Positions 1 to 64,000 of a stretch of 64,000 nt of DNA are shown in pieces. Position numbers and translations under genes: made by a program. Under the pieces are notes generated by a model. That model made no database searches and had not been told where the DNA came from. It worked only from the letters and a program-made list of their open reading frames with translations. Within the stretch, counting starts at the first letter, position 1; every line of letters starts with the position of its first letter. Origin of the DNA: a bacterium (GTDB lineage Bacteria; Zhuqueibacterota; QNDG01; JAFGCO01); the NCBI GenBank assembly GCA_016932575.1, contig JAFGCO010000055.1, forward strand, positions 310,001 to 374,000, in the 5' to 3' direction.

Positions 1-1654
1 AAGGAGAGATGGGTTCCAGGAAAACTGGAGAATAGCCGAGTTGAATATTTAATGAATTTTGAGAAACCGGGAGAACATCTGTTTCAGGAATCAAGTGATC
101 CAGATTGGAAATGATTTGTGTCTGTAAAACTTGATCAGCCTGTACAGGCAGGGAAATAAATTCACCATTGGGTATCGTATAATCCAGATCGGGTGGACCA
201 GCTCCTGTTTCACTCCATCCGACATAAATTTCTCCGCGGGGACGCTGAAAAAGATAGACCCGCGTTTTTGGATCAGAACTTAAGATTAATTCTTGGACTT
301 CCGTAAAATCGTACAGAAGATCCACCATCAGACGATAGGTATAGTAACCCGGTTTCTTTTTAAATTCCAAAGCCATCGTGCTCATTAAATTCAGTTTGTC
401 TTCCCAAATATCGGCAATGCCTGAAATACATGCCCGTTCGGCTCCGTATCCAAATACCGATACAAATGCCTTAACCAGAGTCCGTGCATGTCGGGCATAA
501 TACCAGGCCACTACCTCGGGATCGTCCTGCATTAAGCCCTGTTTTAATGCTGCATATGAGGATACCAGCGCATTTGGAAAATCACCTTCTTTTTGCAGGG
601 CTTTTTTTGTGAACAATGCGTTTCCAGGTGCATCCTCATGATCGATTGGGAAAATATTACACCACATGTCATCCACATAAATGGGTTTGTCACCGGCATA
701 TTTTCTTATAAATCGAAAAGTCTGATCAATCTCTCTCCAGGGCATATGCGGATGCCAGCCAATGTAATCGCATTCGACACCGTCCGTGTCGTCTCCGAAA
801 CTGGTAAGTATTTGTTTAAGACGATTAAAGCTTTCTGTGTATGACACTGAATGATTATTATTTCCGAGCAGACGAGACTGAACAGTCGGTCCTTCGATTT
901 CAGGATAATCAGGAAAGTCCGAGTAGAGATCCCACAACACGCCACCACTGCTGATCAATCGGCTGTTGCCCGTGGGATCTGCATCATGGATGGCCTGATA
1001 TACAATTCTGTGGGTTTTTAAAAGCTGATCCATTGAATCCGTCCAAAAATGAAGGGTGGATTCATCTCCATATTTTCCGTTTGGCGGAGGGGGAGATGGC
1101 CCCATAAATTCGATTTCACCTGTCATCAAGTAAAACTGAATGGGAAGGATGAGATCATCTGAGGAATCGGATGGTGTCTCGTATCCCATATCCAGAATCC
1201 CATCGCCATCATACCTTTCAATCAATGCTGAAATAAAATCGTACAGATCCTTTACATGATTGTCGTCCGGGGCGCAGTCCCCCGATCCATAACAGGAAGG
1301 ATTACCAGCGGAAGCCCATGGCGCATTAATCCTTAAATTCCACATCATGCGAAAGCCATATTTCTGCAGAAGGCAGACGGCCTGATCGCTGTTTTTAAAG
1401 TCAATTGCATCCCCCTGATTGGGCTGCATTCCTTTCCAGCCCCCGTTTAATGCCGGAAAATTGATATCACAGTGACCGGGCTGAGATTCAACGAGATACG
1501 TCAGCTTTTCTAACAGCGTTTGTTTTTGTGCGGTTGTCATCAGCGCGGTTAAATGAGACCATGTATCTTCAAATCCAAAGCGCCATTCCGGTTGTCCCAG
1601 TACCTGAATCCAGAAGAACAATCCAATATACCAAGTCATTGATATGGGTTTCAT
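1..1654 (-). CDS. Secreted TIM-barrel-like (glycoside hydrolase-like) protein, 3' end beyond window
   Basis: An open frame of 551 codons runs from an ATG at 1654 to the window edge with no stop, so the C-terminus is missing. The N-terminus (MKPISMTWYIGLFFWIQVLG) is a signal peptide, so the protein is probably exported. The body reads like a TIM-barrel glycoside hydrolase: GWHPHMPW lies near residue 296 and KPIYVDDMWCN near residue 323, about where retaining clan-A enzymes carry a late barrel strand, but the usual catalytic Glu there is replaced by Asp-Asp. No family could be assigned. The gene starts 9 bases after the stop of the GH13 gene, so the two are co-transcribed and probably act on the same extracellular glycan. 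Confidence 0.75.
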   Translation of the reverse strand, partial: MKPISMTWYIGLFFWIQVLGQPEWRFGFEDTWSHLTALMTTAQKQTLLEKLTYLVESQPGHCDINFPALNGGWKGMQPNQGDAIDFKNSDQAVCLLQKYGFRMMWNLRINAPWASAGNPSCYGSGDCAPDDNHVKDLYDFISALIERYDGDGILDMGYETPSDSSDDLILPIQFYLMTGEIEFMGPSPPPPNGKYGDESTLHFWTDSMDQLLKTHRIVYQAIHDADPTGNSRLISSGGVLWDLYSDFPDYPEIEGPTVQSRLLGNNNHSVSYTESFNRLKQILTSFGDDTDGVECDYIGWHPHMPWREIDQTFRFIRKYAGDKPIYVDDMWCNIFPIDHEDAPGNALFTKKALQKEGDFPNALVSSYAALKQGLMQDDPEVVAWYYARHARTLVKAFVSVFGYGAERACISGIADIWEDKLNLMSTMALEFKKKPGYYTYRLMVDLLYDFTEVQELILSSDPKTRVYLFQRPRGEIYVGWSETGAGPPDLDYTIPNGEFISLPVQADQVLQTQIISNLDHLIPETDVLPVSQNSLNIQLGYSPVFLEPISP

Positions 1655-1663
1655 CAATTCAAT

Positions 1664-4600
1664 TTACCTGATTAAAATGATTTTCTGGTTGATTACGCGC
1701 TCAGAAGTTGCCAGGCGCAGCAGGTAAATTCCTGAAGGTGCCGGCTGATATTGATCGGTCATAGCGTGCCATTGCACACGGTGTATACCGGGCATTTGAA
1801 CACCTGATGCCAATATTTTCACCCGCTGTCCCTGGATATTCAATACCTCCAGCATGATTTTCGAGGATTTTTCAAGGTAATACATAATTATGGTTGCCTG
1901 ATTAAATGGATTGGGAAAATTCGGATAAAGCTGGCATTGGTCAGGTAATGAGGAGGTAAAGTCCGATATGACGTTTACCGATAAAGCAGGTAAATTTACT
2001 GATTTTTTATCCTTGCCGAGAATAAAAACTGCAACACCGTATGGTTCAAGAACCGCATGCAGGGTTTCTGAATCCCCGGGAATAGGTACAGATGTATTGC
2101 TGTAAATATTGCTGGCGAATAAATAGTCCGTATCCGCAGCAGGAACGCTCACCCATTCCATCCAGGATTCAGAGTCGAGACGAATGTCTGCCTCTTGTTT
2201 TTCTCCGGAGAAGTTCATGATGACCACGGCGTTTTCATCCGGCCAGGGCCGGCCGAAAGCATAGATGGAATTGGATGATGCGGACAGCCGGGGCTGTACG
2301 GACTTGTCGGATGCATTAATTTGACCATCCTTATTGATATCTGCAGGCTGACGCCGGAATTGCGGAAACTGAGCCCGTATCTGGGCCAGTTTCTGGTAAT
2401 GGGGTGCCAATATGCATGCCGGCGGATTCTGCCAGTTTACTGTAGAGCGGGCCAGAGTTTCCTTACTGCCGGTCAAGCCGAATCCCATACCGACCTCCTG
2501 GCCCTGGTAACACATGGGTGTGCCTGTTGATAAAAAGACAGACGTGGACACGGGGATGGTTTTTTCTATGCTGTTGTAGCGCTGGGCTACACGCCATTCG
2601 TCGTGATTTTCCAGAAACCGTAAAAAATAACTGTTGTCTCCTGGCCGGTAGCCCCAATTGACCAGCTTTTCATGGAGGGTGGAAATCGAAGGAAAATTAT
2701 TGAGATTCCACATAAGATTCCAGTCATAGGCCATATCGACACCACCGGCCTGATCTGCATACAGGCTTTCTGTGCCTATGCCGGTACCGTCGGCTTCTCC
2801 CAGAATCAGGATGTCCGCTTTGGCCGCACGAAGAGCTTTTCTTAGAGGCAGGTCGAAGCAATCAGGTCCGTAACGCCTGTGCGGCCCCCAGTACACATCC
2901 AGCCGGAAGCCATCGATATCGTAATCCCGGAGCCAGTGCTGATACACACGGATCATGTACTGCCGGGCCTCCGCATCCTCCCAGTTCCAGTTAAGCAGTG
3001 CCGAACTAAAATCCGAATAATAGACAATTCCATCGGGAGAAACAGACTGACCCAGGTTGTTTGTATTATGAGGGATGATTTCGTGCTGGTAGAAATCCCA
3101 ATAGCGGCTGTAGGGACCCAGATTTCGGGCGTCCAGGGCGAACGGATGAGAACGGCTGGAATGATTGGGGGTCACGTCCAGAATTACCCGCAGGCCGAGA
3201 TCATGAGCGGCGGAGACAAAGTCCCGGAAATCCTGATTGGATCCATACAGGGGCTCCACATTGTAAAAATCCACAATGTTGTATCCGATATTCGTATTCT
3301 GATCCAGCACGCCTTCCACATCCATGACCGGCAGCACCCAGATGACACTGAATCCCAGATTCCGAATATAGTGGAGACGATTTGCAGCCGACTGAATCGT
3401 GCCTGGACCGGTGAATCCACGGATAAACATAGAGTAAATACAGGCCTCACGGATCCATTGAGGAACGGTATTCATATCCGGGAGAATGACCGAGTCTTTC
3501 TCAGTGACAGTAAAAAAGGACTGTGTTGTATTGTGATTTCCGTCCGAGTCTTCAGCGGTGATGTGGATGGCATAATCGCCGGGTGTGTCCGGTATTGGCA
3601 ATTCAAGATGGCTGCCTGTCCGGCCATCCAGACCGGGAATCCGAATCCGGTTGGCTGATCCGTTCCTCCATTGGAAGGATACTGTCTGATTTTGAGGATC
3701 ATTCGCCAGGGCCGTGAGAACCAGCATGTTTTCCTGAACGGATAATTGAATTTCCGGTTCCGGAAGCTGCGGCTCCGGAAAATTCAGTGTCAGCGTGTCT
3801 GAGGCATAAAGGGTGCCGCCGGTTTCCCGGGCACGGACCACATAGCAGTGCTGTCCATAATCACATTCGATCCGGGCAGTATAATCTGATTCTGTCGCAG
3901 GGACAAACAGCGAGTCCCGGCCGCCGATTTCACGCAGCACCAGACTGTCCAGTTCCATGCCTTCCAGATTGACACGCCAGCGAAGGGTTTTTGGGCTGGC
4001 AAATACGTTTTCCTGATCGGGTGTGATGAAAAAGAGATGTTTCACAAAAGCAGTAAATGTTGTTGAATCTGAAAAATTCAATTCATCCCGGGTCTTTACG
4101 TGAAGCCGGACTGTATGAGTTCCGTTGTCGATGTTTTGCAGTGGATACCGAAGCACCGAAAGGCTGTCTGTCCAGGCGCCTTGAAATGAGGTCAGGATCT
4201 CCCCGTCAAGTTCAATAAAGGACAGGTCCGGAAGCACCGAGTCTGGCTTAGCCACGCATACACTGGCGACAATTTCTATGGTTGTATCAGTCAGAATGGT
4301 TCCGTTTTTCGGCTGAATTTGAAATAGCATGCCGTTGCGTGCTGTGATTATTGAATTGTTGTTGTCTGCTGTATTTACGTCTGGATTCAGAGGATCAGTA
4401 ATCCACTGATTGTCCGGATGTTCGTGGAATTTATATTGATAGATTGTGTTTGCATTGAGTGGAATAATCTTGACATAACATTGGAGGGTATCGGACCATA
4501 CCATGCGGGACGGTGCATTTGCAGCAATGATCCCATTACTGTTGGGTCCCCAGTTGTTGAATGAACCGGGAACGAACGCTCGGATCACCGATTCGGATGC

Positions 4601-4708
4601 AGGATAAAATCGAAATGTCACGTTAACAGATGTTTGAGCGATACCCTGATGTCTAAAAAGACCAGGGCATATTAACATGATTAATAGAATTCGATTCGGT
4701 TTTCGCAT
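1664..4708 (-). CDS. Secreted GH13 alpha-amylase-family enzyme with C-terminal sorting domain
   Basis: The 1014-residue protein has a signal peptide (1-24) and an E-set domain resembling a glycogen-binding CBM48 (about 27-125). Ig-like segments (about 130-400) follow, then a GH13 barrel (about 420-780). All four GH13 motifs are present: DVTPNH (511-516), GFRLDVYW with nucleophile D604, the acid/base E638 in LGEAD, and ENHD (700-703). A dockerin-like calcium loop (D790-D801, DINKDGQINASD) interrupts the start of the C-domain. The last 90 residues, from PNFPNPFN, form a FlgD-like/type IX-type sorting and anchoring domain. It should hydrolyse or rearrange alpha-glucans outside the cell or at its surface. 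Exact specificity cannot be read from the sequence. Confidence 0.92.
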   Translation of the reverse strand: MRKPNRILLIMLICPGLFRHQGIAQTSVNVTFRFYPASESVIRAFVPGSFNNWGPNSNGIIAANAPSRMVWSDTLQCYVKIIPLNANTIYQYKFHEHPDNQWITDPLNPDVNTADNNNSIITARNGMLFQIQPKNGTILTDTTIEIVASVCVAKPDSVLPDLSFIELDGEILTSFQGAWTDSLSVLRYPLQNIDNGTHTVRLHVKTRDELNFSDSTTFTAFVKHLFFITPDQENVFASPKTLRWRVNLEGMELDSLVLREIGGRDSLFVPATESDYTARIECDYGQHCYVVRARETGGTLYASDTLTLNFPEPQLPEPEIQLSVQENMLVLTALANDPQNQTVSFQWRNGSANRIRIPGLDGRTGSHLELPIPDTPGDYAIHITAEDSDGNHNTTQSFFTVTEKDSVILPDMNTVPQWIREACIYSMFIRGFTGPGTIQSAANRLHYIRNLGFSVIWVLPVMDVEGVLDQNTNIGYNIVDFYNVEPLYGSNQDFRDFVSAAHDLGLRVILDVTPNHSSRSHPFALDARNLGPYSRYWDFYQHEIIPHNTNNLGQSVSPDGIVYYSDFSSALLNWNWEDAEARQYMIRVYQHWLRDYDIDGFRLDVYWGPHRRYGPDCFDLPLRKALRAAKADILILGEADGTGIGTESLYADQAGGVDMAYDWNLMWNLNNFPSISTLHEKLVNWGYRPGDNSYFLRFLENHDEWRVAQRYNSIEKTIPVSTSVFLSTGTPMCYQGQEVGMGFGLTGSKETLARSTVNWQNPPACILAPHYQKLAQIRAQFPQFRRQPADINKDGQINASDKSVQPRLSASSNSIYAFGRPWPDENAVVIMNFSGEKQEADIRLDSESWMEWVSVPAADTDYLFASNIYSNTSVPIPGDSETLHAVLEPYGVAVFILGKDKKSVNLPALSVNVISDFTSSLPDQCQLYPNFPNPFNQATIIMYYLEKSSKIMLEVLNIQGQRVKILASGVQMPGIHRVQWHAMTDQYQPAPSGIYLLRLATSERVINQKIILIR

Positions 4709-4747
4709 GGAATGCCCTTATCGCTTGGAAGCCCTTCCACGGAAAAC

Positions 4748-4776
4748 AGTATAATCAAATCCACAGAGATTGTCAA
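4748..4776 (-). promoter_or_regulatory. Sigma70-type promoter of the GH13 operon
   Basis: Read on the minus strand, TTGACA (4776-4771) is followed after exactly 17 bases by TATACT (4753-4748). Transcription would begin near 4741, giving a leader of about 33 bases before the ATG at 4708. This is among the best promoter matches in the window. Confidence 0.75.
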
Positions 4777-5143
4777 GGCGTTTCAGGAGGAATCAGTAAA
4801 AGCCAGAATTGTTGACTCTGATTGAATATATCAATGATTATAAGGAGTACCGGCGATGCCGGTATAACCAACACCGCCGGATTTGGGAGGGAGAGAGTTA
4901 TAGAAATTACGATTCAATCTTTAATAAGTTCCCGAAAAATTTGATCCTGATGCCATTTTGGCAAAATATTTGATATCAATTCATACCAGTGTGTATCGGC
5001 CAAAAAAATATTGTTTGTGCAGTTTATGACCATTATATTGTGAATGTCAGCCAAAAGCATTTTCTGATTCATGATTAAGGCAATATATCGAAAGCGTGAA
5101 GTTTCTGCGAAGGAAAAATTGAATTTTTTATGGAGATCTGGTC
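4777..5143. other. Divergent intergenic region between GH13 and M28 genes
   Basis: No coding frame of note is present. The region holds a short hairpin (ACCGGC-GAT-GCCGGT, 4849-4863) lacking a T-run, so it is not an obvious terminator. A possible second promoter has TTGACT at 4812-4817, but its -10 is poor (TGATTA at 17-base spacing). The better promoter for the plus-strand gene lies at 5011-5039. Confidence 0.5.
5011..5039 (+). promoter_or_regulatory. Candidate promoter of the M28 gene
   Basis: TTGTTT (5011-5016), a 17-base spacer and TATATT (5034-5039) make a reasonable sigma70 match. The leader would be about 98 bases before the GTG start at 5144. Confidence 0.5.
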
Positions 5144-6046
5144 GTGCCCATGATAAAAAAAATATGGATCTGCGGTTTCCTGATATTTATCAGGGTATTT
5201 GTCTTTTGTCAGGTACCTGTATTTGATCAAAGACAAGCATTCGATTATCTGGAGAAACAGTGCTCGTTCGGTCCGCGAAATCCCGGATCAGACGCTCATG
5301 AAAAATGCCTGAAATTTATTATCGATGAGTTGAAAAAATATTCCTCCTGTGTTGAAAAGCAAACATTTCGAATGACTTTGCCTCTTGGTTCAAATACATA
5401 TCAATGTACAAATGTCATGGCCTCTTTTGGCCAACAATCAAAACGAATCTTGCTTTGTGCCCATTGGGATACACGTCCCCGGGCGGATCATGATCCGAAT
5501 CCTGAAAACCGGAATACCCCTATTTTGGGAGCGAATGATGGGGCTTCCGGAGTGGCCGTGCTTTTGGAATTGGCCAGGATCCTGCATAATCATCGTGCAC
5601 CGATTGGTATTGAGCTGGTGTTTTTCGACGCCGAAGACGCCGGGCTGGATGGGCAACCGGAAACCTGGTGCCTCGGATCCAAGTATTTCGCTGAATCCGG
5701 ATGGCTGACTGTATTCCCTCAATATGCAATTCTTCTGGATCTGATCGGAGACCGGGATCTTTTGTTGCCCATTGAGCATTATTCCAGTCTGTACGCACCC
5801 AGCTATGTCGATCAGATCTGGAGCCGGGCGGAAGATCTGGGCCTGTCAGCATTCGTCCGTTCCAAAGGTCCTGCTGTGATTGATGACCATTTGAATTTAT
5901 TGAAAATTGGTATTCCATCCGTGGATATTATTGATTTTGATTACACCTATTGGCATACAGTCGAGGACACTCCGGACAAGTGCAGTCCGGAGAGTCTGCA
6001 AACAATCGGTACTGTACTGCTGCATTTGATTTACGATCCGGAATAA
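5144..6046 (+). CDS. M28-family metallopeptidase / glutaminyl-peptide cyclotransferase-like protein
   Basis: The 300-residue protein begins with a hydrophobic signal segment (5-22), so it acts in the periplasm or outside. The M28 zinc-site pattern is visible: AHWD (H107), GANDGASG (D132), FFDAEDAG (E164), DLIGDRD (199-205) and WHTVEDTP (H271). A single-zinc cyclotransferase of this fold converts N-terminal Gln to pyroglutamate, and many FCB homologues are annotated that way, but an aminopeptidase role is not excluded. The GTG at 5144 is preferred because GGAG sits 8 bases upstream; an in-frame ATG lies at 5150. Confidence 0.85.
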   Translation: MPMIKKIWICGFLIFIRVFVFCQVPVFDQRQAFDYLEKQCSFGPRNPGSDAHEKCLKFIIDELKKYSSCVEKQTFRMTLPLGSNTYQCTNVMASFGQQSKRILLCAHWDTRPRADHDPNPENRNTPILGANDGASGVAVLLELARILHNHRAPIGIELVFFDAEDAGLDGQPETWCLGSKYFAESGWLTVFPQYAILLDLIGDRDLLLPIEHYSSLYAPSYVDQIWSRAEDLGLSAFVRSKGPAVIDDHLNLLKIGIPSVDIIDFDYTYWHTVEDTPDKCSPESLQTIGTVLLHLIYDPE

Positions 6047-6103
6047 AACAGTACGGCTTATCTTGTCTGGCGGGTTATATTTTTATTTCTATCCTTGATC
6101 GAT

Positions 6104-6961
6104 ATGATTAAAAATGTCAAATGGTTCCATGTGAGTGTGCCCTGCGAAACCGCTGCATTTGAAGCGGTTTCCAATTTTCTTTTCGATCAGGGTGCGAATG
6201 GTGTAGAAGAGCTTGATCAGACAATTATCGGATACTTTGGTGCTGATTCGGATAATAAAATGCTGAAACATGACCTGGATCGTTTTCTTGATAATTTAAA
6301 AGAAATGGGATTTTCTGTTGGACAGCCGATTATCGCTGAAAGGCCTGTTGAAGATTGGTCTGCCGGGTGGCGCCGCTTTTTTCATCCGATGCGGATTACT
6401 GAAAAAATTGTTGTTAAACCTCCCTGGGAAGTCTTGAATGCCCCTCAATCAATTTTGATTGATATCATGCCGAGGATGGCTTTTGGAACCGGATCCCACG
6501 AGACGACCCGGATTTGCCTTGAATTACTTGAAAAATATATCCGGCGCGGCGATCATATCCTGGATATGGGAACGGGAAGCGGTATTTTGGCAATTGCTGC
6601 CGCAAAATTGGGTGCACGATGCATTGCTGTTGATACTGATTCCGAGGCGCTGGAAAATGCAAGGGAAAATGTCTCCCTCAACAGTGTTTCTGATCGAATT
6701 GAAATTCTGCAAGGCAGTATTGAAGTCGTTCCAATGCGTCCGTATGATTTAATTTTAGCCAATATCAACCGCTCGGTACTGTCTGAAATACTGAGAGCCA
6801 TGATCGCGTTATGTCGTCCGAAAACACGTATGGTTTTATCAGGTGTTTTAATATCAGAATACACGGGTTTCCTGGACCAGATGCAAGCCGTGGGTTTATC
6901 CTGCATTGAACGCCGGGAAAGTGGCGAGTGGATTGGATTGGTGGCAGGAATGAGGCATTGA
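6104..6961 (+). CDS. prmA: Ribosomal protein L11 methyltransferase
   Basis: PrmA trimethylates ribosomal protein L11 using S-adenosylmethionine. The protein (285 residues from the ATG at 6104; a TTG at 6095 would add three) has an N-terminal substrate-recognition domain, then the hallmark PRMAFGTGSHETTR segment, the SAM-binding loop DMGTGSGILAIAAA and a catalytic-side ANINR motif. Length matches the family. No strong ribosome-binding site is visible for either start. It lies 50-60 bases downstream of the M28 gene in the same direction. Confidence 0.93.
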   Translation: MIKNVKWFHVSVPCETAAFEAVSNFLFDQGANGVEELDQTIIGYFGADSDNKMLKHDLDRFLDNLKEMGFSVGQPIIAERPVEDWSAGWRRFFHPMRITEKIVVKPPWEVLNAPQSILIDIMPRMAFGTGSHETTRICLELLEKYIRRGDHILDMGTGSGILAIAAAKLGARCIAVDTDSEALENARENVSLNSVSDRIEILQGSIEVVPMRPYDLILANINRSVLSEILRAMIALCRPKTRMVLSGVLISEYTGFLDQMQAVGLSCIERRESGEWIGLVAGMRH

Positions 6962-7106
6962 CTTAAAATCGATTTGTATGTTCGCAGGGATCCTGATTTG
7001 CTGCTTCACTATTCATTTATCCCGGCTTTTTCCGTGTCTTTTCATTTTACAGATTCTATGCCGGCAAGAAGATATCAGATGATTGTATTTAATATAAGGA
7101 GCTCTT

Positions 7107-8444
7107 ATGAATCCGGTTGAGTTGATCATAAACAAACGGGATGGAAAGCATTTTACGGCTTCCGAGATTCAGTGGCTTGTGGATTCTTATACCCGGGAAG
7201 AAATCCCTGATTATCAAATGAGTGCTCTGTTGATGGCCATATACTTTCAAGGCATGAACCGTGATGAGATGACAGCACTCACGAAGGCGATGATTGAATC
7301 CGGAAAAAGTCTTGATTTGTCTTCAATTGAAGCAATTAAAGTAGACAAACATTCAACAGGAGGCGTGGGCGATAAAGTCAGCTTGATTTTGGCGCCTCTG
7401 GTTGCGGCAGCAGGTGTGACTGTGCCGATGATGGCCGGAAGAGGACTGGGACATACAGGAGGAACTCTGGATAAACTTGAAGCCATTCCTGGTTTCCGGA
7501 CAGAACTCTCCGAATCCGAGTTTTTTCGTCAATTGAGTAAAATTGGCTGTGCGATTGTTGGCCAGACAGAGCAAATGGTACCTGCAGACCGTCAATTGTA
7601 TGCGTTGAGGGATGTAACCGGTACTGTTCCCAGCATACCCCTGATCTGCAGCAGCATCCTCAGTAAAAAGAAGGCTGAAGGTGCGGATGCGCTGGTATTG
7701 GATGTCAAAATTGGAAATGGCGCTTTCTTTAATGATCGAGAGATAACTTATCGCCTGGCAAGAACACTTGTTGAATTGGGGAACATATTGGATTTGAAAA
7801 CACAGGCACTTATAACCAATATGGATCAACCCTTGGGGAATACCATTGGTAACTGGATAGAAACCCGTGAAGCCATGAAGGCTTTGCAGGGCAATGGGGC
7901 TAAAGATTTAATGGATGTGACTCTGGCCCTGGGCAGCCTGATGCTTGTGCAGGCCGGGAAAATTGATGATTATCATACAGGATTCGAAATACTTCAGGAT
8001 GTTCTTGATTCCGGCAGGGCATGGCAGCGTTTTATTGAGATGGTGGCAATGCAGGGCGGGGATGTGTCTGTGTTAAACCATCCTGATATTTATCCAAAGC
8101 CTGTTTATCAGGCAGAAGTAAAGGCCAGCTGTTCTGGCAATATCTATGATATGAATGCCTGTTCATTGGGATTGGCAGCCTTGTCGCTGGGTGCTGGGCG
8201 TGTAAAGAAAACAGATGCAGTTGATCCCAAAGCCGGAATTTTGCTCTATAAAAAGGTAGGAGATTCCGTTAGCAAGGGAGAGCCGCTGGCTTTATTAACC
8301 ACTGACTGCTCTCAAGAACTTGGTGATGCGATGAATCGCGTTGCACAGGCAATAGATATCCGCGATGCATCTCCTCAAATTCAGCCATTGATTGAAACCC
8401 TCATTTTAGCAGACGAGGAATTGATTTTCAGCTTGCCTGATTAA
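7107..8444 (+). CDS. pdp: Pyrimidine-nucleoside (thymidine) phosphorylase
   Basis: The 445-residue protein carries the family signature DKHSTGGVGDKVSL followed by the glycine-rich phosphate loop GRGLGHTGGTLDKLE. The alpha domain lies at the N-terminus, and the C-terminal domain contains GDSVSKGEPLALL. The enzyme cleaves pyrimidine (deoxy)nucleosides with phosphate to free base and (deoxy)ribose 1-phosphate, a salvage step in the cytoplasm. Length is typical of the Pdp/DeoA family; Pdp and thymidine-specific DeoA are not separated here. An AAGGAG sequence precedes the ATG. The stop codon overlaps that of the convergent PBP gene. Confidence 0.93.
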   Translation: MNPVELIINKRDGKHFTASEIQWLVDSYTREEIPDYQMSALLMAIYFQGMNRDEMTALTKAMIESGKSLDLSSIEAIKVDKHSTGGVGDKVSLILAPLVAAAGVTVPMMAGRGLGHTGGTLDKLEAIPGFRTELSESEFFRQLSKIGCAIVGQTEQMVPADRQLYALRDVTGTVPSIPLICSSILSKKKAEGADALVLDVKIGNGAFFNDREITYRLARTLVELGNILDLKTQALITNMDQPLGNTIGNWIETREAMKALQGNGAKDLMDVTLALGSLMLVQAGKIDDYHTGFEILQDVLDSGRAWQRFIEMVAMQGGDVSVLNHPDIYPKPVYQAEVKASCSGNIYDMNACSLGLAALSLGAGRVKKTDAVDPKAGILLYKKVGDSVSKGEPLALLTTDCSQELGDAMNRVAQAIDIRDASPQIQPLIETLILADEELIFSLPD

Positions 8445-10642
8445 AAAACCTGTTGATGATTCCTTTTTTTCTTTCCGCTTCCCGATTTTCCATGGATATC
8501 ACAGGATTGAATGGGTTCTGTGCCCTTTAAAAAAATCTCTTCAACCACTTTCGGGCAAAATTCCGTTGCCTTTAATTTGCTGTCAGAGCATATGTCCATG
8601 CGTACTACACCAGGAGGTTGGATAAAATGTTCAACGGGCAAGTCAAGCGTATCATGAACCATCCGCATAAACGGTGCCCATATCGGAAGTGCTGTACTGG
8701 CACCGGTTCGTCCTTCACCAAGGCTAATGGTTTGATCATCCATCCCTACCCATACGCCAGCGGCTATTTGAGGAGTAAATCCTACAAACCAGGCGTTACG
8801 GAAGTCATTGGTTGTCCCGGTTTTTCCGGCTGCGGGCCGGAAAAACCGATAGTGTGATCGTGCTGAAATCCCTGTTCCTGAATTCATAACAGACTGTAAT
8901 AAATCGGTCATAATATAAGCAGTCGCTTCGGTCAGTACTTCTTTTGAATTCGGAGTGGCCTCCTCAAGCACATTGCCGTTTTTGTCCACAACTTTCAGAA
9001 TAGATACAGGCTCGGTCAGGATACCCTTATTTGCAAATACACAGTAAGCCGAGGTCAATTCAATCGGATGAACAGCATCCACGCCGAGAACGACGGCATC
9101 AAAGGGATTAATCTGAGTCGAAAACCCGAAACGTTTTGCATACCAGGCTGCTTTATGCTGCAATTCCAGTTCCTGAACCAGTCTTACTGCAATGAGATTG
9201 TATGATTTCGCCAGTCCTCTGCGGATGGTGACCAATCCCCCCTCTTCATCTTCTTCATAATTCGAGGGACGCCATTCTGTACCATCTACCATTTTTATAA
9301 CCACGGGTTGGTTTAGAAATTCTTTGGTTGTTGGCCAGCCATTGTCAATAGCAGATGTAAATACAATAGGTTTAAAGGCAGATCCAGGCTGACGGGAAGC
9401 CTGGGTGGCCCGGTTAAATTTCCATTTTTTAAAATCACGCCCTCCAATCATTGCCAGAATATGCCCTGTGCCTGGATCAATTGCCACCAGAGCACATTGA
9501 ACCGTCGCATATTCCTTAAATAATGAATCCACTTTGGTCGAATCCGCGAGAAAAGAGTTAATCTCTTCCCGAGATTTTAGTGGAGGATCGAACCATTTCA
9601 AGTATTCTTTTTTTTGCATAAACCGATTTCGCATGGCTTCGTCCAGTTTGGGCATAAATGCATTCACAGCACTGTTTGCGCATGCCTGGACACGTGTATC
9701 AAGAGATGTATAAATAGTATATCCTTCTGTATAGGTTTTCATTCCGTATTTTCGTTCCATTTGCTGCCGCACATGTTCACAAAAATAAGGGGCAATGACA
9801 TTTTCATCATCTTCTTCACGTGGAACGACAGCCAGCGGTAATTGCGATAATGAATCATATTCAGAATTTGTTAATTTACCATAATCAACCATGCTTCGAA
9901 GCACGATGTTGCGGCGATTAACGGCTTCAAGAGTATCCCGGTCGGGATTGAAATATCCATAAGGCAATTGGAACATGCCTGCAATGAAAGCGCTTTCCTG
10001 AAGCTCCAGTTCGTCCACATTTTTGTTAAAATAGACCAATGCGGCCGATTGTACGCCATGTGCGCCGCGGCCCAGTTCCATGTAATTTAAATACATCTCA
10101 AGAATTTCATTCTTAGAATATGTACGTTCAATTTGCATGGCGGTTATGCCCTCGCGGATTTTCCGAATGATTGAGCGTCTCGGGGAAAAATACAATTTTT
10201 TTGCCAGCTGAGCAGTAAGTGTGCTTGCTCCTCCGACAATTTCCATAGAAATGATGTTTCGAAATCCCAAATAAAAAATACGGCGCAAATCGAGTCCCCA
10301 GTGATTATAAAATCTTCGGTCTTCAATTGCCAATACCGCTTGTTTCAAATGCTCCGGGATGAGATCGATAGGAACATACAGGCGCTTTTTTTGATAGATC
10401 TCTTTAAGCACAACACCGTCATTCGAAACGATGCGGGAGACAAGCACAGGATCGCTTGCTTCTTCGAGTTGTATGAGTGAAGGTAAATTATGACTGAGCA
10501 GTATCAATATGATTAGACCGATTCCCAGAATGACAGAGAAAAGAACAGTCGTGTATTTCCACCATATCATTTTTTGACTCGGTTTTTCTTGCACAGGCGA
10601 TTGCATTTTGTACACTGGTATGGACCTTTTTTTACGTTTCAT
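8441..10642 (-). CDS. Class A penicillin-binding protein 1A (bifunctional glycosyltransferase/transpeptidase)
   Basis: This enzyme polymerises and cross-links peptidoglycan from the inner membrane. From the ATG at 10642 it has 733 residues: a basic N-terminus, one membrane anchor (about 26-50), a GT51 domain with catalytic E107 in EDRRFYNHWG, and a transpeptidase domain with SxxK (SAFK, 421-424), SYN (480-482) and KTGT (607-610). An upstream in-frame start at 10747 would add 35 residues overlapping lpxH; the 10642 ATG is preferred because AAGGA stands 8 bases before it. It overlaps the end of lpxH by 11 bases, implying translational coupling. The C-terminus is short and basic and lacks an OB-fold extension. 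Confidence 0.95.
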   Translation of the reverse strand: MKRKKRSIPVYKMQSPVQEKPSQKMIWWKYTTVLFSVILGIGLIILILLSHNLPSLIQLEEASDPVLVSRIVSNDGVVLKEIYQKKRLYVPIDLIPEHLKQAVLAIEDRRFYNHWGLDLRRIFYLGFRNIISMEIVGGASTLTAQLAKKLYFSPRRSIIRKIREGITAMQIERTYSKNEILEMYLNYMELGRGAHGVQSAALVYFNKNVDELELQESAFIAGMFQLPYGYFNPDRDTLEAVNRRNIVLRSMVDYGKLTNSEYDSLSQLPLAVVPREEDDENVIAPYFCEHVRQQMERKYGMKTYTEGYTIYTSLDTRVQACANSAVNAFMPKLDEAMRNRFMQKKEYLKWFDPPLKSREEINSFLADSTKVDSLFKEYATVQCALVAIDPGTGHILAMIGGRDFKKWKFNRATQASRQPGSAFKPIVFTSAIDNGWPTTKEFLNQPVVIKMVDGTEWRPSNYEEDEEGGLVTIRRGLAKSYNLIAVRLVQELELQHKAAWYAKRFGFSTQINPFDAVVLGVDAVHPIELTSAYCVFANKGILTEPVSILKVVDKNGNVLEEATPNSKEVLTEATAYIMTDLLQSVMNSGTGISARSHYRFFRPAAGKTGTTNDFRNAWFVGFTPQIAAGVWVGMDDQTISLGEGRTGASTALPIWAPFMRMVHDTLDLPVEHFIQPPGVVRMDICSDSKLKATEFCPKVVEEIFLKGTEPIQSCDIHGKSGSGKKKRNHQQVF

Positions 10643-11381
10643 CTTGATTTTCCTTCGAGCCTTTGTGCTTCCATTGCTTAAGTGTAAGTTTGCCATTGGC
10701 ATATACAGCATAGGTGAACTGATGCATCCATTCTCCTGTGTTGACATAAGTATGGTCGTTTTCCTGTAAAATCATCGCGTCATGTGTATGCCCCATAATG
10801 ACGAAATCAAATCCTTCAGTGAATAATTGCCGGGCATAATTCACATAAGGTTCTCGCAGATCATGATTTGGGCGGTTTTGACGGCTCAGTGATGAAAACC
10901 ACCTGGCCAGCATAAATGTCAAATCCGGATGCATAATTCTGCACAGCACCGCCGTAACGGGGCTTCGTAAAATTGTTTTCAGAATTCGATAAGTGATGTC
11001 TTTTTTATTAATCCCGTCACCATGAGAAATAAAAAATCGGCGTTTTTCAATATTGAGACATATGGGTTTTCGGTGTATTGTGATGTTTAAATCATTTTGA
11101 AAGAAATTTCCCAGCCAGAAATCATGATTGCCGATACAATACATTATTTTTACGCCGCGACTGGTTAAACGTTTCAAGGCGATGATTGTTTTTAAATGAT
11201 GTCTCGGAATGACCCATTGATAATCAAACCAGAAATCGAACAAATCACCGACGATAATAAGAATATCAGCTTTTTTTTCAATGTCCTGCAGAAATGAAAT
11301 CAGTTGTTGATTTTTAAAGTTTTCTTTTTCGGGCGAATCAATACCAAGATGCGCATCGGAAATAAAGTAAATTGTTAGCAT
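10632..11381 (-). CDS. lpxH: UDP-2,3-diacylglucosamine diphosphatase (LpxH-like)
   Basis: The 249-residue calcineurin-like phosphoesterase shows the full metal set in order: SDAHLG (8-13), GDLFDFW (45-51), GNHD, SHGD and GHTHDA. LpxH removes UMP from UDP-2,3-diacylglucosamine to make lipid X in lipid A synthesis, at the inner face of the cytoplasmic membrane. Length and motif spacing fit LpxH rather than the shorter YfcE-type phosphatases. It heads a two-gene operon with the penicillin-binding protein, linking two envelope pathways. A related UDP-sugar pyrophosphatase role cannot be excluded. Confidence 0.87.
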   Translation of the reverse strand: MLTIYFISDAHLGIDSPEKENFKNQQLISFLQDIEKKADILIIVGDLFDFWFDYQWVIPRHHLKTIIALKRLTSRGVKIMYCIGNHDFWLGNFFQNDLNITIHRKPICLNIEKRRFFISHGDGINKKDITYRILKTILRSPVTAVLCRIMHPDLTFMLARWFSSLSRQNRPNHDLREPYVNYARQLFTEGFDFVIMGHTHDAMILQENDHTYVNTGEWMHQFTYAVYANGKLTLKQWKHKGSKENQDET

Positions 11382-11749
11382 ACTTTAATTTACAATTTTT
11401 TTTATGAAAAACCAAATTGCATTGCGGACATTCTTTGGCGAAATAAACATTTTTAAAAAATGTCTGTTAAACATGACGATACTGTATCAAAAAGTATACA
11501 TTTGTATCAGCGCTTGATGATCCTTTTTGCATGTAAAAATATGAATTTATATCCAAATGATTTTTAATGGAATGATATTTGTTATAGAAATTAGATTAAA
11601 CTTTTTTTATCGTTTATCTATATTCATTGATATGAAGGAGGCCTGCGTTCTTTCAATAAAGTGGTTGTTGTGTAAAAATTTGAGTTGCATTTTTTACAGA
11701 CAGTGACATCAGGGTTTGAAGAGAATAGATAACGCCGGGGCTGCATCCA
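11382..11749. other. AT-rich divergent spacer between lpxH and ispE with TGTATCA repeats
   Basis: No coding region is seen. Two direct copies of TGTATCA start 20 bases apart (11483-11489 and 11503-11509), with an inverted near-copy GTATACA (11494-11500) between them. This is the kind of spacing a dimeric or tandem regulator would use. No clear -35/-10 pair could be assigned to either flanking gene. Confidence 0.45.
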
Positions 11750-12652
11750 ATGCAAATGACAATTCAGTCTTATGCTAAAATTAATTTAGGATTATTGGTT
11801 CATAACAAACGGGAAGATGGTTATCACAATATTGAAACCGTTTTCCAATTGATTGATCTGCACGATACCCTCATTTTCAAGAAGGTACCCTTCGGTTCTG
11901 TTCAGATTTCATGTTCAGAAATATCAATTCCCAAAGACGATAAAAACCTGATTCATCAAGCATTCCTTCAGTACAAGCAAGCATTGCATATTCGTGGAGG
12001 ATTAGAAGTTACGATTCACAAGCGGATTCCTTCAGGGGCCGGTCTTGGAGGGGGAAGCAGCAACGCGGCAGCTACTCTTAGAGCCTGTGAATCGCTTTGG
12101 AAGGAAAAAACACATCATCATATATTGAAAAGGATGGCATTTGAAATTGGTTCGGATGTACCGTTTTTCCTTATGGGGGGCACTGCGCTTGGAATGGGAC
12201 GGGGAGAGGAGTTAACGCCTCTAAAGATTCCCCTAAATTTCTGGGTGGTGCTGGTATTTCCGGGGTTTTCAGTATCGACGGGCTGGGCATATGCGCAGAC
12301 CAAAATTGGCTTGACAAATGCAGAAAAAATGGGTAAATTAAGTTCGCTTTTTAACGAAACCGGGGTCCACACTTGGAGAAAAACGCTGGCTAACCAGCTA
12401 GAGAGTGTGGTTTTTCCAAGGCATCCTGAGCTGCAGAGAATTAAAATGCAGTTCTATGAAAAGGATGCCTTTTATGCCAGCATGTCCGGTAGCGGTTCGA
12501 CCATGTACGGTTTGTTTCATGATCGTACAAAAGCGAAGTCTGCGGTTCAGTTCTTTTCCAAACAGAAAATGCAAGCCTTGCTTGCACGACCGATTTCAGC
12601 CCATCCGATGAACAATCAAGATCAGAGGGATCCATTGATTGAGGAGGGTTGA
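11750..12652 (+). CDS. ispE: 4-diphosphocytidyl-2-C-methyl-D-erythritol kinase
   Basis: IspE phosphorylates CDP-methylerythritol in the MEP pathway to isoprenoids. The 300-residue protein opens with SYAKINLGL (catalytic Lys10) and DGYHNIETVFQ. It carries the GHMP ATP loop PSGAGLGGGSSNAA (about 94-107) and ends with SGSGSTMYGLF. Length is as expected. The N-terminus contains two candidate ATGs, at 11750 and 11756. Its last codons contain the ribosome-binding site of spoVG, and this gene order is also common in Firmicutes. Confidence 0.95.
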   Translation: MQMTIQSYAKINLGLLVHNKREDGYHNIETVFQLIDLHDTLIFKKVPFGSVQISCSEISIPKDDKNLIHQAFLQYKQALHIRGGLEVTIHKRIPSGAGLGGGSSNAAATLRACESLWKEKTHHHILKRMAFEIGSDVPFFLMGGTALGMGRGEELTPLKIPLNFWVVLVFPGFSVSTGWAYAQTKIGLTNAEKMGKLSSLFNETGVHTWRKTLANQLESVVFPRHPELQRIKMQFYEKDAFYASMSGSGSTMYGLFHDRTKAKSAVQFFSKQKMQALLARPISAHPMNNQDQRDPLIEEG

Positions 12653-12653
12653 T

Positions 12654-12944
12654 ATGGAAGTTACTGAAGTCCGAATCAGTTTGCGAGATGATGACAAATT
12701 GTGTGGTTTCGCAAATATCATTCTGGACAACACGTTCGTTGTACGGGGCTTGAAGATTATTTGTGGTGTGGATCGATATTTTGTTGCCATGCCCAGTCGA
12801 CGCAAACGAGATGGCTCTTTTGCTGATATTGCGCATCCGATTACGTCGGAATTCCGGAAAAAGATGGAAAAGGCCGTCATTGATGCTTATTGGAAAGAGG
12901 TTGAGGAATCCCGGGCCCGTGAGTTGAAAACAACCGATTTGTGA
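12654..12944 (+). CDS. spoVG: SpoVG family RNA/DNA-binding regulator
   Basis: The 96-residue protein matches SpoVG from its first residues (MEVTEVRISLRDDDKLCGFANIILD) through the conserved VVRGLKII and FVAMPSRR segments. In Firmicutes it affects septation; homologues in Listeria and Borrelia bind nucleic acid and act as global regulators. The ATG at 12654 is chosen because AGGAGGG lies 5-6 bases upstream, within the end of ispE. Coupling to ispE is therefore likely. Confidence 0.93.
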   Translation: MEVTEVRISLRDDDKLCGFANIILDNTFVVRGLKIICGVDRYFVAMPSRRKRDGSFADIAHPITSEFRKKMEKAVIDAYWKEVEESRARELKTTDL

Positions 12945-12998
12945 TGGCATTCAACCGGAATAAGGCGCTCGTGAAAGTCATGAACACGCGTTGTGTTA

Positions 12999-13026
12999 TT
13001 GACAAATAGGTTTGCTTGTATAGAAA
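12999..13026 (+). promoter_or_regulatory. Candidate promoter of tRNA-Gln
   Basis: A consensus TTGACA (12999-13004) is followed by TAGAAA at 16 bases (13021-13026) or by TATAGA at 14 bases (13019-13024). The -35 is perfect and the -10 is imperfect. It would start transcription about 25-30 bases before the tRNA. Confidence 0.4.
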
Positions 13027-13057
13027 ACAGAAAAAAGGTTGTCTTTCTGTTTAAAAC

Positions 13058-13129
13058 TGGGGCGTGGCCAAGTGGTAAGGCACGGGGTTTTGGTCCCCGG
13101 ATTCGAAGGTTCGAACCCTTCCGCCCCAG
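13058..13129 (+). tRNA. tRNA-Gln (anticodon TTG)
   Basis: A full cloverleaf can be drawn. The 7-bp acceptor stem pairs TGGGGCG (13058-13064) with CGCCCCA (13122-13128), followed by discriminator G. The anticodon arm is CGGGG-TTTTGGT-CCCCG with TTG at the anticodon, and the T arm is GAAGG-TTCGAAC-CCTTC. The 3' CCA is not encoded; the next bases are C and then six Ts, which with the acceptor/T stems could end transcription. It reads codon CAA and by wobble CAG. Confidence 0.95.
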
Positions 13130-13220
13130 CTTTTTTATTGTTGCCAAGAATGTAATGGGTCTTGACAAGATTCGACTTGTTTATAGCAGGTTTCGAATGC
13201 CAGTATGAAACAGGGAAGTT

Positions 13221-14156
13221 ATGAATAATATGAAAATATTCTCCGGTACGTCAAATTTGCCGTTAACCCGGAAGATTGTAGATTATTTGAAACATCATTT
13301 GGGCCAATCGGAAATACGTCATTTTAGTGACGGTGAAATCAGTCCCAAGATTAACGAAAGTATCCGGGGAATGGATGTGTTTATTATTCAATCCACAAAT
13401 CCGCCGGCAGAAAATCTTATTGAATTTCTGATGATGATTGATGCGGCCAGCCGGGCTTCGGCGCAACGAGTAACCGCGGTTATTCCATATTTTGGATATG
13501 CACGGCAGGATCGTAAGGATCAGCCACGGGTTTCTCTTTCTGCCAAACTTGTGGCCAATCTCATTTCTACTGCAGGGGCAAATCGTATACTCACTCTGGA
13601 TCTGCATTCAGCATCCATTCAGGGATTTTTTGATATTCCGTTTGATCATTTATATTCTTATGTGATGTTTGCGGATCATATTAAAAAGGAAGCTGTTGCT
13701 GATCCGGTAGTCGTTGCTCCTGATATCGGCAGTGTCAAGCGGGCTCGGGCTTATGCCAATCGACTGAATACAGATTTGGCTCTTGTTGATAAACGGCGGA
13801 TGGAACCCAATAAAATTCAATCCGTGAGTTTAATTGGTAATGTTAAAGACCGTGATGTGATTCTTTTCGATGATATTATTGATACGGCCGGCACTTTATG
13901 TTCCGCTGCTGATTTGATGCGTAATGAAGGGGCGCGAAAAATTCTTGCAGCATGTACACATGCCATACTCTCGGGTGATGCTGTTGAACGCATTGGTAAA
14001 TCGGCCATTTCCAAGCTGTTTGTTTCTGATACAGTGTTTTTGCCCGACGAAAAAAAAATCGACAAAATTCAGGTCATCTCTGCAGCACCATTATTTGGGG
14101 AGGCGATTCGCAGGATTCATAATGAAAAATCAATAAGCAGCCTGTTTGATATATAG
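13221..14156 (+). CDS. prs: Ribose-phosphate pyrophosphokinase (PRPP synthetase)
   Basis: Prs makes 5-phosphoribosyl diphosphate from ribose 5-phosphate and ATP for nucleotide, His, Trp and NAD synthesis. The 311-residue protein has the N-terminal FSGTSN and SDGE segments, YFGYARQDRKD, the metal-binding LTLDLHSASIQGFF and the PRPP loop DDIIDTAGTL. Length and motifs are those of bacterial class I enzymes. A perfect TTGACA at 13162-13167 lies upstream, but the only TATA-like sequence (TATAGC, 13182) is 14 bases away, so the promoter is uncertain. Confidence 0.96.
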   Translation: MNNMKIFSGTSNLPLTRKIVDYLKHHLGQSEIRHFSDGEISPKINESIRGMDVFIIQSTNPPAENLIEFLMMIDAASRASAQRVTAVIPYFGYARQDRKDQPRVSLSAKLVANLISTAGANRILTLDLHSASIQGFFDIPFDHLYSYVMFADHIKKEAVADPVVVAPDIGSVKRARAYANRLNTDLALVDKRRMEPNKIQSVSLIGNVKDRDVILFDDIIDTAGTLCSAADLMRNEGARKILAACTHAILSGDAVERIGKSAISKLFVSDTVFLPDEKKIDKIQVISAAPLFGEAIRRIHNEKSISSLFDI

Positions 14157-14185
14157 CATATTTTTACCATAAAACGAGGTTTCAT

Positions 14186-14845
14186 ATGCCAGAAGTGAAT
14201 TTGAGTGTTGAATTAAGAGAAGACACAGGAAAACAAAAAGCCAAGGCTTTGAGGCGTAATGGTCAAATTCCAGCGACGTATTATGCCCATGATCAAAAGA
14301 CAATCTCTTTAAGCGTGGATACCTATTCTTTAAGGCGGTTGCTCCAAAAAGAAATCAATATCTTAAATATTGCTTTTCCCGACGGAGAAAAGAAAAAAAC
14401 AATTATCCGGGATTTGCAGAGAGATCCAGTAACGGACGAATTGCTTCATGTCGATTTTATGGGGATCAAACTGGATGAAAAGATTAAAATGACCATTCCT
14501 GTTATTTTAACAGGCACTCCGACAGGTGTTAAGGTTCAGGGGGGTATTTTGGAGCATCCCTTACGTGAAGTCGAAGTTGAGGGGCTCCCGCTTGATATTC
14601 CCGAACATATTGAGGTGGATGTGACCGAATTGGAAATCGGAGGTGTCAAAACCCTGGAAGAAATTGAAACGAAAGGCAAGTACCGTTTCTTAACCGATCC
14701 GACTCATCCTGTGGCCATTGTGGCCCAGGCCAAGGTTGTCAAGGCACTTGAGGAAGAGGAGGAAGGTCTCGCTGAAGAATTGGAAGAAGCCGCTGCTGAG
14801 CAAGAAGGAGAAAAAGGAGAAAAAGAAGAAAAAGAAGAATCATAA
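14186..14845 (+). CDS. rplY: 50S ribosomal protein L25/general stress protein Ctc
   Basis: This is the long two-domain CTC form of L25 that binds 5S rRNA: an N-terminal beta-barrel (1-95), a C-terminal TL5-like domain (about 96-185) and an acidic Glu-rich tail (about 190-219). It starts MPEVNLSVELREDTGK, and the GDP-like segment of shorter L25 forms is followed by HVDFMGIKLDEKI. GAGG precedes the ATG. It sits in the order prs-rplY-pth, which is widely conserved. Confidence 0.95.
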   Translation: MPEVNLSVELREDTGKQKAKALRRNGQIPATYYAHDQKTISLSVDTYSLRRLLQKEINILNIAFPDGEKKKTIIRDLQRDPVTDELLHVDFMGIKLDEKIKMTIPVILTGTPTGVKVQGGILEHPLREVEVEGLPLDIPEHIEVDVTELEIGGVKTLEEIETKGKYRFLTDPTHPVAIVAQAKVVKALEEEEEGLAEELEEAAAEQEGEKGEKEEKEES

Positions 14846-14850
14846 ATTTG

Positions 14851-15420
14851 ATGCAGCGGTATTTAATTGTTGGCCTGGGTAATCCCGGTGAGCAATATCA
14901 AGGGACAAGGCATAATTTGGGGTTTATGGTGCTGGATGCCCAGGCAGAGAAATTGAATCAATATTTTTCCAGAGGCCCCGGCAATTATCATTGGATACAA
15001 GCAAAAATCGGCGGATCTGAAGTTTTTTTGTTAAAACCTATGACTTACATGAATCGAAGCGGTATTGCAGTAGCAGATGCGAAAGTAAGATTGAATGTAC
15101 CCTTGGAACGATGTCTTATTGTGCTTGATGATTTGGCACTCCCGCTGGGGCAATTGAGGCTGAGGGCAAAAGGCAGCGACGGTGGACATCATGGACTTGC
15201 ATCTGTTTTAAATTGTCTCCATTCTCAGAACATACCCCGACTCCGAATGGGGATTGGAAATGCAGATGATCAGGAAACAGTTCGTTTTGTTTTATCACCG
15301 TTTCCCGGGCAAAACATTCGTGTTGTGAAACATATGATCGAACAAGCTGTTCAGGCTGTCAATAGTTATGTGATCCAAGGCATTCATTTTACAATGAATG
15401 CAGTCAATACATCGTTATAA
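14851..15420 (+). CDS. pth: Peptidyl-tRNA hydrolase
   Basis: Pth releases peptides from peptidyl-tRNA that drops off ribosomes. The 189-residue protein has VGLGNPGEQYQGTRHNLGF with the catalytic His, the LKPMTYMNRSG motif, LDDLALPLGQLRLR and GSDGGHHGLASV. All are diagnostic. The ATG at 14851 is preferred over a TTG at 14848. It begins five bases after the rplY stop. Confidence 0.96.
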   Translation: MQRYLIVGLGNPGEQYQGTRHNLGFMVLDAQAEKLNQYFSRGPGNYHWIQAKIGGSEVFLLKPMTYMNRSGIAVADAKVRLNVPLERCLIVLDDLALPLGQLRLRAKGSDGGHHGLASVLNCLHSQNIPRLRMGIGNADDQETVRFVLSPFPGQNIRVVKHMIEQAVQAVNSYVIQGIHFTMNAVNTSL

Positions 15421-15476
15421 ACCCTGCTCATTCCGAACTGGCGGGATGGGCCAATCGACCGAAGGGAGGTGACATA

Positions 15477-15950
15477 TTGATCAAAGCTTATGAATCCACA
15501 TTCATTGTAGATGCCCATCTTTCTAATGACCAAATCGAATCCACAGTTCAAAAATTTTCAGAAGTTATTACGAATAACGGTGGTTCGATAAAAACGATCG
15601 ACCGCTGGGGCAAAAGACGACTGGCATATGAAATTGGTAAAAAACAGTACGGTTATTACGTGTACATTCGTTTTGATGCCGAAGGTACGTTGATTAAACT
15701 GCTTGAGCGGGGATATAAGATGGATGACCATGTTATCCGTTATCTCACAGTTACTGTACCAAAAGCTGTGATTGCACAAGAAACTGTGATGAAAGAAAAA
15801 GGTCAGATGAAAGAGACAGTTATGAATACTGAATCAGAAATTAGCGGATATGATGAGGATGCTATGGATGCTGCTTCTGAGGACTCCTATTCAGATGATA
15901 AAAATCAAGAGAGCGACATGGACGATCAGAAAGCAGATGAGAACGAATAG
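15477..15950 (+). CDS. rpsF: 30S ribosomal protein S6
   Basis: The first 100 residues are S6 (YESTFIVDAHL, DRWGKRRLAYEI, YYVYIRFDAEG, RYLTVTVPKA). A Glu/Asp-rich tail of about 50 residues follows, reminiscent of the glutamate tails of some S6 proteins. The start is a TTG, supported by a strong GGAGGTGA 4 bases upstream. It heads the classic rpsF-ssb-rpsR-rplI operon. Confidence 0.95.
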   Translation: MIKAYESTFIVDAHLSNDQIESTVQKFSEVITNNGGSIKTIDRWGKRRLAYEIGKKQYGYYVYIRFDAEGTLIKLLERGYKMDDHVIRYLTVTVPKAVIAQETVMKEKGQMKETVMNTESEISGYDEDAMDAASEDSYSDDKNQESDMDDQKADENE

Positions 15951-16007
15951 TTGCTATTCTGATGATGTGGGCATTGATAAACGTATGAATATAGAGGAGT
16001 CGATCTT

Positions 16008-16586
16008 ATGAATGATCTCCGTATGCCCGATGTGAATACTGTGTTGATTGCGGGAAATTTAACCCGTGATCCCAGTTTTCGTCGAACAACCAATGGGACT
16101 CCAGTGGCAAATTTTTGGATTGCGTCAAACCGTAAATTCAAGGACAATACTGGACAATGGAGGGAGAGTGTCTGTTATGTCGGTGTGGTAGCCTGGTATA
16201 AATTGGCTGAAACTTGCTCTGAAAATTTACACAGGGGTTCAGCAGTGTTGATCGAGGGCGAATTACAGAGTCGAAGTCTTCGATCAGACGACGGTCGTAA
16301 CCGTAATATTGTTGAAATAAAAGCCCGACGGATTCAATTTCTTAATAAGAAAGAAGATAGTGAAACAGAAGGATCTGATATAAGTTCTGATAAGGTCCAT
16401 GAGATTGAATCCGAAGAGGTAGATTCTGCAGAGGAAATATCCGATGAGACGATTGAGTTCAATGAGCAGTCGGAATCTGAGAGCGAACCGCCTGATTCTC
16501 CTGATGACGACAGCCAAAATGAGCAACCGCAGGAAAAAGATAATCCCATGAAAGGAAAATTTGATTTTGGATTTCAGGATATTTAA
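16008..16586 (+). CDS. ssb: Single-stranded DNA-binding protein
   Basis: The OB-fold covers about residues 8-115 (VNTVLIAGNLTRDP, GTPVANFWIASN, VVAWYKLAE, VLIEGELQSRS). A long acidic linker follows. SSB coats single-stranded DNA and recruits repair and replication enzymes through its C-terminal tip. Here the tip is FDFGFQDI rather than the usual acidic DDDIPF, although an aromatic residue is kept. GAGGAG lies before the ATG. Its place between rpsF and rpsR is the conserved one. Confidence 0.95.
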   Translation: MNDLRMPDVNTVLIAGNLTRDPSFRRTTNGTPVANFWIASNRKFKDNTGQWRESVCYVGVVAWYKLAETCSENLHRGSAVLIEGELQSRSLRSDDGRNRNIVEIKARRIQFLNKKEDSETEGSDISSDKVHEIESEEVDSAEEISDETIEFNEQSESESEPPDSPDDDSQNEQPQEKDNPMKGKFDFGFQDI

Positions 16587-16688
16587 GCCATCGGGTGACA
16601 ATAATTTTCATTTTCATTGATTTGGATATGAAAAAGCCTATGGATTTTGACTTTGTGAGTTTATTAGATTTAGATAAAGGAGGAAAAT

Positions 16689-16916
16689 TTGATAAAATCA
16701 AAGAAAAAACGTATTTGCCGTTTTTGTGAGAATAAAGTCGCCTATGTGGATTACAAAGATCCGAAGCGACTTATGAAATTTACAACAGAAGTGGGCAAAA
16801 TTATTCCCAGACGTACTTCAGGAACATGCGCCCACCATCAGCGTCAATTAACACGGGCTATTAAGCGGGCTCGTCATCTGGCGTTGGTACCGTTTGTTTC
16901 GGATATGGCACAGTAA
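16689..16916 (+). CDS. rpsR: 30S ribosomal protein S18
   Basis: The 75-residue protein has CRFCENK, the [11 protein letters not shown] segment and the basic [24 protein letters not shown] core that identifies S18. It binds the 30S platform beside S6. The start codon is TTG, supported by AAGGAGGA 5-7 bases upstream. The CxxC pair and later Cys could hold zinc, as in the C+ forms of small ribosomal proteins. Confidence 0.96.
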
Positions 16917-16936
16917 ATTCGGGAGGTGAGGCGGTT

Positions 16937-17380
16937 ATGAAGATTATTTTAAGACAGATGGTCGAAGGTTTGGGGGAAATTGGCGATGTCATTCATGTGA
17001 AAAACGGGTACGCCCGTAATTTTTTAATCCCCCAGAAAATGGCTGTAGAAGCAACAACGAAAAATATTCGAATGCTTGAAGAAGAAAAAAAGATGAGTAA
17101 ACGTCGCGAGCATAAAAACAAGAATGAAGCAGAAGCTCTGGCACAGGAACTTGAAAAAATATCAGTCACTGCAACGGTTGCCGTAGGAGAAGAAGATCGT
17201 GTGTTTGGTTCGGTCACGTCACAAACCATTGCCGATCTTTTAAGTAAAAAAGGCCATGAAATCGACAAACGTAAAGTGATCTTGGATGAGCCTATTAAGG
17301 CATTGGGTGTATATACAGTTCCAATCAAACTTCATTCTGAAGTAGAAGCGAAAATTAGAGTTTGGGTGGTGAAAGAATAA
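16937..17380 (+). CDS. rplI: 50S ribosomal protein L9
   Basis: The 147-residue protein has the L9 N-terminal domain (KIILRQMVEGLGEIGDVIHVKNGYARNFLIP), a long central helix and the C-terminal RNA-binding domain (VFGSVTSQTIADLL). It binds 23S rRNA near the L1 stalk. GGAGGTGAG lies before the ATG. It closes the rpsF-ssb-rpsR-rplI set. Confidence 0.97.
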   Translation: MKIILRQMVEGLGEIGDVIHVKNGYARNFLIPQKMAVEATTKNIRMLEEEKKMSKRREHKNKNEAEALAQELEKISVTATVAVGEEDRVFGSVTSQTIADLLSKKGHEIDKRKVILDEPIKALGVYTVPIKLHSEVEAKIRVWVVKE

Positions 17381-17396
17381 TTTAGTTGGAGGACGA

Positions 17397-17588
17397 ATGG
17401 AAAATTCATATCCTGAATGTCAGAAATGCAGTACCGGTGTATTGGTCCCACTTTCCGATTACGGTCGTGAAGGTGCAGCCATTCGTTATAAGGCCTGGGT
17501 TTGCAGTAATCCGGAATGTGGTTTTAATATTCGTATTGATAATGGAGAGATCAGCTTCGGCAAGTCAGTTGAACCCTCACAGAAGTAG
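17397..17588 (+). CDS. Small two-CxxC-type zinc-ribbon protein
   Basis: A 63-residue protein carries C8-x2-C11 and C36-x4-C41, a four-Cys pattern able to bind one zinc, with an aromatic/basic stretch between. The middle part (YKAWVCSNPECGFNIRIDNG) resembles the zinc ribbon of topoisomerase I C-terminal repeats and other nucleic-acid-binding ribbons. GGAGG is located 5 bases before the ATG. It lies 16 bases after rplI, and its role is unknown. A longer overlapping frame (17386-17670) is rejected because it lacks these features. Confidence 0.75.
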   Translation: MENSYPECQKCSTGVLVPLSDYGREGAAIRYKAWVCSNPECGFNIRIDNGEISFGKSVEPSQK

Positions 17589-17666
17589 CAAGGATAAAAT
17601 TCATGGTGAACCAATGGTAAGGATACAGAAGGATTTTTGGTTCTGTATCCGTGATTTGGGTGAATT

Positions 17667-18602
17667 ATGAGACTGAAAAGAGCCGCTCTTCAGTTTTTTA
17701 AGCATCATAGCAAAGTCAAGATTTTTAGTTTTCTCTGTGCGTTGTTTCTTTGGTTTTATGTGACTCGTGATAACCAGGTGGAGAACACGTTTCAAATTCC
17801 TTTGCATATTACTAATCAGCCAGAGGATAAAATTCTCATTCAGCCGCTTCCTGAAACTGTTCCGGTGCTTTATCGCGGATCGAGCGGTGCCTTAAGCCCG
17901 ACACTCATTGACCATAGTATAGAAATCGATTTATCAAAATATCCGAAAGATACGGAAATTACATTGTCTGTGGAGATGATAGAAAGCAGTCAGTCGAAAT
18001 TAGGCGTGACACCGATTCGCATCAAATGGGATCAGCCGATTTCGATTGCCTACGACAGGTATGTCACGAAACAGGTGCCTGTGCTATCAAAAATTGAATT
18101 TAAGCCAAGGCAGGGATATATACAGGTTGGTGATGTATTGTTAAATCCAGATTCTGTGAAAGTTGAAGGAGCCGCCAGAGAGGTCAATGAAATTGATGCT
18201 GTCTATACCGAGTCAAAAGTACTTGATGTATCTCGTCCAATTAAAGGTACAGTTAGTTTGATGGATTCAACCTCTTCTCTGGTGGCATTGTCTGAAGAAA
18301 AGGTGCGGTATGCTGTGGATATTCAGGGAATCGGAGATCGTATGTTTGCAGAAGTTCCTGTACGTATTATTAATGCTCCTTACGGTATAAAGGTTTCTTC
18401 TGTACCTTCCACACTCTCCATTCACTTGCAGGGAGGCGTGGAAGTTTTAAAACATGTTAAAAAAGAAGATATTTTTGCCACTATTGATTATCGGAGTCGA
18501 TATCGATATGGCAAACGCATTCCCGCCATGATTCACGTGCCTCCCAATATTTCCTTTACGGATGTAACACCAAGAGTTTTTGAACTGCTGGTCGAACGAT
18601 GA
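17667..18602 (+). CDS. YbbR/CdaR-like domain protein
   Basis: The 311-residue protein has one N-terminal membrane helix (about 19-36, FSFLCALFLWFYVT) followed by the YbbR opening (NQVENTFQIPLHI). Repeated YbbR-like beta-domains then lie outside the membrane. In Firmicutes the related CdaR controls the diadenylate cyclase CdaA; no cyclase is encoded next to it here, so its partner is unknown. It overlaps tsaD by 4 bases (ATGA), indicating coupled translation. Confidence 0.83.
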   Translation: MRLKRAALQFFKHHSKVKIFSFLCALFLWFYVTRDNQVENTFQIPLHITNQPEDKILIQPLPETVPVLYRGSSGALSPTLIDHSIEIDLSKYPKDTEITLSVEMIESSQSKLGVTPIRIKWDQPISIAYDRYVTKQVPVLSKIEFKPRQGYIQVGDVLLNPDSVKVEGAAREVNEIDAVYTESKVLDVSRPIKGTVSLMDSTSSLVALSEEKVRYAVDIQGIGDRMFAEVPVRIINAPYGIKVSSVPSTLSIHLQGGVEVLKHVKKEDIFATIDYRSRYRYGKRIPAMIHVPPNISFTDVTPRVFELLVER

Positions 18603-19597
18603 TCGTTCTCGGTATTGAAACCTCCTGTGATGATACCAGTGCCGCAGTATTTAATGGAAAAAGCCTGTTGGCCAATGTGATTTCCACGCAGCTGGTTCAT
18701 CGAAATTTCGGAGGTGTTGTACCTGAACTGGCTTCCCGGTCTCATATTCGTCTGATACTGCCGGTGATTCGTCAGGCTCTTGATCAGGCAGGTCTTCAGC
18801 GTTCCCATATCGAAGGTATTGCAGTGACGTATGGCCCGGGTCTGGCAGGCTCTCTTCTGGTCGGATTGAGTGTGGCCAAGGGCCTGGCACAGGCTCTTGA
18901 GGTGCCTTATATTGGTATTAATCATCTGGAAGGCCATATCTGGGCCAATCGTCTTGATAATGAAAGACTGGCGCCTCCGTTCATTGTCTTGATCGCCTCA
19001 GGCGGTCATACGCAATTGGTGCTTGTTGAATCGTGGGGAGAGTACCAAATTTTAGGCAGGACTGTGGATGATGCAGCCGGGGAGGCCTTTGATAAGGTTG
19101 CGAAAATTCTTGATGTTGGGTATCCGGGCGGTCCCGCAATCGAAAAACTGGCCAAAGATGGTGATCCGGACTATATTCGGTTTCCCCGAGCCAGACTCAA
19201 GGCTGCCGGGCCGTACGATTTCAGCTTCAGCGGATTGAAGACGTCTGTTCTCAATCATGTCCAGTCGATAGGGAGGGAGCAAACCCGAATCCATATCAGA
19301 GATATCGCTGCATGTTTTCAAGAGGCAGTGACAGCGGTTCTGGTGGATCATACTCTTCGAGCCGCGCAGGAGCATCAGATTTCTCAGATCTGCCTGGCAG
19401 GGGGTGTGGCTGTGAATAAATTCCTGCAGCAGGCAATGATTCATGCTGCCTGCCGATCGAACAAGCATGTTTTTTGGCCTACAGCCGTCCTGTGCACAGA
19501 CAATGGCGGCATGATTGCACGTGCGGGATATTTCTATTTGAAAAAGAAGCAGAAATCATCTTTTCGTCTCTCCCCTGTTCCCGCATTGAATTTTTAA
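18599..19597 (+). CDS. tsaD: tRNA N6-adenosine threonylcarbamoyltransferase
   Basis: TsaD transfers the threonylcarbamoyl group to A37 of ANN-decoding tRNAs. The 332-residue protein shows GIETSCDDTSAAV, the metal ligands H109 and H113 in NHLEGHIWA, SGGHTQLVL, FDKVAKILDVGYPGGP and the C-terminal CLAGGVAVN and CTDNGGMIA motifs. Length is typical. It is co-translated with the YbbR gene upstream. Confidence 0.97.
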   Translation: MIVLGIETSCDDTSAAVFNGKSLLANVISTQLVHRNFGGVVPELASRSHIRLILPVIRQALDQAGLQRSHIEGIAVTYGPGLAGSLLVGLSVAKGLAQALEVPYIGINHLEGHIWANRLDNERLAPPFIVLIASGGHTQLVLVESWGEYQILGRTVDDAAGEAFDKVAKILDVGYPGGPAIEKLAKDGDPDYIRFPRARLKAAGPYDFSFSGLKTSVLNHVQSIGREQTRIHIRDIAACFQEAVTAVLVDHTLRAAQEHQISQICLAGGVAVNKFLQQAMIHAACRSNKHVFWPTAVLCTDNGGMIARAGYFYLKKKQKSSFRLSPVPALNF

Positions 19598-19607
19598 TAA
19601 TACGGTT

Positions 19608-21752
19608 ATGCAAATAAACGTTATTTACAGTGCGCCGCCGGTTTTATTTTACAGCCTCATGCTGATTGTCTGGCTGATCAGCTATTATTTTTATCGTTCG
19701 ACAAAACCGCCGATTCCCCGGTCTCTCCGTCGGTTTTGTATGGTCCTTCGGGGGGCGGTCCTTACCCTGATCTTATGGCTGCTTTTTCGACCCGTCATTC
19801 GGATTACACAGTATCACAGAGAAAAACCCCGGCTGGCTGTGCTGATAGATGGATCCGCTTCCATGACCGTATCAGAGGAAGAGCATCCCCGCTCATTTCA
19901 GATCACACGATTTCTTGGATCTTTAGTTTTTCAAAAGATTCAGGAAAAAACATCAATCGAACTGTTTTCATTTTCAGATCAGATCTATCCGATTTCGTCG
20001 AACGATTCCTTGTCATTCCATGGCTCAATGACGAATTTGACACAGGCGCTTGATCAGGTGGTCGGTCAGGAAGGCCGGTTGCCTTTAAGGGGAATCTTGC
20101 TCCTATCGGACGGCGCGCATAACGAAGGCGCCCTTCCGGAAAACAGGTGTGATGCATGGCCGGTCCCTATTTATGCAGTGGGGATTGGGGATTCACAGGA
20201 AAAGCCTGATGTTGTCCTGACGCAGGTGAAGGCCAACGAAATCACTTATGTTGATCAGAGCATGCCAGTGAGGGTTTCTCTAAGGGGCCCCGGTTTTGGT
20301 GATCGGGAAGTACAGCTTTATCTCAGCAAAGGAAACCAAAGATTGCAGCGCAAACAAATTCGGATCCCCAAAAACGGACTGGAAACCTCGGTGACCCTAT
20401 ATTGGACTCCTGAAGTACCGGGGAATGAACGTTTCAAGGTATGGGTGGAACCCCTGGCGGGAGAGCTGACAGGTAAAAACAATGCCCGTGAATTTTATGT
20501 GCGGATTCACAAGCAGAAAAAAAAGGTGTTAATCCTTTCTGGCCGGCCGGATCCGGATCTGGGCTTTATTAAGCGGGTATTTCAACAGGACAGAAATACG
20601 GAGCTGCTGGTCCGTACGCAACAACCCGGAGGACAATTTTATGAGGGAAATCTGCGAATTTCAGACATTGAAAAGACAGATGTGGCGGTTTTATTGTATT
20701 TTCCGAATTCACACACTTCTAAGGTGTCATGGCAGATGTTAATGGATGTTTTTCAGTATCATCCGAAACCACTTCTGATCATTGCCGGAAAATCTGTGGA
20801 TATTGCTGCAGTGAAAAAACTGCCACAGACTCTGCCTGTTCATGCCTTTGGAAATCCGGATATAAATTGGGTGCTTCCCCGTCTGACCGCGCATGGAATG
20901 CAGCATCCGGTTCCCCTGATTGATGATGCCTCTCAAAGCCAGTCCGCCTGGGCGCAGCTACCACCCATCAGTACATCCTGGCCCGATGCTTCCATCATGC
21001 CGGGCGCAAAAGTGTTGGTCGAAGGGATCGTTGAGACTTCAGCTCAACATGCTTGCCCGATTTTAGTAAGCCGATCGTTTCAAAACCAAAAGATTATGAT
21101 GATATTGGCCAATCAGCTGTACCGCTGGCATATGCTGATGTGGCAGGAGGATGACCCCCGGAATTTATTGGAACAGGTCATTCTCCGGAGTATACGCTGG
21201 CTGTCTACGAATGAATCTATCCGGCCAGTACGGCTGAAATTGGAAGAACGCATTTATCCCGCCGGAATACAGGCGCCTGTTCACGCGGAAGTCTATGATG
21301 AGACTTTGCTGCCTGTGGATGATGCCAATGTTCAATTGACAGTGACCGGCCCGGACACATTGAATGTTTCTCTGAAGCCGGAAGGCAGCGGACAATATCA
21401 GGGCCGGCTTTCCGGTCTTATGCCAGGTGAATATCAGATTGTGGCTGAAGCGACTCTTAAGGGGCGCTTTTTAGGCAGAGATACCACGGCATTTGTGATT
21501 ACTGATTTTCAGCCCGAATTTTTACAGACACAGGCCCGACCGGAAGTATTGGAAAGGATTTCAAAGCAGAGCGGTGGCCTGTTTTTCACACCGGACAGTA
21601 TGGGTGCGCTTGATGATGCAATTCATTTTCCAATGGAAACCCTTGTGGCGCTGAGGGAAATTAAACCCTGGCAGGATTTCCGGTTTCTTATTTTTATTGT
21701 GTTTCTGCTTTCTCTTGAATGGCTGATCCGCCGGAGAAAGGGCATGATGTAG
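19608..21752 (+). CDS. Membrane-anchored von Willebrand factor A domain protein
   Basis: The 714-residue protein has two N-terminal membrane helices (about 9-27 and 44-64). A VWA domain with an intact metal-ion site follows: DGSAS, a later Thr, and LLLSDGAHNEGA. A large extracytoplasmic beta-rich part and a C-terminal membrane helix (about 688-706) come next. The layout matches BatA-like and related FCB proteins with a glutamine-amidotransferase-like middle domain, which may assemble envelope complexes. No MoxR ATPase or other Bat partner is adjacent, so its function is open. It starts 10 bases after tsaD. Confidence 0.75.
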   Translation: MQINVIYSAPPVLFYSLMLIVWLISYYFYRSTKPPIPRSLRRFCMVLRGAVLTLILWLLFRPVIRITQYHREKPRLAVLIDGSASMTVSEEEHPRSFQITRFLGSLVFQKIQEKTSIELFSFSDQIYPISSNDSLSFHGSMTNLTQALDQVVGQEGRLPLRGILLLSDGAHNEGALPENRCDAWPVPIYAVGIGDSQEKPDVVLTQVKANEITYVDQSMPVRVSLRGPGFGDREVQLYLSKGNQRLQRKQIRIPKNGLETSVTLYWTPEVPGNERFKVWVEPLAGELTGKNNAREFYVRIHKQKKKVLILSGRPDPDLGFIKRVFQQDRNTELLVRTQQPGGQFYEGNLRISDIEKTDVAVLLYFPNSHTSKVSWQMLMDVFQYHPKPLLIIAGKSVDIAAVKKLPQTLPVHAFGNPDINWVLPRLTAHGMQHPVPLIDDASQSQSAWAQLPPISTSWPDASIMPGAKVLVEGIVETSAQHACPILVSRSFQNQKIMMILANQLYRWHMLMWQEDDPRNLLEQVILRSIRWLSTNESIRPVRLKLEERIYPAGIQAPVHAEVYDETLLPVDDANVQLTVTGPDTLNVSLKPEGSGQYQGRLSGLMPGEYQIVAEATLKGRFLGRDTTAFVITDFQPEFLQTQARPEVLERISKQSGGLFFTPDSMGALDDAIHFPMETLVALREIKPWQDFRFLIFIVFLLSLEWLIRRRKGMM

Positions 21753-22005
21753 GCCGGTTGCCGGGGACCGACGGTTTCCTCTCCAAGAAATTTTAATCCT
21801 TTTTACATACACAATTATTCATTGATAATGGATAAAAATATTATTATACTTATTTTTCGAGCCGGGGTTTTGAATTCTATAACACGCGTGAACAAGTGAG
21901 ATACGCTCTGGTTGTTCAGTGTACGAGTTATATGATCTTTTTTCCTTGGTTTCAGTGTTAAAACATGCCCTGAGGCATTGTATCCTGATCAATGAGGAGA
22001 TCGCC

Positions 22006-22866
22006 ATGAAACTCCGAAGCATTCATGCACCCATACTCATGTCAGCCGTTTTGCTGTGCATCCACTGCGCCGAACTTCTACAGATGGCAAACATTCAGAA
22101 ACCCAAGATTAAATTGGCCAGTATGCGGATCACCAGTCTGAGCCTTCAGAACATCGGGCTGGCCTTTGACGTGAATATTAAAAATCCCAATCCGGTTTCC
22201 ATTCATCTGGCCGGCCTGGATTATGATTTCAGGCTGAATAATGCCTCCTTTTTGAAAGGCAGTCAGAACAGGGATCTGCGGATCCGGTCCCATGGCACAA
22301 GCCGGATTGAAATACCCCTTTTATTGTCTTTCAATGATCTTTATAAAACCTATCAAACCCTGAAAAATCAGGACAGCACAGAATATACTCTGATATGCGG
22401 ACTTTCCGTTCAACTGCCGCTTTTGGGGGACACACGGATTCCTGTGCAGAAAACAGGGCATCTTCCCCTGATCAAAATCCCGAAAATCAGTATTCATGCT
22501 CTGAAACTGGACAGACTCAATTTATCAGGCGCTGATTTGGTGCTGGAACTGAGAATGGACAATCCCAATGCTTTCAAGCTGTTACTCAGCAAGCTGAATT
22601 ATGATTTCAATGTCAACGGCCGCTCGTGGGCTCAAGGAAACCTTTCGACACCCCTGGCCGTAAACGCTAAGAGTGATGACACGATTTGTATCCCGGTCTC
22701 GCTGAATTTTATTGAAATGGGGCGATCCGTCTATGCATTGGTTTCCGGGAAGAACGATTTGGATTATCATTTATCCGGCAACCTGGGATTCGATACGTCA
22801 TTGCCAATGCTGAAAAATATTGATTTGCCTGTTAAAAGCGACGGCTCGTTGAAAATTACCCGATAA
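22006..22866 (+). CDS. LEA type 2 / WHy-domain lipoprotein
   Basis: From the ATG at 22006, preceded by GAGGAG, the protein has 286 residues. It starts with a lipoprotein signal ending in the lipobox-like LCIHC. Two tandem WHy/LEA2 domains follow, each with the same signature: SLQNIGLAFDVNIKNPNP then LDYDF, and NLSGADLVLELRMDNPNA then LNYDF. The protein is likely membrane-tethered in the periplasm. WHy proteins are linked to desiccation and stress tolerance, but the role of bacterial ones is unclear. A longer frame from 21919 would bury the signal peptide and is not preferred. Confidence 0.8.
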   Translation: MKLRSIHAPILMSAVLLCIHCAELLQMANIQKPKIKLASMRITSLSLQNIGLAFDVNIKNPNPVSIHLAGLDYDFRLNNASFLKGSQNRDLRIRSHGTSRIEIPLLLSFNDLYKTYQTLKNQDSTEYTLICGLSVQLPLLGDTRIPVQKTGHLPLIKIPKISIHALKLDRLNLSGADLVLELRMDNPNAFKLLLSKLNYDFNVNGRSWAQGNLSTPLAVNAKSDDTICIPVSLNFIEMGRSVYALVSGKNDLDYHLSGNLGFDTSLPMLKNIDLPVKSDGSLKITR

Positions 22867-22879
22867 GCGGGAGGTGGGC

Positions 22880-23251
22880 ATGGAACTCCTCGGCAATTTT
22901 TTCTGGATTATTCTGGGAGGCGGCATATTCATTTTTTTCTGGTACCTGATCGGGGGGCTGGTGCTTTGTTGCACAATCATCGGAATTCCGTTCGGCGTGC
23001 AATGTATCAAATTATCCATTCTCGCACTCATGCCGTTCGGACGGGAGATCCGGGATATGAAATCAGCCACCAGTTTCATTTCCTTGATTATGAATATTCT
23101 GTGGATTTTAATTGGAGGCATTGAACTGGTGATTACCCATTTAATCCTGGCGGTTATCCTGGCCATCACCATCATCGGTATTCCTTTTGCCAAACAGCAT
23201 CTCAAATTGGCGGGGATGGCGCTGACCCCGTTTGGCAAGACGATTGATTAA
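22880..23251 (+). CDS. YccF-domain inner-membrane protein
   Basis: The 123-residue protein has an internal repeat typical of YccF (DUF307): two membrane units, each ending in the conserved IIGIPFGVQCIKLS.LALMPFG / IIGIPFAKQHLKLA.MALTPFG block. About four hydrophobic segments are visible. Function is unknown in the family. The ATG at 22880 follows GGGAGGTGG by a good distance; a GTG at 22874 is embedded in that ribosome-binding site. It lies 13 bases after the WHy lipoprotein gene. Confidence 0.85.
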   Translation: MELLGNFFWIILGGGIFIFFWYLIGGLVLCCTIIGIPFGVQCIKLSILALMPFGREIRDMKSATSFISLIMNILWILIGGIELVITHLILAVILAITIIGIPFAKQHLKLAGMALTPFGKTID

Positions 23252-23272
23252 AATTGAAAATGGAGGTGTTTC

Positions 23273-23539
23273 TTGATCCAGGACAGTTATATCATTATCG
23301 GCATTCATGTTCAGGACCGGATTCATCAGGTACCGGACATTCAGACCCTGTTTACAGAATACGGATGCAGCATTCGAACCCGGCTGGGTCTGCATGAAAC
23401 CAATGAAAACAAATGCTCTGGTGCGGGTCTCATCCTTCTGGAAGTCGTCGGAGATGAAAGTCAGATTGATTCTCTCATGAATGCGTTGAATCAAATGGAT
23501 GGCATTGAAGTGCAGAAAATGAAATTCAGGCACGATTAA
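23273..23539 (+). CDS. Small ACT/ferredoxin-fold protein of the TM1266 (hydrogenase-regulator-like) type
   Basis: The 88-residue protein resembles the single-domain TM1266-like family (putative iron-only hydrogenase system regulators). It has an IIIGIHVQDR opening strand, an EYG segment followed by RTRLGLHE, and GDESQIDSLMNALNQMDGIEVQKMKF at the end, a beta-alpha-beta-beta-alpha-beta pattern. It probably forms a small ligand-binding oligomer. No hydrogenase gene is seen in the window. The start is a TTG with GGAGGT 5 bases upstream. Confidence 0.55.
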   Translation: MIQDSYIIIGIHVQDRIHQVPDIQTLFTEYGCSIRTRLGLHETNENKCSGAGLILLEVVGDESQIDSLMNALNQMDGIEVQKMKFRHD

Positions 23540-23865
23540 GAAGGGCCGTTATATAAAATATCCCTCCGTAAACGCCCGATTTGCTTATGGAGAGATACGA
23601 AAAATCAATTCGAAGCGAATATTAACGATTCTGAATCGTCAGATAAACGAGCGTTTGATTCAGCAGTTGAAATGCGATTTCACCAAATGTAATGGGCCCG
23701 ACAATATTTCCTGTTTTTTTACCTTCAAGCTCCGAATAAAGATAGTTCAAAATACAGTTGCATGAAAAATCCGGATCAGCCAGATCTTTCGGCAGCTTTG
23801 ATTCAAAACTCTCTACATAATTGCCCACAGGTGCTGCTAATTTATATTCAGTATTGAAAAATTCC

Positions 23866-23894
23866 TTGACTTTCTGTTTAATAATGTTTAAAAT
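23866..23894 (+). promoter_or_regulatory. Promoter of the rrf2-met operon
   Basis: TTGACT (23866-23871), a 17-base spacer and TAAAAT (23889-23894) give a good sigma70 match. Transcription would start near 23901, about 35 bases upstream of the rrf2 ATG. Confidence 0.7.
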
Positions 23895-23915
23895 ATGACA
23901 AACTTGATCATAATT

Positions 23916-23929
23916 ATTATAATTATAAT
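23916..23929. promoter_or_regulatory. Perfect 14-bp palindrome, candidate Rrf2 operator
   Basis: ATTATAATTATAAT is identical to its own reverse complement. It lies between the predicted start of transcription and the rrf2 ATG (7 bases upstream), where a bound dimer would block transcription. Autoregulation through such AT-rich palindromes is common for Rrf2 proteins such as IscR and CymR. The region is AT-rich, so chance palindromes are easier. Confidence 0.5.
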
Positions 23930-23935
23930 CTGACC

Positions 23936-24388
23936 ATGAAGATCACGTATAAAGGCGATTATGCACTCAAGGCCATTCTGGATCTTTCCTATCGTTTTGA
24001 TATGGGCAGGGTGGTTCCGCTGGCAGATATTTCCAGGCGCCAGAACATACCGGAAAAATATCTGGAGCAGATTATGTTGATATTGAAACGTGCAGGCTAC
24101 GTGGAGAGCAAGCGCGGTATCGGGGGCGGTTTTTTATTGCAAAAATCACCAAAAGCAATCACTGTGGGAGAAATTGTCCGCCTGATAGAGGGGCCTGTTG
24201 AACCGATTGCCTGCGGAGATGCTGTATATAACTGCTGTGGTGAAGAAGAAACATGTGCCTTCCGGGAGATATGGCTGAAGGTGACCCGTGCCATTACAGA
24301 TATTGTCGATACGGTCACTTTCGAACAGATCATGAAACGCACAAATGAACTTCAGCAAAGGCACAATGGTTATACCTACCAGATATAA
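23936..24388 (+). CDS. Rrf2-family transcriptional regulator (CymR/IscR-like)
   Basis: The 150-residue protein has the Rrf2 winged helix: DYALKAILDL, the recognition-helix region IPEKYLEQIMLILKRAGYVESKRGIGGGFLL and ITVGEIVRLIEGPV. A Cys cluster follows (C93, C100, C101, C107), with a nearby conserved Trp in FREIW. The cluster could bind an iron-sulfur centre or sense thiols. It is the first gene of a run encoding cysteine and methionine synthesis, so it probably reports sulfur or Fe-S status, like CymR. Almost no ribosome-binding site is visible upstream of the ATG. Confidence 0.88.
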   Translation: MKITYKGDYALKAILDLSYRFDMGRVVPLADISRRQNIPEKYLEQIMLILKRAGYVESKRGIGGGFLLQKSPKAITVGEIVRLIEGPVEPIACGDAVYNCCGEEETCAFREIWLKVTRAITDIVDTVTFEQIMKRTNELQQRHNGYTYQI

Positions 24389-24410
24389 TTCCGAAAGAAA
24401 GGTAACAATC

Positions 24411-25700
24411 ATGTTCAATCAAAAGCTGGCCATAGAAACCCTGGCACTACATGCAGGTTATTCACCGGATAAAAAAACACGTTCGTGCGCGATCCCCGTC
24501 CACCGTACCAGCGCATATCTGTTCAGCAGCACGCAGCAGGCGGCTGATTTATTTGCTTTGAAAGAAATAGGAAATATCTATACACGCCTTCAAAATCCAA
24601 CCCAGGACATTTTAGAGCAGCGTGTGGCCGCTATGGAAGGCGGTGCCGGAGCCCTGGCCGTAGCCTCGGGCACAGCTGCCATATATTATTCGATTATCAA
24701 TATTTGCTCGGCCGGAGATGAAATTGTCGCTGCCAACAACCTGTACGGCGGTACGTTTACCATGCTGAATGACATTCTGCCTCAGTTTGGTATCAGGACG
24801 AGGTTCGTCAATCCTGAAAAACCGGAGGATTTTCAAAAAGCCATCTCGGAGAAGACACGGGCGCTTTTTGCGGAGACCATCGGTAATCCCGGACTGGGGG
24901 TGACAGATATTGAAGCTGTTGCCGGGATCGCGCAAAAGCATCATTTGCCCCTGATTGTGGATTCGACTTTTACAACGCCCTGTTTATTGCGGCCGATCGA
25001 ATATGGCGCCGATATTGTCTGTCATTCGCTGTCCAAGTGGCTGGGCGGGCATGGTACGGGGATCGGGGGTATTGTGGTGGACGCCGGCCGGTTTGACTGG
25101 ACCGATTCTAGGTTTACCCTGTACAATGAGCCGGATTCCAGTTACCATGACTTGAGATACGCCCATGATCTGGGCGACCTGAATTCTCTGGCCTTCATTT
25201 TAAGAATGCGCCTGGTACCGCTTCGCAACCTGGGAGCGGCCATTTCCCCTGACAATGCCTGGATTTTTATTCAGGGCATTGAAACCCTGCCGCTTCGTAT
25301 GGAAAGGCATTGTCAAAATGCACTGGCCGTGGCGAAATATTTAAAAGATCACCTGAAAGTCAGCTGGGTGCGATATCCGGGGCTGGAGAAAGATCCCGCG
25401 TATCCGACAGCCAAACGCTATTTGAAAAAGGGGTTCGGAGGCATGGTGGTTTTCGGAATCAAAGGGGGGCTGCATTCAGGTGAGGAGTTTATTGATGGTT
25501 TGAAATTAATTTCTCATTTGGCCAATGTGGGCGATGCCAAGAGCCTGGCGATCCATCCAGCGAGCACAACACACTCTCAGTTGTCCGAAAAACAGCAAAG
25601 CGAAGGGGGCATCACGCCGGATTTAATCCGCCTGAGCATCGGCATCGAGCACATTGATGACATTCTTGCGGATCTTGATCAGGCATTAAAACAAACCTGA
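24411..25700 (+). CDS. metY: O-acetylhomoserine sulfhydrylase (Cys/Met metabolism PLP enzyme)
   Basis: The enzyme makes homocysteine from O-acetylhomoserine and sulfide. From the ATG at 24411 it has 429 residues, typical of MetY and longer than most MetB/MetC enzymes. The conserved family blocks are present: YTRLQNPTQDILEQRVAAMEGG, NNLYGGTFTML and the PLP lysine in HSLSKWLGGHGTGIGG. The C-terminal HPASTTHSQL segment is also typical. With metX, cysK and metW in the same operon, direct sulfhydrylation is the likely route to methionine. A longer frame from 24345 overlaps rrf2 and is not preferred. Confidence 0.92.
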   Translation: MFNQKLAIETLALHAGYSPDKKTRSCAIPVHRTSAYLFSSTQQAADLFALKEIGNIYTRLQNPTQDILEQRVAAMEGGAGALAVASGTAAIYYSIINICSAGDEIVAANNLYGGTFTMLNDILPQFGIRTRFVNPEKPEDFQKAISEKTRALFAETIGNPGLGVTDIEAVAGIAQKHHLPLIVDSTFTTPCLLRPIEYGADIVCHSLSKWLGGHGTGIGGIVVDAGRFDWTDSRFTLYNEPDSSYHDLRYAHDLGDLNSLAFILRMRLVPLRNLGAAISPDNAWIFIQGIETLPLRMERHCQNALAVAKYLKDHLKVSWVRYPGLEKDPAYPTAKRYLKKGFGGMVVFGIKGGLHSGEEFIDGLKLISHLANVGDAKSLAIHPASTTHSQLSEKQQSEGGITPDLIRLSIGIEHIDDILADLDQALKQT

Positions 25701-25927
25701 ATTGATGTGGGGTGTGCAGTAACTTTATGCATTGTGATGCTTTTATGGGCAGGATTTTTTATAAAAAATAAAATGAAACCAAAGGAAAATAAATTTTTTG
25801 AAAACCATACCTGACAGCGACAATAAAAACGACACCATTGACCGGGGAAAAACCGTCTTTGGAAATGACAACATTGGCTCGTGGCTGACCGTAAATTCTG
25901 GATCATGTTAAAACGAAAGACATTCAC
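25701..25927 (+). other. Intergenic region before cysK with possible short reading frame
   Basis: The 227-base gap holds a possible 37-codon frame starting with TTG (25798-25911), with AAAGGA about 11-13 bases upstream. The peptide matches nothing I recognise. No riboswitch fold was recognised. Confidence 0.25.
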
Positions 25928-26878
25928 ATGACAATAATATATCAGGATAACTCATATACCATTGGCAATACGCCCGTGGTGCGGCTGAGCCGTATCTCTG
26001 AAAAGAGCCGGGCAGAAATACTTGTAAAAATTGAAGCGCGCAATCCATCCTGTTCAGTCAAATGCCGTATCGGTGCCAGTATGATTTGGGATGCTGAAAA
26101 AAAGGGGATTCTGAAACACGGAATGGCCATTGTCGAACCGACCAGCGGAAACACCGGCATCGCTCTGGCTTCTGTATCTGCGGCGAGAGGATATCCACTC
26201 ACATTAACCATGCCGGATACCATGAGCATGGAACGTCAAAAACTGCTTCGGGCCTTTGGTGCGAATGTGGTTTTAACCGATGGTATTCAAGGGATGCAGG
26301 GAGCGGTGAAAAAAGCCGAAGAAATATTTGAAAGCGATAGAGGCCGCTACATTTTACTGCAGCAGTTTAAAAATCCTGCAAATCCGGCCATACATGAAAA
26401 GACCACAGGACCGGAAATTTGGAGAGACACACGCGGCCAGGTGGATATTTTTGTTGCGGGTGTTGGCACAGGGGGGACGTTTTCTGGTACAGCACGATTT
26501 CTGAAATCGAAAAAACCAGTGACAGCCGTAGCCGTGGAGCCTGCCGGCAGTCCGGTTATCCGGCAGACGCTGGAGGGGAAAGTCCTTCGGCCCGGCCCGC
26601 ATAAAATCCAGGGCATCGGTGCGGGTTTCGTTCCCGAGAATCTGGATTTATCTTTGGTGGACCGCGTGGAAGCAGTGACAGATGACGACGCCATGGAAAT
26701 GGCCCGCCGTCTGGCCAGAGAAGAAGGCATCATTTCAGGCATTTCTTCAGGTGCTGCCGTTTTTACTGCGCTGCGTCTAAGTCAAATCGATGCCTTTGCC
26801 GGAAAAACCATTGTGGTGATCCTGCCGGATTCCGGTGAAAGGTACCTGTCAACTCAGTTATATGAGGGATTTGTTTGA
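25928..26878 (+). CDS. cysK: Cysteine synthase A (O-acetylserine sulfhydrylase)
   Basis: CysK makes cysteine from O-acetylserine and sulfide. The 316-residue PLP enzyme has [11 protein letters not shown], the PLP lysine K45 in [11 protein letters not shown], the substrate loop [25 protein letters not shown] for phosphate binding and [12 protein letters not shown] near the end. Length matches CysK. Its TGA overlaps the ATG of metX. Confidence 0.95.
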
Positions 26879-28101
26879 TGAAAAATTCAGGACACCGGAC
26901 AGGCAAACCGGCGAAAAAAGTGAATTTACAGGGAAAAACCGAAGAGATGCGTGGGAATACAGGGTATTGCCCCGATCCAGGGGGTGTCGGCCTTGTCAAA
27001 ACCCGATATTACACTTTTTCGGAACCGCCTGATACGCTGATTCTGAAAAGCGGAGAGAAACTCGGGCCGGTCACTCTGGCGTATGAAACTTATGGCGCTT
27101 TGAACAAAAATCGATCAAATGCCATTCTCATTGCTCATGCGCTTTCCGGGGATGCTCATGCTGCAGGCTGTCATTCAAAGACCGATAAAAAACGCGGCTG
27201 GTGGGATTTTATGATCGGTCCGGGACGGCCATTTGATACAGACAAATATTTTATCGTCTGTTCCAATGTTATTGGCGGATGCAGCGGATCCACGGGTCCT
27301 ACGTCTGTCAATCCAAAAACCGGTAATCCCTACAATCTTGACTTTCCCGTGATTACCATTTCTGATATGGTTGATGCCCAGCGGTATCTTATCGACTCTC
27401 TCGGAATCGACCGTTTGCTTGCTGTGGCGGGTGGATCCATGGGGGGGCAGCAGGCCCTTCAATGGGCCGTGGCCTATCCTGAGCGGATTGCAGGTATTTT
27501 GCCCATTGCCACGACTGCCCGGTTGAATGTGCAGGGCATAGCCTTTGATGTGGTGGGCCGTCAGGCGATTTACGGCGATCCCAAATGGCAGAATGGCAAT
27601 TATCTCAACAGCCATGTGATTCCTGCCGAAGGTCTGGCTGTCGCCCGGATGCTGGCCCATATCACATATCTCAGCGAAGCCTCCATGCGTAAAAAATTTG
27701 GCCGGGAACTGCAGACCTGCCACAAGGAAGCCGATTTTATTACAGATTTTGAAGTTGGCAGCTATTTAAGGTATCAGGGTGAGAGCTTCATAAAACGCTT
27801 TGACGCAAACAGTTATCTGTATATTACAAAAGCCATCGATTATTTTGACCTGGCAGAAGAGTATGGGTCGCTCGAAAATGCATTTAACCAGGTCGAAGCG
27901 AGATTTCTGGTGCTTTCGTTTACCTCGGATTGGCTGTTCAATACGGCGCAGTCCAGAGAAATTGTCAATGCACTGAACGTCAATCAAAAGGATGTCTCGT
28001 TTTGCGAAATCAGCTCATCTTACGGTCATGATGCATTTCTTTTGCCCAATCCCATCATGGAACGTTTAGTCGCCGGTTTTTTGAACAATTTGAGGAATTA
28101 A
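26878..28101 (+). CDS. metX: Homoserine O-acetyltransferase
   Basis: MetX acetylates homoserine to supply MetY. The 407-residue alpha/beta-hydrolase has HALSGDAHAAG, the nucleophile elbow GGSMGGQQALQW (Ser at about 187), the Asp in TSDWLF and the catalytic His in SYGHDAFLLP. An N-terminal extension of about 40 residues precedes the usual start of the fold. The ATG at 26878 overlaps the cysK stop (TGATG), so translation is coupled. O-succinyl specificity is less likely given the adjacent metY/metW but cannot be settled from sequence. Confidence 0.93.
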   Translation: MKNSGHRTGKPAKKVNLQGKTEEMRGNTGYCPDPGGVGLVKTRYYTFSEPPDTLILKSGEKLGPVTLAYETYGALNKNRSNAILIAHALSGDAHAAGCHSKTDKKRGWWDFMIGPGRPFDTDKYFIVCSNVIGGCSGSTGPTSVNPKTGNPYNLDFPVITISDMVDAQRYLIDSLGIDRLLAVAGGSMGGQQALQWAVAYPERIAGILPIATTARLNVQGIAFDVVGRQAIYGDPKWQNGNYLNSHVIPAEGLAVARMLAHITYLSEASMRKKFGRELQTCHKEADFITDFEVGSYLRYQGESFIKRFDANSYLYITKAIDYFDLAEEYGSLENAFNQVEARFLVLSFTSDWLFNTAQSREIVNALNVNQKDVSFCEISSSYGHDAFLLPNPIMERLVAGFLNNLRN

Positions 28102-28102
28102 T

Positions 28103-28744
28103 ATGAATCCCAGAGTCAAACGCATTTCAGACCGGATCAGGCTGGACCTGAAAATCATTGCAGATTTGATTCAGCCGCACAGCCGGATTTTGGATCTGGG
28201 GTGCGGTCAAGGTGAGCTGCTGGCCAAACTGATGGAGAATAAACAATGCCGGGGTCAGGGTATTGAGATCGATGATCAAAATATTTGCGCCTGTGTGGAA
28301 AAAGGGGTTCCGGTCATTCATGCAGATTTGGATGAGGGGCTGCACGATTATCCGGATCGATCCTTTGATTATGTGATTCTCAGCCGAACTTTGCAGGTTG
28401 TGAAACGGCCGGATTTTATTTTGAAAGAAATGCTGCGTGTCGGGAAAATCGGTGTCGTAAGTTTTCCCAATTTCAGCGCTTTAAGTGTCCGGGCGCAGCT
28501 TTTTTTTAAAGGACGGATGCCTGTGACACGAAATCTGCCATATGAGTGGTTTGGCACCCCCAATATCCATTTGCTGACCATAAAGGATTTTAAAATGTTC
28601 TGTAAAAATGAGAAAATGCGAATCAGAAAACAGATCAATTTGGGATCAGAGAGAAGGCAGGGTGTATTACCGGATTTTATGCCCAACCTGTTTGCGCATT
28701 TGGCGATTTTTAAAATCGAGATGAAGCATGATGAAAACGAATGA
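28103..28744 (+). CDS. metW: Methionine biosynthesis protein MetW
   Basis: The 213-residue methyltransferase-fold protein carries the MetW SAM-binding loop RILDLGCGQGELL, DYVILSRTLQVV, the VSFPNF motif and LPYEWFGTPNIHLLTIKDF. MetW usually follows metX and is needed for full homoserine acetyltransferase activity in several bacteria. Here it starts one base after the metX stop, in the expected order. Its end overlaps larE by 17 bases. Confidence 0.93.
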   Translation: MNPRVKRISDRIRLDLKIIADLIQPHSRILDLGCGQGELLAKLMENKQCRGQGIEIDDQNICACVEKGVPVIHADLDEGLHDYPDRSFDYVILSRTLQVVKRPDFILKEMLRVGKIGVVSFPNFSALSVRAQLFFKGRMPVTRNLPYEWFGTPNIHLLTIKDFKMFCKNEKMRIRKQINLGSERRQGVLPDFMPNLFAHLAIFKIEMKHDENE

Positions 28745-29540
28745 GAAAATGAGAGAACTTCGTTCCATACTGCAATCCATGCAGAGTGCGGCAGTGGCAT
28801 TTTCGGGGGGTGTGGATTCCACTTTTTTATTAAAGGTTGCCAAAGAGACACTTGGAAAACAGATTATTTCAGTGATTGTGCGTTCCGGCATGTTTGTCAG
28901 TACAGAGTACGAAGAAGCAGTATTATTGGCGGATGCATTGAATATCAAACGAATCACCGTGGATTTCAATGTGCTTTTCTTGCCTGAAATCCGGCAAAAT
29001 CAGCCGGACCGGTGCTACCATTGCAAGAAGGCGATTTTTACAAAAATTATTGAAGTTGCCAGAGATCAGGGGATGGCCTGTGTGGTGGATGGCACTCATG
29101 CCGATGACCTGGATGATTACCGGCCCGGGGTGCGGGCGCTTCAGGAGCTGGGCGTGCGCAGTCCTTTAAAAGAGGTCGGATTAACCAAGTCAGAGATCCG
29201 GCGGCTGTCTGAAGAATATGGATTGTCTACAGCAAATAAGCCTTCTATGGCCTGTCTGGCTTCCCGTTTTCCCTACGGGATTGCCATTACATCCCAAAAT
29301 TTGAAGCAGATTGCGGCAGCAGAAGCATTTCTTCGTGATCTGGGATTTAATCAACTTCGTGTTCGTCATCATGATACATTGGTCCGTATTGAAGTATTGC
29401 CGGGGTCAATTCAGGCATTCATGGATTCTGATAATCGAAACAGGATTGTTGGCTTCTTCAAGAAAATGGGATACCATTATATTACGCTGGACCTGGAAGG
29501 CTACCGTACTGGAAGCATGAATGAAGTGCTGGGCAAATGA
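28728..29540 (+). CDS. larE: ATP-dependent sulfur transferase LarE
   Basis: LarE belongs to the PP-loop ATPases and, in lactate-racemase bacteria, puts sulfur on the nickel-pincer cofactor precursor. The 270-residue protein has the PP-loop SGGVDSTFLLK, DGTHADDLDDYRPG and ACLASRFPYG. Three Cys are placed as C96-x2-C99 and C176, the pattern of [4Fe-4S]-type LarE enzymes rather than the sacrificial single-Cys form. No larA, larB or larC is near; the gene is embedded in a methionine operon and overlaps metW, so a different sulfur acceptor is possible. Confidence 0.9.
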   Translation: MMKTNEKMRELRSILQSMQSAAVAFSGGVDSTFLLKVAKETLGKQIISVIVRSGMFVSTEYEEAVLLADALNIKRITVDFNVLFLPEIRQNQPDRCYHCKKAIFTKIIEVARDQGMACVVDGTHADDLDDYRPGVRALQELGVRSPLKEVGLTKSEIRRLSEEYGLSTANKPSMACLASRFPYGIAITSQNLKQIAAAEAFLRDLGFNQLRVRHHDTLVRIEVLPGSIQAFMDSDNRNRIVGFFKKMGYHYITLDLEGYRTGSMNEVLGK

Positions 29541-29660
29541 TTATTGTTCGTCTGTAGGATTTGATATTCTTTGTTGTCAAATTCATTCAGGGAATTTTTG
29601 ATTCGTGCAAAATCAATCAAGTGATAATAAAACATCACCCTTCTATCCTGATACCGTTTC

Positions 29661-29689
29661 TTGACAAACCCCGTGCTTTTCAGTAAATT
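29661..29689 (+). promoter_or_regulatory. Promoter of the cysteine desulfurase gene
   Basis: A perfect TTGACA (29661-29666), a 17-base spacer and TAAATT (29684-29689) precede the gene. Transcription would start near 29696. An AGGAG ribosome-binding site follows, close to the ATG at 29719. Confidence 0.75.
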
Positions 29690-29718
29690 GGGACACTCGA
29701 ACAGGAGATAAAAAGATC

Positions 29719-30870
29719 ATGACACCTATTTATCTGGATTATGCAGCCACAACACCGATTGATCCCGAAGTCAGGGAGGCTATGCTCCCTTATTTAAAAT
29801 CCTGTTTTGGCAATCCTTCCTCCAGTCACCAGTTCGGACAGCAGGCTCTTGAAGGTGTGGAGAATGCCCGGAGGATGGTTGCCGAACTGATCGGGGCTGT
29901 GCCTGGTGAAATTGTATTCACAAGCGGCGGCACTGAATCAAATAATACAGCGATTAAATCAGTCTGCTTTACAGAGCAAAAGAAAGGCAGCCACATTGTT
30001 ACCACTGCTTTTGAGCATCATGCGGTGTTGTGCCCCTGCCGTTTCATGGAAAAGAACGGTTTTCATGTGACCTACCTGCCCGTAGGTTCTGATGGTGTAG
30101 TGGATCCGGAAGATGTGCATCGGGCGTTGACGGAAAAAACGATTTTAATTTCGATTATGCATGCGAATAATGAAATCGGTACTGTTCAGCCGTTAAAGGA
30201 GATCGGAAAACTCGCCAAAGAAAAGGGGATTTTGTTCCATACTGATGCGGTTCAAACAGTTGGGCATATTGATCTGAATGTGCGAGATTTGAATCTTGAT
30301 TTTCTATCCCTCTCTGCGCATAAGTTATACGGTCCAAAGGGGGTCGGTGCGCTCTTTATTCGTGAGGGGGTGCCGTTTGAACCCCTGCTGCACGGCGGCG
30401 GACACGAGAGAGGAAGGCGAAGTTCGACACACAATGTCCCGGGCATTGTAGGTCTCGGTAAAGCCGCTGAAATGGCCAAAGCCGGACTGTCTGAGGAATC
30501 CGACCATGTGAGAATGCTTCGAGACCGATTGTGGCAGGTGCTGCAATCTTCGATATCCGGTATTCATCTGAACGGCAGCAGAAAATACCGGCTGCCCAAC
30601 AACCTTAATATCTCAATCGAGCATGTCGAGGGTGAATCTTTACACATGAATCTGGATATGGAAGGTATTGCCGTGTCGACAGGATCTGCATGTGCCTCTG
30701 AATCCGGTTTACCCTCGCATGTACTGCGGGCCCTGGGATTAATCCCTGAGCTGGCCAGGGGAAGTCTTCGGATAACATTTGGGAAATATACAACCAATAC
30801 AGAAATTAAGACCGTTGAGGAAAAATTACCCCGTATTGTCAAACGTTTTCGAGATATGGCCGCTTTTTAA
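29719..30870 (+). CDS. Cysteine desulfurase (IscS/NifS type)
   Basis: The 383-residue PLP enzyme takes sulfur from cysteine and hands it on as a persulfide. It has YLDYAATTP, TSGGTESNNTAIK, MHANNEIGTVQP, the PLP lysine in SLSAHKLYGPKG and the catalytic Cys loop STGSACASESGLPSHVLRALG. This is a group I enzyme. No iscU, nifU or hsc gene follows, so it may mainly feed MnmA, LarE or other acceptors. It has its own sigma70-like promoter. Confidence 0.93.
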   Translation: MTPIYLDYAATTPIDPEVREAMLPYLKSCFGNPSSSHQFGQQALEGVENARRMVAELIGAVPGEIVFTSGGTESNNTAIKSVCFTEQKKGSHIVTTAFEHHAVLCPCRFMEKNGFHVTYLPVGSDGVVDPEDVHRALTEKTILISIMHANNEIGTVQPLKEIGKLAKEKGILFHTDAVQTVGHIDLNVRDLNLDFLSLSAHKLYGPKGVGALFIREGVPFEPLLHGGGHERGRRSSTHNVPGIVGLGKAAEMAKAGLSEESDHVRMLRDRLWQVLQSSISGIHLNGSRKYRLPNNLNISIEHVEGESLHMNLDMEGIAVSTGSACASESGLPSHVLRALGLIPELARGSLRITFGKYTTNTEIKTVEEKLPRIVKRFRDMAAF

Positions 30871-30890
30871 AATAATCAATCAGGATGCTC

Positions 30891-32681
30891 ATGAAGCGAT
30901 ATTTAATTCTATTGGGCGTATTTGCATTTGGTGTTCAATCCCGGGAAATCATTCACCGGTTTCATCCCATTCAAGTGACTGCGTCGCGCCTGATATCCAG
31001 CCTGGCAGCGGAAACCCGTGAGGTAAGCGTCATTACCCGACACGAAATCGAACAACTTCCGGTTCGTTCGATACCCGAGCTTATGCAATATGTCGGCAGT
31101 ATGGATATCCAGCAGCGTGGATTCGGCAGTGTTCAGGCGGATTTTAATTTACGGGGGAGCAGTTTCGAACAGGTGGTGATTCTTCTCAACGGTGTCCGGC
31201 TGAACGATCCAAAGACAGGGCATCATAACGCGGATATTCCTGTAAGTTTGGAAGACATCGACCGTATTGAAATACTTCACGGCCATGCATCTTCCATGTA
31301 TGGACCTGAAGGATACGGCGGTGTTATCAATATTGTTACCCGCCAGGCTGCCGGAAATCAAACCCGGTTGTCAGTCACGGGAGGCAGTTATGGTACCATT
31401 GGCTCCAGTGTGTCCCAACAATTGAAGACGGGCCGCTTATCATCTGTGATGAACCTGGAGCATTATCAGTCGGACGGCTATCGGCCGGATACAGATTTTA
31501 AAAATTTTTCTGTGTCCTGTATCTCGCAATGGAAGGAAAGATATCACACCTTGCATCTGACGACCGGATGGATTGAAAAAGATTTTGGTGCCAACGGGTT
31601 TTATGCACCTTATCCATCCCGGGAGAAAACCAGGTCCCTGATGACCATTTTTCATCATACATATCATCCACTTCAATACATCCAATGGGACATGCGGATT
31701 TACGGCCGCCGGCATCATGATCATTTTATTCTGGACAGTCAGATTCCGGAATGGTATCAAAATAAACATTGGTCTCAATCTTATGGCGCCGAGAGCGTTT
31801 TATGTCTGCGTATGGCCTCTAAAACACAGGTCGCTGTCGGATGCGATTATATTAAAGAAACCATGGAAAGCTCAAGTCTGGGAGATCGCGAGCACAACCG
31901 GTTTGGTGTATTTGGCGAAATTGTTATGCAATTATTCAGAAGAATCATCATCAATTCGGGATTGCGGATGGATTGCCACGACCAATGGGGAACGCAAATT
32001 TCTCCCTCGGTCAATTTTGCTTATACTTTCCTTGAAGGTTTTAACTGTCGTGTTGCGGGAGGACGTATTTTCCGCGCGCCGACATTTACAGAGCTTTATT
32101 ACAATTCTCCTTCCAACATTGGCAATCCGGATTTAAAGCCCGAGCACGGCTGGAACATTGAAACCGGTTGTGATGTTTACAAACTGGGTTACATAATGAG
32201 CATGACTCTGTTTCAGCGCAGTGAAACCGATCGTATCGACTGGATCACAATGAAAAAGGAAGATCCCTGGAGCGCTGTGAACATAGGTTCTACGAAAATA
32301 CAGGGGCTTTCTGCTTCTGTTTCACGAGACCGGACAAATCCGTTCTCGTGGAAAATAAATTATACCTGGCTGAATCAGATTCAATCTGACAGAGTCTACC
32401 GGTCAAAATACCAATTTCGTGTACTCCGGCATCATCTCAATATGTGTGTCTGCTTTCACGGTCCTTGGGACATTGTTACCTCCTGCCAGACCGGTTATAG
32501 AAAACGACAGAAAGAATCCGGGTATTGGCTGTTGTCGGCCAAACTATCACGGGATTTCAAGACAGGAAGATGCTTTTTAGAAGCGATCAATTTACAAAAC
32601 ACTGTATACCAGGAAGTCATCGATATACCCATGCCGGGCCGCCATTTCATGGGTGGCGTGGAACTGAAAATGAAATACTGA
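30891..32681 (+). CDS. TonB-dependent outer-membrane receptor (BtuB/Cir-like)
   Basis: The 596-residue protein has a signal peptide (1-18), a TonB-box-like IQVTASRL and a plug domain (LPELMQYV-like, LRGSSFEQVVILLNGVRLND, RIEILHGHASSMYGPEGYGGVINIVTR). A 22-strand barrel follows with FRAPTFTELYYNSPSNIGNPDLKPEHGWNIE. Size and motifs resemble the BtuB/Cir group; cobalamin is a reasonable substrate guess beside methionine genes but is not shown. The ATG at 30891 is chosen because AGGA (30882-30885) covers an earlier ATG at 30885. It lies 20 bases after the desulfurase gene. Confidence 0.88.
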   Translation: MKRYLILLGVFAFGVQSREIIHRFHPIQVTASRLISSLAAETREVSVITRHEIEQLPVRSIPELMQYVGSMDIQQRGFGSVQADFNLRGSSFEQVVILLNGVRLNDPKTGHHNADIPVSLEDIDRIEILHGHASSMYGPEGYGGVINIVTRQAAGNQTRLSVTGGSYGTIGSSVSQQLKTGRLSSVMNLEHYQSDGYRPDTDFKNFSVSCISQWKERYHTLHLTTGWIEKDFGANGFYAPYPSREKTRSLMTIFHHTYHPLQYIQWDMRIYGRRHHDHFILDSQIPEWYQNKHWSQSYGAESVLCLRMASKTQVAVGCDYIKETMESSSLGDREHNRFGVFGEIVMQLFRRIIINSGLRMDCHDQWGTQISPSVNFAYTFLEGFNCRVAGGRIFRAPTFTELYYNSPSNIGNPDLKPEHGWNIETGCDVYKLGYIMSMTLFQRSETDRIDWITMKKEDPWSAVNIGSTKIQGLSASVSRDRTNPFSWKINYTWLNQIQSDRVYRSKYQFRVLRHHLNMCVCFHGPWDIVTSCQTGYRKRQKESGYWLLSAKLSRDFKTGRCFLEAINLQNTVYQEVIDIPMPGRHFMGGVELKMKY

Positions 32682-32805
32682 TTTGACGGGTTTTAACCAA
32701 TTCAAACCATATGTCTTGACTTGAACGGCTTGAATGGATTTGGGACCTCCTACGGTCTTGTTAATTGATGTGAGGACAGATTTGTGATTTACTGAGGGAT
32801 TAACT

Positions 32806-33714
32806 ATGGATAACCAGCAAATGATACAGGAAATCCTGAGACTGAAAAAAGAGAAAAATGCGGTCATTCTGGTGCACAATTACCAGCGTAAAGAAATCCA
32901 GGATCTTGCCGATCATCTGGGAGACTCCCTTGGACTTTCCCGTATTGCTTCAAAGACCGAGGCAGATGTAATCATATTCTGCGGTGTTAAATTTATGGCC
33001 GAGACTGCGAAAATTTTATCTCCCGATAAAAAAGTGCTGCTTCCCCAGCAGGCAGCCGGGTGCCCCATGGCTGAAATGGCCGGTGTGCAAGACCTGAAAG
33101 CCCTGAAAAATCAGCATCAGGATGCGATGGTAATCACCTATGTCAATTCTACCGCCGAGGTAAAAGCAGAAACCGATGTATGCTGCACATCGGCCAATGC
33201 AGTGACCGTTGTAAAAAATGTCAAGGCTGATAAAATCATCTTTGCCCCGGATAAAAACCTGGCCGCTTACGTACAGCGCTTCACTGAAAAGGAAATTATT
33301 CCCTGGGATGGATACTGTTATGTGCATGAAAAATTCACTCCCGAAGAAATAACAAAGGCCAAAGCCGCTTACCCAAACGCTGTTGTCATCGTGCATCCTG
33401 AATGCCCGCCTGATGTGATCGACATGGCAGATGAAGTCTTTTCAACAAGCGGGATGGTAACATTCACCAGGCAAAACGAAGCGTCAGAATTTCTGGTAGG
33501 AACCGAAGAGGGTATGCTTTACAGGCTGAAAAAAGAAAGTCCGGAAAAAACATTTTTTTCTCTGGGGACCGCTAAAATGTGCCGCGGTATGAAAATGACG
33601 CATCTTGAAGATCTATACCAGTCTTTGTTGAAAGAACAATTTGAGATCACGTTACCAGAGGATATCATGACTCGGGCGAGAGGCGCTCTGGAACGGATGC
33701 TTTATTATGTCTGA
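32806..33714 (+). CDS. nadA: Quinolinate synthase A
   Basis: NadA condenses iminoaspartate with dihydroxyacetone phosphate to quinolinate for NAD synthesis and needs a [4Fe-4S] cluster. The 302-residue protein has VHNYQRKEIQDLADHLGDSL, the cluster cysteines C86 (AAGCPMAEM), C200 (HPECPP) and C259 (KMCRGMKMT), and TYVNSTAEVKAETDVCCTSANAV. Length fits the short bacterial/archaeal form. It overlaps mnmA by 8 bases. nadB and nadC are not in the window. Confidence 0.95.
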   Translation: MDNQQMIQEILRLKKEKNAVILVHNYQRKEIQDLADHLGDSLGLSRIASKTEADVIIFCGVKFMAETAKILSPDKKVLLPQQAAGCPMAEMAGVQDLKALKNQHQDAMVITYVNSTAEVKAETDVCCTSANAVTVVKNVKADKIIFAPDKNLAAYVQRFTEKEIIPWDGYCYVHEKFTPEEITKAKAAYPNAVVIVHPECPPDVIDMADEVFSTSGMVTFTRQNEASEFLVGTEEGMLYRLKKESPEKTFFSLGTAKMCRGMKMTHLEDLYQSLLKEQFEITLPEDIMTRARGALERMLYYV

Positions 33715-34771
33715 CCGTGTGATTGTGGCCATGAGCGGGGGGGTCGACTCTTCTGTTGCAGCTGCCATGATGAAAAAGAAAGGATATGAGGTTATCGGTC
33801 TGACCATGCAGCTGGGATCCCGGAACGGCCGCTGTTGCTCGGAGCAGGATATTCTGGACGCGCGCCGGGTTGCCGATGCTTTATCGATCCCCCATTATAC
33901 AGTGTCGTATAAAAAGGCTTTTCAGAATGATGTGATCGATTATTTTGTTAAAGAATATATCCGTGGAAGAACGCCAAATCCCTGTGCTGTCTGCAATCCG
34001 AAGATCAAATTCGGGGTATTGCTGAACAAGGTCCGAAGTATGGGTGCCCGATATCTGGTTACGGGACATTACGCCAATATGAAGCGGGATCCCGGTACAG
34101 GGCGCTGGCTGCTGAAACGGGGCAGGGAGCGGGGAAAAGATCAGTCCTATTTTTTAGGACGACTGTCTCAGGATCAGCTTGCACATGCGCTGTTTCCGGT
34201 GGGTAATTATCCCAAAGACAAAATACGGATTTTAGCAGAACATATGGGGCTGCCGGTTGCCCGGAAAACCGAAAGTCAGGAGATTTGCTTTGTACCGGAA
34301 TCGGGTGTGGCCCGGTTTATTGAAAATGAGCGGGGTGAACCTTTCAGACCGGGTAAAATCATTCAGTCGGATGGAAAAAAACTGGGAGAGCATCAGGGTA
34401 TAATCGGATACACAATCGGTCAGCGAAAAGGATTGGGCATTTCAGCTGGCAGACCCATTTACGTCACCCATATTGACGGACGTAATCATACAATTACAGT
34501 GGGCGATAATCATGAACTGTATCATGACAGGCTCATTGCGTCGGAACCGAACTGGATTGCTGTTCCTGAACTTGTCGATAAAATGGAAGTTCGTACCCGA
34601 ATCCGATACAAGCACCGCCCGGCACTCTCGACGATTGAAATGATCGGGAAAAACCGAATTTGTGTTCATTTCAGAACTCCTCAACGGGCGATTACACCCG
34701 GACAGCTGGCTGTATTTTATCAAAAGGACATCGTGATCGGATCGGCCTGGATTGAACATATTGAACGTTAA
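33707..34771 (+). CDS. mnmA: tRNA-specific 2-thiouridylase MnmA, CxxC+C variant
   Basis: MnmA thiolates U34 of Lys, Glu and Gln tRNAs with ATP. The 354-residue protein has the PP-loop AMSGGVDSSVAA, RTPNPCAVCNPKIKFG, GKDQSYFL, QEICFVPE and GQRKGLGI. Where E. coli MnmA has a DxxC, this protein has C93-x2-C96, with the catalytic partner C194. The three cysteines match MnmA-like enzymes reported to use an iron-sulfur cluster. It follows nadA with overlapping frames and precedes a rhodanese remnant. The window also encodes one substrate, tRNA-Gln(TTG). Confidence 0.94.
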   Translation: MSDRVIVAMSGGVDSSVAAAMMKKKGYEVIGLTMQLGSRNGRCCSEQDILDARRVADALSIPHYTVSYKKAFQNDVIDYFVKEYIRGRTPNPCAVCNPKIKFGVLLNKVRSMGARYLVTGHYANMKRDPGTGRWLLKRGRERGKDQSYFLGRLSQDQLAHALFPVGNYPKDKIRILAEHMGLPVARKTESQEICFVPESGVARFIENERGEPFRPGKIIQSDGKKLGEHQGIIGYTIGQRKGLGISAGRPIYVTHIDGRNHTITVGDNHELYHDRLIASEPNWIAVPELVDKMEVRTRIRYKHRPALSTIEMIGKNRICVHFRTPQRAITPGQLAVFYQKDIVIGSAWIEHIER

Positions 34772-34985
34772 AATCAATATCGATTTTTACGATATTGATT
34801 TTGAAATAAAAATAAACCGGTTGGATAAGGACAGTGCCTTTCTGATTTACTGCGCCTGTGGCAGCCGAAGCGGTCAGGCATTATCCGTGATGGAAGATTC
34901 AGAATTTTTTACAGTCGACAATCTGGAGGAGGGACTGTATGCCCGGAAGAATGCGGAGTATCACGTTGTCGCATACAACCTTTGA
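34752..34985 (+). pseudogene. 5'-truncated rhodanese-like domain
   Basis: The frame keeps the C-terminal half of a rhodanese: NIDFYDIDFEIKINRLDKD, then FLIYCACGSRSGQA with the active-site loop C-x-x-G-x-R-S, and TVDNLEEGL. The N-terminal part with the first strand and the DVR/EF...GHI motif is absent. The only start is a TTG within the last codons of mnmA, with no clear ribosome-binding site. It looks like the remainder of a sulfurtransferase gene after a deletion fused it to the end of mnmA. A functional 77-residue sulfur carrier cannot be ruled out because the catalytic Cys is kept. Confidence 0.6.
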
Positions 34986-35014
34986 TTGACTTCCAGTGAA
35001 AAATCTGCTAATTT
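34986..35014 (+). promoter_or_regulatory. Promoter of panB
   Basis: TTGACT (34986-34991), a 17-base spacer and TAATTT (35009-35014) match the form seen upstream of rrf2. Transcription would start near 35021, giving a leader of under 30 bases. Confidence 0.65.
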
Positions 35015-35048
35015 ATAGCCGGGAGAATGATTTGACTTGGAAAATAAA

Positions 35049-35852
35049 ATGGATAGTCATAAAATAACAGTCCCTGAAATCATGGGAATGAAGTCTGCGG
35101 GAGAAAAGATCGCCTGTCTGACCGCCTATGACTGGTGTTTTGCCGCGCTTTTAGATCAGGTCGGATTGGATATTGTTTTGGTGGGTGATTCGGCGTCCAT
35201 GGTCTATGCCGGATACGAAACCACAATCCCGATTACCATGGAGCAAATGCTTTATCATACACAGTGTGTGTCAAGGGGGGTTAAACGGGCACTGTTGATT
35301 GCGGATATGCCGTTTTTGTCGTTTCAGATCAGTCCAGAAGAAACCCTGCGGAATGCCGGGCGGTTTTTAAAGGAGGGCAGAGCCGAAGGCGTCAAGATCG
35401 AAGGCGGCGAACCCATGGCCGAAACCATTCACAGAATTACGGATGTGGGCATTCCGGTGATGGGGCATCTGGGGCTCACGCCTCAGTCGATTAAAGTATT
35501 CGGAGGATACAGGATTCGCGGCAAGGATGAAAGAGAAGCTGAGATATTAAAAAACGATGCCCGCATATTAGAGCAGGCAGGTGTATTTGCACTTGTGCTG
35601 GAAAAAATTCCCGCAACACTGGCAAAAGAAATTTCCGGATCCATTGCTATCCCGACTATTGGTATCGGCGCGGGACCAGATTGTGACGGGCAAATACTGG
35701 TGACACATGACCTTCTGGGTCTCTTTGAAGAATTTAAACCGAAATTTGTTAGAAAATATGCCGAGTTGGCAAAAACCATGCGGGATGCATTTTCAAACTA
35801 TGTAAAAGATGTCAAATCAGGAACATTTCCATCCAGCAGGGAAAGTTTTTAA
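35049..35852 (+). CDS. panB: 3-methyl-2-oxobutanoate hydroxymethyltransferase
   Basis: PanB adds a hydroxymethyl group from methylene-tetrahydrofolate to ketoisovalerate, the first step to pantothenate. The 267-residue protein (from ATG 35049) has LTAYDWCFAALLD, VLVGDSASMVYAGYETTIPITM, the metal ligands in VGDS and IADMP, VKIEGGEPM, VMGHLGLTPQ and IGIGAGPDCDGQILV. A TTG at 35037 would add four residues. Other pan genes are not in the window. Confidence 0.95.
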   Translation: MDSHKITVPEIMGMKSAGEKIACLTAYDWCFAALLDQVGLDIVLVGDSASMVYAGYETTIPITMEQMLYHTQCVSRGVKRALLIADMPFLSFQISPEETLRNAGRFLKEGRAEGVKIEGGEPMAETIHRITDVGIPVMGHLGLTPQSIKVFGGYRIRGKDEREAEILKNDARILEQAGVFALVLEKIPATLAKEISGSIAIPTIGIGAGPDCDGQILVTHDLLGLFEEFKPKFVRKYAELAKTMRDAFSNYVKDVKSGTFPSSRESF

Positions 35853-35949
35853 ACAGTAATGAATCTGAAGATATTTACACAGAAAACATACTTGAATTCA
35901 TCATTTTTTTCTGTGTTTCTGCATGACCAAGGTAAAAATAAGGATATCT

Positions 35950-36417
35950 ATGGAAGTCTCTTTCTGGTTTACCTTCGTTGGACTGACAATTTACGGTCTT
36001 CATCATCTTTGGCACAGATATCCGGTTCCGCTCACCTGGCTGATTGATATTCTGGCAGGTGCCGGTATTGGCGCGCTTATCGGCCAGGCCCGACCCGTAC
36101 ATTTCGGATACTCTGTTGTCCCTGTCTGGCTGACAGCATTTTCAGGCGGTTTGTCTGCGGTGATGCTGTGGGGGGCAGACCGTTTGAAATTATTCGAAAA
36201 GCAGCCCGTTCAGTACAGCCTGATGATTATGATGAGTATAATACATGCCAGTATCTTTATTCTGATGTACAAATGGTACATTTTATCTCAGCTATCGGAT
36301 TATCTTTCACAACCCCAAAATTTTACTTTGTTCGTTCATATCCTGCTTATTAGCGCCCTCTCTTTTATAGGCTTTACATTTCCTAAGCGTTTGCTGAAAA
36401 TTCGTGGCCGTGATTGA
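35950..36417 (+). CDS. Integral membrane protein of unknown family
   Basis: The 155-residue protein is mostly hydrophobic, with about five likely membrane helices and a basic C-terminus (KRLLKIRGRD). I do not recognise a family and see no catalytic motif. The ATG at 35950 is preferred because AAGGA stands upstream and the earlier frame start (35923) adds a charged segment. It lies about 100 bases after panB. Confidence 0.6.
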   Translation: MEVSFWFTFVGLTIYGLHHLWHRYPVPLTWLIDILAGAGIGALIGQARPVHFGYSVVPVWLTAFSGGLSAVMLWGADRLKLFEKQPVQYSLMIMMSIIHASIFILMYKWYILSQLSDYLSQPQNFTLFVHILLISALSFIGFTFPKRLLKIRGRD

Positions 36418-37242
36418 GAGTTTGTGTGTAACCGGATAAATCCAGAGTGCCCTTTGGATTTCGGAACCATTGAACAGTCATTAAATTCTATAAAAACAAT
36501 ATATTTCAAAACAACCGGGCGCTCGCTTTGCCAGGGCAGCGGCAATTTTTACACAGCCTCTGTGTTCTGATTCAGGTAAAAAGGAAACCGAATCCCCGTT
36601 ACCTCGTCTTGCTTCATCCTGACTTAACTACAGGATAAAAATGCGTTCCTGTATGGTTCATTTGTATGTATTATTCTTTATTTTTTTTAAATGCCGGTTA
36701 ACAAAATGACAATATGATAAAATTACAAACCGCCCTGTTTTATTTCTGAAGTATGCAATAATATTTTGTTTTTGATAATTTAACATGTTGATCTTTCAAT
36801 CATTCTGTAATTGTTTATTGTTTAATTATTATAATATAATAATATGAAAAATTTTTAATATTCATGTCGCACTGTTTTATATCCACGGTTTTTTCCTGAA
36901 AACAATACATTTCAGTCCATTTTACGGCATATTCTTCTTGTTTCGGCAATAAATTCCGATTCAAATTGCATATTTTCAGCATTTCTGTGCAGCTTTAAAA
37001 TTTGTATTTTAAATAAGATATAACACTATACTAATATTTCGGCATATATATTGCTTTAACATTTGATAAATCGTGTGCGGAAAACATGAGGAGGCGTTTA
37101 TAGAAAAAAAGTTCTCTATCGATAATCATCAAATGAATTCTTTAAAATTGAAGTGTCATCATTCTCCTGTAATTTAAAAAGTTAGAGTATCAAAAATATT
37201 TATCCCCTCCCCCATGTGTGTCAAAAACAAAGGAGAAATGTC
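36418..37242 (+). other. 825-base AT-rich gap upstream of the pilin genes
   Basis: No coding region is visible. Just after the membrane-protein gene is a terminator-like hairpin (AAATCCAGAG / CTTTGGATTT, 36438-36461) with no T-run. Further on the DNA becomes extremely AT-rich, with overlapping TATAAT boxes (36830-36840) and only a weak TTGTTT -35. The tad operon promoter must lie here, and the length suggests complex control. No c-di-GMP riboswitch or other known leader was recognised. Confidence 0.4.
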
Positions 37243-37410
37243 ATGAAAGTTCTGCATTTGCTCAGAGCAATCGCCCGAAGGGAAGAAGGACAGACACTGG
37301 CTGAATATGCCTTGATTCTCGTTCTCATTGCTGTCGTGGTCATTGCCGCAGTCACTCTGCTGGGAACTCAGATCCAGGGTGTACTGCAATCCATCGCCAA
37401 TGCACTTTAA
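37243..37410 (+). CDS. flp: Flp/Fap-type pilin
   Basis: The 55-residue prepilin has a short basic leader ending in Gly, then QTLAEYALILVLIAVVVIAA, the Flp signature with Glu at +5 and Tyr at +6 of the mature protein. Prepilin peptidase would cut after REEG. The mature pilin is almost only a hydrophobic helix, as in other Flp pili. AAGGAG precedes the ATG. It is the first gene of the tad locus and probably the major pilin. Confidence 0.92.
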   Translation: MKVLHLLRAIARREEGQTLAEYALILVLIAVVVIAAVTLLGTQIQGVLQSIANAL

Positions 37411-37428
37411 GATGCTGCTTTTGACAAA

Positions 37429-37578
37429 ATGCGAGGTTTAGTCAAAAGAATCGAAGGGCAAACGTTGGGTGAGTTTGTACTGATCCTTCTGCTGATCGTG
37501 ATTGTCACGATTGTGGCGCTCACATTATTGGGAACCAATCTCTTGGCCTTCTGGAATCAGATAAGCAATGCTTTGTAA
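37429..37578 (+). CDS. Second, shorter Flp-type pilin
   Basis: A 49-residue frame lies 18 bases after the first flp and is clearly its paralogue. It has a basic leader (MRGLVKRIEG), then QTLGEFVLILLLIVIVTIVA and TLLGTNLLAFWNQISNAL, which parallels TLLGTQIQGVLQSIANAL of the first. The processing site and Glu+5 are kept; Tyr+6 is Phe. It may be a minor pilin or a decaying duplicate. No strong ribosome-binding site is seen, so it may depend on translation of the first gene. Confidence 0.8.
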   Translation: MRGLVKRIEGQTLGEFVLILLLIVIVTIVALTLLGTNLLAFWNQISNAL

Positions 37579-37631
37579 TTCGCAGTTTCATTACAGCAGG
37601 ATCAGTGCGTTTTTATTTGATGTTGCTTAAA

Positions 37632-37681
37632 GGAGAGGGAGATTTTCATCCTCCCTCTCCCAAGAGCAAGCCCCTGCTCTT
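37632..37681 (+). terminator. Tandem hairpins between pilin genes and the rest of the tad operon
   Basis: A perfect 10-bp stem (GGAGAGGGAG 37632-37641 with CTCCCTCTCC 37651-37660, 9-base loop) is followed at once by a 7-bp stem (AAGAGCA 37662-37668 with TGCTCTT 37675-37681). No long T-run follows, so they may be partial terminators or mRNA-stabilising ends that keep pilin mRNA abundant relative to the assembly genes. Confidence 0.5.
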
Positions 37682-37735
37682 CGTTCTCAATGAAGCGGTA
37701 TTGCTAAAATCAGTCAATCGGGAAGGACATTGACG

Positions 37736-38119
37736 ATGTTGAGAAAATTGATTCATAATCAGGAGGGTCAATCCCTGGTAGAGTTAGTGCTGGTGATTCC
37801 CATCTTTATTTTTCTTCTGTTTGGCATCATTGAATTCGGCAGGGCGTGGGAAACGCTCAATATTATGACAAGCGCAGCAAGAGAGGGTGCCCGGGTTGCT
37901 GCAGTCACCAATCCCAACGTATCAAGAGCCTCTAATGCTGCGCAAAGAATACTCTCTGCAGGCAATGTCAGTAATGCATCGGTTTCGGTAACCGGACCCG
38001 ACGGCAACGGAGAAGTCCAGGTTACAGTCACTGTCAGTTATGCGCCCATGAGCAATATCATACCCGGTCTTGGACCGATGTCCCTTTCAAGAAGTACTTC
38101 GATGCATTGGGAAGGTTAA
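37736..38119 (+). CDS. TadE-like pseudopilin
   Basis: The 127-residue protein begins with a short leader and the TadE signature EGQSLVELVLVIPIFIFLLFGIIEFGRAWE. REGARVAAVTNP and a small extracytoplasmic domain follow. TadE proteins are processed like pilins and are needed for Flp pilus assembly. GGAAGGA precedes the ATG at 37736; an upstream TTG at 37730 is less likely. Confidence 0.88.
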   Translation: MLRKLIHNQEGQSLVELVLVIPIFIFLLFGIIEFGRAWETLNIMTSAAREGARVAAVTNPNVSRASNAAQRILSAGNVSNASVSVTGPDGNGEVQVTVTVSYAPMSNIIPGLGPMSLSRSTSMHWEG

Positions 38120-38137
38120 TTTTCGGAGCGAAGAATT

Positions 38138-38965
38138 ATGATTAAAGTGCGATCGATCATCATTGTGGCCCTTGTGCTCAGCGGGGCTGTCACTTACGGA
38201 TTATATCAGTATATGGAAAATCAAAAGGTCACATCTGAAGAAAAAGACGAAGGGTATAAGAATGTCATTTTAGCCAATGTGCATCTGCCTATCGGGACAA
38301 AAATTGAAGAATCCAATGTGCGGAGGATTGCCTGGCCTGCCAAGCTGCTGCCCAAAGACCACTATTCTGAGATATCCCAGGTTGTGGGTCGCGTAATGAA
38401 AGCAGAAGCATTTCCGGGGGATGTGATTATAGAGAGCAAATTGGCACCGATCGGATCTGAAGGAGGATTTTCCAGCATTATACCTCCGGGTATGCGTGCC
38501 CTGACAGTCGAAGTGAACACCTATGTAGGTGTGGGGGGATTTATTCTTCCAAATACACGTGTAGATGTATTGGTGACGGTTGCATCATATTCAGACAAAG
38601 ATGAAGCATCCACAAGAATTATTCTCGAGAATATCAAAGTCCTGGCCGTAGATCAGACTTTCCAGAGAAAAGGGGACGATCCGGTCACCGTACAAACGGT
38701 GACACTGCTTGTGACTCCGGATCAGGCAGAAAAACTGGTACTTGCAAGCACTGAGGGAAAGCTGCAATTGACTTTAAGGAACGACTCAGACAACGCGCAA
38801 ATGACGACAAGCGGTGTTCAATTAAAAGAATTGGTGGCCAAGAAAACCACCATAAACCGTCGGATCACCAAGCCTTCTGCATCCAGGAATAAAAAAGTAG
38901 TGGAAGTGATTCATTCGGGCGAACGGGAAGAGATCACATTCGAAGACGGAGAAAGAAAAGAATAA
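38138..38965 (+). CDS. cpaB: Flp pilus assembly protein CpaB (RcpC)
   Basis: The 275-residue protein has an N-terminal membrane helix (about 7-25), a SAF domain (VILANVHLPIGTKIEESNVRRIAWP) and the CpaB core: PPGMRALTVEVN, VGGFILPNTRVDVLVT, TLLVTPDQAEKLVLASTEGKLQLTLR. CpaB/RcpC acts in the periplasm, probably linking secretin and peptidoglycan or modifying pilus export. It follows tadE by 18 bases. Confidence 0.92.
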   Translation: MIKVRSIIIVALVLSGAVTYGLYQYMENQKVTSEEKDEGYKNVILANVHLPIGTKIEESNVRRIAWPAKLLPKDHYSEISQVVGRVMKAEAFPGDVIIESKLAPIGSEGGFSSIIPPGMRALTVEVNTYVGVGGFILPNTRVDVLVTVASYSDKDEASTRIILENIKVLAVDQTFQRKGDDPVTVQTVTLLVTPDQAEKLVLASTEGKLQLTLRNDSDNAQMTTSGVQLKELVAKKTTINRRITKPSASRNKKVVEVIHSGEREEITFEDGERKE

Positions 38966-39035
38966 ACTCCCGGCATGACCTCAGCGGAACTTCAGGACTG
39001 AATGATGAGGATATTATTTACCAGGAGACACACCC

Positions 39036-40130
39036 ATGGCTATTTTTTCGGATAGTACATTTTGTAAAAAGGGATTTGCGGTAATACTGTTGATTTTACT
39101 CTTTGCTAATTATGCGCAGAGTCTGACAGAGGATGTTGAGGTATTGGATATCTATTCTGGCCAATCGGAAGTCCTCGATTTCGAAAAGCCCGTTAGCCGG
39201 ATTGCGATATCGAATCCTGATGTGGCCAGCGCCAGTGTCATTACTCCGCTTCAGATTTTAATTGACGGTAAAAAAACCGGTATCACAACCCTGGTAGTCT
39301 GGCCTGAAAAAGGCACCTATATGAAGTATAAATTAAGGGTTGTTGCCGGGGTTTCGAAAGAGCAGGTCATGCTTAATGTCAAATTTATCGAAGTGAATAA
39401 AAGTGCTTTAAAAACACTGGGATTTGATTTTTTAGTAAAAAAATTCAATGTCAGAGAAGAAGTGATGGATATGGGATCCTACGCCGGAAAGGTCAATGAT
39501 CCGTCAGATCCCCTGATTCTGGGCAATTCCGTTGATTTCTTTTTTAATTCGACGACCCAGAATATATCAGGTATTATTAAAGCTCTGTGGGAAGACAACC
39601 TTCTGACGGTTCTGGCAGCACCGAATTTAAGTGCCATCAGCGGAGCGGAAGCCCGGTTTCTGGCAGGAGGTGAGTTCCCGATTCCTCTTGTATCCGGAAC
39701 AGGCGGTTCGCAGAGCATATCGATTGTATTTAAAGAATATGGTGTCCGGTTAAAGTTTGTGCCCACAGTTCTCAGTTCGAAGCTAATCAATATTAAAGTA
39801 GAGGCAGAGGTCAGCAACCTGGATTTTGAAAATGGTATTATCCTGAGCGGATTCCGAATTCCCTCCCTCGATACCCGTAAGGCAGAAACGGTTGTTGAAC
39901 TGGAAGAAGGGCAATATTTTATTTTGGGAGGACTGCTCTCTTCAGATATGGCGAAAACCGTTTCTAAAATACCGGGCCTTGGACATATTCCCATTCTTGG
40001 AAAACTCTTCAGCAGTGAGCGGTATTTAAACAATGAAAGCGAGCTTCTCATCACATTGTCACCGAAGATTGTCAGGGGGATCGGTGAAAATGAAATTCCT
40101 GCCATGAAGCTTCAGGCTGATGACAAGTAA
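39036..40130 (+). CDS. cpaC: Secretin CpaC (RcpA)
   Basis: The 364-residue protein has a signal peptide (1-29) and an N-terminal pilus-secretin domain (VSRIAISNPDVASASVITPLQILIDGKKTGITTLVVW). The secretin core follows (LLTVLAAPNLSAISGAEARFLAGGEFPIPL, GVRLKFVPTVL, LGHIPILGKLFSSERYLNNESELLITLSPKIV). It forms the outer-membrane pore of the Flp machine and supports a diderm envelope. It is on the short side for the family. Confidence 0.92.
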   Translation: MAIFSDSTFCKKGFAVILLILLFANYAQSLTEDVEVLDIYSGQSEVLDFEKPVSRIAISNPDVASASVITPLQILIDGKKTGITTLVVWPEKGTYMKYKLRVVAGVSKEQVMLNVKFIEVNKSALKTLGFDFLVKKFNVREEVMDMGSYAGKVNDPSDPLILGNSVDFFFNSTTQNISGIIKALWEDNLLTVLAAPNLSAISGAEARFLAGGEFPIPLVSGTGGSQSISIVFKEYGVRLKFVPTVLSSKLINIKVEAEVSNLDFENGIILSGFRIPSLDTRKAETVVELEEGQYFILGGLLSSDMAKTVSKIPGLGHIPILGKLFSSERYLNNESELLITLSPKIVRGIGENEIPAMKLQADDK

Positions 40131-40156
40131 CAGTAAAAATTGGAAAAGGGGGGTGT

Positions 40157-41137
40157 ATGAAAAAGTTCATCAAAGAGACAAAGGGAAATGTCATCGTCTT
40201 TACCGCGATTGCCATGACCTGTATGATCGGTTTTGCTGCACTCTCCATTGATGTGAGCACGCTTCTGACGGCGCGCAATGAACTGCAATGTGCGACAGAT
40301 GCAGCCGCCCTGTCAGGCGCAACGGGATTATTGGAAAGTTACCCGGAATCCAGAATCCGGGCCATAGCCACGGCCGGCCGGAACCAGTGCATGAACCAGT
40401 GTGTTGACTTAACGGCCTCCGATGTTACTTTTCCTCAGACCAACCAGATCATGGTGCAGGCCCAGTTACCCGTCACTCTGAATTTTTCACCGGTTCTGGG
40501 GATCAATTCGGCCAATATATCCGCAATAGCCGTGGCCGAACTGGGAACCATTGTGGGGACGAAGGGTCTCAAACCCTGGGCCGTTCCGGACATGAATTAT
40601 GAACCGGGTGATATTGTCTGCATCAAGGCAGGCGTGTTGGGGGCCCCGGGTACCGAGCCCAGTTTTTTCTATCCAATCGATTTTCCGCCTATGAATCGGG
40701 GTATACCTGAATCGGGTGCCTGTGTTTACCGGGAAAACATCATTCACACCAGCAGCAGCTATGTTTCTGTCGGTGATATTCTGCAGGTCGAGCCCGGCAA
40801 TATGGTTGGACCCACCCAGCAAGGGGTCAACAGTTTAATCGGTCAGGATCCGGACGCTTACTGGGATCCTGGATTTGGGGCGACCGGCGGAGTCGTGAAT
40901 TCCAGCTCGGGCCAGGATGGAAGTTCCCTCAGTCCGCGGGTGGTGATTATTCCGATGTACGATCCCACTCTGCCGCCGGATTCCGGAAGGAATAATATTA
41001 CTGTAACCCGTCTGGGTGCCTTTTTTGTGACTGGATTTCAGGGGAAAAGTCTCTATGGCACATTCATGACGATTTGGCATCATGGCACGTTCGGAGGCGG
41101 CAGTTCGATGCTGAAAGGCGTCAGGCTCGTTCAATAA
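40157..41137 (+). CDS. TadG-like pilus assembly protein
   Basis: The 326-residue protein starts with the Tad/TadG N-terminal domain: GNVIVFTAIAMTCMIGFAALSIDVSTLLTARNELQCATDAAALSGA, a membrane helix followed by a conserved helix. A Cys-containing segment (NQCMNQC) and a beta-rich extracytoplasmic part follow. It lacks the VWA domain seen in many TadG proteins. It probably works with TadE as a minor pseudopilin. GGGGGG precedes the ATG. Confidence 0.83.
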   Translation: MKKFIKETKGNVIVFTAIAMTCMIGFAALSIDVSTLLTARNELQCATDAAALSGATGLLESYPESRIRAIATAGRNQCMNQCVDLTASDVTFPQTNQIMVQAQLPVTLNFSPVLGINSANISAIAVAELGTIVGTKGLKPWAVPDMNYEPGDIVCIKAGVLGAPGTEPSFFYPIDFPPMNRGIPESGACVYRENIIHTSSSYVSVGDILQVEPGNMVGPTQQGVNSLIGQDPDAYWDPGFGATGGVVNSSSGQDGSSLSPRVVIIPMYDPTLPPDSGRNNITVTRLGAFFVTGFQGKSLYGTFMTIWHHGTFGGGSSMLKGVRLVQ

Positions 41138-41188
41138 TCATCCGGATAAGATTTAATGAATAAGATCATAAAAATGTAACTCTAACAA

Positions 41189-42421
41189 ATGGTTTTCAGC
41201 AAAATGAACACATCCCAAAATCTAAATAAATCCATTCTTTTGCTTGATACAAATGATGCATCGGCGAGGCATATCAAAACAATACTGGAATGTCTGGATG
41301 AGGTCGAAATCATCCATGAGGGGAAAGAAATTAATGAATTTTTATCTCTGATTCGAAAGCATACACCGGATATTGTGATTTTTAATCTATCGCCATCTCT
41401 GGAAGCCAGCATCAATCTGTCAAGACAGATGACCAGCATGTTCCCGGAGGTTACCCTCATTGCAGCTGCTGATACAATGGACACCTCTGTTATTCTGAAG
41501 GTTATGCGTGCCCGGGTACGGGAATTTTTAAAGCAGCCGGTCAGTCAAGATGAACTTTTAAGCGTGATCCACCATGTTTTCAGCGAAAAGGAAGCGGCAT
41601 TATCCCTGAAAACCGTGGAAAGCAAAATCATTACTTTCTTTGGACCCAAGGGAGGCGTGGGAACCACAACGGTCGCCACCAATATGGCCACTTCACTGGC
41701 CAGACATACAAAAAAAGATGTGATTATCGTCGATCTCGATCTGCAGTTCGGCAATGTCGCATTACATATGAATGTGAAATCCAAATACTCTATTCTTGAC
41801 ATTGTCAATTGCATTGATCAGATAGAAATTCCCCTTTTAAAATCACAAATGCCCAAGGGCACAAACGGCGTTTCAGTGTTGTCAGTGCCATCCCGTATCG
41901 AGGATGTGGAAAACATCAAATCGGTTCATATTGAAAAATTATTGCTGATGCTCCGCAAGGTATTTGATTATATTATTATCGACACCCACAATGCATTCGA
42001 TGATCTTTCAATCAAAGCCATGGACGAATCCAATTTTGTGCTTCTTGTTACCACCCTGGATGTGCCTTCATTATTTCATACAAAAAGAAGCCTGCAGCTT
42101 TTTCAGAAAATGGCGTACACCATGGAAAAGCTGTTTATTGTCATCAATCGGTATAATGCTTTGGAAGAATTTGATTTAAAATCCACGGAAAAGATGCTGG
42201 ATTTTCCGATTTTCTGGTCCATTCCGGAACAGGATTATCAAACCATGATTTCTTCCATTAACAGAGGGAATCCCATATCAAGCATGAAACCGGATTTAAA
42301 ATTAAGCCAGAATTTTTTAGAAATGGCTATGAAATTTAATGGTTTATACCATAAAAAGACTCAGGATGAAAAATCTCAAAAAAAACGAAGTCTATTTATG
42401 TTTAAGAAAACTGTGAAATAA
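41189..42421 (+). CDS. tadZ: TadZ/CpaE-like ATPase with pseudo-receiver domain
   Basis: The 410-residue protein has a receiver-like N-terminus (about 14-128) and a ParA/MinD ATPase domain (about 145-390). In the receiver the phosphate-accepting Asp position reads DIVIFN (N66), so phosphorylation is unlikely, while the switch Lys (FLKQP) is kept. The P-loop is [10 protein letters not shown] (about 152-161), with the signature Lys but without the second Lys, as in other CpaE/TadZ proteins. It should place the pilus machine in the cell. Start is ATG 41189 or 41204. Confidence 0.88.
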
Positions 42422-42432
42422 GGGAATTTGCA

Positions 42433-43860
42433 ATGGGTTTGAAAGACCGCCTATATGTCAAGACTGCTGATGGAGACAATTCACCTCTCGAGTTTACGGG
42501 CATTGATCGAAGTTCGCTTGGCGATGCCCTTGTTGATATGAAATCGAGTCAGCAGCATGACTACATGGGATTAAAAGAGAGAATACACAGACGTTTAATC
42601 GACAAGCTTGACTTGACCAAACTATCATCCATTCCAAGAGACGTGCTGACAAAACAGGTCAGAGAGGTCATTGAAGATTTACTGCTCGAAGACATCGAAA
42701 TCGGACCTGATTTTAACCGTGATATATTAACCAAGGAAATTCTGGATGAAACATTTGGATTGGGTCCGCTGGAACCGCTTTTAAATGATCCGACTGTGTC
42801 TGATATTCTGGTCAATGGCTATAATCAGGTGTTTGTTGAACGATATGGAAGGCTTGAGCTGACCAATACAGTATTTAAAGATGATAATCACCTTTTGAAT
42901 ATTATTGACCGCATTGTATCAAAGATCGGGCGCCGTGTGGATGAAAGCAGCCCTATGGTAGATGCCCGGCTTCCGGATGGTTCCAGAGTCAATGCAATCA
43001 TTCCTCCATTGGCCATTGACGGACCCAGTGTGTCTATCAGAAAATTCGGAATCAATAAAATATCAGTCCAAGATCTGATCAACCTTGGAACATTGACAAC
43101 CTCTGTCTCACAAATGATGAAAGCGGCTGTCAGGTCACGGCTGAACATATTAATCTCGGGAGGGACCGGTTCCGGAAAGACCACCCTGTTAAATATACTC
43201 TCGGGATTTATACCTGCATCTGAACGCATTGTGACCATCGAAGATGCGGCAGAACTTCAGCTTCGCCAGGAGCATGTTGTTCGCCTGGAAACCCGTCCGC
43301 CAAACCTTGAAGGGAAAGGCCGTGTTGCCCAGTATGATCTGGTTCGGAATGCCCTGCGGATGCGTCCGGACAGGATTGTTGTGGGTGAAGTGCGCGGGGC
43401 AGAAGCGCTCGATATGCTGCAGGCCATGAATACAGGCCATGATGGATCCCTGACGACTTTGCATGCCAATACAACCCGCGACGCGCTTCGCCGGCTTGAG
43501 ACCATGATACTGATGGCAGGGAGCAATCTCACAGAAAAAGCCATGCGCGAGCAGATCAGTTCGGCCATCAATATCATTATTCAGACGACAAGATTGAGCG
43601 ATGGTACCCGCAAAGTGATTAAAATATCTGAAATAACCGGCATGGAAGGCGATACGATTTCATTGCAGGATATATTTGTTTTTGAAAAAATGGGTGTTCG
43701 TGAAGATGGCCAGGTTCTGGGCGGATTTCGAACGACAGGTCTCCGTCCGAAATTCGCGGAACAACTGGAAACATCGGGAATTATGCTGCCTCCAGATTTA
43801 TTCGAACCAAAACTTGAAGTGCTTGTTGATCAAAATGCGGAGGAAGAGCAGGAGTCATGA
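42433..43860 (+). CDS. cpaF: Flp pilus assembly ATPase CpaF (TadA)
   Basis: The 475-residue secretion ATPase powers pilin export and assembly. It shows an N-terminal helical part, [27 protein letters not shown], Walker [14 protein letters not shown] (about 239-251), the Asp box [10 protein letters not shown], Walker [21 protein letters not shown] and the His box [12 protein letters not shown]. Its end overlaps tadB by 4 bases. Confidence 0.96.
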
Positions 43861-44825
43861 CTATTTTATTGATTGTTTTTTATGTGGCCATTGTCTTGCT
43901 TATTTCCGGCGTCATGTTTTTTATTGTCCGGCTCGTCCGAAACCCTGAACGGCAAATTAACAAACGGGTTGAAGAATTTTCTGAAGTGTATAATAAACAG
44001 GAAGAGGACGACACTCCCCGGATCCTTCAAAATCAGGACTTCGGTCATTTAACAGCCCTGAATACCCTGCTGGATAAGCTGAGTGTGTTGAAGAAGATAA
44101 ACCGTCTTATTAAACAGGCTGATTCAAAATTAACGGCTGCGAAGCTGATCGTTTTCATCGTGTTCATGTCATTTCTTGGATTTTTAATTGGCATGAAAAT
44201 CAATGTATTTTTTATGATTGTTTTTATGGCGGGTTTCGGCAGCATTCCCGTTGTGCATTTATATATTCAGAGAGCAAAGAGACTGAAAGCTTTTATCCGT
44301 GCCTTTCCGGATTCTATTGATATGATGGCAAGTGCGATTCGGGCTGGCCATGCCTTTAATCAGGCCATGCAGCTGGTGGGGAATGAGGCTCCTGATCCGG
44401 TAGGAATCGAATTCAAACGAACCTATGAACAGTACAATCTTGGATTGAACTTGAAGGATGTGCTTCTGGAAATGACAGACCGTGTAAACAGCCTGGATCT
44501 AAAACTTTTTGTCACTGCCATACTGCTTCAAAAAGAGACCGGCGGCAACCTGACCGAAATACTGGATAAGATAAGCTATACAATTCGTGAAAGGTTCAAA
44601 CTGATCGGGCAGATCAAAACGTTCACGGCCCAGGGCCGGATGTCTGCGATTATACTGGGAGCTTTGCCGCTTGTATTTGTCCTGTTTATATCCGGTCTGA
44701 ACCCCGATTATCTGACACCGCTCTTTCATGACAAACTGGGTCATTACTTCATACTCATTGCTGTGTTTTTACAAATCTTTGGTTTTATTGTCATTCAGAA
44801 AATTGTGAAGATCAAATACCAATAG
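43857..44825 (+). CDS. tadB: TadB-like platform protein
   Basis: The 322-residue inner-membrane protein has helices at the N-terminus (about 3-22), in the middle (about 98-135) and at the C-terminus (about 265-315). Between them is the T2SSF domain ([64 protein letters not shown]). It forms the assembly platform with TadC. ATGA coupling to cpaF is present. Confidence 0.93.
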
Positions 44826-44835
44826 GGTGGGGGAT

Positions 44836-45774
44836 ATGTCATTACAAGTCATATTTATATTGGTTTTTATTACGATTTTCCTGCTGATTTTAACTTTCCT
44901 GCTGATTATTCGAAGGATGCAGAATCCAACGGCGAGACGCATGAAGAACCTTGAAAAAACGAATATCACTGATAAAAATGACAGCCGGTTAAAGGAATTA
45001 CAAAGGAAGAAAGATGCGGTTCATGCTTCCGTTGAAAAAATGTTGGCGGATATCAGCCGGTTTGTCAAGCAGGACAAAGAAAAACAGACAAGAATGCAAG
45101 CGGCTCTCATTCAGGCAGGATATCATCGGGAAAACTGTATCAAAATTTTTTTAGGGATCAAGCTGTTGACAGCTGTGGGATGTTTTCTGCTGTATTTGTT
45201 TATGGGATTACAGGGAGACCGCCCATTCAATGTTGTTTTACTGATGTCTATCATTATGGGAGCCGTGGGTTTTATTCTACCCAATGTGGTCCTGCGTTTC
45301 AAAACACAAAAACGACGGGCTGTGATCGCGCAGGCACTGCCCGATGCTCTTGATTTACTGGTGATTACTGTCGAAGCCGGATTGGGATTAAACGCAGCCC
45401 TGATGCGTGTCGGCACAGATCTGGTAATGCGATGCCCGCCTCTTGCCCAGGAATTCAATCGGGTCAATCAGGATCTCAGAACGGGGAAACCCCGCGATAA
45501 AGCACTCAGGAGCTTGAGCGACCGGAATCAAATTGAGGATCTCAGAATACTGGTCGGTGCATTAATTCTGGCCGACCGCCTGGGAACCAGTATCGCAGAC
45601 ACCTTACGTGCGCAGGCAGATTCTCTCAGAACCCGTATCCGTCAAAAAGCGGAAGAGCAGGCGGCAAAAGCCGGTATAAAATTGTTATTTCCGCTTGTCT
45701 TCTTTGTTCTGCCTGCTTTGATTATTATTTTAATGGGACCTGGATTGATTGCTTTATACAGAACATTTCAGTAA
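44836..45774 (+). CDS. tadC: TadC-like platform protein
   Basis: The 312-residue protein is the second T2SSF-domain platform subunit. It has N-terminal and C-terminal membrane helices and the TadC block ALPDALDLLVITVEAGLGLNAALMRVG, with LGTSIADTLRAQADSLRTRIRQKAEEQAAKAGIKLLFPLVF near the end. The ATG at 44836 follows a G-rich ribosome-binding site; a GTG at 44827 is inside it. It starts 10 bases after tadB. Confidence 0.93.
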   Translation: MSLQVIFILVFITIFLLILTFLLIIRRMQNPTARRMKNLEKTNITDKNDSRLKELQRKKDAVHASVEKMLADISRFVKQDKEKQTRMQAALIQAGYHRENCIKIFLGIKLLTAVGCFLLYLFMGLQGDRPFNVVLLMSIIMGAVGFILPNVVLRFKTQKRRAVIAQALPDALDLLVITVEAGLGLNAALMRVGTDLVMRCPPLAQEFNRVNQDLRTGKPRDKALRSLSDRNQIEDLRILVGALILADRLGTSIADTLRAQADSLRTRIRQKAEEQAAKAGIKLLFPLVFFVLPALIIILMGPGLIALYRTFQ

Positions 45775-45800
45775 TATTTACAAAAATATATTTGAGAACA

Positions 45801-46775
45801 ATGATACAAAATCTGAGTACACACAAAGAATATAAAATCCATGTTTACAGAGCGAGCTCGCTGCTTTCACGTCTTTTGGGCCTTTTGGGCACAAATGCGC
45901 CCGTGTTGAATTCGGCATTACATATTCAGCCCTGTCATGCTATCCATACATTTGGCATGAAATATTCAATCGATGTTTTATTTCTGGATCAGAATGGATG
46001 TATCGTTGGTGTTTTTGAAAAACTCAAACCCAATGCCGTTTCAAAATCCGTAAAGGAAGCCGTTTCTGTTCTGGAATTGGCTCCGGGCACCATCGAGCAA
46101 TGCCAGTTTAGAACCGGTCAATTTCTCCGGTTTCAAGCCGATGATGAATTTAGACCGGAACTGGCATCGCTTCGGAACTTATTTCACTGGCCGATTAATC
46201 TGATCATTGCTTTATTTTGGAGCAAGTTTATCCTGACAGCGGGAGGCCACGCCGTTGCATTTCCCCATGCCATGAATTTTGGCATTTTGATTCATAACAC
46301 TTTGTTGATGCTTCTTTTTTTAACCCGAAGAAAGAGTCATGCTACATCCTTTAAAATCTTTGACTGGATTGTTCCTGTTTTGACCCTGATTTTTACTCTG
46401 TTTCTGCGTCCTGCTTCTGAAGGGGCAGGGGAACTCAATGTTCTCTCTGCAATTTTTCAGTATTTGGGGCTGGCCGGAATTATCGTGTCTTTGCTGAGTC
46501 TTGGACGCAGTTTCGGTATTATTCCGGCAAACCGGTCCATTCAAACCCAGGGGGCCTATGGGATTGTCCGGCATCCATTATATATCAGTGAGATTATTTT
46601 TCATGCGGGTTTTTTCCTGGGGAATATCACAGTTCATAATGGCCTTTTGATTGTTCTGATTTTGGCCGGACAGCTATGGCGCTCAATTTCGGAGGAAAGA
46701 TTGCTGACATTGGATGCGGCTTACAGGGCATATTCAGAACGGGTTCGGTACCGGTTCATTCCGGGTATTGTCTGA
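45801..46775 (+). CDS. Fusion of a DUF192 domain with an isoprenylcysteine/phospholipid methyltransferase-like membrane domain
   Basis: The 324-residue protein joins two families. Residues about 10-112 are DUF192, with the hallmark CHAIHTFGMKYSIDVLFLD. Residues about 125-324 form a polytopic membrane domain with the ICMT/PEMT-type SAM site GAYGIVRHPLYISEI (251-265) and the distal EERLL...Y..Y...VRYRFIPG. DUF192 genes often lie at the end of tad loci, but attachment to a membrane methyltransferase is unusual. It follows tadC by 26 bases in the same direction, suggesting a role in pilin or machine modification. Its substrate is unknown. Confidence 0.8.
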   Translation: MIQNLSTHKEYKIHVYRASSLLSRLLGLLGTNAPVLNSALHIQPCHAIHTFGMKYSIDVLFLDQNGCIVGVFEKLKPNAVSKSVKEAVSVLELAPGTIEQCQFRTGQFLRFQADDEFRPELASLRNLFHWPINLIIALFWSKFILTAGGHAVAFPHAMNFGILIHNTLLMLLFLTRRKSHATSFKIFDWIVPVLTLIFTLFLRPASEGAGELNVLSAIFQYLGLAGIIVSLLSLGRSFGIIPANRSIQTQGAYGIVRHPLYISEIIFHAGFFLGNITVHNGLLIVLILAGQLWRSISEERLLTLDAAYRAYSERVRYRFIPGIV

Positions 46776-46793
46776 TTTGGAGACATGAAAAAG

Positions 46794-48458
46794 CTAAGGG
46801 ATTCGCGTCGGATCGGGATTGTATGTATATATTTTATCATAATAGCGCTCTCTGGCGGGGATCGTTTGACAACAAACGGTCGATTTTGTTTTGGGTCCAA
46901 GACAGGGCCAGGTAAAATCAGCGGTTAAAAAAGCAGGCCGCTCAGTATAGTAATAACTGATGTCAGATAGATAATATTCAAATCTGTTTTTATAATTATA
47001 TTGTGCAACCTGATTATGGGTATAGTGTTTCCCTGTTTCGTAGGTTTGGTTTTGCGTGATCCATATCCCGTAGAGGTCATATACGAAAGTCATATCAGGG
47101 CGGACAATGCTTTCCCAATTGTTGTTTCGACCCAGTATGTTTCCCAATATATTTGTAAGATCTCCGTTGTCCAAATGGATCAACTCGTTTTTGTTTTTTG
47201 CTTCGTGATACACATAATTTCTGACGAATGTATTGTATGGCCCATTTAATCCATGAAAGTCATCCGCTCCAATTCGGCAAATATAATTCTGTTCATATAA
47301 ATTGCCATAAGGGTACTTTGCATGTAAATCGAGGTCCCGATCATCATAAAAGATCCCTTTCCAGGTGGAATGCTGTTCTCTGGAATAATTATAGGCCCAT
47401 ACATTGCAATTCGCCCCGCCGCCGATCACCAGAGCATGCCGCAAATATCTAAATATATTATTTTCTACCAGAGAATTTGTTGTGGCGCCATATAGTACGA
47501 TGCCGTATCCGTATCCACCCCCTCCATAATGTTCGGCATGATGACAATAACATCCGCTGATTTCCATGTGGGTTGAATGAGAAACTGAAATGTGAGCTCT
47601 GGATGTATTGTCCGATTCGACACCTTTCACCCAGCAGTTCACAGCGAAACCGAACTTTATATTGTATCCTTTTCCGTCAACAGCCGTTTTGCCGCATGAC
47701 AGTCTTTTGATGGTTAAATTTTCTATACCGATATTTTTTACAGGGAGTACTTTCCGAATTTTCAGATTTGTTGAATCATAATCATTCACCACAGAATAGG
47801 TTTTTGTTGCTCTGTCTTTCATCTGTCCTTCGGAGCCGTTGATGTCTTTAAGTTCAAGACGGGAGATCTGTCCCACGATTCCCTTTTCATGTTTGTCAAT
47901 GGATTTATCCGGATCATACCTGAACAATCGTTCCGTGATGTGTATCCAGTCTCCGGGATTGATTCCGGATAAGTCCCCGTGGATGACGCTTTCTCCTTTA
48001 TATATGTCCCGGTTTAAATTTTGATAATTTCCGGCTCTTCCATGAATATCAAAGCCGTTGACATCGGCCCGGCTTAGCTTGATGACGGTTTTGTCTGCGC
48101 CGTCCCCGAGGAAAACAATATTGCTGTCAGGATAGGTCAGATCAAAGGGTGTGACCGGTCCGGTAAATTCATAGATTCCTTCAGGAAAATATATAATGGA
48201 CATTTTTCCGTTCCGTGAATCACCTCTGGCCTTGTCCAGTGCTGTCTTGATTTGATCGGCAATACTGGATCCGGTTTCCTGAGTGACATCATAAAAGTCA
48301 GCGGCGGTTATTTTTTTCAACAGGCCCGCCTGATGCCACTCTTCCTGATATTGGACAGGGATATGGCCGATATCATGATACAGCACCTGGGCCGTTATAT
48401 TGATGGTATATATCAACATCGAAAGTATTGGAACCAAACGGTTATTATAAGTTTTCAT
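46794..48458 (-). CDS. Secreted parallel beta-helix (pectate-lyase-like) protein
   Basis: From the ATG at 48458 the protein has 554 residues with a signal peptide (about 1-22). It begins with a pectate-lyase-3/pectin-lyase-like N-terminal region (IIYFPEGIYEFTGPV, NIVFLGDGADKTVIKL). Right-handed beta-helix coils follow, rich in Asn ladders and short repeats (NIGIENLTIKRLSCG, SVSHSTHMEISGCYC, NSLVENNIFRYLRHALVIGGGANCNVWAYNY). Catalytic residues could not be assigned, so it may be a polysaccharide lyase, hydrolase or adhesin. There is no PNPFN-type sorting domain. A longer frame from 48554 would hide the signal peptide; AGGA lies 10 bases before 48458. Confidence 0.8.
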   Translation of the reverse strand: MKTYNNRLVPILSMLIYTINITAQVLYHDIGHIPVQYQEEWHQAGLLKKITAADFYDVTQETGSSIADQIKTALDKARGDSRNGKMSIIYFPEGIYEFTGPVTPFDLTYPDSNIVFLGDGADKTVIKLSRADVNGFDIHGRAGNYQNLNRDIYKGESVIHGDLSGINPGDWIHITERLFRYDPDKSIDKHEKGIVGQISRLELKDINGSEGQMKDRATKTYSVVNDYDSTNLKIRKVLPVKNIGIENLTIKRLSCGKTAVDGKGYNIKFGFAVNCWVKGVESDNTSRAHISVSHSTHMEISGCYCHHAEHYGGGGYGYGIVLYGATTNSLVENNIFRYLRHALVIGGGANCNVWAYNYSREQHSTWKGIFYDDRDLDLHAKYPYGNLYEQNYICRIGADDFHGLNGPYNTFVRNYVYHEAKNKNELIHLDNGDLTNILGNILGRNNNWESIVRPDMTFVYDLYGIWITQNQTYETGKHYTHNQVAQYNYKNRFEYYLSDISYYYTERPAFLTADFTWPCLGPKTKSTVCCQTIPARERYYDKIYTYNPDPTRIP

Positions 48459-48750
48459 GGGTATTTTTCCTATTATATCCATTCCGATTCTCCAATAATA
48501 TGAATCAATAAATCCTGAGATGCAAGATAATTTTCGATGTAAAGTGACAGGCATAAGGCATCTGTTTTACTGATAATAGAATATGGAACACAAGTCTCTT
48601 CATGTGTACCTGTTCCTTCGGTTATTTCAGGGATTATGTGACATTTTAAATAGATATTTTTTGGTTTTGCCAGAGAAATATTGTAAATTAATAGCTGAAA
48701 TTTTAGAAATCATTTAATTTTCAATCAGGAAAAAAACAGGTCAAAAAATT

Positions 48751-50115
48751 TTGATCGGCTCAGACAGAATAAAATTTTACAGCACCAACCACAAAGCCTC
48801 GAAAGTGACTCTTTCGGAAGCGCTTCTTAACGGTCAGGCACCGGATCGCGGCCTTTACATGCCTGAGACCATTCCCCAAATCACCCGTGATGAACTGAAC
48901 TCATTACGGGAAATATCCTATCCGGAAATCGCCCGCTTTGTGCTGTCAAAATATACGGCGGGTACAGAAATCGATCCGTTGCTGCCCGGTCTTTGCCGGG
49001 ATGCCTATAATTTTGACATCCCTCTGGAACATGTGACTGACCGCAGATATATCATGCGTTTGGATCGGGGGCCAACGGCCTCATTCAAGGATTTTGCAGC
49101 ACGTATGATGGCGCGTATGTTCGGAGTGCTTCGGAAAATATCAGACCCGCCTCTTATTATTCTGACAGCGACCAGCGGAGATACGGGCAGTGCGATCGCA
49201 CAGGCCTTTTACCAGATTCCCAATATACGCGTAATGGTGCTTTTCCCGCCTGAAGAAGTCAGCGACAGGCAGCGCAGGCAAATGACGACCCTCGGAGACA
49301 ATATTACCATTGTGGCCCTGGATGGCCAGTTTGACAACTGCCAGGCCCTGGTTAAGCAGGCATTCGCGGATCCCGAACTGAAACATATTGATCTGACTTC
49401 TGCGAATTCCATCAATATCGGAAGGTTACTGCCACAGATTGTGTATTATGTTTATGCCTATGTCAGACTGGCAGGAAACGGGGAGCCAATAACACTCTGC
49501 GTGCCTTCCGGTAATTTCGGAAATATGATGGGGGCCCTGCTGGCCAAACACATGGGGGTTCCAATTAAAAAGATCGTTGTGGTTACCAATGCCAATGACG
49601 AGGTGCCTGTCTATTTAAATACGAAACAGTATAACAAGATTGTACCATCCCGTGTATGTATATCCAATGCCATGAATGTCGGGCATCCCAGCAATTTTGC
49701 CCGTGTTGTGGATTTATATGGCGGCTGGATGGATGAAACCGGTCTGATTCGGAAAGAACCGGATTTGGATCGTATGCTCAAAGATCTCTGGTCCGTCAGT
49801 ATTGATGATTCCGAAACACGCAGCACCATTCAGAAAGCCTGGAGAGACAACCAATTGTTATTGGAACCGCATGGCGCTGTAGGCTGGGCCGGCATGACGC
49901 ATTATATTGAAGCAACAGGTGAAAAGGGGCTGATGGTTTCCGTGGAAACCGCGCACCCGGCAAAATTCCCGGAAGAAATTCAGGCGCTTCTGGGATTTGA
50001 GCCGGATGTGCCCGAAAGTCTTAAAGCTGTGGAATCCAAACAGGAGCATTATCTTTCTTTGCCCAATGATTATCAGCAGTTCCGGGCATTGCTGAACGAA
50101 AGGCACAGTGTATGA
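48751..50115 (+). CDS. thrC: Threonine synthase
   Basis: ThrC converts O-phosphohomoserine to threonine with PLP. The 454-residue protein has the long-form ThrC N-terminus (FYSTNHKASKVTLSEALLNGQAPDRGLYMPE), the PLP lysine K113 in GPTASFKDFAARMM, ATSGDTGSAIAQAF, the phosphate-binding VPSGNFGNMMGALLAKHMG and NAMNVGHPSNFAR. The start is a TTG, chosen because the next Met would remove the conserved N-terminus. It overlaps the next gene by 4 bases. Confidence 0.95.
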   Translation: MIGSDRIKFYSTNHKASKVTLSEALLNGQAPDRGLYMPETIPQITRDELNSLREISYPEIARFVLSKYTAGTEIDPLLPGLCRDAYNFDIPLEHVTDRRYIMRLDRGPTASFKDFAARMMARMFGVLRKISDPPLIILTATSGDTGSAIAQAFYQIPNIRVMVLFPPEEVSDRQRRQMTTLGDNITIVALDGQFDNCQALVKQAFADPELKHIDLTSANSINIGRLLPQIVYYVYAYVRLAGNGEPITLCVPSGNFGNMMGALLAKHMGVPIKKIVVVTNANDEVPVYLNTKQYNKIVPSRVCISNAMNVGHPSNFARVVDLYGGWMDETGLIRKEPDLDRMLKDLWSVSIDDSETRSTIQKAWRDNQLLLEPHGAVGWAGMTHYIEATGEKGLMVSVETAHPAKFPEEIQALLGFEPDVPESLKAVESKQEHYLSLPNDYQQFRALLNERHSV

Positions 50116-51317
50116 AACGAATTGTCATCCTCGGAGACGGCATGGCGGATCTTCCGATTCCGGAATTGGATAATAAAACATTGCTTATGGCGGCCAAAAC
50201 ACCGGCTATGGACCAGATTGCCCGAAAGGGACAAAACGGCATATTTAAAACAATTCCCGACGATATGCCGACCGGATCCGCGGTGGCCAATTTATCGGTC
50301 CTGGGATATGATCCCCACATATCTTTTCAGGGCAGAGGCGTTCTGGAAGCTGCGAGTCTGGGAATCGATCTTAAAGACAATGAACTGGCCATGCGTATGA
50401 ACCTGATCACCATAGAAAATTCGTGCATTCGAAGTCATTCCGCAGGCCATATTACCAGTGAAGAGGCCAAAATATTGGTCAATGATCTGAATACGCATTT
50501 TAAAAGTGAATTTCGGTTGTATCCGGGATTGAGTTATCGTCATATACTGATTATGCCGGACGGTCATCCGGGAATTATTTGTTCACCGCCGCATGATCAT
50601 TTGGGAGAAGCGGTTGAGCCCCTCCTGGTGCAGGCAGATAAACCGGAAACCAGAGAAACCGCGGATAAACTCAATCAGTTGATCCGGGAATCATGGAAAT
50701 TGCTGGAGGATCACCCGATTAATCAGAAACGCCGGGTGAAAGGCCTCCTGCCGGCAACCAGTATCTGGCCCTGGTCTCCGGGTAAAAAACCCAAAATGCA
50801 AACCTTAGAGAATCGATTCGGCGTACGGGGAGCCGCCATTTCTGCAGTGGATCTTATCAAAGGGCTTGCCGTATACGCCGGTATGGATGTCATCAGTGTG
50901 GAAGGAGCCACCGGTCTGTATGACACCAATTATGAAGGTAAAGCAGATGCGGCTCTTGACGCGCTGGAAAATCATGATTTTGTATTTGTCCATGTAGAAG
51001 CCGCCGATGAAGCGGGACATGAGAAAAATTTGAACTTAAAGATGCAATGTATTGAAAAACTGGATCAGCGATTGGTCGGACGGATTCTGGACGGCATCAA
51101 ATCGAGACATATTGAAGCCACAGTTGCTGTTCTGCCGGACCATCCTACACCTGTCGCGCATGGCGCCCATACCCGGGATCCGGTTCCTGTGGCCATCTGG
51201 AACCCAAAAAAGTCCGCGGATGGAGTGACCGTATTTGATGAACAAAGCGCCAGAGCCGGACGCCTCGGTTTTATGGAGGGAGATGAATTTATCAGACGGG
51301 TATTTGATTTTGAATAA
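50112..51317 (+). CDS. ApgM-type 2,3-bisphosphoglycerate-independent phosphoglycerate mutase family, possible homoserine kinase
   Basis: The 401-residue protein belongs to the archaeal-type ApgM branch of the alkaline phosphatase superfamily: VILGDGMADLPIPEL (first metal Asp), PTGSAVANLSVLGYDP (nucleophile region), HSAGHITSEEA, FVFVHVEAADEAGHEKN and VLPDHPTPVAHGAHTRDPVPVAIW. It could interconvert 2- and 3-phosphoglycerate. Its ATGA overlap with thrC and the absence of any thrB nearby support the alternative annotation of this subgroup as a homoserine kinase replacing ThrB. The sequence alone does not decide. Confidence 0.88.
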   Translation: MKRIVILGDGMADLPIPELDNKTLLMAAKTPAMDQIARKGQNGIFKTIPDDMPTGSAVANLSVLGYDPHISFQGRGVLEAASLGIDLKDNELAMRMNLITIENSCIRSHSAGHITSEEAKILVNDLNTHFKSEFRLYPGLSYRHILIMPDGHPGIICSPPHDHLGEAVEPLLVQADKPETRETADKLNQLIRESWKLLEDHPINQKRRVKGLLPATSIWPWSPGKKPKMQTLENRFGVRGAAISAVDLIKGLAVYAGMDVISVEGATGLYDTNYEGKADAALDALENHDFVFVHVEAADEAGHEKNLNLKMQCIEKLDQRLVGRILDGIKSRHIEATVAVLPDHPTPVAHGAHTRDPVPVAIWNPKKSADGVTVFDEQSARAGRLGFMEGDEFIRRVFDFE

Positions 51318-51365
51318 AAAGACAACAACACTGTTCTAGGTTTCGATTCAGAAAACAGGGGAAAA

Positions 51366-52664
51366 ATGCCGATGATAAAAATAAATCCACAGGCTGAAGC
51401 ATTAAACAGTATCATTCAGAATGACAATCCGGCCATTTTTCATGTGCTGTCCGAAAAAGGAAAGGCCGCCTACTTTCCGAACAAAGGCATCATCAAACAA
51501 TCTGCGGAAGCCAAAGGGAAAAGCATCAATGCCACTATCGGCATGGCCATAGAAGACGACGGGACGCCCATGCGTCTGCCCTCCATCGATAAAATGCTGA
51601 ATATGAATCCGAAAGACACGTTTCCGTATGCCTCCAGTTACGGAAAGCCGGAACTGCGGAAAATCTGGCAGGACCTGATTTATAAAAAGAATCCGTCACT
51701 TCAGGCAACAATCAGTCTGCCCATTGTGACCAATGCATTGACCCACGGATTGAGCCTTGCAGGATTTTTATTTGTCAATCCCGGGGATAAAATTTTGATC
51801 ACGGATAAGTTCTGGGGAAATTACCGGCTTATTTTCGAAAACGGGCACAATGGAAATCTTTTCACATTTAATACCTTTTCAGGAAACGGCTTTGATCTCG
51901 AAAGTCTGCAAAGCGCACTGGATTCAAATCCGGGGAAACAGATTCTTCTCCTGAATTTTCCCAACAATCCGGCCGGATACACGCCCACAAATGATGAGAT
52001 CGAACAGATCACAGGCATCCTCTTGAGAAGTGCCGAAAAAGGGAATGAATTGGTCGTTCTGGTCGATGATGCTTACTTCGGGCTGGTGTATCAGGAAGGC
52101 GTGTATCAGGAATCGATCTTTGCCAGGCTTGCCGGCCTGCATGAAAATATCCTGGCGGTCAAGATCGACGGCGCTACCAAGGAAGACTATGTCTGGGGAT
52201 TCCGCGTGGGATTTCTGACGTATGCCTGCAAGGGGATAACAGAGGCCGTCTGCCATGCGCTTGAAGAAAAAACCGGAGGAACCGTAAGGGGCAATATTTC
52301 GAATGCGTCTCACCTCGGGCAAAGCCTGGTTCTTGCGGCGGTGAATTCTCCCACATATGAAATGGAAAAGAAATCGAAATACGATCTGATGAAATCTCGG
52401 TTTGATGCGGTGTACAAAACGCTTCAGGAAAATAAGGAAAGGTACGCTCCTTATTTTCATGCGCTGCCCTGCAATTCCGGTTATTTTATGTGCGTGGAAC
52501 TGAATGCATCGCTGGATGCGGAGCATGTCCGCCAGGTTTTACTGGATCAATATGACACGGGACTCATTGCCGTGGGCAATATGCTTCGTGTGGCGTATTC
52601 ATCGGTACCCGCTTCACAGATTCCGGCGATTTTTGAGAATATTTATCAGGCGTGCAGGAAATAG
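51366..52664 (+). CDS. Class I/II PLP-dependent aminotransferase
   Basis: The 432-residue fold-type I enzyme has YASSYGKPELRKIWQDLI, LNFPNNPAGYTPTNDEI, the VDDAYFGLVY cofactor-binding Asp/Tyr, and the PLP lysine in KIDGATKEDYVWGFRVGF. The subfamily differs from AspC-type enzymes; members are often named only as aminotransferases. Its position after thrC and the ApgM-like gene suggests work in aspartate-family or alanine metabolism, but the substrate is not determined. It is separated from the previous gene by 48 bases. Confidence 0.85.
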   Translation: MPMIKINPQAEALNSIIQNDNPAIFHVLSEKGKAAYFPNKGIIKQSAEAKGKSINATIGMAIEDDGTPMRLPSIDKMLNMNPKDTFPYASSYGKPELRKIWQDLIYKKNPSLQATISLPIVTNALTHGLSLAGFLFVNPGDKILITDKFWGNYRLIFENGHNGNLFTFNTFSGNGFDLESLQSALDSNPGKQILLLNFPNNPAGYTPTNDEIEQITGILLRSAEKGNELVVLVDDAYFGLVYQEGVYQESIFARLAGLHENILAVKIDGATKEDYVWGFRVGFLTYACKGITEAVCHALEEKTGGTVRGNISNASHLGQSLVLAAVNSPTYEMEKKSKYDLMKSRFDAVYKTLQENKERYAPYFHALPCNSGYFMCVELNASLDAEHVRQVLLDQYDTGLIAVGNMLRVAYSSVPASQIPAIFENIYQACRK

Positions 52665-52777
52665 AATTGTTCTGTCATCCGGCTGAAGATGTGCAATCCC
52701 TGTATGCCTATTTCTCCACAGCACAATGGCGTTGCACTCCTTTTTTGTATCATTTCTGATACTTTGATTAAAAAAAA

Positions 52778-54709
52778 TCACTTCACCAGCATCATCTTCC
52801 GGCTGGAAGAGAATGTCTGATCCGCTCCAATGGCCTGCATCCGGCAGAGATACACGCCGCTGCTCACAGCATTACCCGATTCATCTGTACCATTCCAGGA
52901 TGCATGATGACTGCCTGCCTCCTGCCTGTCCTGGATCATCGTGCAGATGTGCCTGCCTTCTAAATTGTAAATGTTCAACGTAACCCGGGCCGGTTCGGGT
53001 AATGTATAAAGGATCCGCGTACTCGAATTGAACGGATTGGGGTGGTTCGGATGCAGGGAGAATGTGTCGGGCAAGCGGGACACATCCTCAATATCCGAAA
53101 TATCTGTCTGAATGGTAAAGGGCCCAATTTTGTCATACATCCATGAATGGCCGGACGCCTCGATTTGAATATAAGCCTGGGTTGTGGAAATCGAGGGGAT
53201 CTGCCAGTCGTAAGATCCCGAGGATTCAATATTTGGTGCGATTATCTCCCAGGAATTGCCATTGTCGTACGAAACGGCGATATCGACCCGTCCAATGCCA
53301 TGAGAGATCCACTGGATTTCATGCGATTTTCCGGATTGGCAGGTATCCTTTACTTTTGGTGACAGGATATCAATACGGACAAACTGCACACCACAAAAAT
53401 CAGGAAATATCGCGGTCCCCATGCGGCTGGCATCGGTCCCGGTCATGTTGTCACTGCCCCACCAGCGGATCATATTCTCGCGGGCCTCGTTATCCCGGTC
53501 ATTGACCTGAACTTCAAATCCGATTTTTTTGCCCATGTCCGGTTCAAAGGGCAGATCTTCCACGGGAATGACGCATTCAAAGGTGTAACCCTCGAGACCC
53601 GATTCCAGTTCGCCCCATGCGTAAACGCTGTTTGGAGCGCCTGTATCATGCCCTTCGTTAGTGACCCAGCGCATCTGGACATCATTGTCATCGTATGCGC
53701 CTTCAGTTTTTTCATTGCCTCCGTCAAAAAAAAGTTCAATACCGTCATTTTCATGGGCATGGACACCGGACGTACAGAGTTCCTCGTCGAGCACTTCCAT
53801 CCACAGATAAAAATGCTTGAAATCCCAACAGGTCTTGAATGTCATCTGAAGGTCTTCCCAGAATTCGATCTCGGTAAAGCTGCCGTCAACCACATCATTA
53901 TTGGTGTACACATAGGTGCCGGCATGAATGGCGGGAATATCCTTCCAGGCCGCATCCATAACACCATCGATATCCAATAAGGATTCTAAGGGAAGCATAT
54001 TCAGCACTTCGTCCGCTTCATAACCGATCAGCTCGGCGGTTCCGAACAAAGAGGGATCCTGCCATGCCATGTTGTCCGTACCCCACCAGCGATACATGTG
54101 TTCGCGGCTTTCATTGTCACGGTCATTAATCTGAATCTCGAAACCGAACACTTCACCCTCTTCGGCCGCAATGCTCAGGGGTTCCAGAGGAAATGCGACT
54201 TCGAGGATCCAGCCAAAAGCATCACCGTCAATGGCTTCCCACTCGTCTGTGGCGGCTTCGGTGCCTTCCGGACAACTGTCATACAGTGTGGCGTCCGAAC
54301 CATCCTGAAGCTCGATACGTGTCTGAACGTCATCGGCCCCGTAGGTTGTGTCTTTATCATTTCCGGCGTCAAAATAAATCTCGGCGCTGTCATTCTCGTA
54401 AGAGTTGGCTGAACTTGAGCTGAGTTCATCATCCACAACTTTGATGAATATATAAAGATTGGTGTCATCCCATAAAACACGGGATTCAACAAACAGATCA
54501 AGATAGCCATCGACTTCCATAGATTCGCCATCGAGCTTTATACAGCGTTCGGTCGATGCTGCCCAGTAAACAACGTCCATGTCACCATCGATCACCGGTG
54601 CGGTGACGGCTTTGTGAACCTGCCATACATCATCCTTGACATAGGCCATTGAGGCTGAAACAAAATACATCATAGTCATACAAATCCATATATATGAGAT
54701 TCGTCTCAT
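52778..54709 (-). CDS. Secreted protein with two CBM9-like domains and a C-terminal sorting domain
   Basis: The 643-residue protein has a signal peptide (1-22) and two tandem CBM9-like sugar-binding domains (about 35-225 and 235-435), each starting with an IDG.MD...W motif. Both carry ENDSAEIYFDAGND/ENDGIELFFDGGNE and ND-R..E...RWWG blocks. An Ig-like module (about 445-540) and a C-terminal PNHPNPFNSSTRI FlgD/type IX-type domain (about 555-643) follow. No catalytic domain is visible, so it is likely a cell-surface or secreted glycan binder. Confidence 0.88.
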   Translation of the reverse strand: MRRISYIWICMTMMYFVSASMAYVKDDVWQVHKAVTAPVIDGDMDVVYWAASTERCIKLDGESMEVDGYLDLFVESRVLWDDTNLYIFIKVVDDELSSSSANSYENDSAEIYFDAGNDKDTTYGADDVQTRIELQDGSDATLYDSCPEGTEAATDEWEAIDGDAFGWILEVAFPLEPLSIAAEEGEVFGFEIQINDRDNESREHMYRWWGTDNMAWQDPSLFGTAELIGYEADEVLNMLPLESLLDIDGVMDAAWKDIPAIHAGTYVYTNNDVVDGSFTEIEFWEDLQMTFKTCWDFKHFYLWMEVLDEELCTSGVHAHENDGIELFFDGGNEKTEGAYDDNDVQMRWVTNEGHDTGAPNSVYAWGELESGLEGYTFECVIPVEDLPFEPDMGKKIGFEVQVNDRDNEARENMIRWWGSDNMTGTDASRMGTAIFPDFCGVQFVRIDILSPKVKDTCQSGKSHEIQWISHGIGRVDIAVSYDNGNSWEIIAPNIESSGSYDWQIPSISTTQAYIQIEASGHSWMYDKIGPFTIQTDISDIEDVSRLPDTFSLHPNHPNPFNSSTRILYTLPEPARVTLNIYNLEGRHICTMIQDRQEAGSHHASWNGTDESGNAVSSGVYLCRMQAIGADQTFSSSRKMMLVK

Positions 54710-54965
54710 AGGTGCCTCCTTATGACGACAATATCGCAGAATTTAAAGAAAAATCTTGATTCGGACAATTTAAAATGAAAATTTTTGATCGTGGTTCAAC
54801 GTAATGATTCATCAAGATAAAAACAAGCATTTTTTTTGTCGGATTTCCTGGTTTTATGAGTAAATTTGGTATTGCGGTTTAAAATGGAAAATGGTGCTGT
54901 TGAAAATGAATGACGGATATTTGCTTTAATATTCAATATGATGTGATTGAAAGCACCCTCCCTGG

Positions 54966-54985
54966 ATTCCCGCGTGCGCGGGAAT
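54966..54985. repeat. dRS3-like palindromic repeat (ATTCCC-N8-GGGAAT)
   Basis: A 9-bp perfect inverted repeat with a 2-base centre lies in the context TGGATTCCCGC...GCGGGAATGAC. It fits the ATTCCC-N8-GGGAAT form of the neisserial dRS3 repeat and the widespread 'FPRTRESR'-encoding palindromes of many genomes. Only one copy is seen in the window. Confidence 0.65.
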
Positions 54986-55064
54986 GACAAAAAGAAGCCG
55001 CACCAGGCGTGATCTGAGATAAAGATGATACACTAAAATGAACAAACTTGCAATCCCGTCTGAT

Positions 55065-55090
55065 CGCCCGGGATTTCCTGATCCCGGGCG
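55065..55090. repeat. Perfect 10-bp stem-loop
   Basis: CGCCCGGGAT (55065-55074) pairs with ATCCCGGGCG (55081-55090) around a 6-base loop. It has no T-run on either side, so it is more likely a repeat or structural element than a terminator. Confidence 0.55.
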
Positions 55091-55289
55091 TGTATTGGGA
55101 AAGGATATTTATCCTGCTGGGTGGCGGGTGAGAGATAGTTAGATTGTATTTTTACTGTTTTAACACAGTCTATTAAAACGGGGACACAGCCTGACGCAAT
55201 TCGTTTAATTTTTTCTTTGATTTTTCAGTGCATTACCATTACCTTAAAATTGATATATCATTTTCATCCAATCGATTGGAGACCGAATC

Positions 55290-56507
55290 ATGAAAAAAGA
55301 ATCCCCCTCTCAGGTCACCTCAATCCCTGTATCCAGCGAAAAATCATCCAGCCTGTCGAGACGGCAGTTTTTTAAGGCCGGGGGTTTGGTTACGGCCGGA
55401 TTTCTCATTGACTCCTGCATGAAAAAACAAAATCCGCTTGAACCTGCATCGATGCTTTCGAAAAATGCGGATTCACTCTTGACCCATCCCTCGAACGGAA
55501 CCCTGTCTCAGGTTGCGACTGCGACTCAGACCGACTATGATCCCGAATCATTGAAAGCGACCATTCAATCCTGCTTTGAAGCCATTGGCGGAATCGGCGA
55601 TCTTGTGAAGACCGGGGATACGGTCGGACTGAAGCTGAACATGACCGGCGGAGAGTACAATGCTGCAAAAACGAACCGTCTTTACGGGCTTGACGCGACC
55701 GAGACCTTCTGGTCGCATCCCGAAATTCTCCGCGCCGTGGGTGAATTGCTGAAAGATATGGGTGCGGGCCGGCTTCTTGTTTTCGAAGCCAATTATGACT
55801 GGGCTTCGGTCACTGACTGGGGATACCTGGACGTTGTCAATGCTCTGGGTGCAGAATATATCGACTTGAACAGTGCGGATCCTTATGACGATTTCACGGA
55901 AGTACCCGTTGATAATCCTCTGACGCACTGGACTTCTTATTTTCACAACGGTGCATTGTATGACGTGGACTGTTTTGTCTCACTGCCCAAATTCAAGCGC
56001 CACCAGGGTGCTGGTGTCACCGGTGCGTTAAAAAACATGATCGGTTCAGTGCCTTTGTCCAAATACCAGAAAAGCGGGGCCTGGCGGGAAAAACTGCATT
56101 GCCCGGACAGCCTGACGGATTCAAATTCTTACGAAGGTCTCCGGAATCTGGTACGTACCATTGTGGATCTCAACCGAATCCGGCCCACGCATTTGACTGT
56201 GACGGACGCGATCCTGACCGCGGACAACGGCGAAGGCACCTGGATCAACGGATTCACGCCGCTCAGCCTGAATACACTGATCGTCAGTAAAGATCCGGTG
56301 GCCGCGGATTCCATCGGAACCACCCTGTTTGAATTCGATCCCACAGCGGCGGACAAAGAAGGCCCCTTTGCGCCGGATTCCATGCCCGCCAATTTTGCGG
56401 GTACGGACAATTATCTTCGCATTGCGGATGAGCAGGGACTGGGAAATCACAATCCGGATCAGATCGAAGTGATTGATGCCACGGTGAGTACGCTTGTGGA
56501 AGCCTGA
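55290..56507 (+). CDS. Tat-exported DUF362 domain protein
   Basis: The 405-residue protein has a twin-arginine signal (LSRRQFFKAGGLVTAGFLI) followed by a Cys in IDSC that may be a lipidation site. The DUF362 domain fills the rest: VGLKLNMTGGEYNA, SHPEILRAVGELLKDMGA, CFVSLPKFKRHQGAGVTGALKNMIGSVP, TVTDAILTADNGEGTWI and SKDPVAADSIGTTLF. Tat export suggests folding, perhaps with a cofactor, before transport. No Fe-S cluster motif (CxxCxxC) is seen. The function of DUF362 is unknown. Confidence 0.87.
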   Translation: MKKESPSQVTSIPVSSEKSSSLSRRQFFKAGGLVTAGFLIDSCMKKQNPLEPASMLSKNADSLLTHPSNGTLSQVATATQTDYDPESLKATIQSCFEAIGGIGDLVKTGDTVGLKLNMTGGEYNAAKTNRLYGLDATETFWSHPEILRAVGELLKDMGAGRLLVFEANYDWASVTDWGYLDVVNALGAEYIDLNSADPYDDFTEVPVDNPLTHWTSYFHNGALYDVDCFVSLPKFKRHQGAGVTGALKNMIGSVPLSKYQKSGAWREKLHCPDSLTDSNSYEGLRNLVRTIVDLNRIRPTHLTVTDAILTADNGEGTWINGFTPLSLNTLIVSKDPVAADSIGTTLFEFDPTAADKEGPFAPDSMPANFAGTDNYLRIADEQGLGNHNPDQIEVIDATVSTLVEA

Positions 56508-56560
56508 TTAAAGACGAATCTTGAAGACAGTATTTTAGAGTTTAAAAATATCGGCAGCAC

Positions 56561-56590
56561 AAAAAAGTCCGGCGGGTGCCGGACTTTTTT
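56561..56590 (+). terminator. Rho-independent terminator after the DUF362 gene
   Basis: GTCCGGC (56567-56573), loop GGGT and GCCGGAC (56578-56584) are flanked by six As and followed by TTTTTT. The flanking As and Ts extend the stem and make it possibly bidirectional. It is the clearest intrinsic terminator in the window. Confidence 0.92.
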
Positions 56591-56675
56591 ATTCTTCCTA
56601 TATTTACAGCACTGCAGTGTGCCGTTAATTGAAAATCCCTTGCCCGAAATCCAATAATTCCGTATTTTAAGATGT

Positions 56676-57503
56676 ATGGACGCTCCGTATGAAAAAAACC
56701 GGATCAGCGGATGGCGAAAGAGACTGTTCGAGGTCATTTTTGAAGCGGATACTCCGGCAGGCAAGTGGTTCGATGTTTTACTGATCCTGAGTATTCTGGC
56801 CAGTGTGCTGGTGGTTTTTCTGGACAGTGTCCGTTCGGTTCGCGCAGAGCATGGCCAGTGGCTCTATGGTCTGGAATGGACATTTACCCTTCTGTTCACT
56901 GTTGAATATATGTTTCGTATTTTATGTGTCCAGCGGCCCCGGCAATATATATTCAGTTTTTTCGGAATCGTCGACTTCCTGGGTGTAATGCCTACCTATC
57001 TCAGCCTGTTTGTTCCCGGCACGCAATATTTTTTTGTGATCCGTATTCTTCGTGTGCAGCGGATTTTTCGTGTCATGAAACTGGTTCAGTATCTTGATGA
57101 ACTGCAGCTGTTTTTTCGTGTGATCAAAGCAAGCCGGAAGAAAATCGCTGTTTTTTTGGTCATGGTTTTGATCATTACTGTCATTGCTGGATCTTTGATG
57201 TATGTCATCGAGGGAGAGATCAATGGATTTACAAGCATTCCCCGCAGTGTATACTGGGCCATTGTTACCATGACCACGGTGGGCTATGGCGATATCTCGC
57301 CGAAAACCGGCCTTGGGCAAGCGCTGGCCGCTTTGCTGATTATTCTGGGATACAGTATTATTGTGGTTCCCACCGGTATTGTCTCTGTGGAAATGTCTCA
57401 TCAATATCCTGCGGTCAAAACCAGGGTTTGTGCCAATTGCGGCACAGAGAGCCATGAAACCGATGCGCGATATTGCCGCATGTGCGGATCACAGTTACCA
57501 TGA
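56676..57503 (+). CDS. Voltage-gated potassium channel with C-terminal zinc ribbon
   Basis: The 275-residue protein has six membrane segments. S4 carries spaced arginines (RILRVQRIFRVMK), and the pore loop has the K+ selectivity filter TTVGYGD. After S6 a short cytoplasmic tail holds a zinc-ribbon pattern, CANCG...CRMCG. It should form a tetrameric inner-membrane K+ channel; the ribbon replaces the usual RCK or cyclic-nucleotide domain and its ligand is unknown. It lies between the terminator and a GNAT gene. Confidence 0.9.
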   Translation: MDAPYEKNRISGWRKRLFEVIFEADTPAGKWFDVLLILSILASVLVVFLDSVRSVRAEHGQWLYGLEWTFTLLFTVEYMFRILCVQRPRQYIFSFFGIVDFLGVMPTYLSLFVPGTQYFFVIRILRVQRIFRVMKLVQYLDELQLFFRVIKASRKKIAVFLVMVLIITVIAGSLMYVIEGEINGFTSIPRSVYWAIVTMTTVGYGDISPKTGLGQALAALLIILGYSIIVVPTGIVSVEMSHQYPAVKTRVCANCGTESHETDARYCRMCGSQLP

Positions 57504-57531
57504 CCGATTCTGGAAATCGGAGAAGGATGAT

Positions 57532-58377
57532 ATGCAAATCAGACAGATGACCCCTACTGATATGAATGTTGCGGTTGAATTGGCAACCCGCGAGAATTGG
57601 TATAGTGAAAATCAAGAGGTTTTCCGCGCATTTTTATTTCACGATTCCAAAGGATGCTTTATTGCCGAGAAGGGTGAAGAACCTGTAGGGATCTGTATTG
57701 CCACGCCCTATACACATGCCGGTTTCATCGGCGAATTGATTGTTGCTGAGGAGCACCGGGGGCAAGGCATCGGATCCATGCTTTTAAAAAAGGCAATTGA
57801 ATATTTACAGACAAAGGGGATTCAGAGTATTTACCTGGACGCGGTACCCAAGGCCGTAACTCTCTATGAGCGTCAGGGATTTCATCGGGTATGTTCTTCT
57901 TTGCGATTTACCGGCAAGCCCGAAGGAAAGGAAGATGATCATGTCCGGGCCATGCGCAAGTGGGATCTTGATCCGGTTTGCAGGTTGGACCGGAATGCTT
58001 TTGGAGATGACCGGCATTTTTTTCTGAAGTGGATCAGTTTTATCGGTCCGGACTTTGCAAAAGTGTTCGCGAAAGATAAAGTCATTATTGGGTATATCAC
58101 AGGCCGCTATGTAAAAAACGGCGTCTCTGTCGGTCCCTGGGTGATGTCTCCAGATATTTTCAATCCTGAAAGGCTGCTGTTGTCTCTGGCGATGGAGACA
58201 CTGGATGAACCTCTCCATATCGGTGTGCTTGAGATCAATAAAAAGTCCATACAGCTGCTTCGATCACTGGGATTTCAGGAGAAAGAAAATCCCTCTGTTC
58301 GAATGGCATGGGGCAAAGAAAAAGATCTTGGCACCGCTTCAACATGTTTTGCCATTGGTTCCCCGGCAAAAGGATGA
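57532..58377 (+). CDS. GNAT family N-acetyltransferase with second C-terminal domain
   Basis: The 281-residue protein has an N-terminal GNAT domain (1-135) with the acetyl-CoA loop IVAEEHRGQGIGSMLL and a YERQGFHRV segment. A second GNAT-like C-terminal domain follows (about 145-265, FVKNGVSVGPWVMSPDIFNPERLL and LLRSLGFQE), as in two-domain YitH-like acetyltransferases. The substrate is unknown. AAGGA precedes the ATG at 57532; a longer frame from 57361 lies inside the channel gene and is rejected. Confidence 0.85.
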   Translation: MQIRQMTPTDMNVAVELATRENWYSENQEVFRAFLFHDSKGCFIAEKGEEPVGICIATPYTHAGFIGELIVAEEHRGQGIGSMLLKKAIEYLQTKGIQSIYLDAVPKAVTLYERQGFHRVCSSLRFTGKPEGKEDDHVRAMRKWDLDPVCRLDRNAFGDDRHFFLKWISFIGPDFAKVFAKDKVIIGYITGRYVKNGVSVGPWVMSPDIFNPERLLLSLAMETLDEPLHIGVLEINKKSIQLLRSLGFQEKENPSVRMAWGKEKDLGTASTCFAIGSPAKG

Positions 58378-58387
58378 TATTCCCTTT

Positions 58388-59752
58388 ATGAAAACGTCTC
58401 CATCGAGCGATCAGGCCAAATTGACAGATGGCCCTATCGGCAGCACACTGTTACATCTGACCCTGCCTATGATTGTGAGCATCGTGAGTATGGTGGCATT
58501 TAACCTGATCGACACCTATTATATTGGTCATCTGGGTACCCGTGAACTGGCGGCTATCAGTTTCACATTTCCTGTGGTATTTGTCATATCCGGACTGACC
58601 ATGGGCATGGGCATCGGTGCTTCGGCCGTGATTTCCCGTGCTATAGGCGAGGGCAACCAGGAGAAGGTCCGGCGTCTGACCACAGACAGCCTGATTCTCG
58701 GCCTCATGATTACGGCTCTGTTTATCGGGCTGGGGTTGTTTTTTTTCCATTCCATTTTCTCTTTACTTGGTGCCGATATTGTCATGCGCCAATTGATTTT
58801 CAAGTACATGCGAATCTGGCTGCCGGGCATGATTTTTCTGGTCATTCCCATGGTCGGCAATAATGCGATTCGGGCTACAGGCGATACCAAAACACCGAGT
58901 CTCATTATGCTTATCGCGGTGGTCGTCAATGCAGTATTAGATCCTCTGTTCATTTTCGGCATCGGCCCATTTCCGCGTCTGGAACTGGCCGGAGCCGCTC
59001 TGGCCACTATTTCGGCCCGAACTCTGACCATGATCGTTTCACTTTATGTGCTGATTGGCAGGGAAAAGATGGTCAGTTTCGTCTGGCCGTCTTTAAAATC
59101 GATGTACCATTCCTGGAAATACATTTTATATATCGGTCTGCCTGCAGGTGCCACCAATATCATCATTCCTGTGGGTACGGGTATTCTGACACGCATGCTT
59201 TCCGGATACGGACCTGAAGTCGTAGCTGCTTTTGGCATCGGTACCCGGATCGATATGTTTGCCCTGACCGTGATCATGGCGCTGGCCACGGCGCTGGCTC
59301 CCTTTGTCGGACAAAATCTTGGGGCGGGAAGACACTGCAGGGTTCGTCGCAGCATTGCTCTCAGTCAGCGGTTTTCATTGATCTGGGGGTTTTTTATGGC
59401 CGTCTTGTTGATATTTTTTAGAGGTATCATTGCCCGTCAGTTCAATGCCGATCCCTCAGTGATTAAATCGGTTCAAATCTATCTTCAAATTGTCCCCATT
59501 GGATATGGTATGCAGGGTATCTTTATCCTCTCTACAAGGTCCATGAATGTACTGCATCGTCCTCTTCCTGCAGCCGGAATGAATGTGCTGCGTATGTTCG
59601 GATGTTTTATTCCACTGGCAATCATGGGAAATACAGTCTGGGGATTTCAGGGCGTCTTTCTTGCCAATCCCCTCACAAATATACTTTCAGGGCTCGCCGT
59701 CTATTTCTGGCTGAAAAGACTATTATGCAGTGATAACCGCGGATTGAAGTGA
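58388..59752 (+). CDS. MATE family multidrug/Na+ antiporter
   Basis: The 454-residue protein has about 12 membrane helices and the MATE pattern: DGPIGSTLLHLTLPMIVSIVSMVAFNLIDTYYIG, MGMGIGASAVISRAIGEGN, GMIFLVIPMVGNNAIRATGDTKTP and a second-half repeat AALAPFVGQNLGAG. It exports cationic compounds in exchange for Na+ or H+. The ATG at 58388 gives the usual length; an upstream frame overlaps the GNAT gene. It overlaps the next gene (TGATG). Confidence 0.92.
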   Translation: MKTSPSSDQAKLTDGPIGSTLLHLTLPMIVSIVSMVAFNLIDTYYIGHLGTRELAAISFTFPVVFVISGLTMGMGIGASAVISRAIGEGNQEKVRRLTTDSLILGLMITALFIGLGLFFFHSIFSLLGADIVMRQLIFKYMRIWLPGMIFLVIPMVGNNAIRATGDTKTPSLIMLIAVVVNAVLDPLFIFGIGPFPRLELAGAALATISARTLTMIVSLYVLIGREKMVSFVWPSLKSMYHSWKYILYIGLPAGATNIIIPVGTGILTRMLSGYGPEVVAAFGIGTRIDMFALTVIMALATALAPFVGQNLGAGRHCRVRRSIALSQRFSLIWGFFMAVLLIFFRGIIARQFNADPSVIKSVQIYLQIVPIGYGMQGIFILSTRSMNVLHRPLPAAGMNVLRMFGCFIPLAIMGNTVWGFQGVFLANPLTNILSGLAVYFWLKRLLCSDNRGLK

Positions 59753-60573
59753 TGAGTTCTCAAAAAATGAAAACGCATGTCCAGGTCAACTTGAGCGGAC
59801 TTATTGTACCGCTGACGACTCCTTTCGATGACCGGGGCACAATCAACCAGATCGCATTGATCGAACATCTGGGATTTCTGGCCGACCACGGCATTCAACG
59901 CATTCTGGTAGCGGGGACCACGGGAGAGTTTTTCTCATTGCTTCCGGAAGAGCGCAGACAGCTGCTTGGTTTATCCCGTCGTTATTTTCAGGGTGCTGTC
60001 TTGTTTCAGGCCGGGACCGAAAGTTTGGCCCTCACACTTGAACAGATTCGCTGGGCAGAAGACTTCGGCGCGGATGCGGTGCTGACCCTGCCGCCCTACT
60101 ATTATGCCGGCGCAACGCATCAAGGATTGATCCAGTATTTTCATGAGGTGGATAAAAATATCGGTCTGCCTTTGATTCTTTACAATTTTCCCAAGCATAC
60201 CAGCCTGCCGTTTACACCGGAACTTCTCTCAGTGATATCTCATTTCGGATTGAAGGATTCATCTGCGGATCTGGATTTGATTCCGGCCACTCCTCATTAC
60301 TATCTAGGAGGCGATGCCCATATTTTAAGGGCTTTTCAAAAAGGCGCGTATGGCCTGGTCAGCGCCCGTGCCAATGCCTATCCCGAACTTTATATTAAAA
60401 TGGAACAGGCATGTAAAGATGCGGATTGGGACCATGCCCGGGATCTGCAGGGCCAAATCAACCGGATTATCAAGACAATTTGCAGTCCTGGGCAAATTAA
60501 GAAAGTCAAACAGGCGGTCCGGTCTGTTCTGAACAATTACCCTTCCAGGGTTCGTTTGCCTCTGTTGTCATGA
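59752..60573 (+). CDS. DapA-family aldolase, possible 2-keto-3-deoxygluconate aldolase
   Basis: The 273-residue protein belongs to the DHDPS/NAL class I lyases. It has LTTPFDDRGTI, VAGTTGEFFSLLPEER, LPPYYYAGATHQGL, the catalytic Tyr in LYNFPKHTS and the Schiff-base Lys in GLKDSSADLDLI. There is no lysine gene nearby, and the pairing with glycerate kinase by an ATGA overlap fits a 2-keto-3-deoxy-sugar-acid aldolase that makes pyruvate and glyceraldehyde. Dihydrodipicolinate synthase is the alternative. Confidence 0.85.
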   Translation: MSSQKMKTHVQVNLSGLIVPLTTPFDDRGTINQIALIEHLGFLADHGIQRILVAGTTGEFFSLLPEERRQLLGLSRRYFQGAVLFQAGTESLALTLEQIRWAEDFGADAVLTLPPYYYAGATHQGLIQYFHEVDKNIGLPLILYNFPKHTSLPFTPELLSVISHFGLKDSSADLDLIPATPHYYLGGDAHILRAFQKGAYGLVSARANAYPELYIKMEQACKDADWDHARDLQGQINRIIKTICSPGQIKKVKQAVRSVLNNYPSRVRLPLLS

Positions 60574-61718
60574 AAAACAGACAATATCATTTTCTTCTGG
60601 CCCCGGATTCGTTTAAGGACAGCCTGTCCGCTCCGGAAATTTGTGATGCCATGGCCCGGGGAATTCGCCGGACTTGTCCGGATGCACGAATTACCTCTGT
60701 TCCTTTGTCGGACGGGGGAGAAGGCTTCACCCGGGCATTGACCGCTGCCGGGGGTGAGTGCCGGCGGTTCAAGGTGATGGGACCGTTGGGAGAATCGGTT
60801 CATGCCCATTACGGCCTGATCGATAAAAATCGAAAAACCGGTGTTGTTGAAATGGCCGCTGCCTCCGGCCTGCATTTGATTCCTGTATCGCGGCGCAATC
60901 CTCTGAACACCACCACATTCGGAACCGGAGAGTTGATCCGGAAAGTATTGAATCATGATGTGGATCAGTTGATTATCGGCATCGGCGGTTCCGCAACCCA
61001 TGACCTGGGATGCGGTCTGGCCCAGGCGCTGGGCGTTCGGTTTTATGATTCATCCGGAGAAATCAGCCGGCCCATATGCGGCGGCCTGCTTGAAACGGTC
61101 CGCGCCGTTGAGATTCAGGGGCTGAATATTCGTTTGAAAGCTGTGGAAATAATGACTGCCAGTGATGTGAAGAATCCCCTGCTGGGCCCGCAAGGGGCGG
61201 CTTATACATATGCCCGGCAAAAAGGAGCAGACGATCAGATAATCGAAACACTGGAAAAAGGCAGTGGGCATATTATCCGATTGATTGAGGAAGCCACCGG
61301 AAAATCTGTACGCGATGTTCCCGGAGCCGGTGCGGCCGGCGGACTCGGAGCCGGAATCATGGCATTTTTAGGATCCGCGATTACGCCCGGCATCGAACTT
61401 ATTCTCGATCGGATTGGGTTTGATGAATTGCTGAACGGTGTGGATTATATTCTGACCGGTGAAGGCAAAACCGACGCCCAGACCATTCAGGGGAAGACTG
61501 TATGGGGCGTTATTCAAAGGGCCAAAAAGCAGTCCGTGCCTGTGATTGTCCTTTCCGGGAGAGTTGAGTCCGGCGCCCGGATTCTTTATAATCATGGCGT
61601 CCAAATTATGGATTCTATATGCCCGAAGCGGGTTACGGAGGAAGACGCTTTGAAGAATACAAGATCCGATATGATCCGCAAAGTGGCGCAGGTTGTCCGG
61701 AAATTGGTTCTCGCATAG
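60570..61718 (+). CDS. Glycerate 2-kinase (GlxK/GarK type)
   Basis: The 382-residue protein starts with APDSFKDSLSAPEICDAMARGIR and VPLSDGGEGFTRAL. It continues with GIGGSATHDLGCGLAQALG and ends with GAGAAGGLGAGIMAFLG, DYILTGEGKTDAQTIQGKT. These are the marks of class II (GlxK/GarK) glycerate kinases, which make 2-phosphoglycerate from glycerate. It is coupled by ATGA to the aldolase gene. Confidence 0.94.
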   Translation: MKNRQYHFLLAPDSFKDSLSAPEICDAMARGIRRTCPDARITSVPLSDGGEGFTRALTAAGGECRRFKVMGPLGESVHAHYGLIDKNRKTGVVEMAAASGLHLIPVSRRNPLNTTTFGTGELIRKVLNHDVDQLIIGIGGSATHDLGCGLAQALGVRFYDSSGEISRPICGGLLETVRAVEIQGLNIRLKAVEIMTASDVKNPLLGPQGAAYTYARQKGADDQIIETLEKGSGHIIRLIEEATGKSVRDVPGAGAAGGLGAGIMAFLGSAITPGIELILDRIGFDELLNGVDYILTGEGKTDAQTIQGKTVWGVIQRAKKQSVPVIVLSGRVESGARILYNHGVQIMDSICPKRVTEEDALKNTRSDMIRKVAQVVRKLVLA

Positions 61719-62089
61719 ACAGCACCGTATTGAGTTGTGAAAAATATTGACATTCCATCGATAGTAATGAAATTCCTGGGGACTTTATGAATAGAAGTAT
61801 CAGAATCTTTCCCTTCCCGGAAGCTGTCAATGGATAAATTCGTTTTATTCATATGAAATGTATATCACCTTCGGGAAAGTGTGCCTTGAACTTTTCGAAA
61901 GGCTCGTATATAATTTGATGATCGCAAAACCAGGATAACTATTTTTCATCTTGTGGATGATTCCCTTTATTTATATATTTATAAATATTTATCAATGTCA
62001 TTGTAACCCTGAACATGGTTTTTTCGTCTATATATATAATCATGTCCAAATTCGATAAGTGAAAATAATTTTGAAAAACAGGGAGCACC
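61719..62089 (+). other. 371-base gap with a long leader upstream of the ABC transporter
   Basis: No gene is supported. The promoter at 61886-61914 would give a leader of about 170 AT-rich bases before the ATG at 62090. I recognise no riboswitch in it. Confidence 0.45.
61886..61914 (+). promoter_or_regulatory. Strong promoter upstream of the ABC transporter operon
   Basis: TTGAAC (61886-61891), a 17-base spacer and a perfect TATAAT (61909-61914) form the best -10 match seen. Transcription would start near 61921. Confidence 0.75.
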
Positions 62090-63016
62090 ATGCTTCAAAT
62101 TACAGATTTGACCAAACGCTTTAAAGATCTGACTGCGGTAGACCGCATTTCTTTTCAGGTTAATCCGGGAGAAATCTTTGGTTTTCTCGGGCCCAACGGG
62201 GCGGGCAAGACCACCACGATCAACTGTATCTGCGGGCTCTTAAAGCCGGATTCTGGCGCGATCACCATTGACGGTCAGGATGTTGTTGCCGGCGGGGACC
62301 AAGTGCGTAAAATGTTAGGTGTGGTACCCCAGGAAGTGGCCCTGTATGAAGAGTTCAATGCCATAGAGAACCTGCAATTCTGGGGCGGATTGTACGGATT
62401 GAAGCGCAGCCAGCTGAAATCACGTGTCGATACACTTTTAGAATTAACCGGGCTCAAAGACCGTGCAAAAGACGCAGTCAGCACTTATTCCGGCGGTATG
62501 AAGCGCCGGCTCAATATGGCCGCAGGCATGATTCACCAGCCCAAACTGCTTCTGCTGGATGAGCCCACTGTGGGCATCGATCCCCAGGCGCGGCACCAGA
62601 TGCTGGATACGGTCCGGCATGTGGCTGGGCAGGGCACCACGATTCTGTATACCACCCATTATATGGATGAAGCGGAAACGCTTTGCGACCGGATCGCCAT
62701 TATTGATCACGGACGCATTCTGGCCATGGGTATCCAGACGGAAATACAGCAGATTGTGGGAGAGAACCGGTTGCTGAAAGTCACGGGAGCTTTCGAGAAA
62801 TCGACAGCCGAATCCCTGCCGCAAAAAATGAAAGATCTGGTGCTGTTATCGATTCAGGAAAACGAGGTGTTGTACAGTCTGCCGATCAAGCAGACGACAG
62901 GCGCGTTTCTGGAAATTCTGATGAAATCCGGTTTTGAAATCGACCATCTTGCGATTAAAGAACCCAGTCTGGACTCGGTGTTTATTAAACTGACCGGAAG
63001 GGAGCTGAGGGATTGA
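62090..63016 (+). CDS. ABC transporter ATP-binding protein (ABC-2 exporter)
   Basis: The 308-residue ATPase has Walker A GPNGAGKTTT, the Q-loop region VPQEVALYEEF, a signature YSGGMKRRLNMA, Walker B LLLDEPTVGIDPQ and the switch His in TTHYMDEAE, then a C-terminal regulatory tail. It belongs to the DrrA/CcmA-like ABC-2 exporters. GGGAG precedes the ATG. It overlaps the start of the permease gene by four bases. Confidence 0.95.
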   Translation: MLQITDLTKRFKDLTAVDRISFQVNPGEIFGFLGPNGAGKTTTINCICGLLKPDSGAITIDGQDVVAGGDQVRKMLGVVPQEVALYEEFNAIENLQFWGGLYGLKRSQLKSRVDTLLELTGLKDRAKDAVSTYSGGMKRRLNMAAGMIHQPKLLLLDEPTVGIDPQARHQMLDTVRHVAGQGTTILYTTHYMDEAETLCDRIAIIDHGRILAMGIQTEIQQIVGENRLLKVTGAFEKSTAESLPQKMKDLVLLSIQENEVLYSLPIKQTTGAFLEILMKSGFEIDHLAIKEPSLDSVFIKLTGRELRD

Positions 63017-64000
63017 TCTGGAAATTGATTCAAAAAGACATCAGGCGGCGGATCAAACAGCCGGCCGGTTATTTAATTCTTGTGGCCATGCCTCTGTTGT
63101 TCGCTTTGCTGATCGGGCTGGTGTTTGGTCCCAAAGAATCCGGGGAATCGCTGATTCGGGTAAAAATGCTGATCGAAGACCGTGATGATTCTTTTGCCTC
63201 GCATTTTATTGCCAATGCGTTCGGAAATGAAGAATTGCAGAATATGTTCGATGTCTCAGTTGCGGACAGCGGGGCTGGACGGCCGCTTATGGATCAGGGA
63301 AGGGCCTCGGCCTTGTTGATTATCCCGCAGGGATTCGGGGATTCCCTTATTCATCAAAATAATGTGGCGCTCACGCTGATTAAAAATCCCAGTGAAGCTT
63401 TCGCTCCCAAAATTGCCGAAGAAACCATTCAGATTCTGGCCGAAGGCGGTGACCGGCTGGTGTCCATGGCCGAAGGTCCCTTAACGACCATTCGTCGCCG
63501 GCTGGATTCTGACACTGAGATCTCCGAACCGGAAATAGCCCTGATGGGAATTCAATTGTACCGCATGATCAGAAAGGTGGACAATATTCTGTTTCCGCCC
63601 CTGATCACAATAAATACTTCCACTTCCGACGATTCGGAAGAAGGCAGCGACCTGTCTTCTCTATATGCCTATATTCTCTGCGGCGTCCTGGTGATGGCCC
63701 TTCTGTTCAGCCTGGAAGTGTTGAGCCGCGATTTTTTTCTGGAACAGGAAAATCATACGCTGACCCGACAGCGTGTCGCTACAGGCATAGCCCGATTTGT
63801 TCTGGCGAAGATGGGCTTTGTTTATCTATCCGGACTGATTTCGTTTGTTCTGGTGTGGATGATCGCGATTCCGTTATTCGGCATTTCCCTTTCTCTGATT
63901 CAAGTCGGCCGAATGGCCCTGTTTTCTCTGGTGCTGATGGCCGGATTAAACGGTGTCATCACCATGATTTATGCACTGGCGAAAAACCGGAATCAGGGCC
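63013..64000 (+). CDS. ABC-2 type permease, 3' end beyond window
   Basis: An open frame starting with TTG (63013) runs to the edge for 329 codons. The protein has a basic N-terminus, a first membrane helix (about residues 17-36), a large extracytoplasmic loop (about 40-215) and then several helices (AYILCGVLVMALLFSLEVL, VYLSGLISFVLVWMIAIPLF, ALFSLVLMAGLNGVITMIY). This is the YhaP/NatB-like layout of an ABC-2 permease. It pairs with the ATPase gene upstream and its end is not in the window. Confidence 0.88.
   Translation, partial: MIWKLIQKDIRRRIKQPAGYLILVAMPLLFALLIGLVFGPKESGESLIRVKMLIEDRDDSFASHFIANAFGNEELQNMFDVSVADSGAGRPLMDQGRASALLIIPQGFGDSLIHQNNVALTLIKNPSEAFAPKIAEETIQILAEGGDRLVSMAEGPLTTIRRRLDSDTEISEPEIALMGIQLYRMIRKVDNILFPPLITINTSTSDDSEEGSDLSSLYAYILCGVLVMALLFSLEVLSRDFFLEQENHTLTRQRVATGIARFVLAKMGFVYLSGLISFVLVWMIAIPLFGISLSLIQVGRMALFSLVLMAGLNGVITMIYALAKNRNQG

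Follow-up and report, generated by a model that had tools for sequence, protein, structure and literature searches.

A DUF192–ICMT-like membrane methyltransferase fusion conserved downstream of tadC in Tad pilus loci

In type IV pilus systems the pilin N-termini cleaved by PilD lie on the cytoplasmic side of the membrane (PMC10191384). The domain for methylation is described as missing from TadV, the peptidase of Tad systems, and the importance of pilin methylation as unknown (PMC10191384); in Myxococcus, the Tad pilins have been suggested to be processed by PilD in the role of a general peptidase (PMC12075869). No report of Tad pilin methylation was found in the literature searched. DUF192 (PF02643, COG1430) is an uncharacterised family with solved structures (3pjy, 3m7a). 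ICMT (PF04140) methylates carboxyl groups of proteins, and we know of no prenylated substrate for an ICMT-type enzyme in bacteria. In the portions of the open-access literature searched, neither DUF192 nor an ICMT-like enzyme is described in Tad systems; the few papers joining DUF192 with the pilus, or isoprenylcysteine with the tad pilus, do not deal with the pairing as judged by title and abstract, and DUF192 is not named in a census of type IV pili in archaea. The first-pass annotation of this DNA knew of no account of such a fusion in pilus biology, and the same holds for these sources. The tad-linked pair of known domains presented here is real and conserved, and apparently undescribed.

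The window (the whole stretch of 64,000 nucleotides that was analysed) holds Flp, TadE, CpaB, RcpA, TadZ, TadA, TadB and TadC together (Table 1). With a TadG-like protein, these components amount to a complete tad gene set, as in Tad/Flp (T4cP) loci; the locus differs from them in having no TadV. The tad run contains no prepilin peptidase, in agreement with the first-pass annotation, and the genome's single Peptidase_A24 protein is unlinked to it. Compared with the list of Tad components (PMC10191384), the DUF192–methyltransferase gene is an addition.

Table 1. Features of the tad locus in the window, and positions of a small gene seen at related loci
Feature	Position	Strand
Flp prepilin, cleavage motif G/QTLAEY	37216..37410	+
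Second Flp prepilin, cleavage motif G/QTLGE	37429..37578	+
tadE pseudopilin, cleavage motif G/QSLVE	37730..38119	+
cpaB/rcpC	38138..38965	+
rcpA secretin	39036..40130	+
tadG-like (PF13400)	40157..41137	+
tadZ (receiver and ParA-like ATPase)	41189..42421	+
tadA ATPase (T2SSE)	42433..43860	+
tadB (T2SSF)	43857..44825	+
tadC (T2SSF)	44827..45774	+
DUF192–ICMT-like methyltransferase fusion, 324 aa, final gene of the tad run	45801..46775	+
DUF192 domain, (I/V)HT type, predicted cytoplasmic	45843..46130	+
Membrane methyltransferase domain of ICMT/PEMT-like type, predicted to have six membrane helices	46155..46772	+
RHPLY motif, residues 257-261; R, H, P and Y invariant in 20 fusions	46569..46583	+
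Small lipobox-like gene, related loci	L050:10594-10993, L053:1157-1579, L054:10742-11161, L055:10491-10961	
Small lipobox-like gene, related loci (continued)	L056:8968-9440, L059:6506-6944, L060:8959-9397, L071:9463-10000	

The reading frame of the fusion is uninterrupted (45792-46775, + strand); from its conserved start, an ATG at position 45801, it encodes a protein of 324 residues. The tadC stop codon lies 26 bp upstream of the gene, whose downstream neighbour is a convergent gene ending at 46794. DUF192 occupies residues 1-118 and the membrane methyltransferase about 120-324. The Pfam DUF192 match (residues 15-110) scores 40.2 bits against a cut-off of 27, and all 21 fusion copies in the phylum exceed this cut-off. 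For the C-terminal part the highest-scoring model is PEMT (PF04191; 20.5 bits, cut-off 25), followed by DUF1295 (19.3 bits, also below its cut-off) and ICMT (15.0 bits, cut-off 24). Because these scores lie under the curated cut-offs, we label this part ICMT/PEMT-like and do not assign it to either family; separate, unfused tad-linked relatives do pass the cut-off of ICMT or PEMT.

A structure model calculated from 20 homologues (mean pLDDT 82, pTM 0.61) consists of two domains. The DUF192 part superposes on 3pjy (Z 15.6 over 113 residues) and 3m7a (Z 14.0), and the methyltransferase part on Ma-ICMT (4a2n; Z 15.4, rmsd 2.9, 170 residues). Arg-257, His-258, Pro-259, Tyr-261, Glu-298, Glu-299 and Tyr-308 are invariant across 20 aligned fusions and align with their Ma-ICMT counterparts in a common pattern, GxY..RHPxY...EExL..Y. 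Conserved residues of catalytic type are thus present, and the fusion is predicted to have SAM-dependent activity. Fold and RHPxY...EE residues are shared with Ma-ICMT; the sub-threshold scores, an extra first helix and the N-terminal DUF192 set the fusion apart from the ICMT and PEMT families. Nineteen aligned homologues are conserved over the full length at 37-49% identity to the protein in the window, which excludes a chance fusion. The first-pass view that the last gene of the run joins DUF192 to a polytopic methyltransferase is therefore borne out by the single reading frame, the Pfam match and the ICMT fold of the model.

The model contains six long membrane-type helices. No hydrophobic segment precedes DUF192 and there is no signal peptide. 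The loops after successive membrane segments carry on average 0.5, 3.9, 1.0, 4.6 and 0.2 Lys plus Arg per sequence, and the C-terminal part 6.2, placing the positive charge in loops 2 and 4 and at the C-terminus. By the positive-inside rule this charge pattern over six segments, together with the lack of a signal peptide, most likely puts DUF192 in the cytoplasm along with the catalytic loop and the C-terminus. The alignment with Ma-ICMT begins only at residue 152 of the model; the additional first helix would bring the N-terminus inside. A periplasmic DUF192 is unlikely on this predicted topology, which runs counter to the periplasmic binding part proposed in the first-pass annotation.

Of the 82 genomes from the phylum, 19 contain the fusion, in 21 full-length copies; some of the homologous records bear the title 'candidate division KSB1'. 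Outside the window, 20 of 20 copies lie downstream of tadC, and tad genes adjoin the fusion in all 19 fusion genomes, although these co-occurrence counts are not phylogenetically independent. With the window's own copy, all 21 sit after tadC, as expected if the pair co-occurs with tad, and the first refuting condition named in the first-pass annotation, a fusion occurring mostly outside tad loci, does not hold. RcpC is found in 18 of the 82 genomes, 17 of which have the fusion; in the two fusion genomes without an RcpC match tadB/tadC adjoin the fusion on short contigs. The only clear tad genome without a fusion, G066, has a divergent tad locus. Ordinary DUF192 occurs in 16 genomes of the phylum, just one of which has RcpC. 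We also note in one genome without any fusion (G044; L147:3342-5028, G044:C214) an apparently decayed tad locus, in which TadE and a short cpaB fragment sit beside a TadV-like peptidase.

The DUF192 of the fusion belongs to a subfamily with a wider link to tad. DUF192 profile scores in 396 Acidobacteriota genomes split into two classes: high scorers carry (I/V)HTxxM and low scorers the usual FWMKNT. Loci were picked by score, best first, so the fractions hold for the top scorers of either class, and linkage was judged by a strong tad gene within about 8 kb on each side. In Acidobacteriota a tad gene lies near 38 of the 40 best high-scoring loci and near none of the 20 low scorers; the N-terminus is hydrophobic in 0/46 and 13/20, respectively. 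Among 395 Desulfobacterota genomes the corresponding values are 16 of the 33 best (I/V)HT proteins and 0/20 ordinary ones near tad, with hydrophobic N-termini in 2/33 and 15/20. Ordinary DUF192 is thus near tad in 0/40 loci for both phyla pooled. The association of (I/V)HT DUF192 with tad is strong; outside Acidobacteriota it is not exclusive. The DUF192 of the fusion has the fold of the known family and passes its Pfam cut-off; the subfamily differs from ordinary DUF192 in having (I/V)HTxxM in place of FWMKNT, no signal peptide and a link to tad. It offers a first testable role for part of this uncharacterised family. Nine tad-free Desulfobacterota loci (L245, L247-L251, L254, L256 and L260) carry (I/V)HT DUF192, and their neighbours may reveal a second role of the subfamily. 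A standalone protein of this type (L141:8707-9138, G031:C25) is encoded between two T2SSE-type ATPase genes, near a ParA-like gene and outside a typical tad locus.

Relatives beyond the phylum were sought by scanning species genomes with a profile of the fusion. A scan of genome contigs with the protein alone gave no relatives; with the alignment they were recovered. Fusions are also present at tad in Eisenbacteria (L071) and Tectomicrobia (L075). In Acidobacteria the methyltransferase and DUF192 are separate neighbouring genes after tadC; two loci have an ATPase-like gene between tadC and the pair (L094:6497-7903, L088:8520-9910). A plasmid search with an Acidobacterial DUF192 as query gave no match. 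Lone methyltransferases are found at tad loci of Methylococcaceae, Chloroflexota, Nocardioidaceae, Acidimicrobiaceae and Syntrophaceae. In a quick tree of the methyltransferases the fusions require two changes, the odd row being a fusion from Eisenbacteria whose contig is too short to reveal tad. For the lone tad-linked enzymes well-supported branches force a minimum of five changes, pointing to recruitment to tad loci on several occasions. This tree, in which branch supports are moderate, lends no support to the idea that the fusion and the Acidobacterial pair share a recent origin. We also considered whether the +1 residue of the pilin is tied to the enzyme. Wherever Flp and TadE were found in fusion loci of the phylum, the mature protein starts with Gln; lone-methyltransferase tad loci show Gln, Ala or Leu, and no clear link emerges.

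We propose that the fusion is a Tad-dedicated inner-membrane methyltransferase whose cytoplasmic DUF192 ties it to the Tad motor and platform, and which methylates a Tad client; we regard this prediction as evenly balanced. The ICMT/PEMT-fold part would bind SAM on the cytoplasmic side of the membrane, and the (I/V)HT DUF192 would tie the enzyme to TadA, TadB and TadC as adaptor or regulator, docking that is likewise predicted. The client would be methylated at the membrane-cytoplasm interface, the leading candidate acceptor being the newly exposed N-terminus of the Flp/TadE pilins. We favour this reading because of the constant place after tadC, the invariant ICMT-type residues and the tad-linked DUF192 subfamily. 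Against it stand the roughly half of Desulfobacterota (I/V)HT DUF192 that are tad-free and the tad locus of G066 with no fusion. Many tad loci with DUF192 have no methyltransferase nearby (3/40 in Acidobacteriota) and many carry the methyltransferase without DUF192; neither part therefore needs the other.

In its strictest form the proposal makes the enzyme a pilin N-methylase, one that acts on the alpha-amine of mature Flp/TadE once these have been cleaved and so provides what TadV lacks. The ICMT active site lies at the cytoplasmic membrane face, as do the N-termini that pilin cleavage exposes, the position established for PilD. The peptidase content of the genomes bears on this directly. 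The host's sole Peptidase_A24 protein is a 258-residue PilD (A24_N, PF06750, 112.6 bits; CPSC and CRQC pairs) near a T2SSE-type ATPase reading frame. This peptidase, unlinked from the tad locus, is a standard bifunctional PilD with its methylase domain in place. The second refuting condition of the first-pass annotation, a normal bifunctional prepilin peptidase methylating Flp, thus holds by half: such a PilD is present, and it might methylate Flp. All six fusion genomes of the host's own order, the host included, have one bifunctional PilD and no other A24 protein. Twelve others have only TadV-like peptidases, on tad contigs and without A24_N, and in one genome (70% complete) neither type was seen. 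Thirteen fusion genomes are thus without a PilD-type methylase domain, as strict N-methylation would have it given the description of TadV (PMC10191384); the motif residues of the fusion are invariant with and without PilD. Outside the phylum, A24_N exceeds its cut-off in 11 of 23 genomes with the methyltransferase at tad. Need does not predict presence: with PilD in six fusion genomes and A24_N in 11/23 others, the fusion is no marker of PilD-less genomes, and the enzyme is not tied to the absence of the PilD methylase. A missing methylating peptidase, which the first-pass annotation offered as the reason for the enzyme, is contradicted by the host and five further genomes. The enzyme may still act on pilins, and we hold strict N-methylation to be possible, if somewhat unlikely. 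The fusion is unrelated by sequence to PilD and TadV, having no A24 or A24_N match and no protease domain in Pfam; it would work on the same membrane face, possibly on pilins.

Extended to many Tad pili, the proposal would have a cytoplasmic DUF192 subunit and an ICMT-fold enzyme N-methylating cleaved Flp/TadE independently of PilD, with recruitment on several occasions and joining into a single protein in KSB1, Eisenbacteria and Tectomicrobia. As a whole this is speculative and quite unlikely. If true, it would define a second class of pilin methylase unrelated to PilD. Because the dedicated methyltransferase has a gene of its own at Tad loci, it can be deleted with pilin cleavage left intact, which makes the question directly testable.

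Other acceptors have to be weighed. A lipid acceptor, be it a phospholipid or another lipid of the membrane that pilus assembly or anchoring requires locally, would suit the PEMT model's lead among the Pfam scores; a tad-linked relative also weakly matches LmtA, a lipid A 1-phosphate O-methyltransferase within the ICMT-like families. The strict tie to tad and the fusion to a cytoplasmic DUF192 are hard to account for with a lipid substrate, which we consider unlikely. Regulatory methylation, of carboxyl or other groups, of TadB, TadC, TadG or TadA would agree with the constant place after tadC and with the action of the ICMT branch on protein carboxyl groups; we find it distinctly doubtful. 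A passenger held in the operon by linkage, with no pilus role, is conceivable for a last gene whose 21 copies could share one operon ancestor, but is very improbable given motif residues invariant despite 37-49% identity to the window's protein and the presence of fusions, adjacent separate genes and lone methyltransferase or DUF192 genes at tad loci in several phyla.

In a number of KSB1 loci, and in that of Eisenbacteria, tadC and the fusion are separated by a small gene (about 115-135 residues; Table 1). Its product has a lipobox-like N-terminus and a conserved C-terminal end of LK(V/I)W type, and is possibly a tad-locus lipoprotein.
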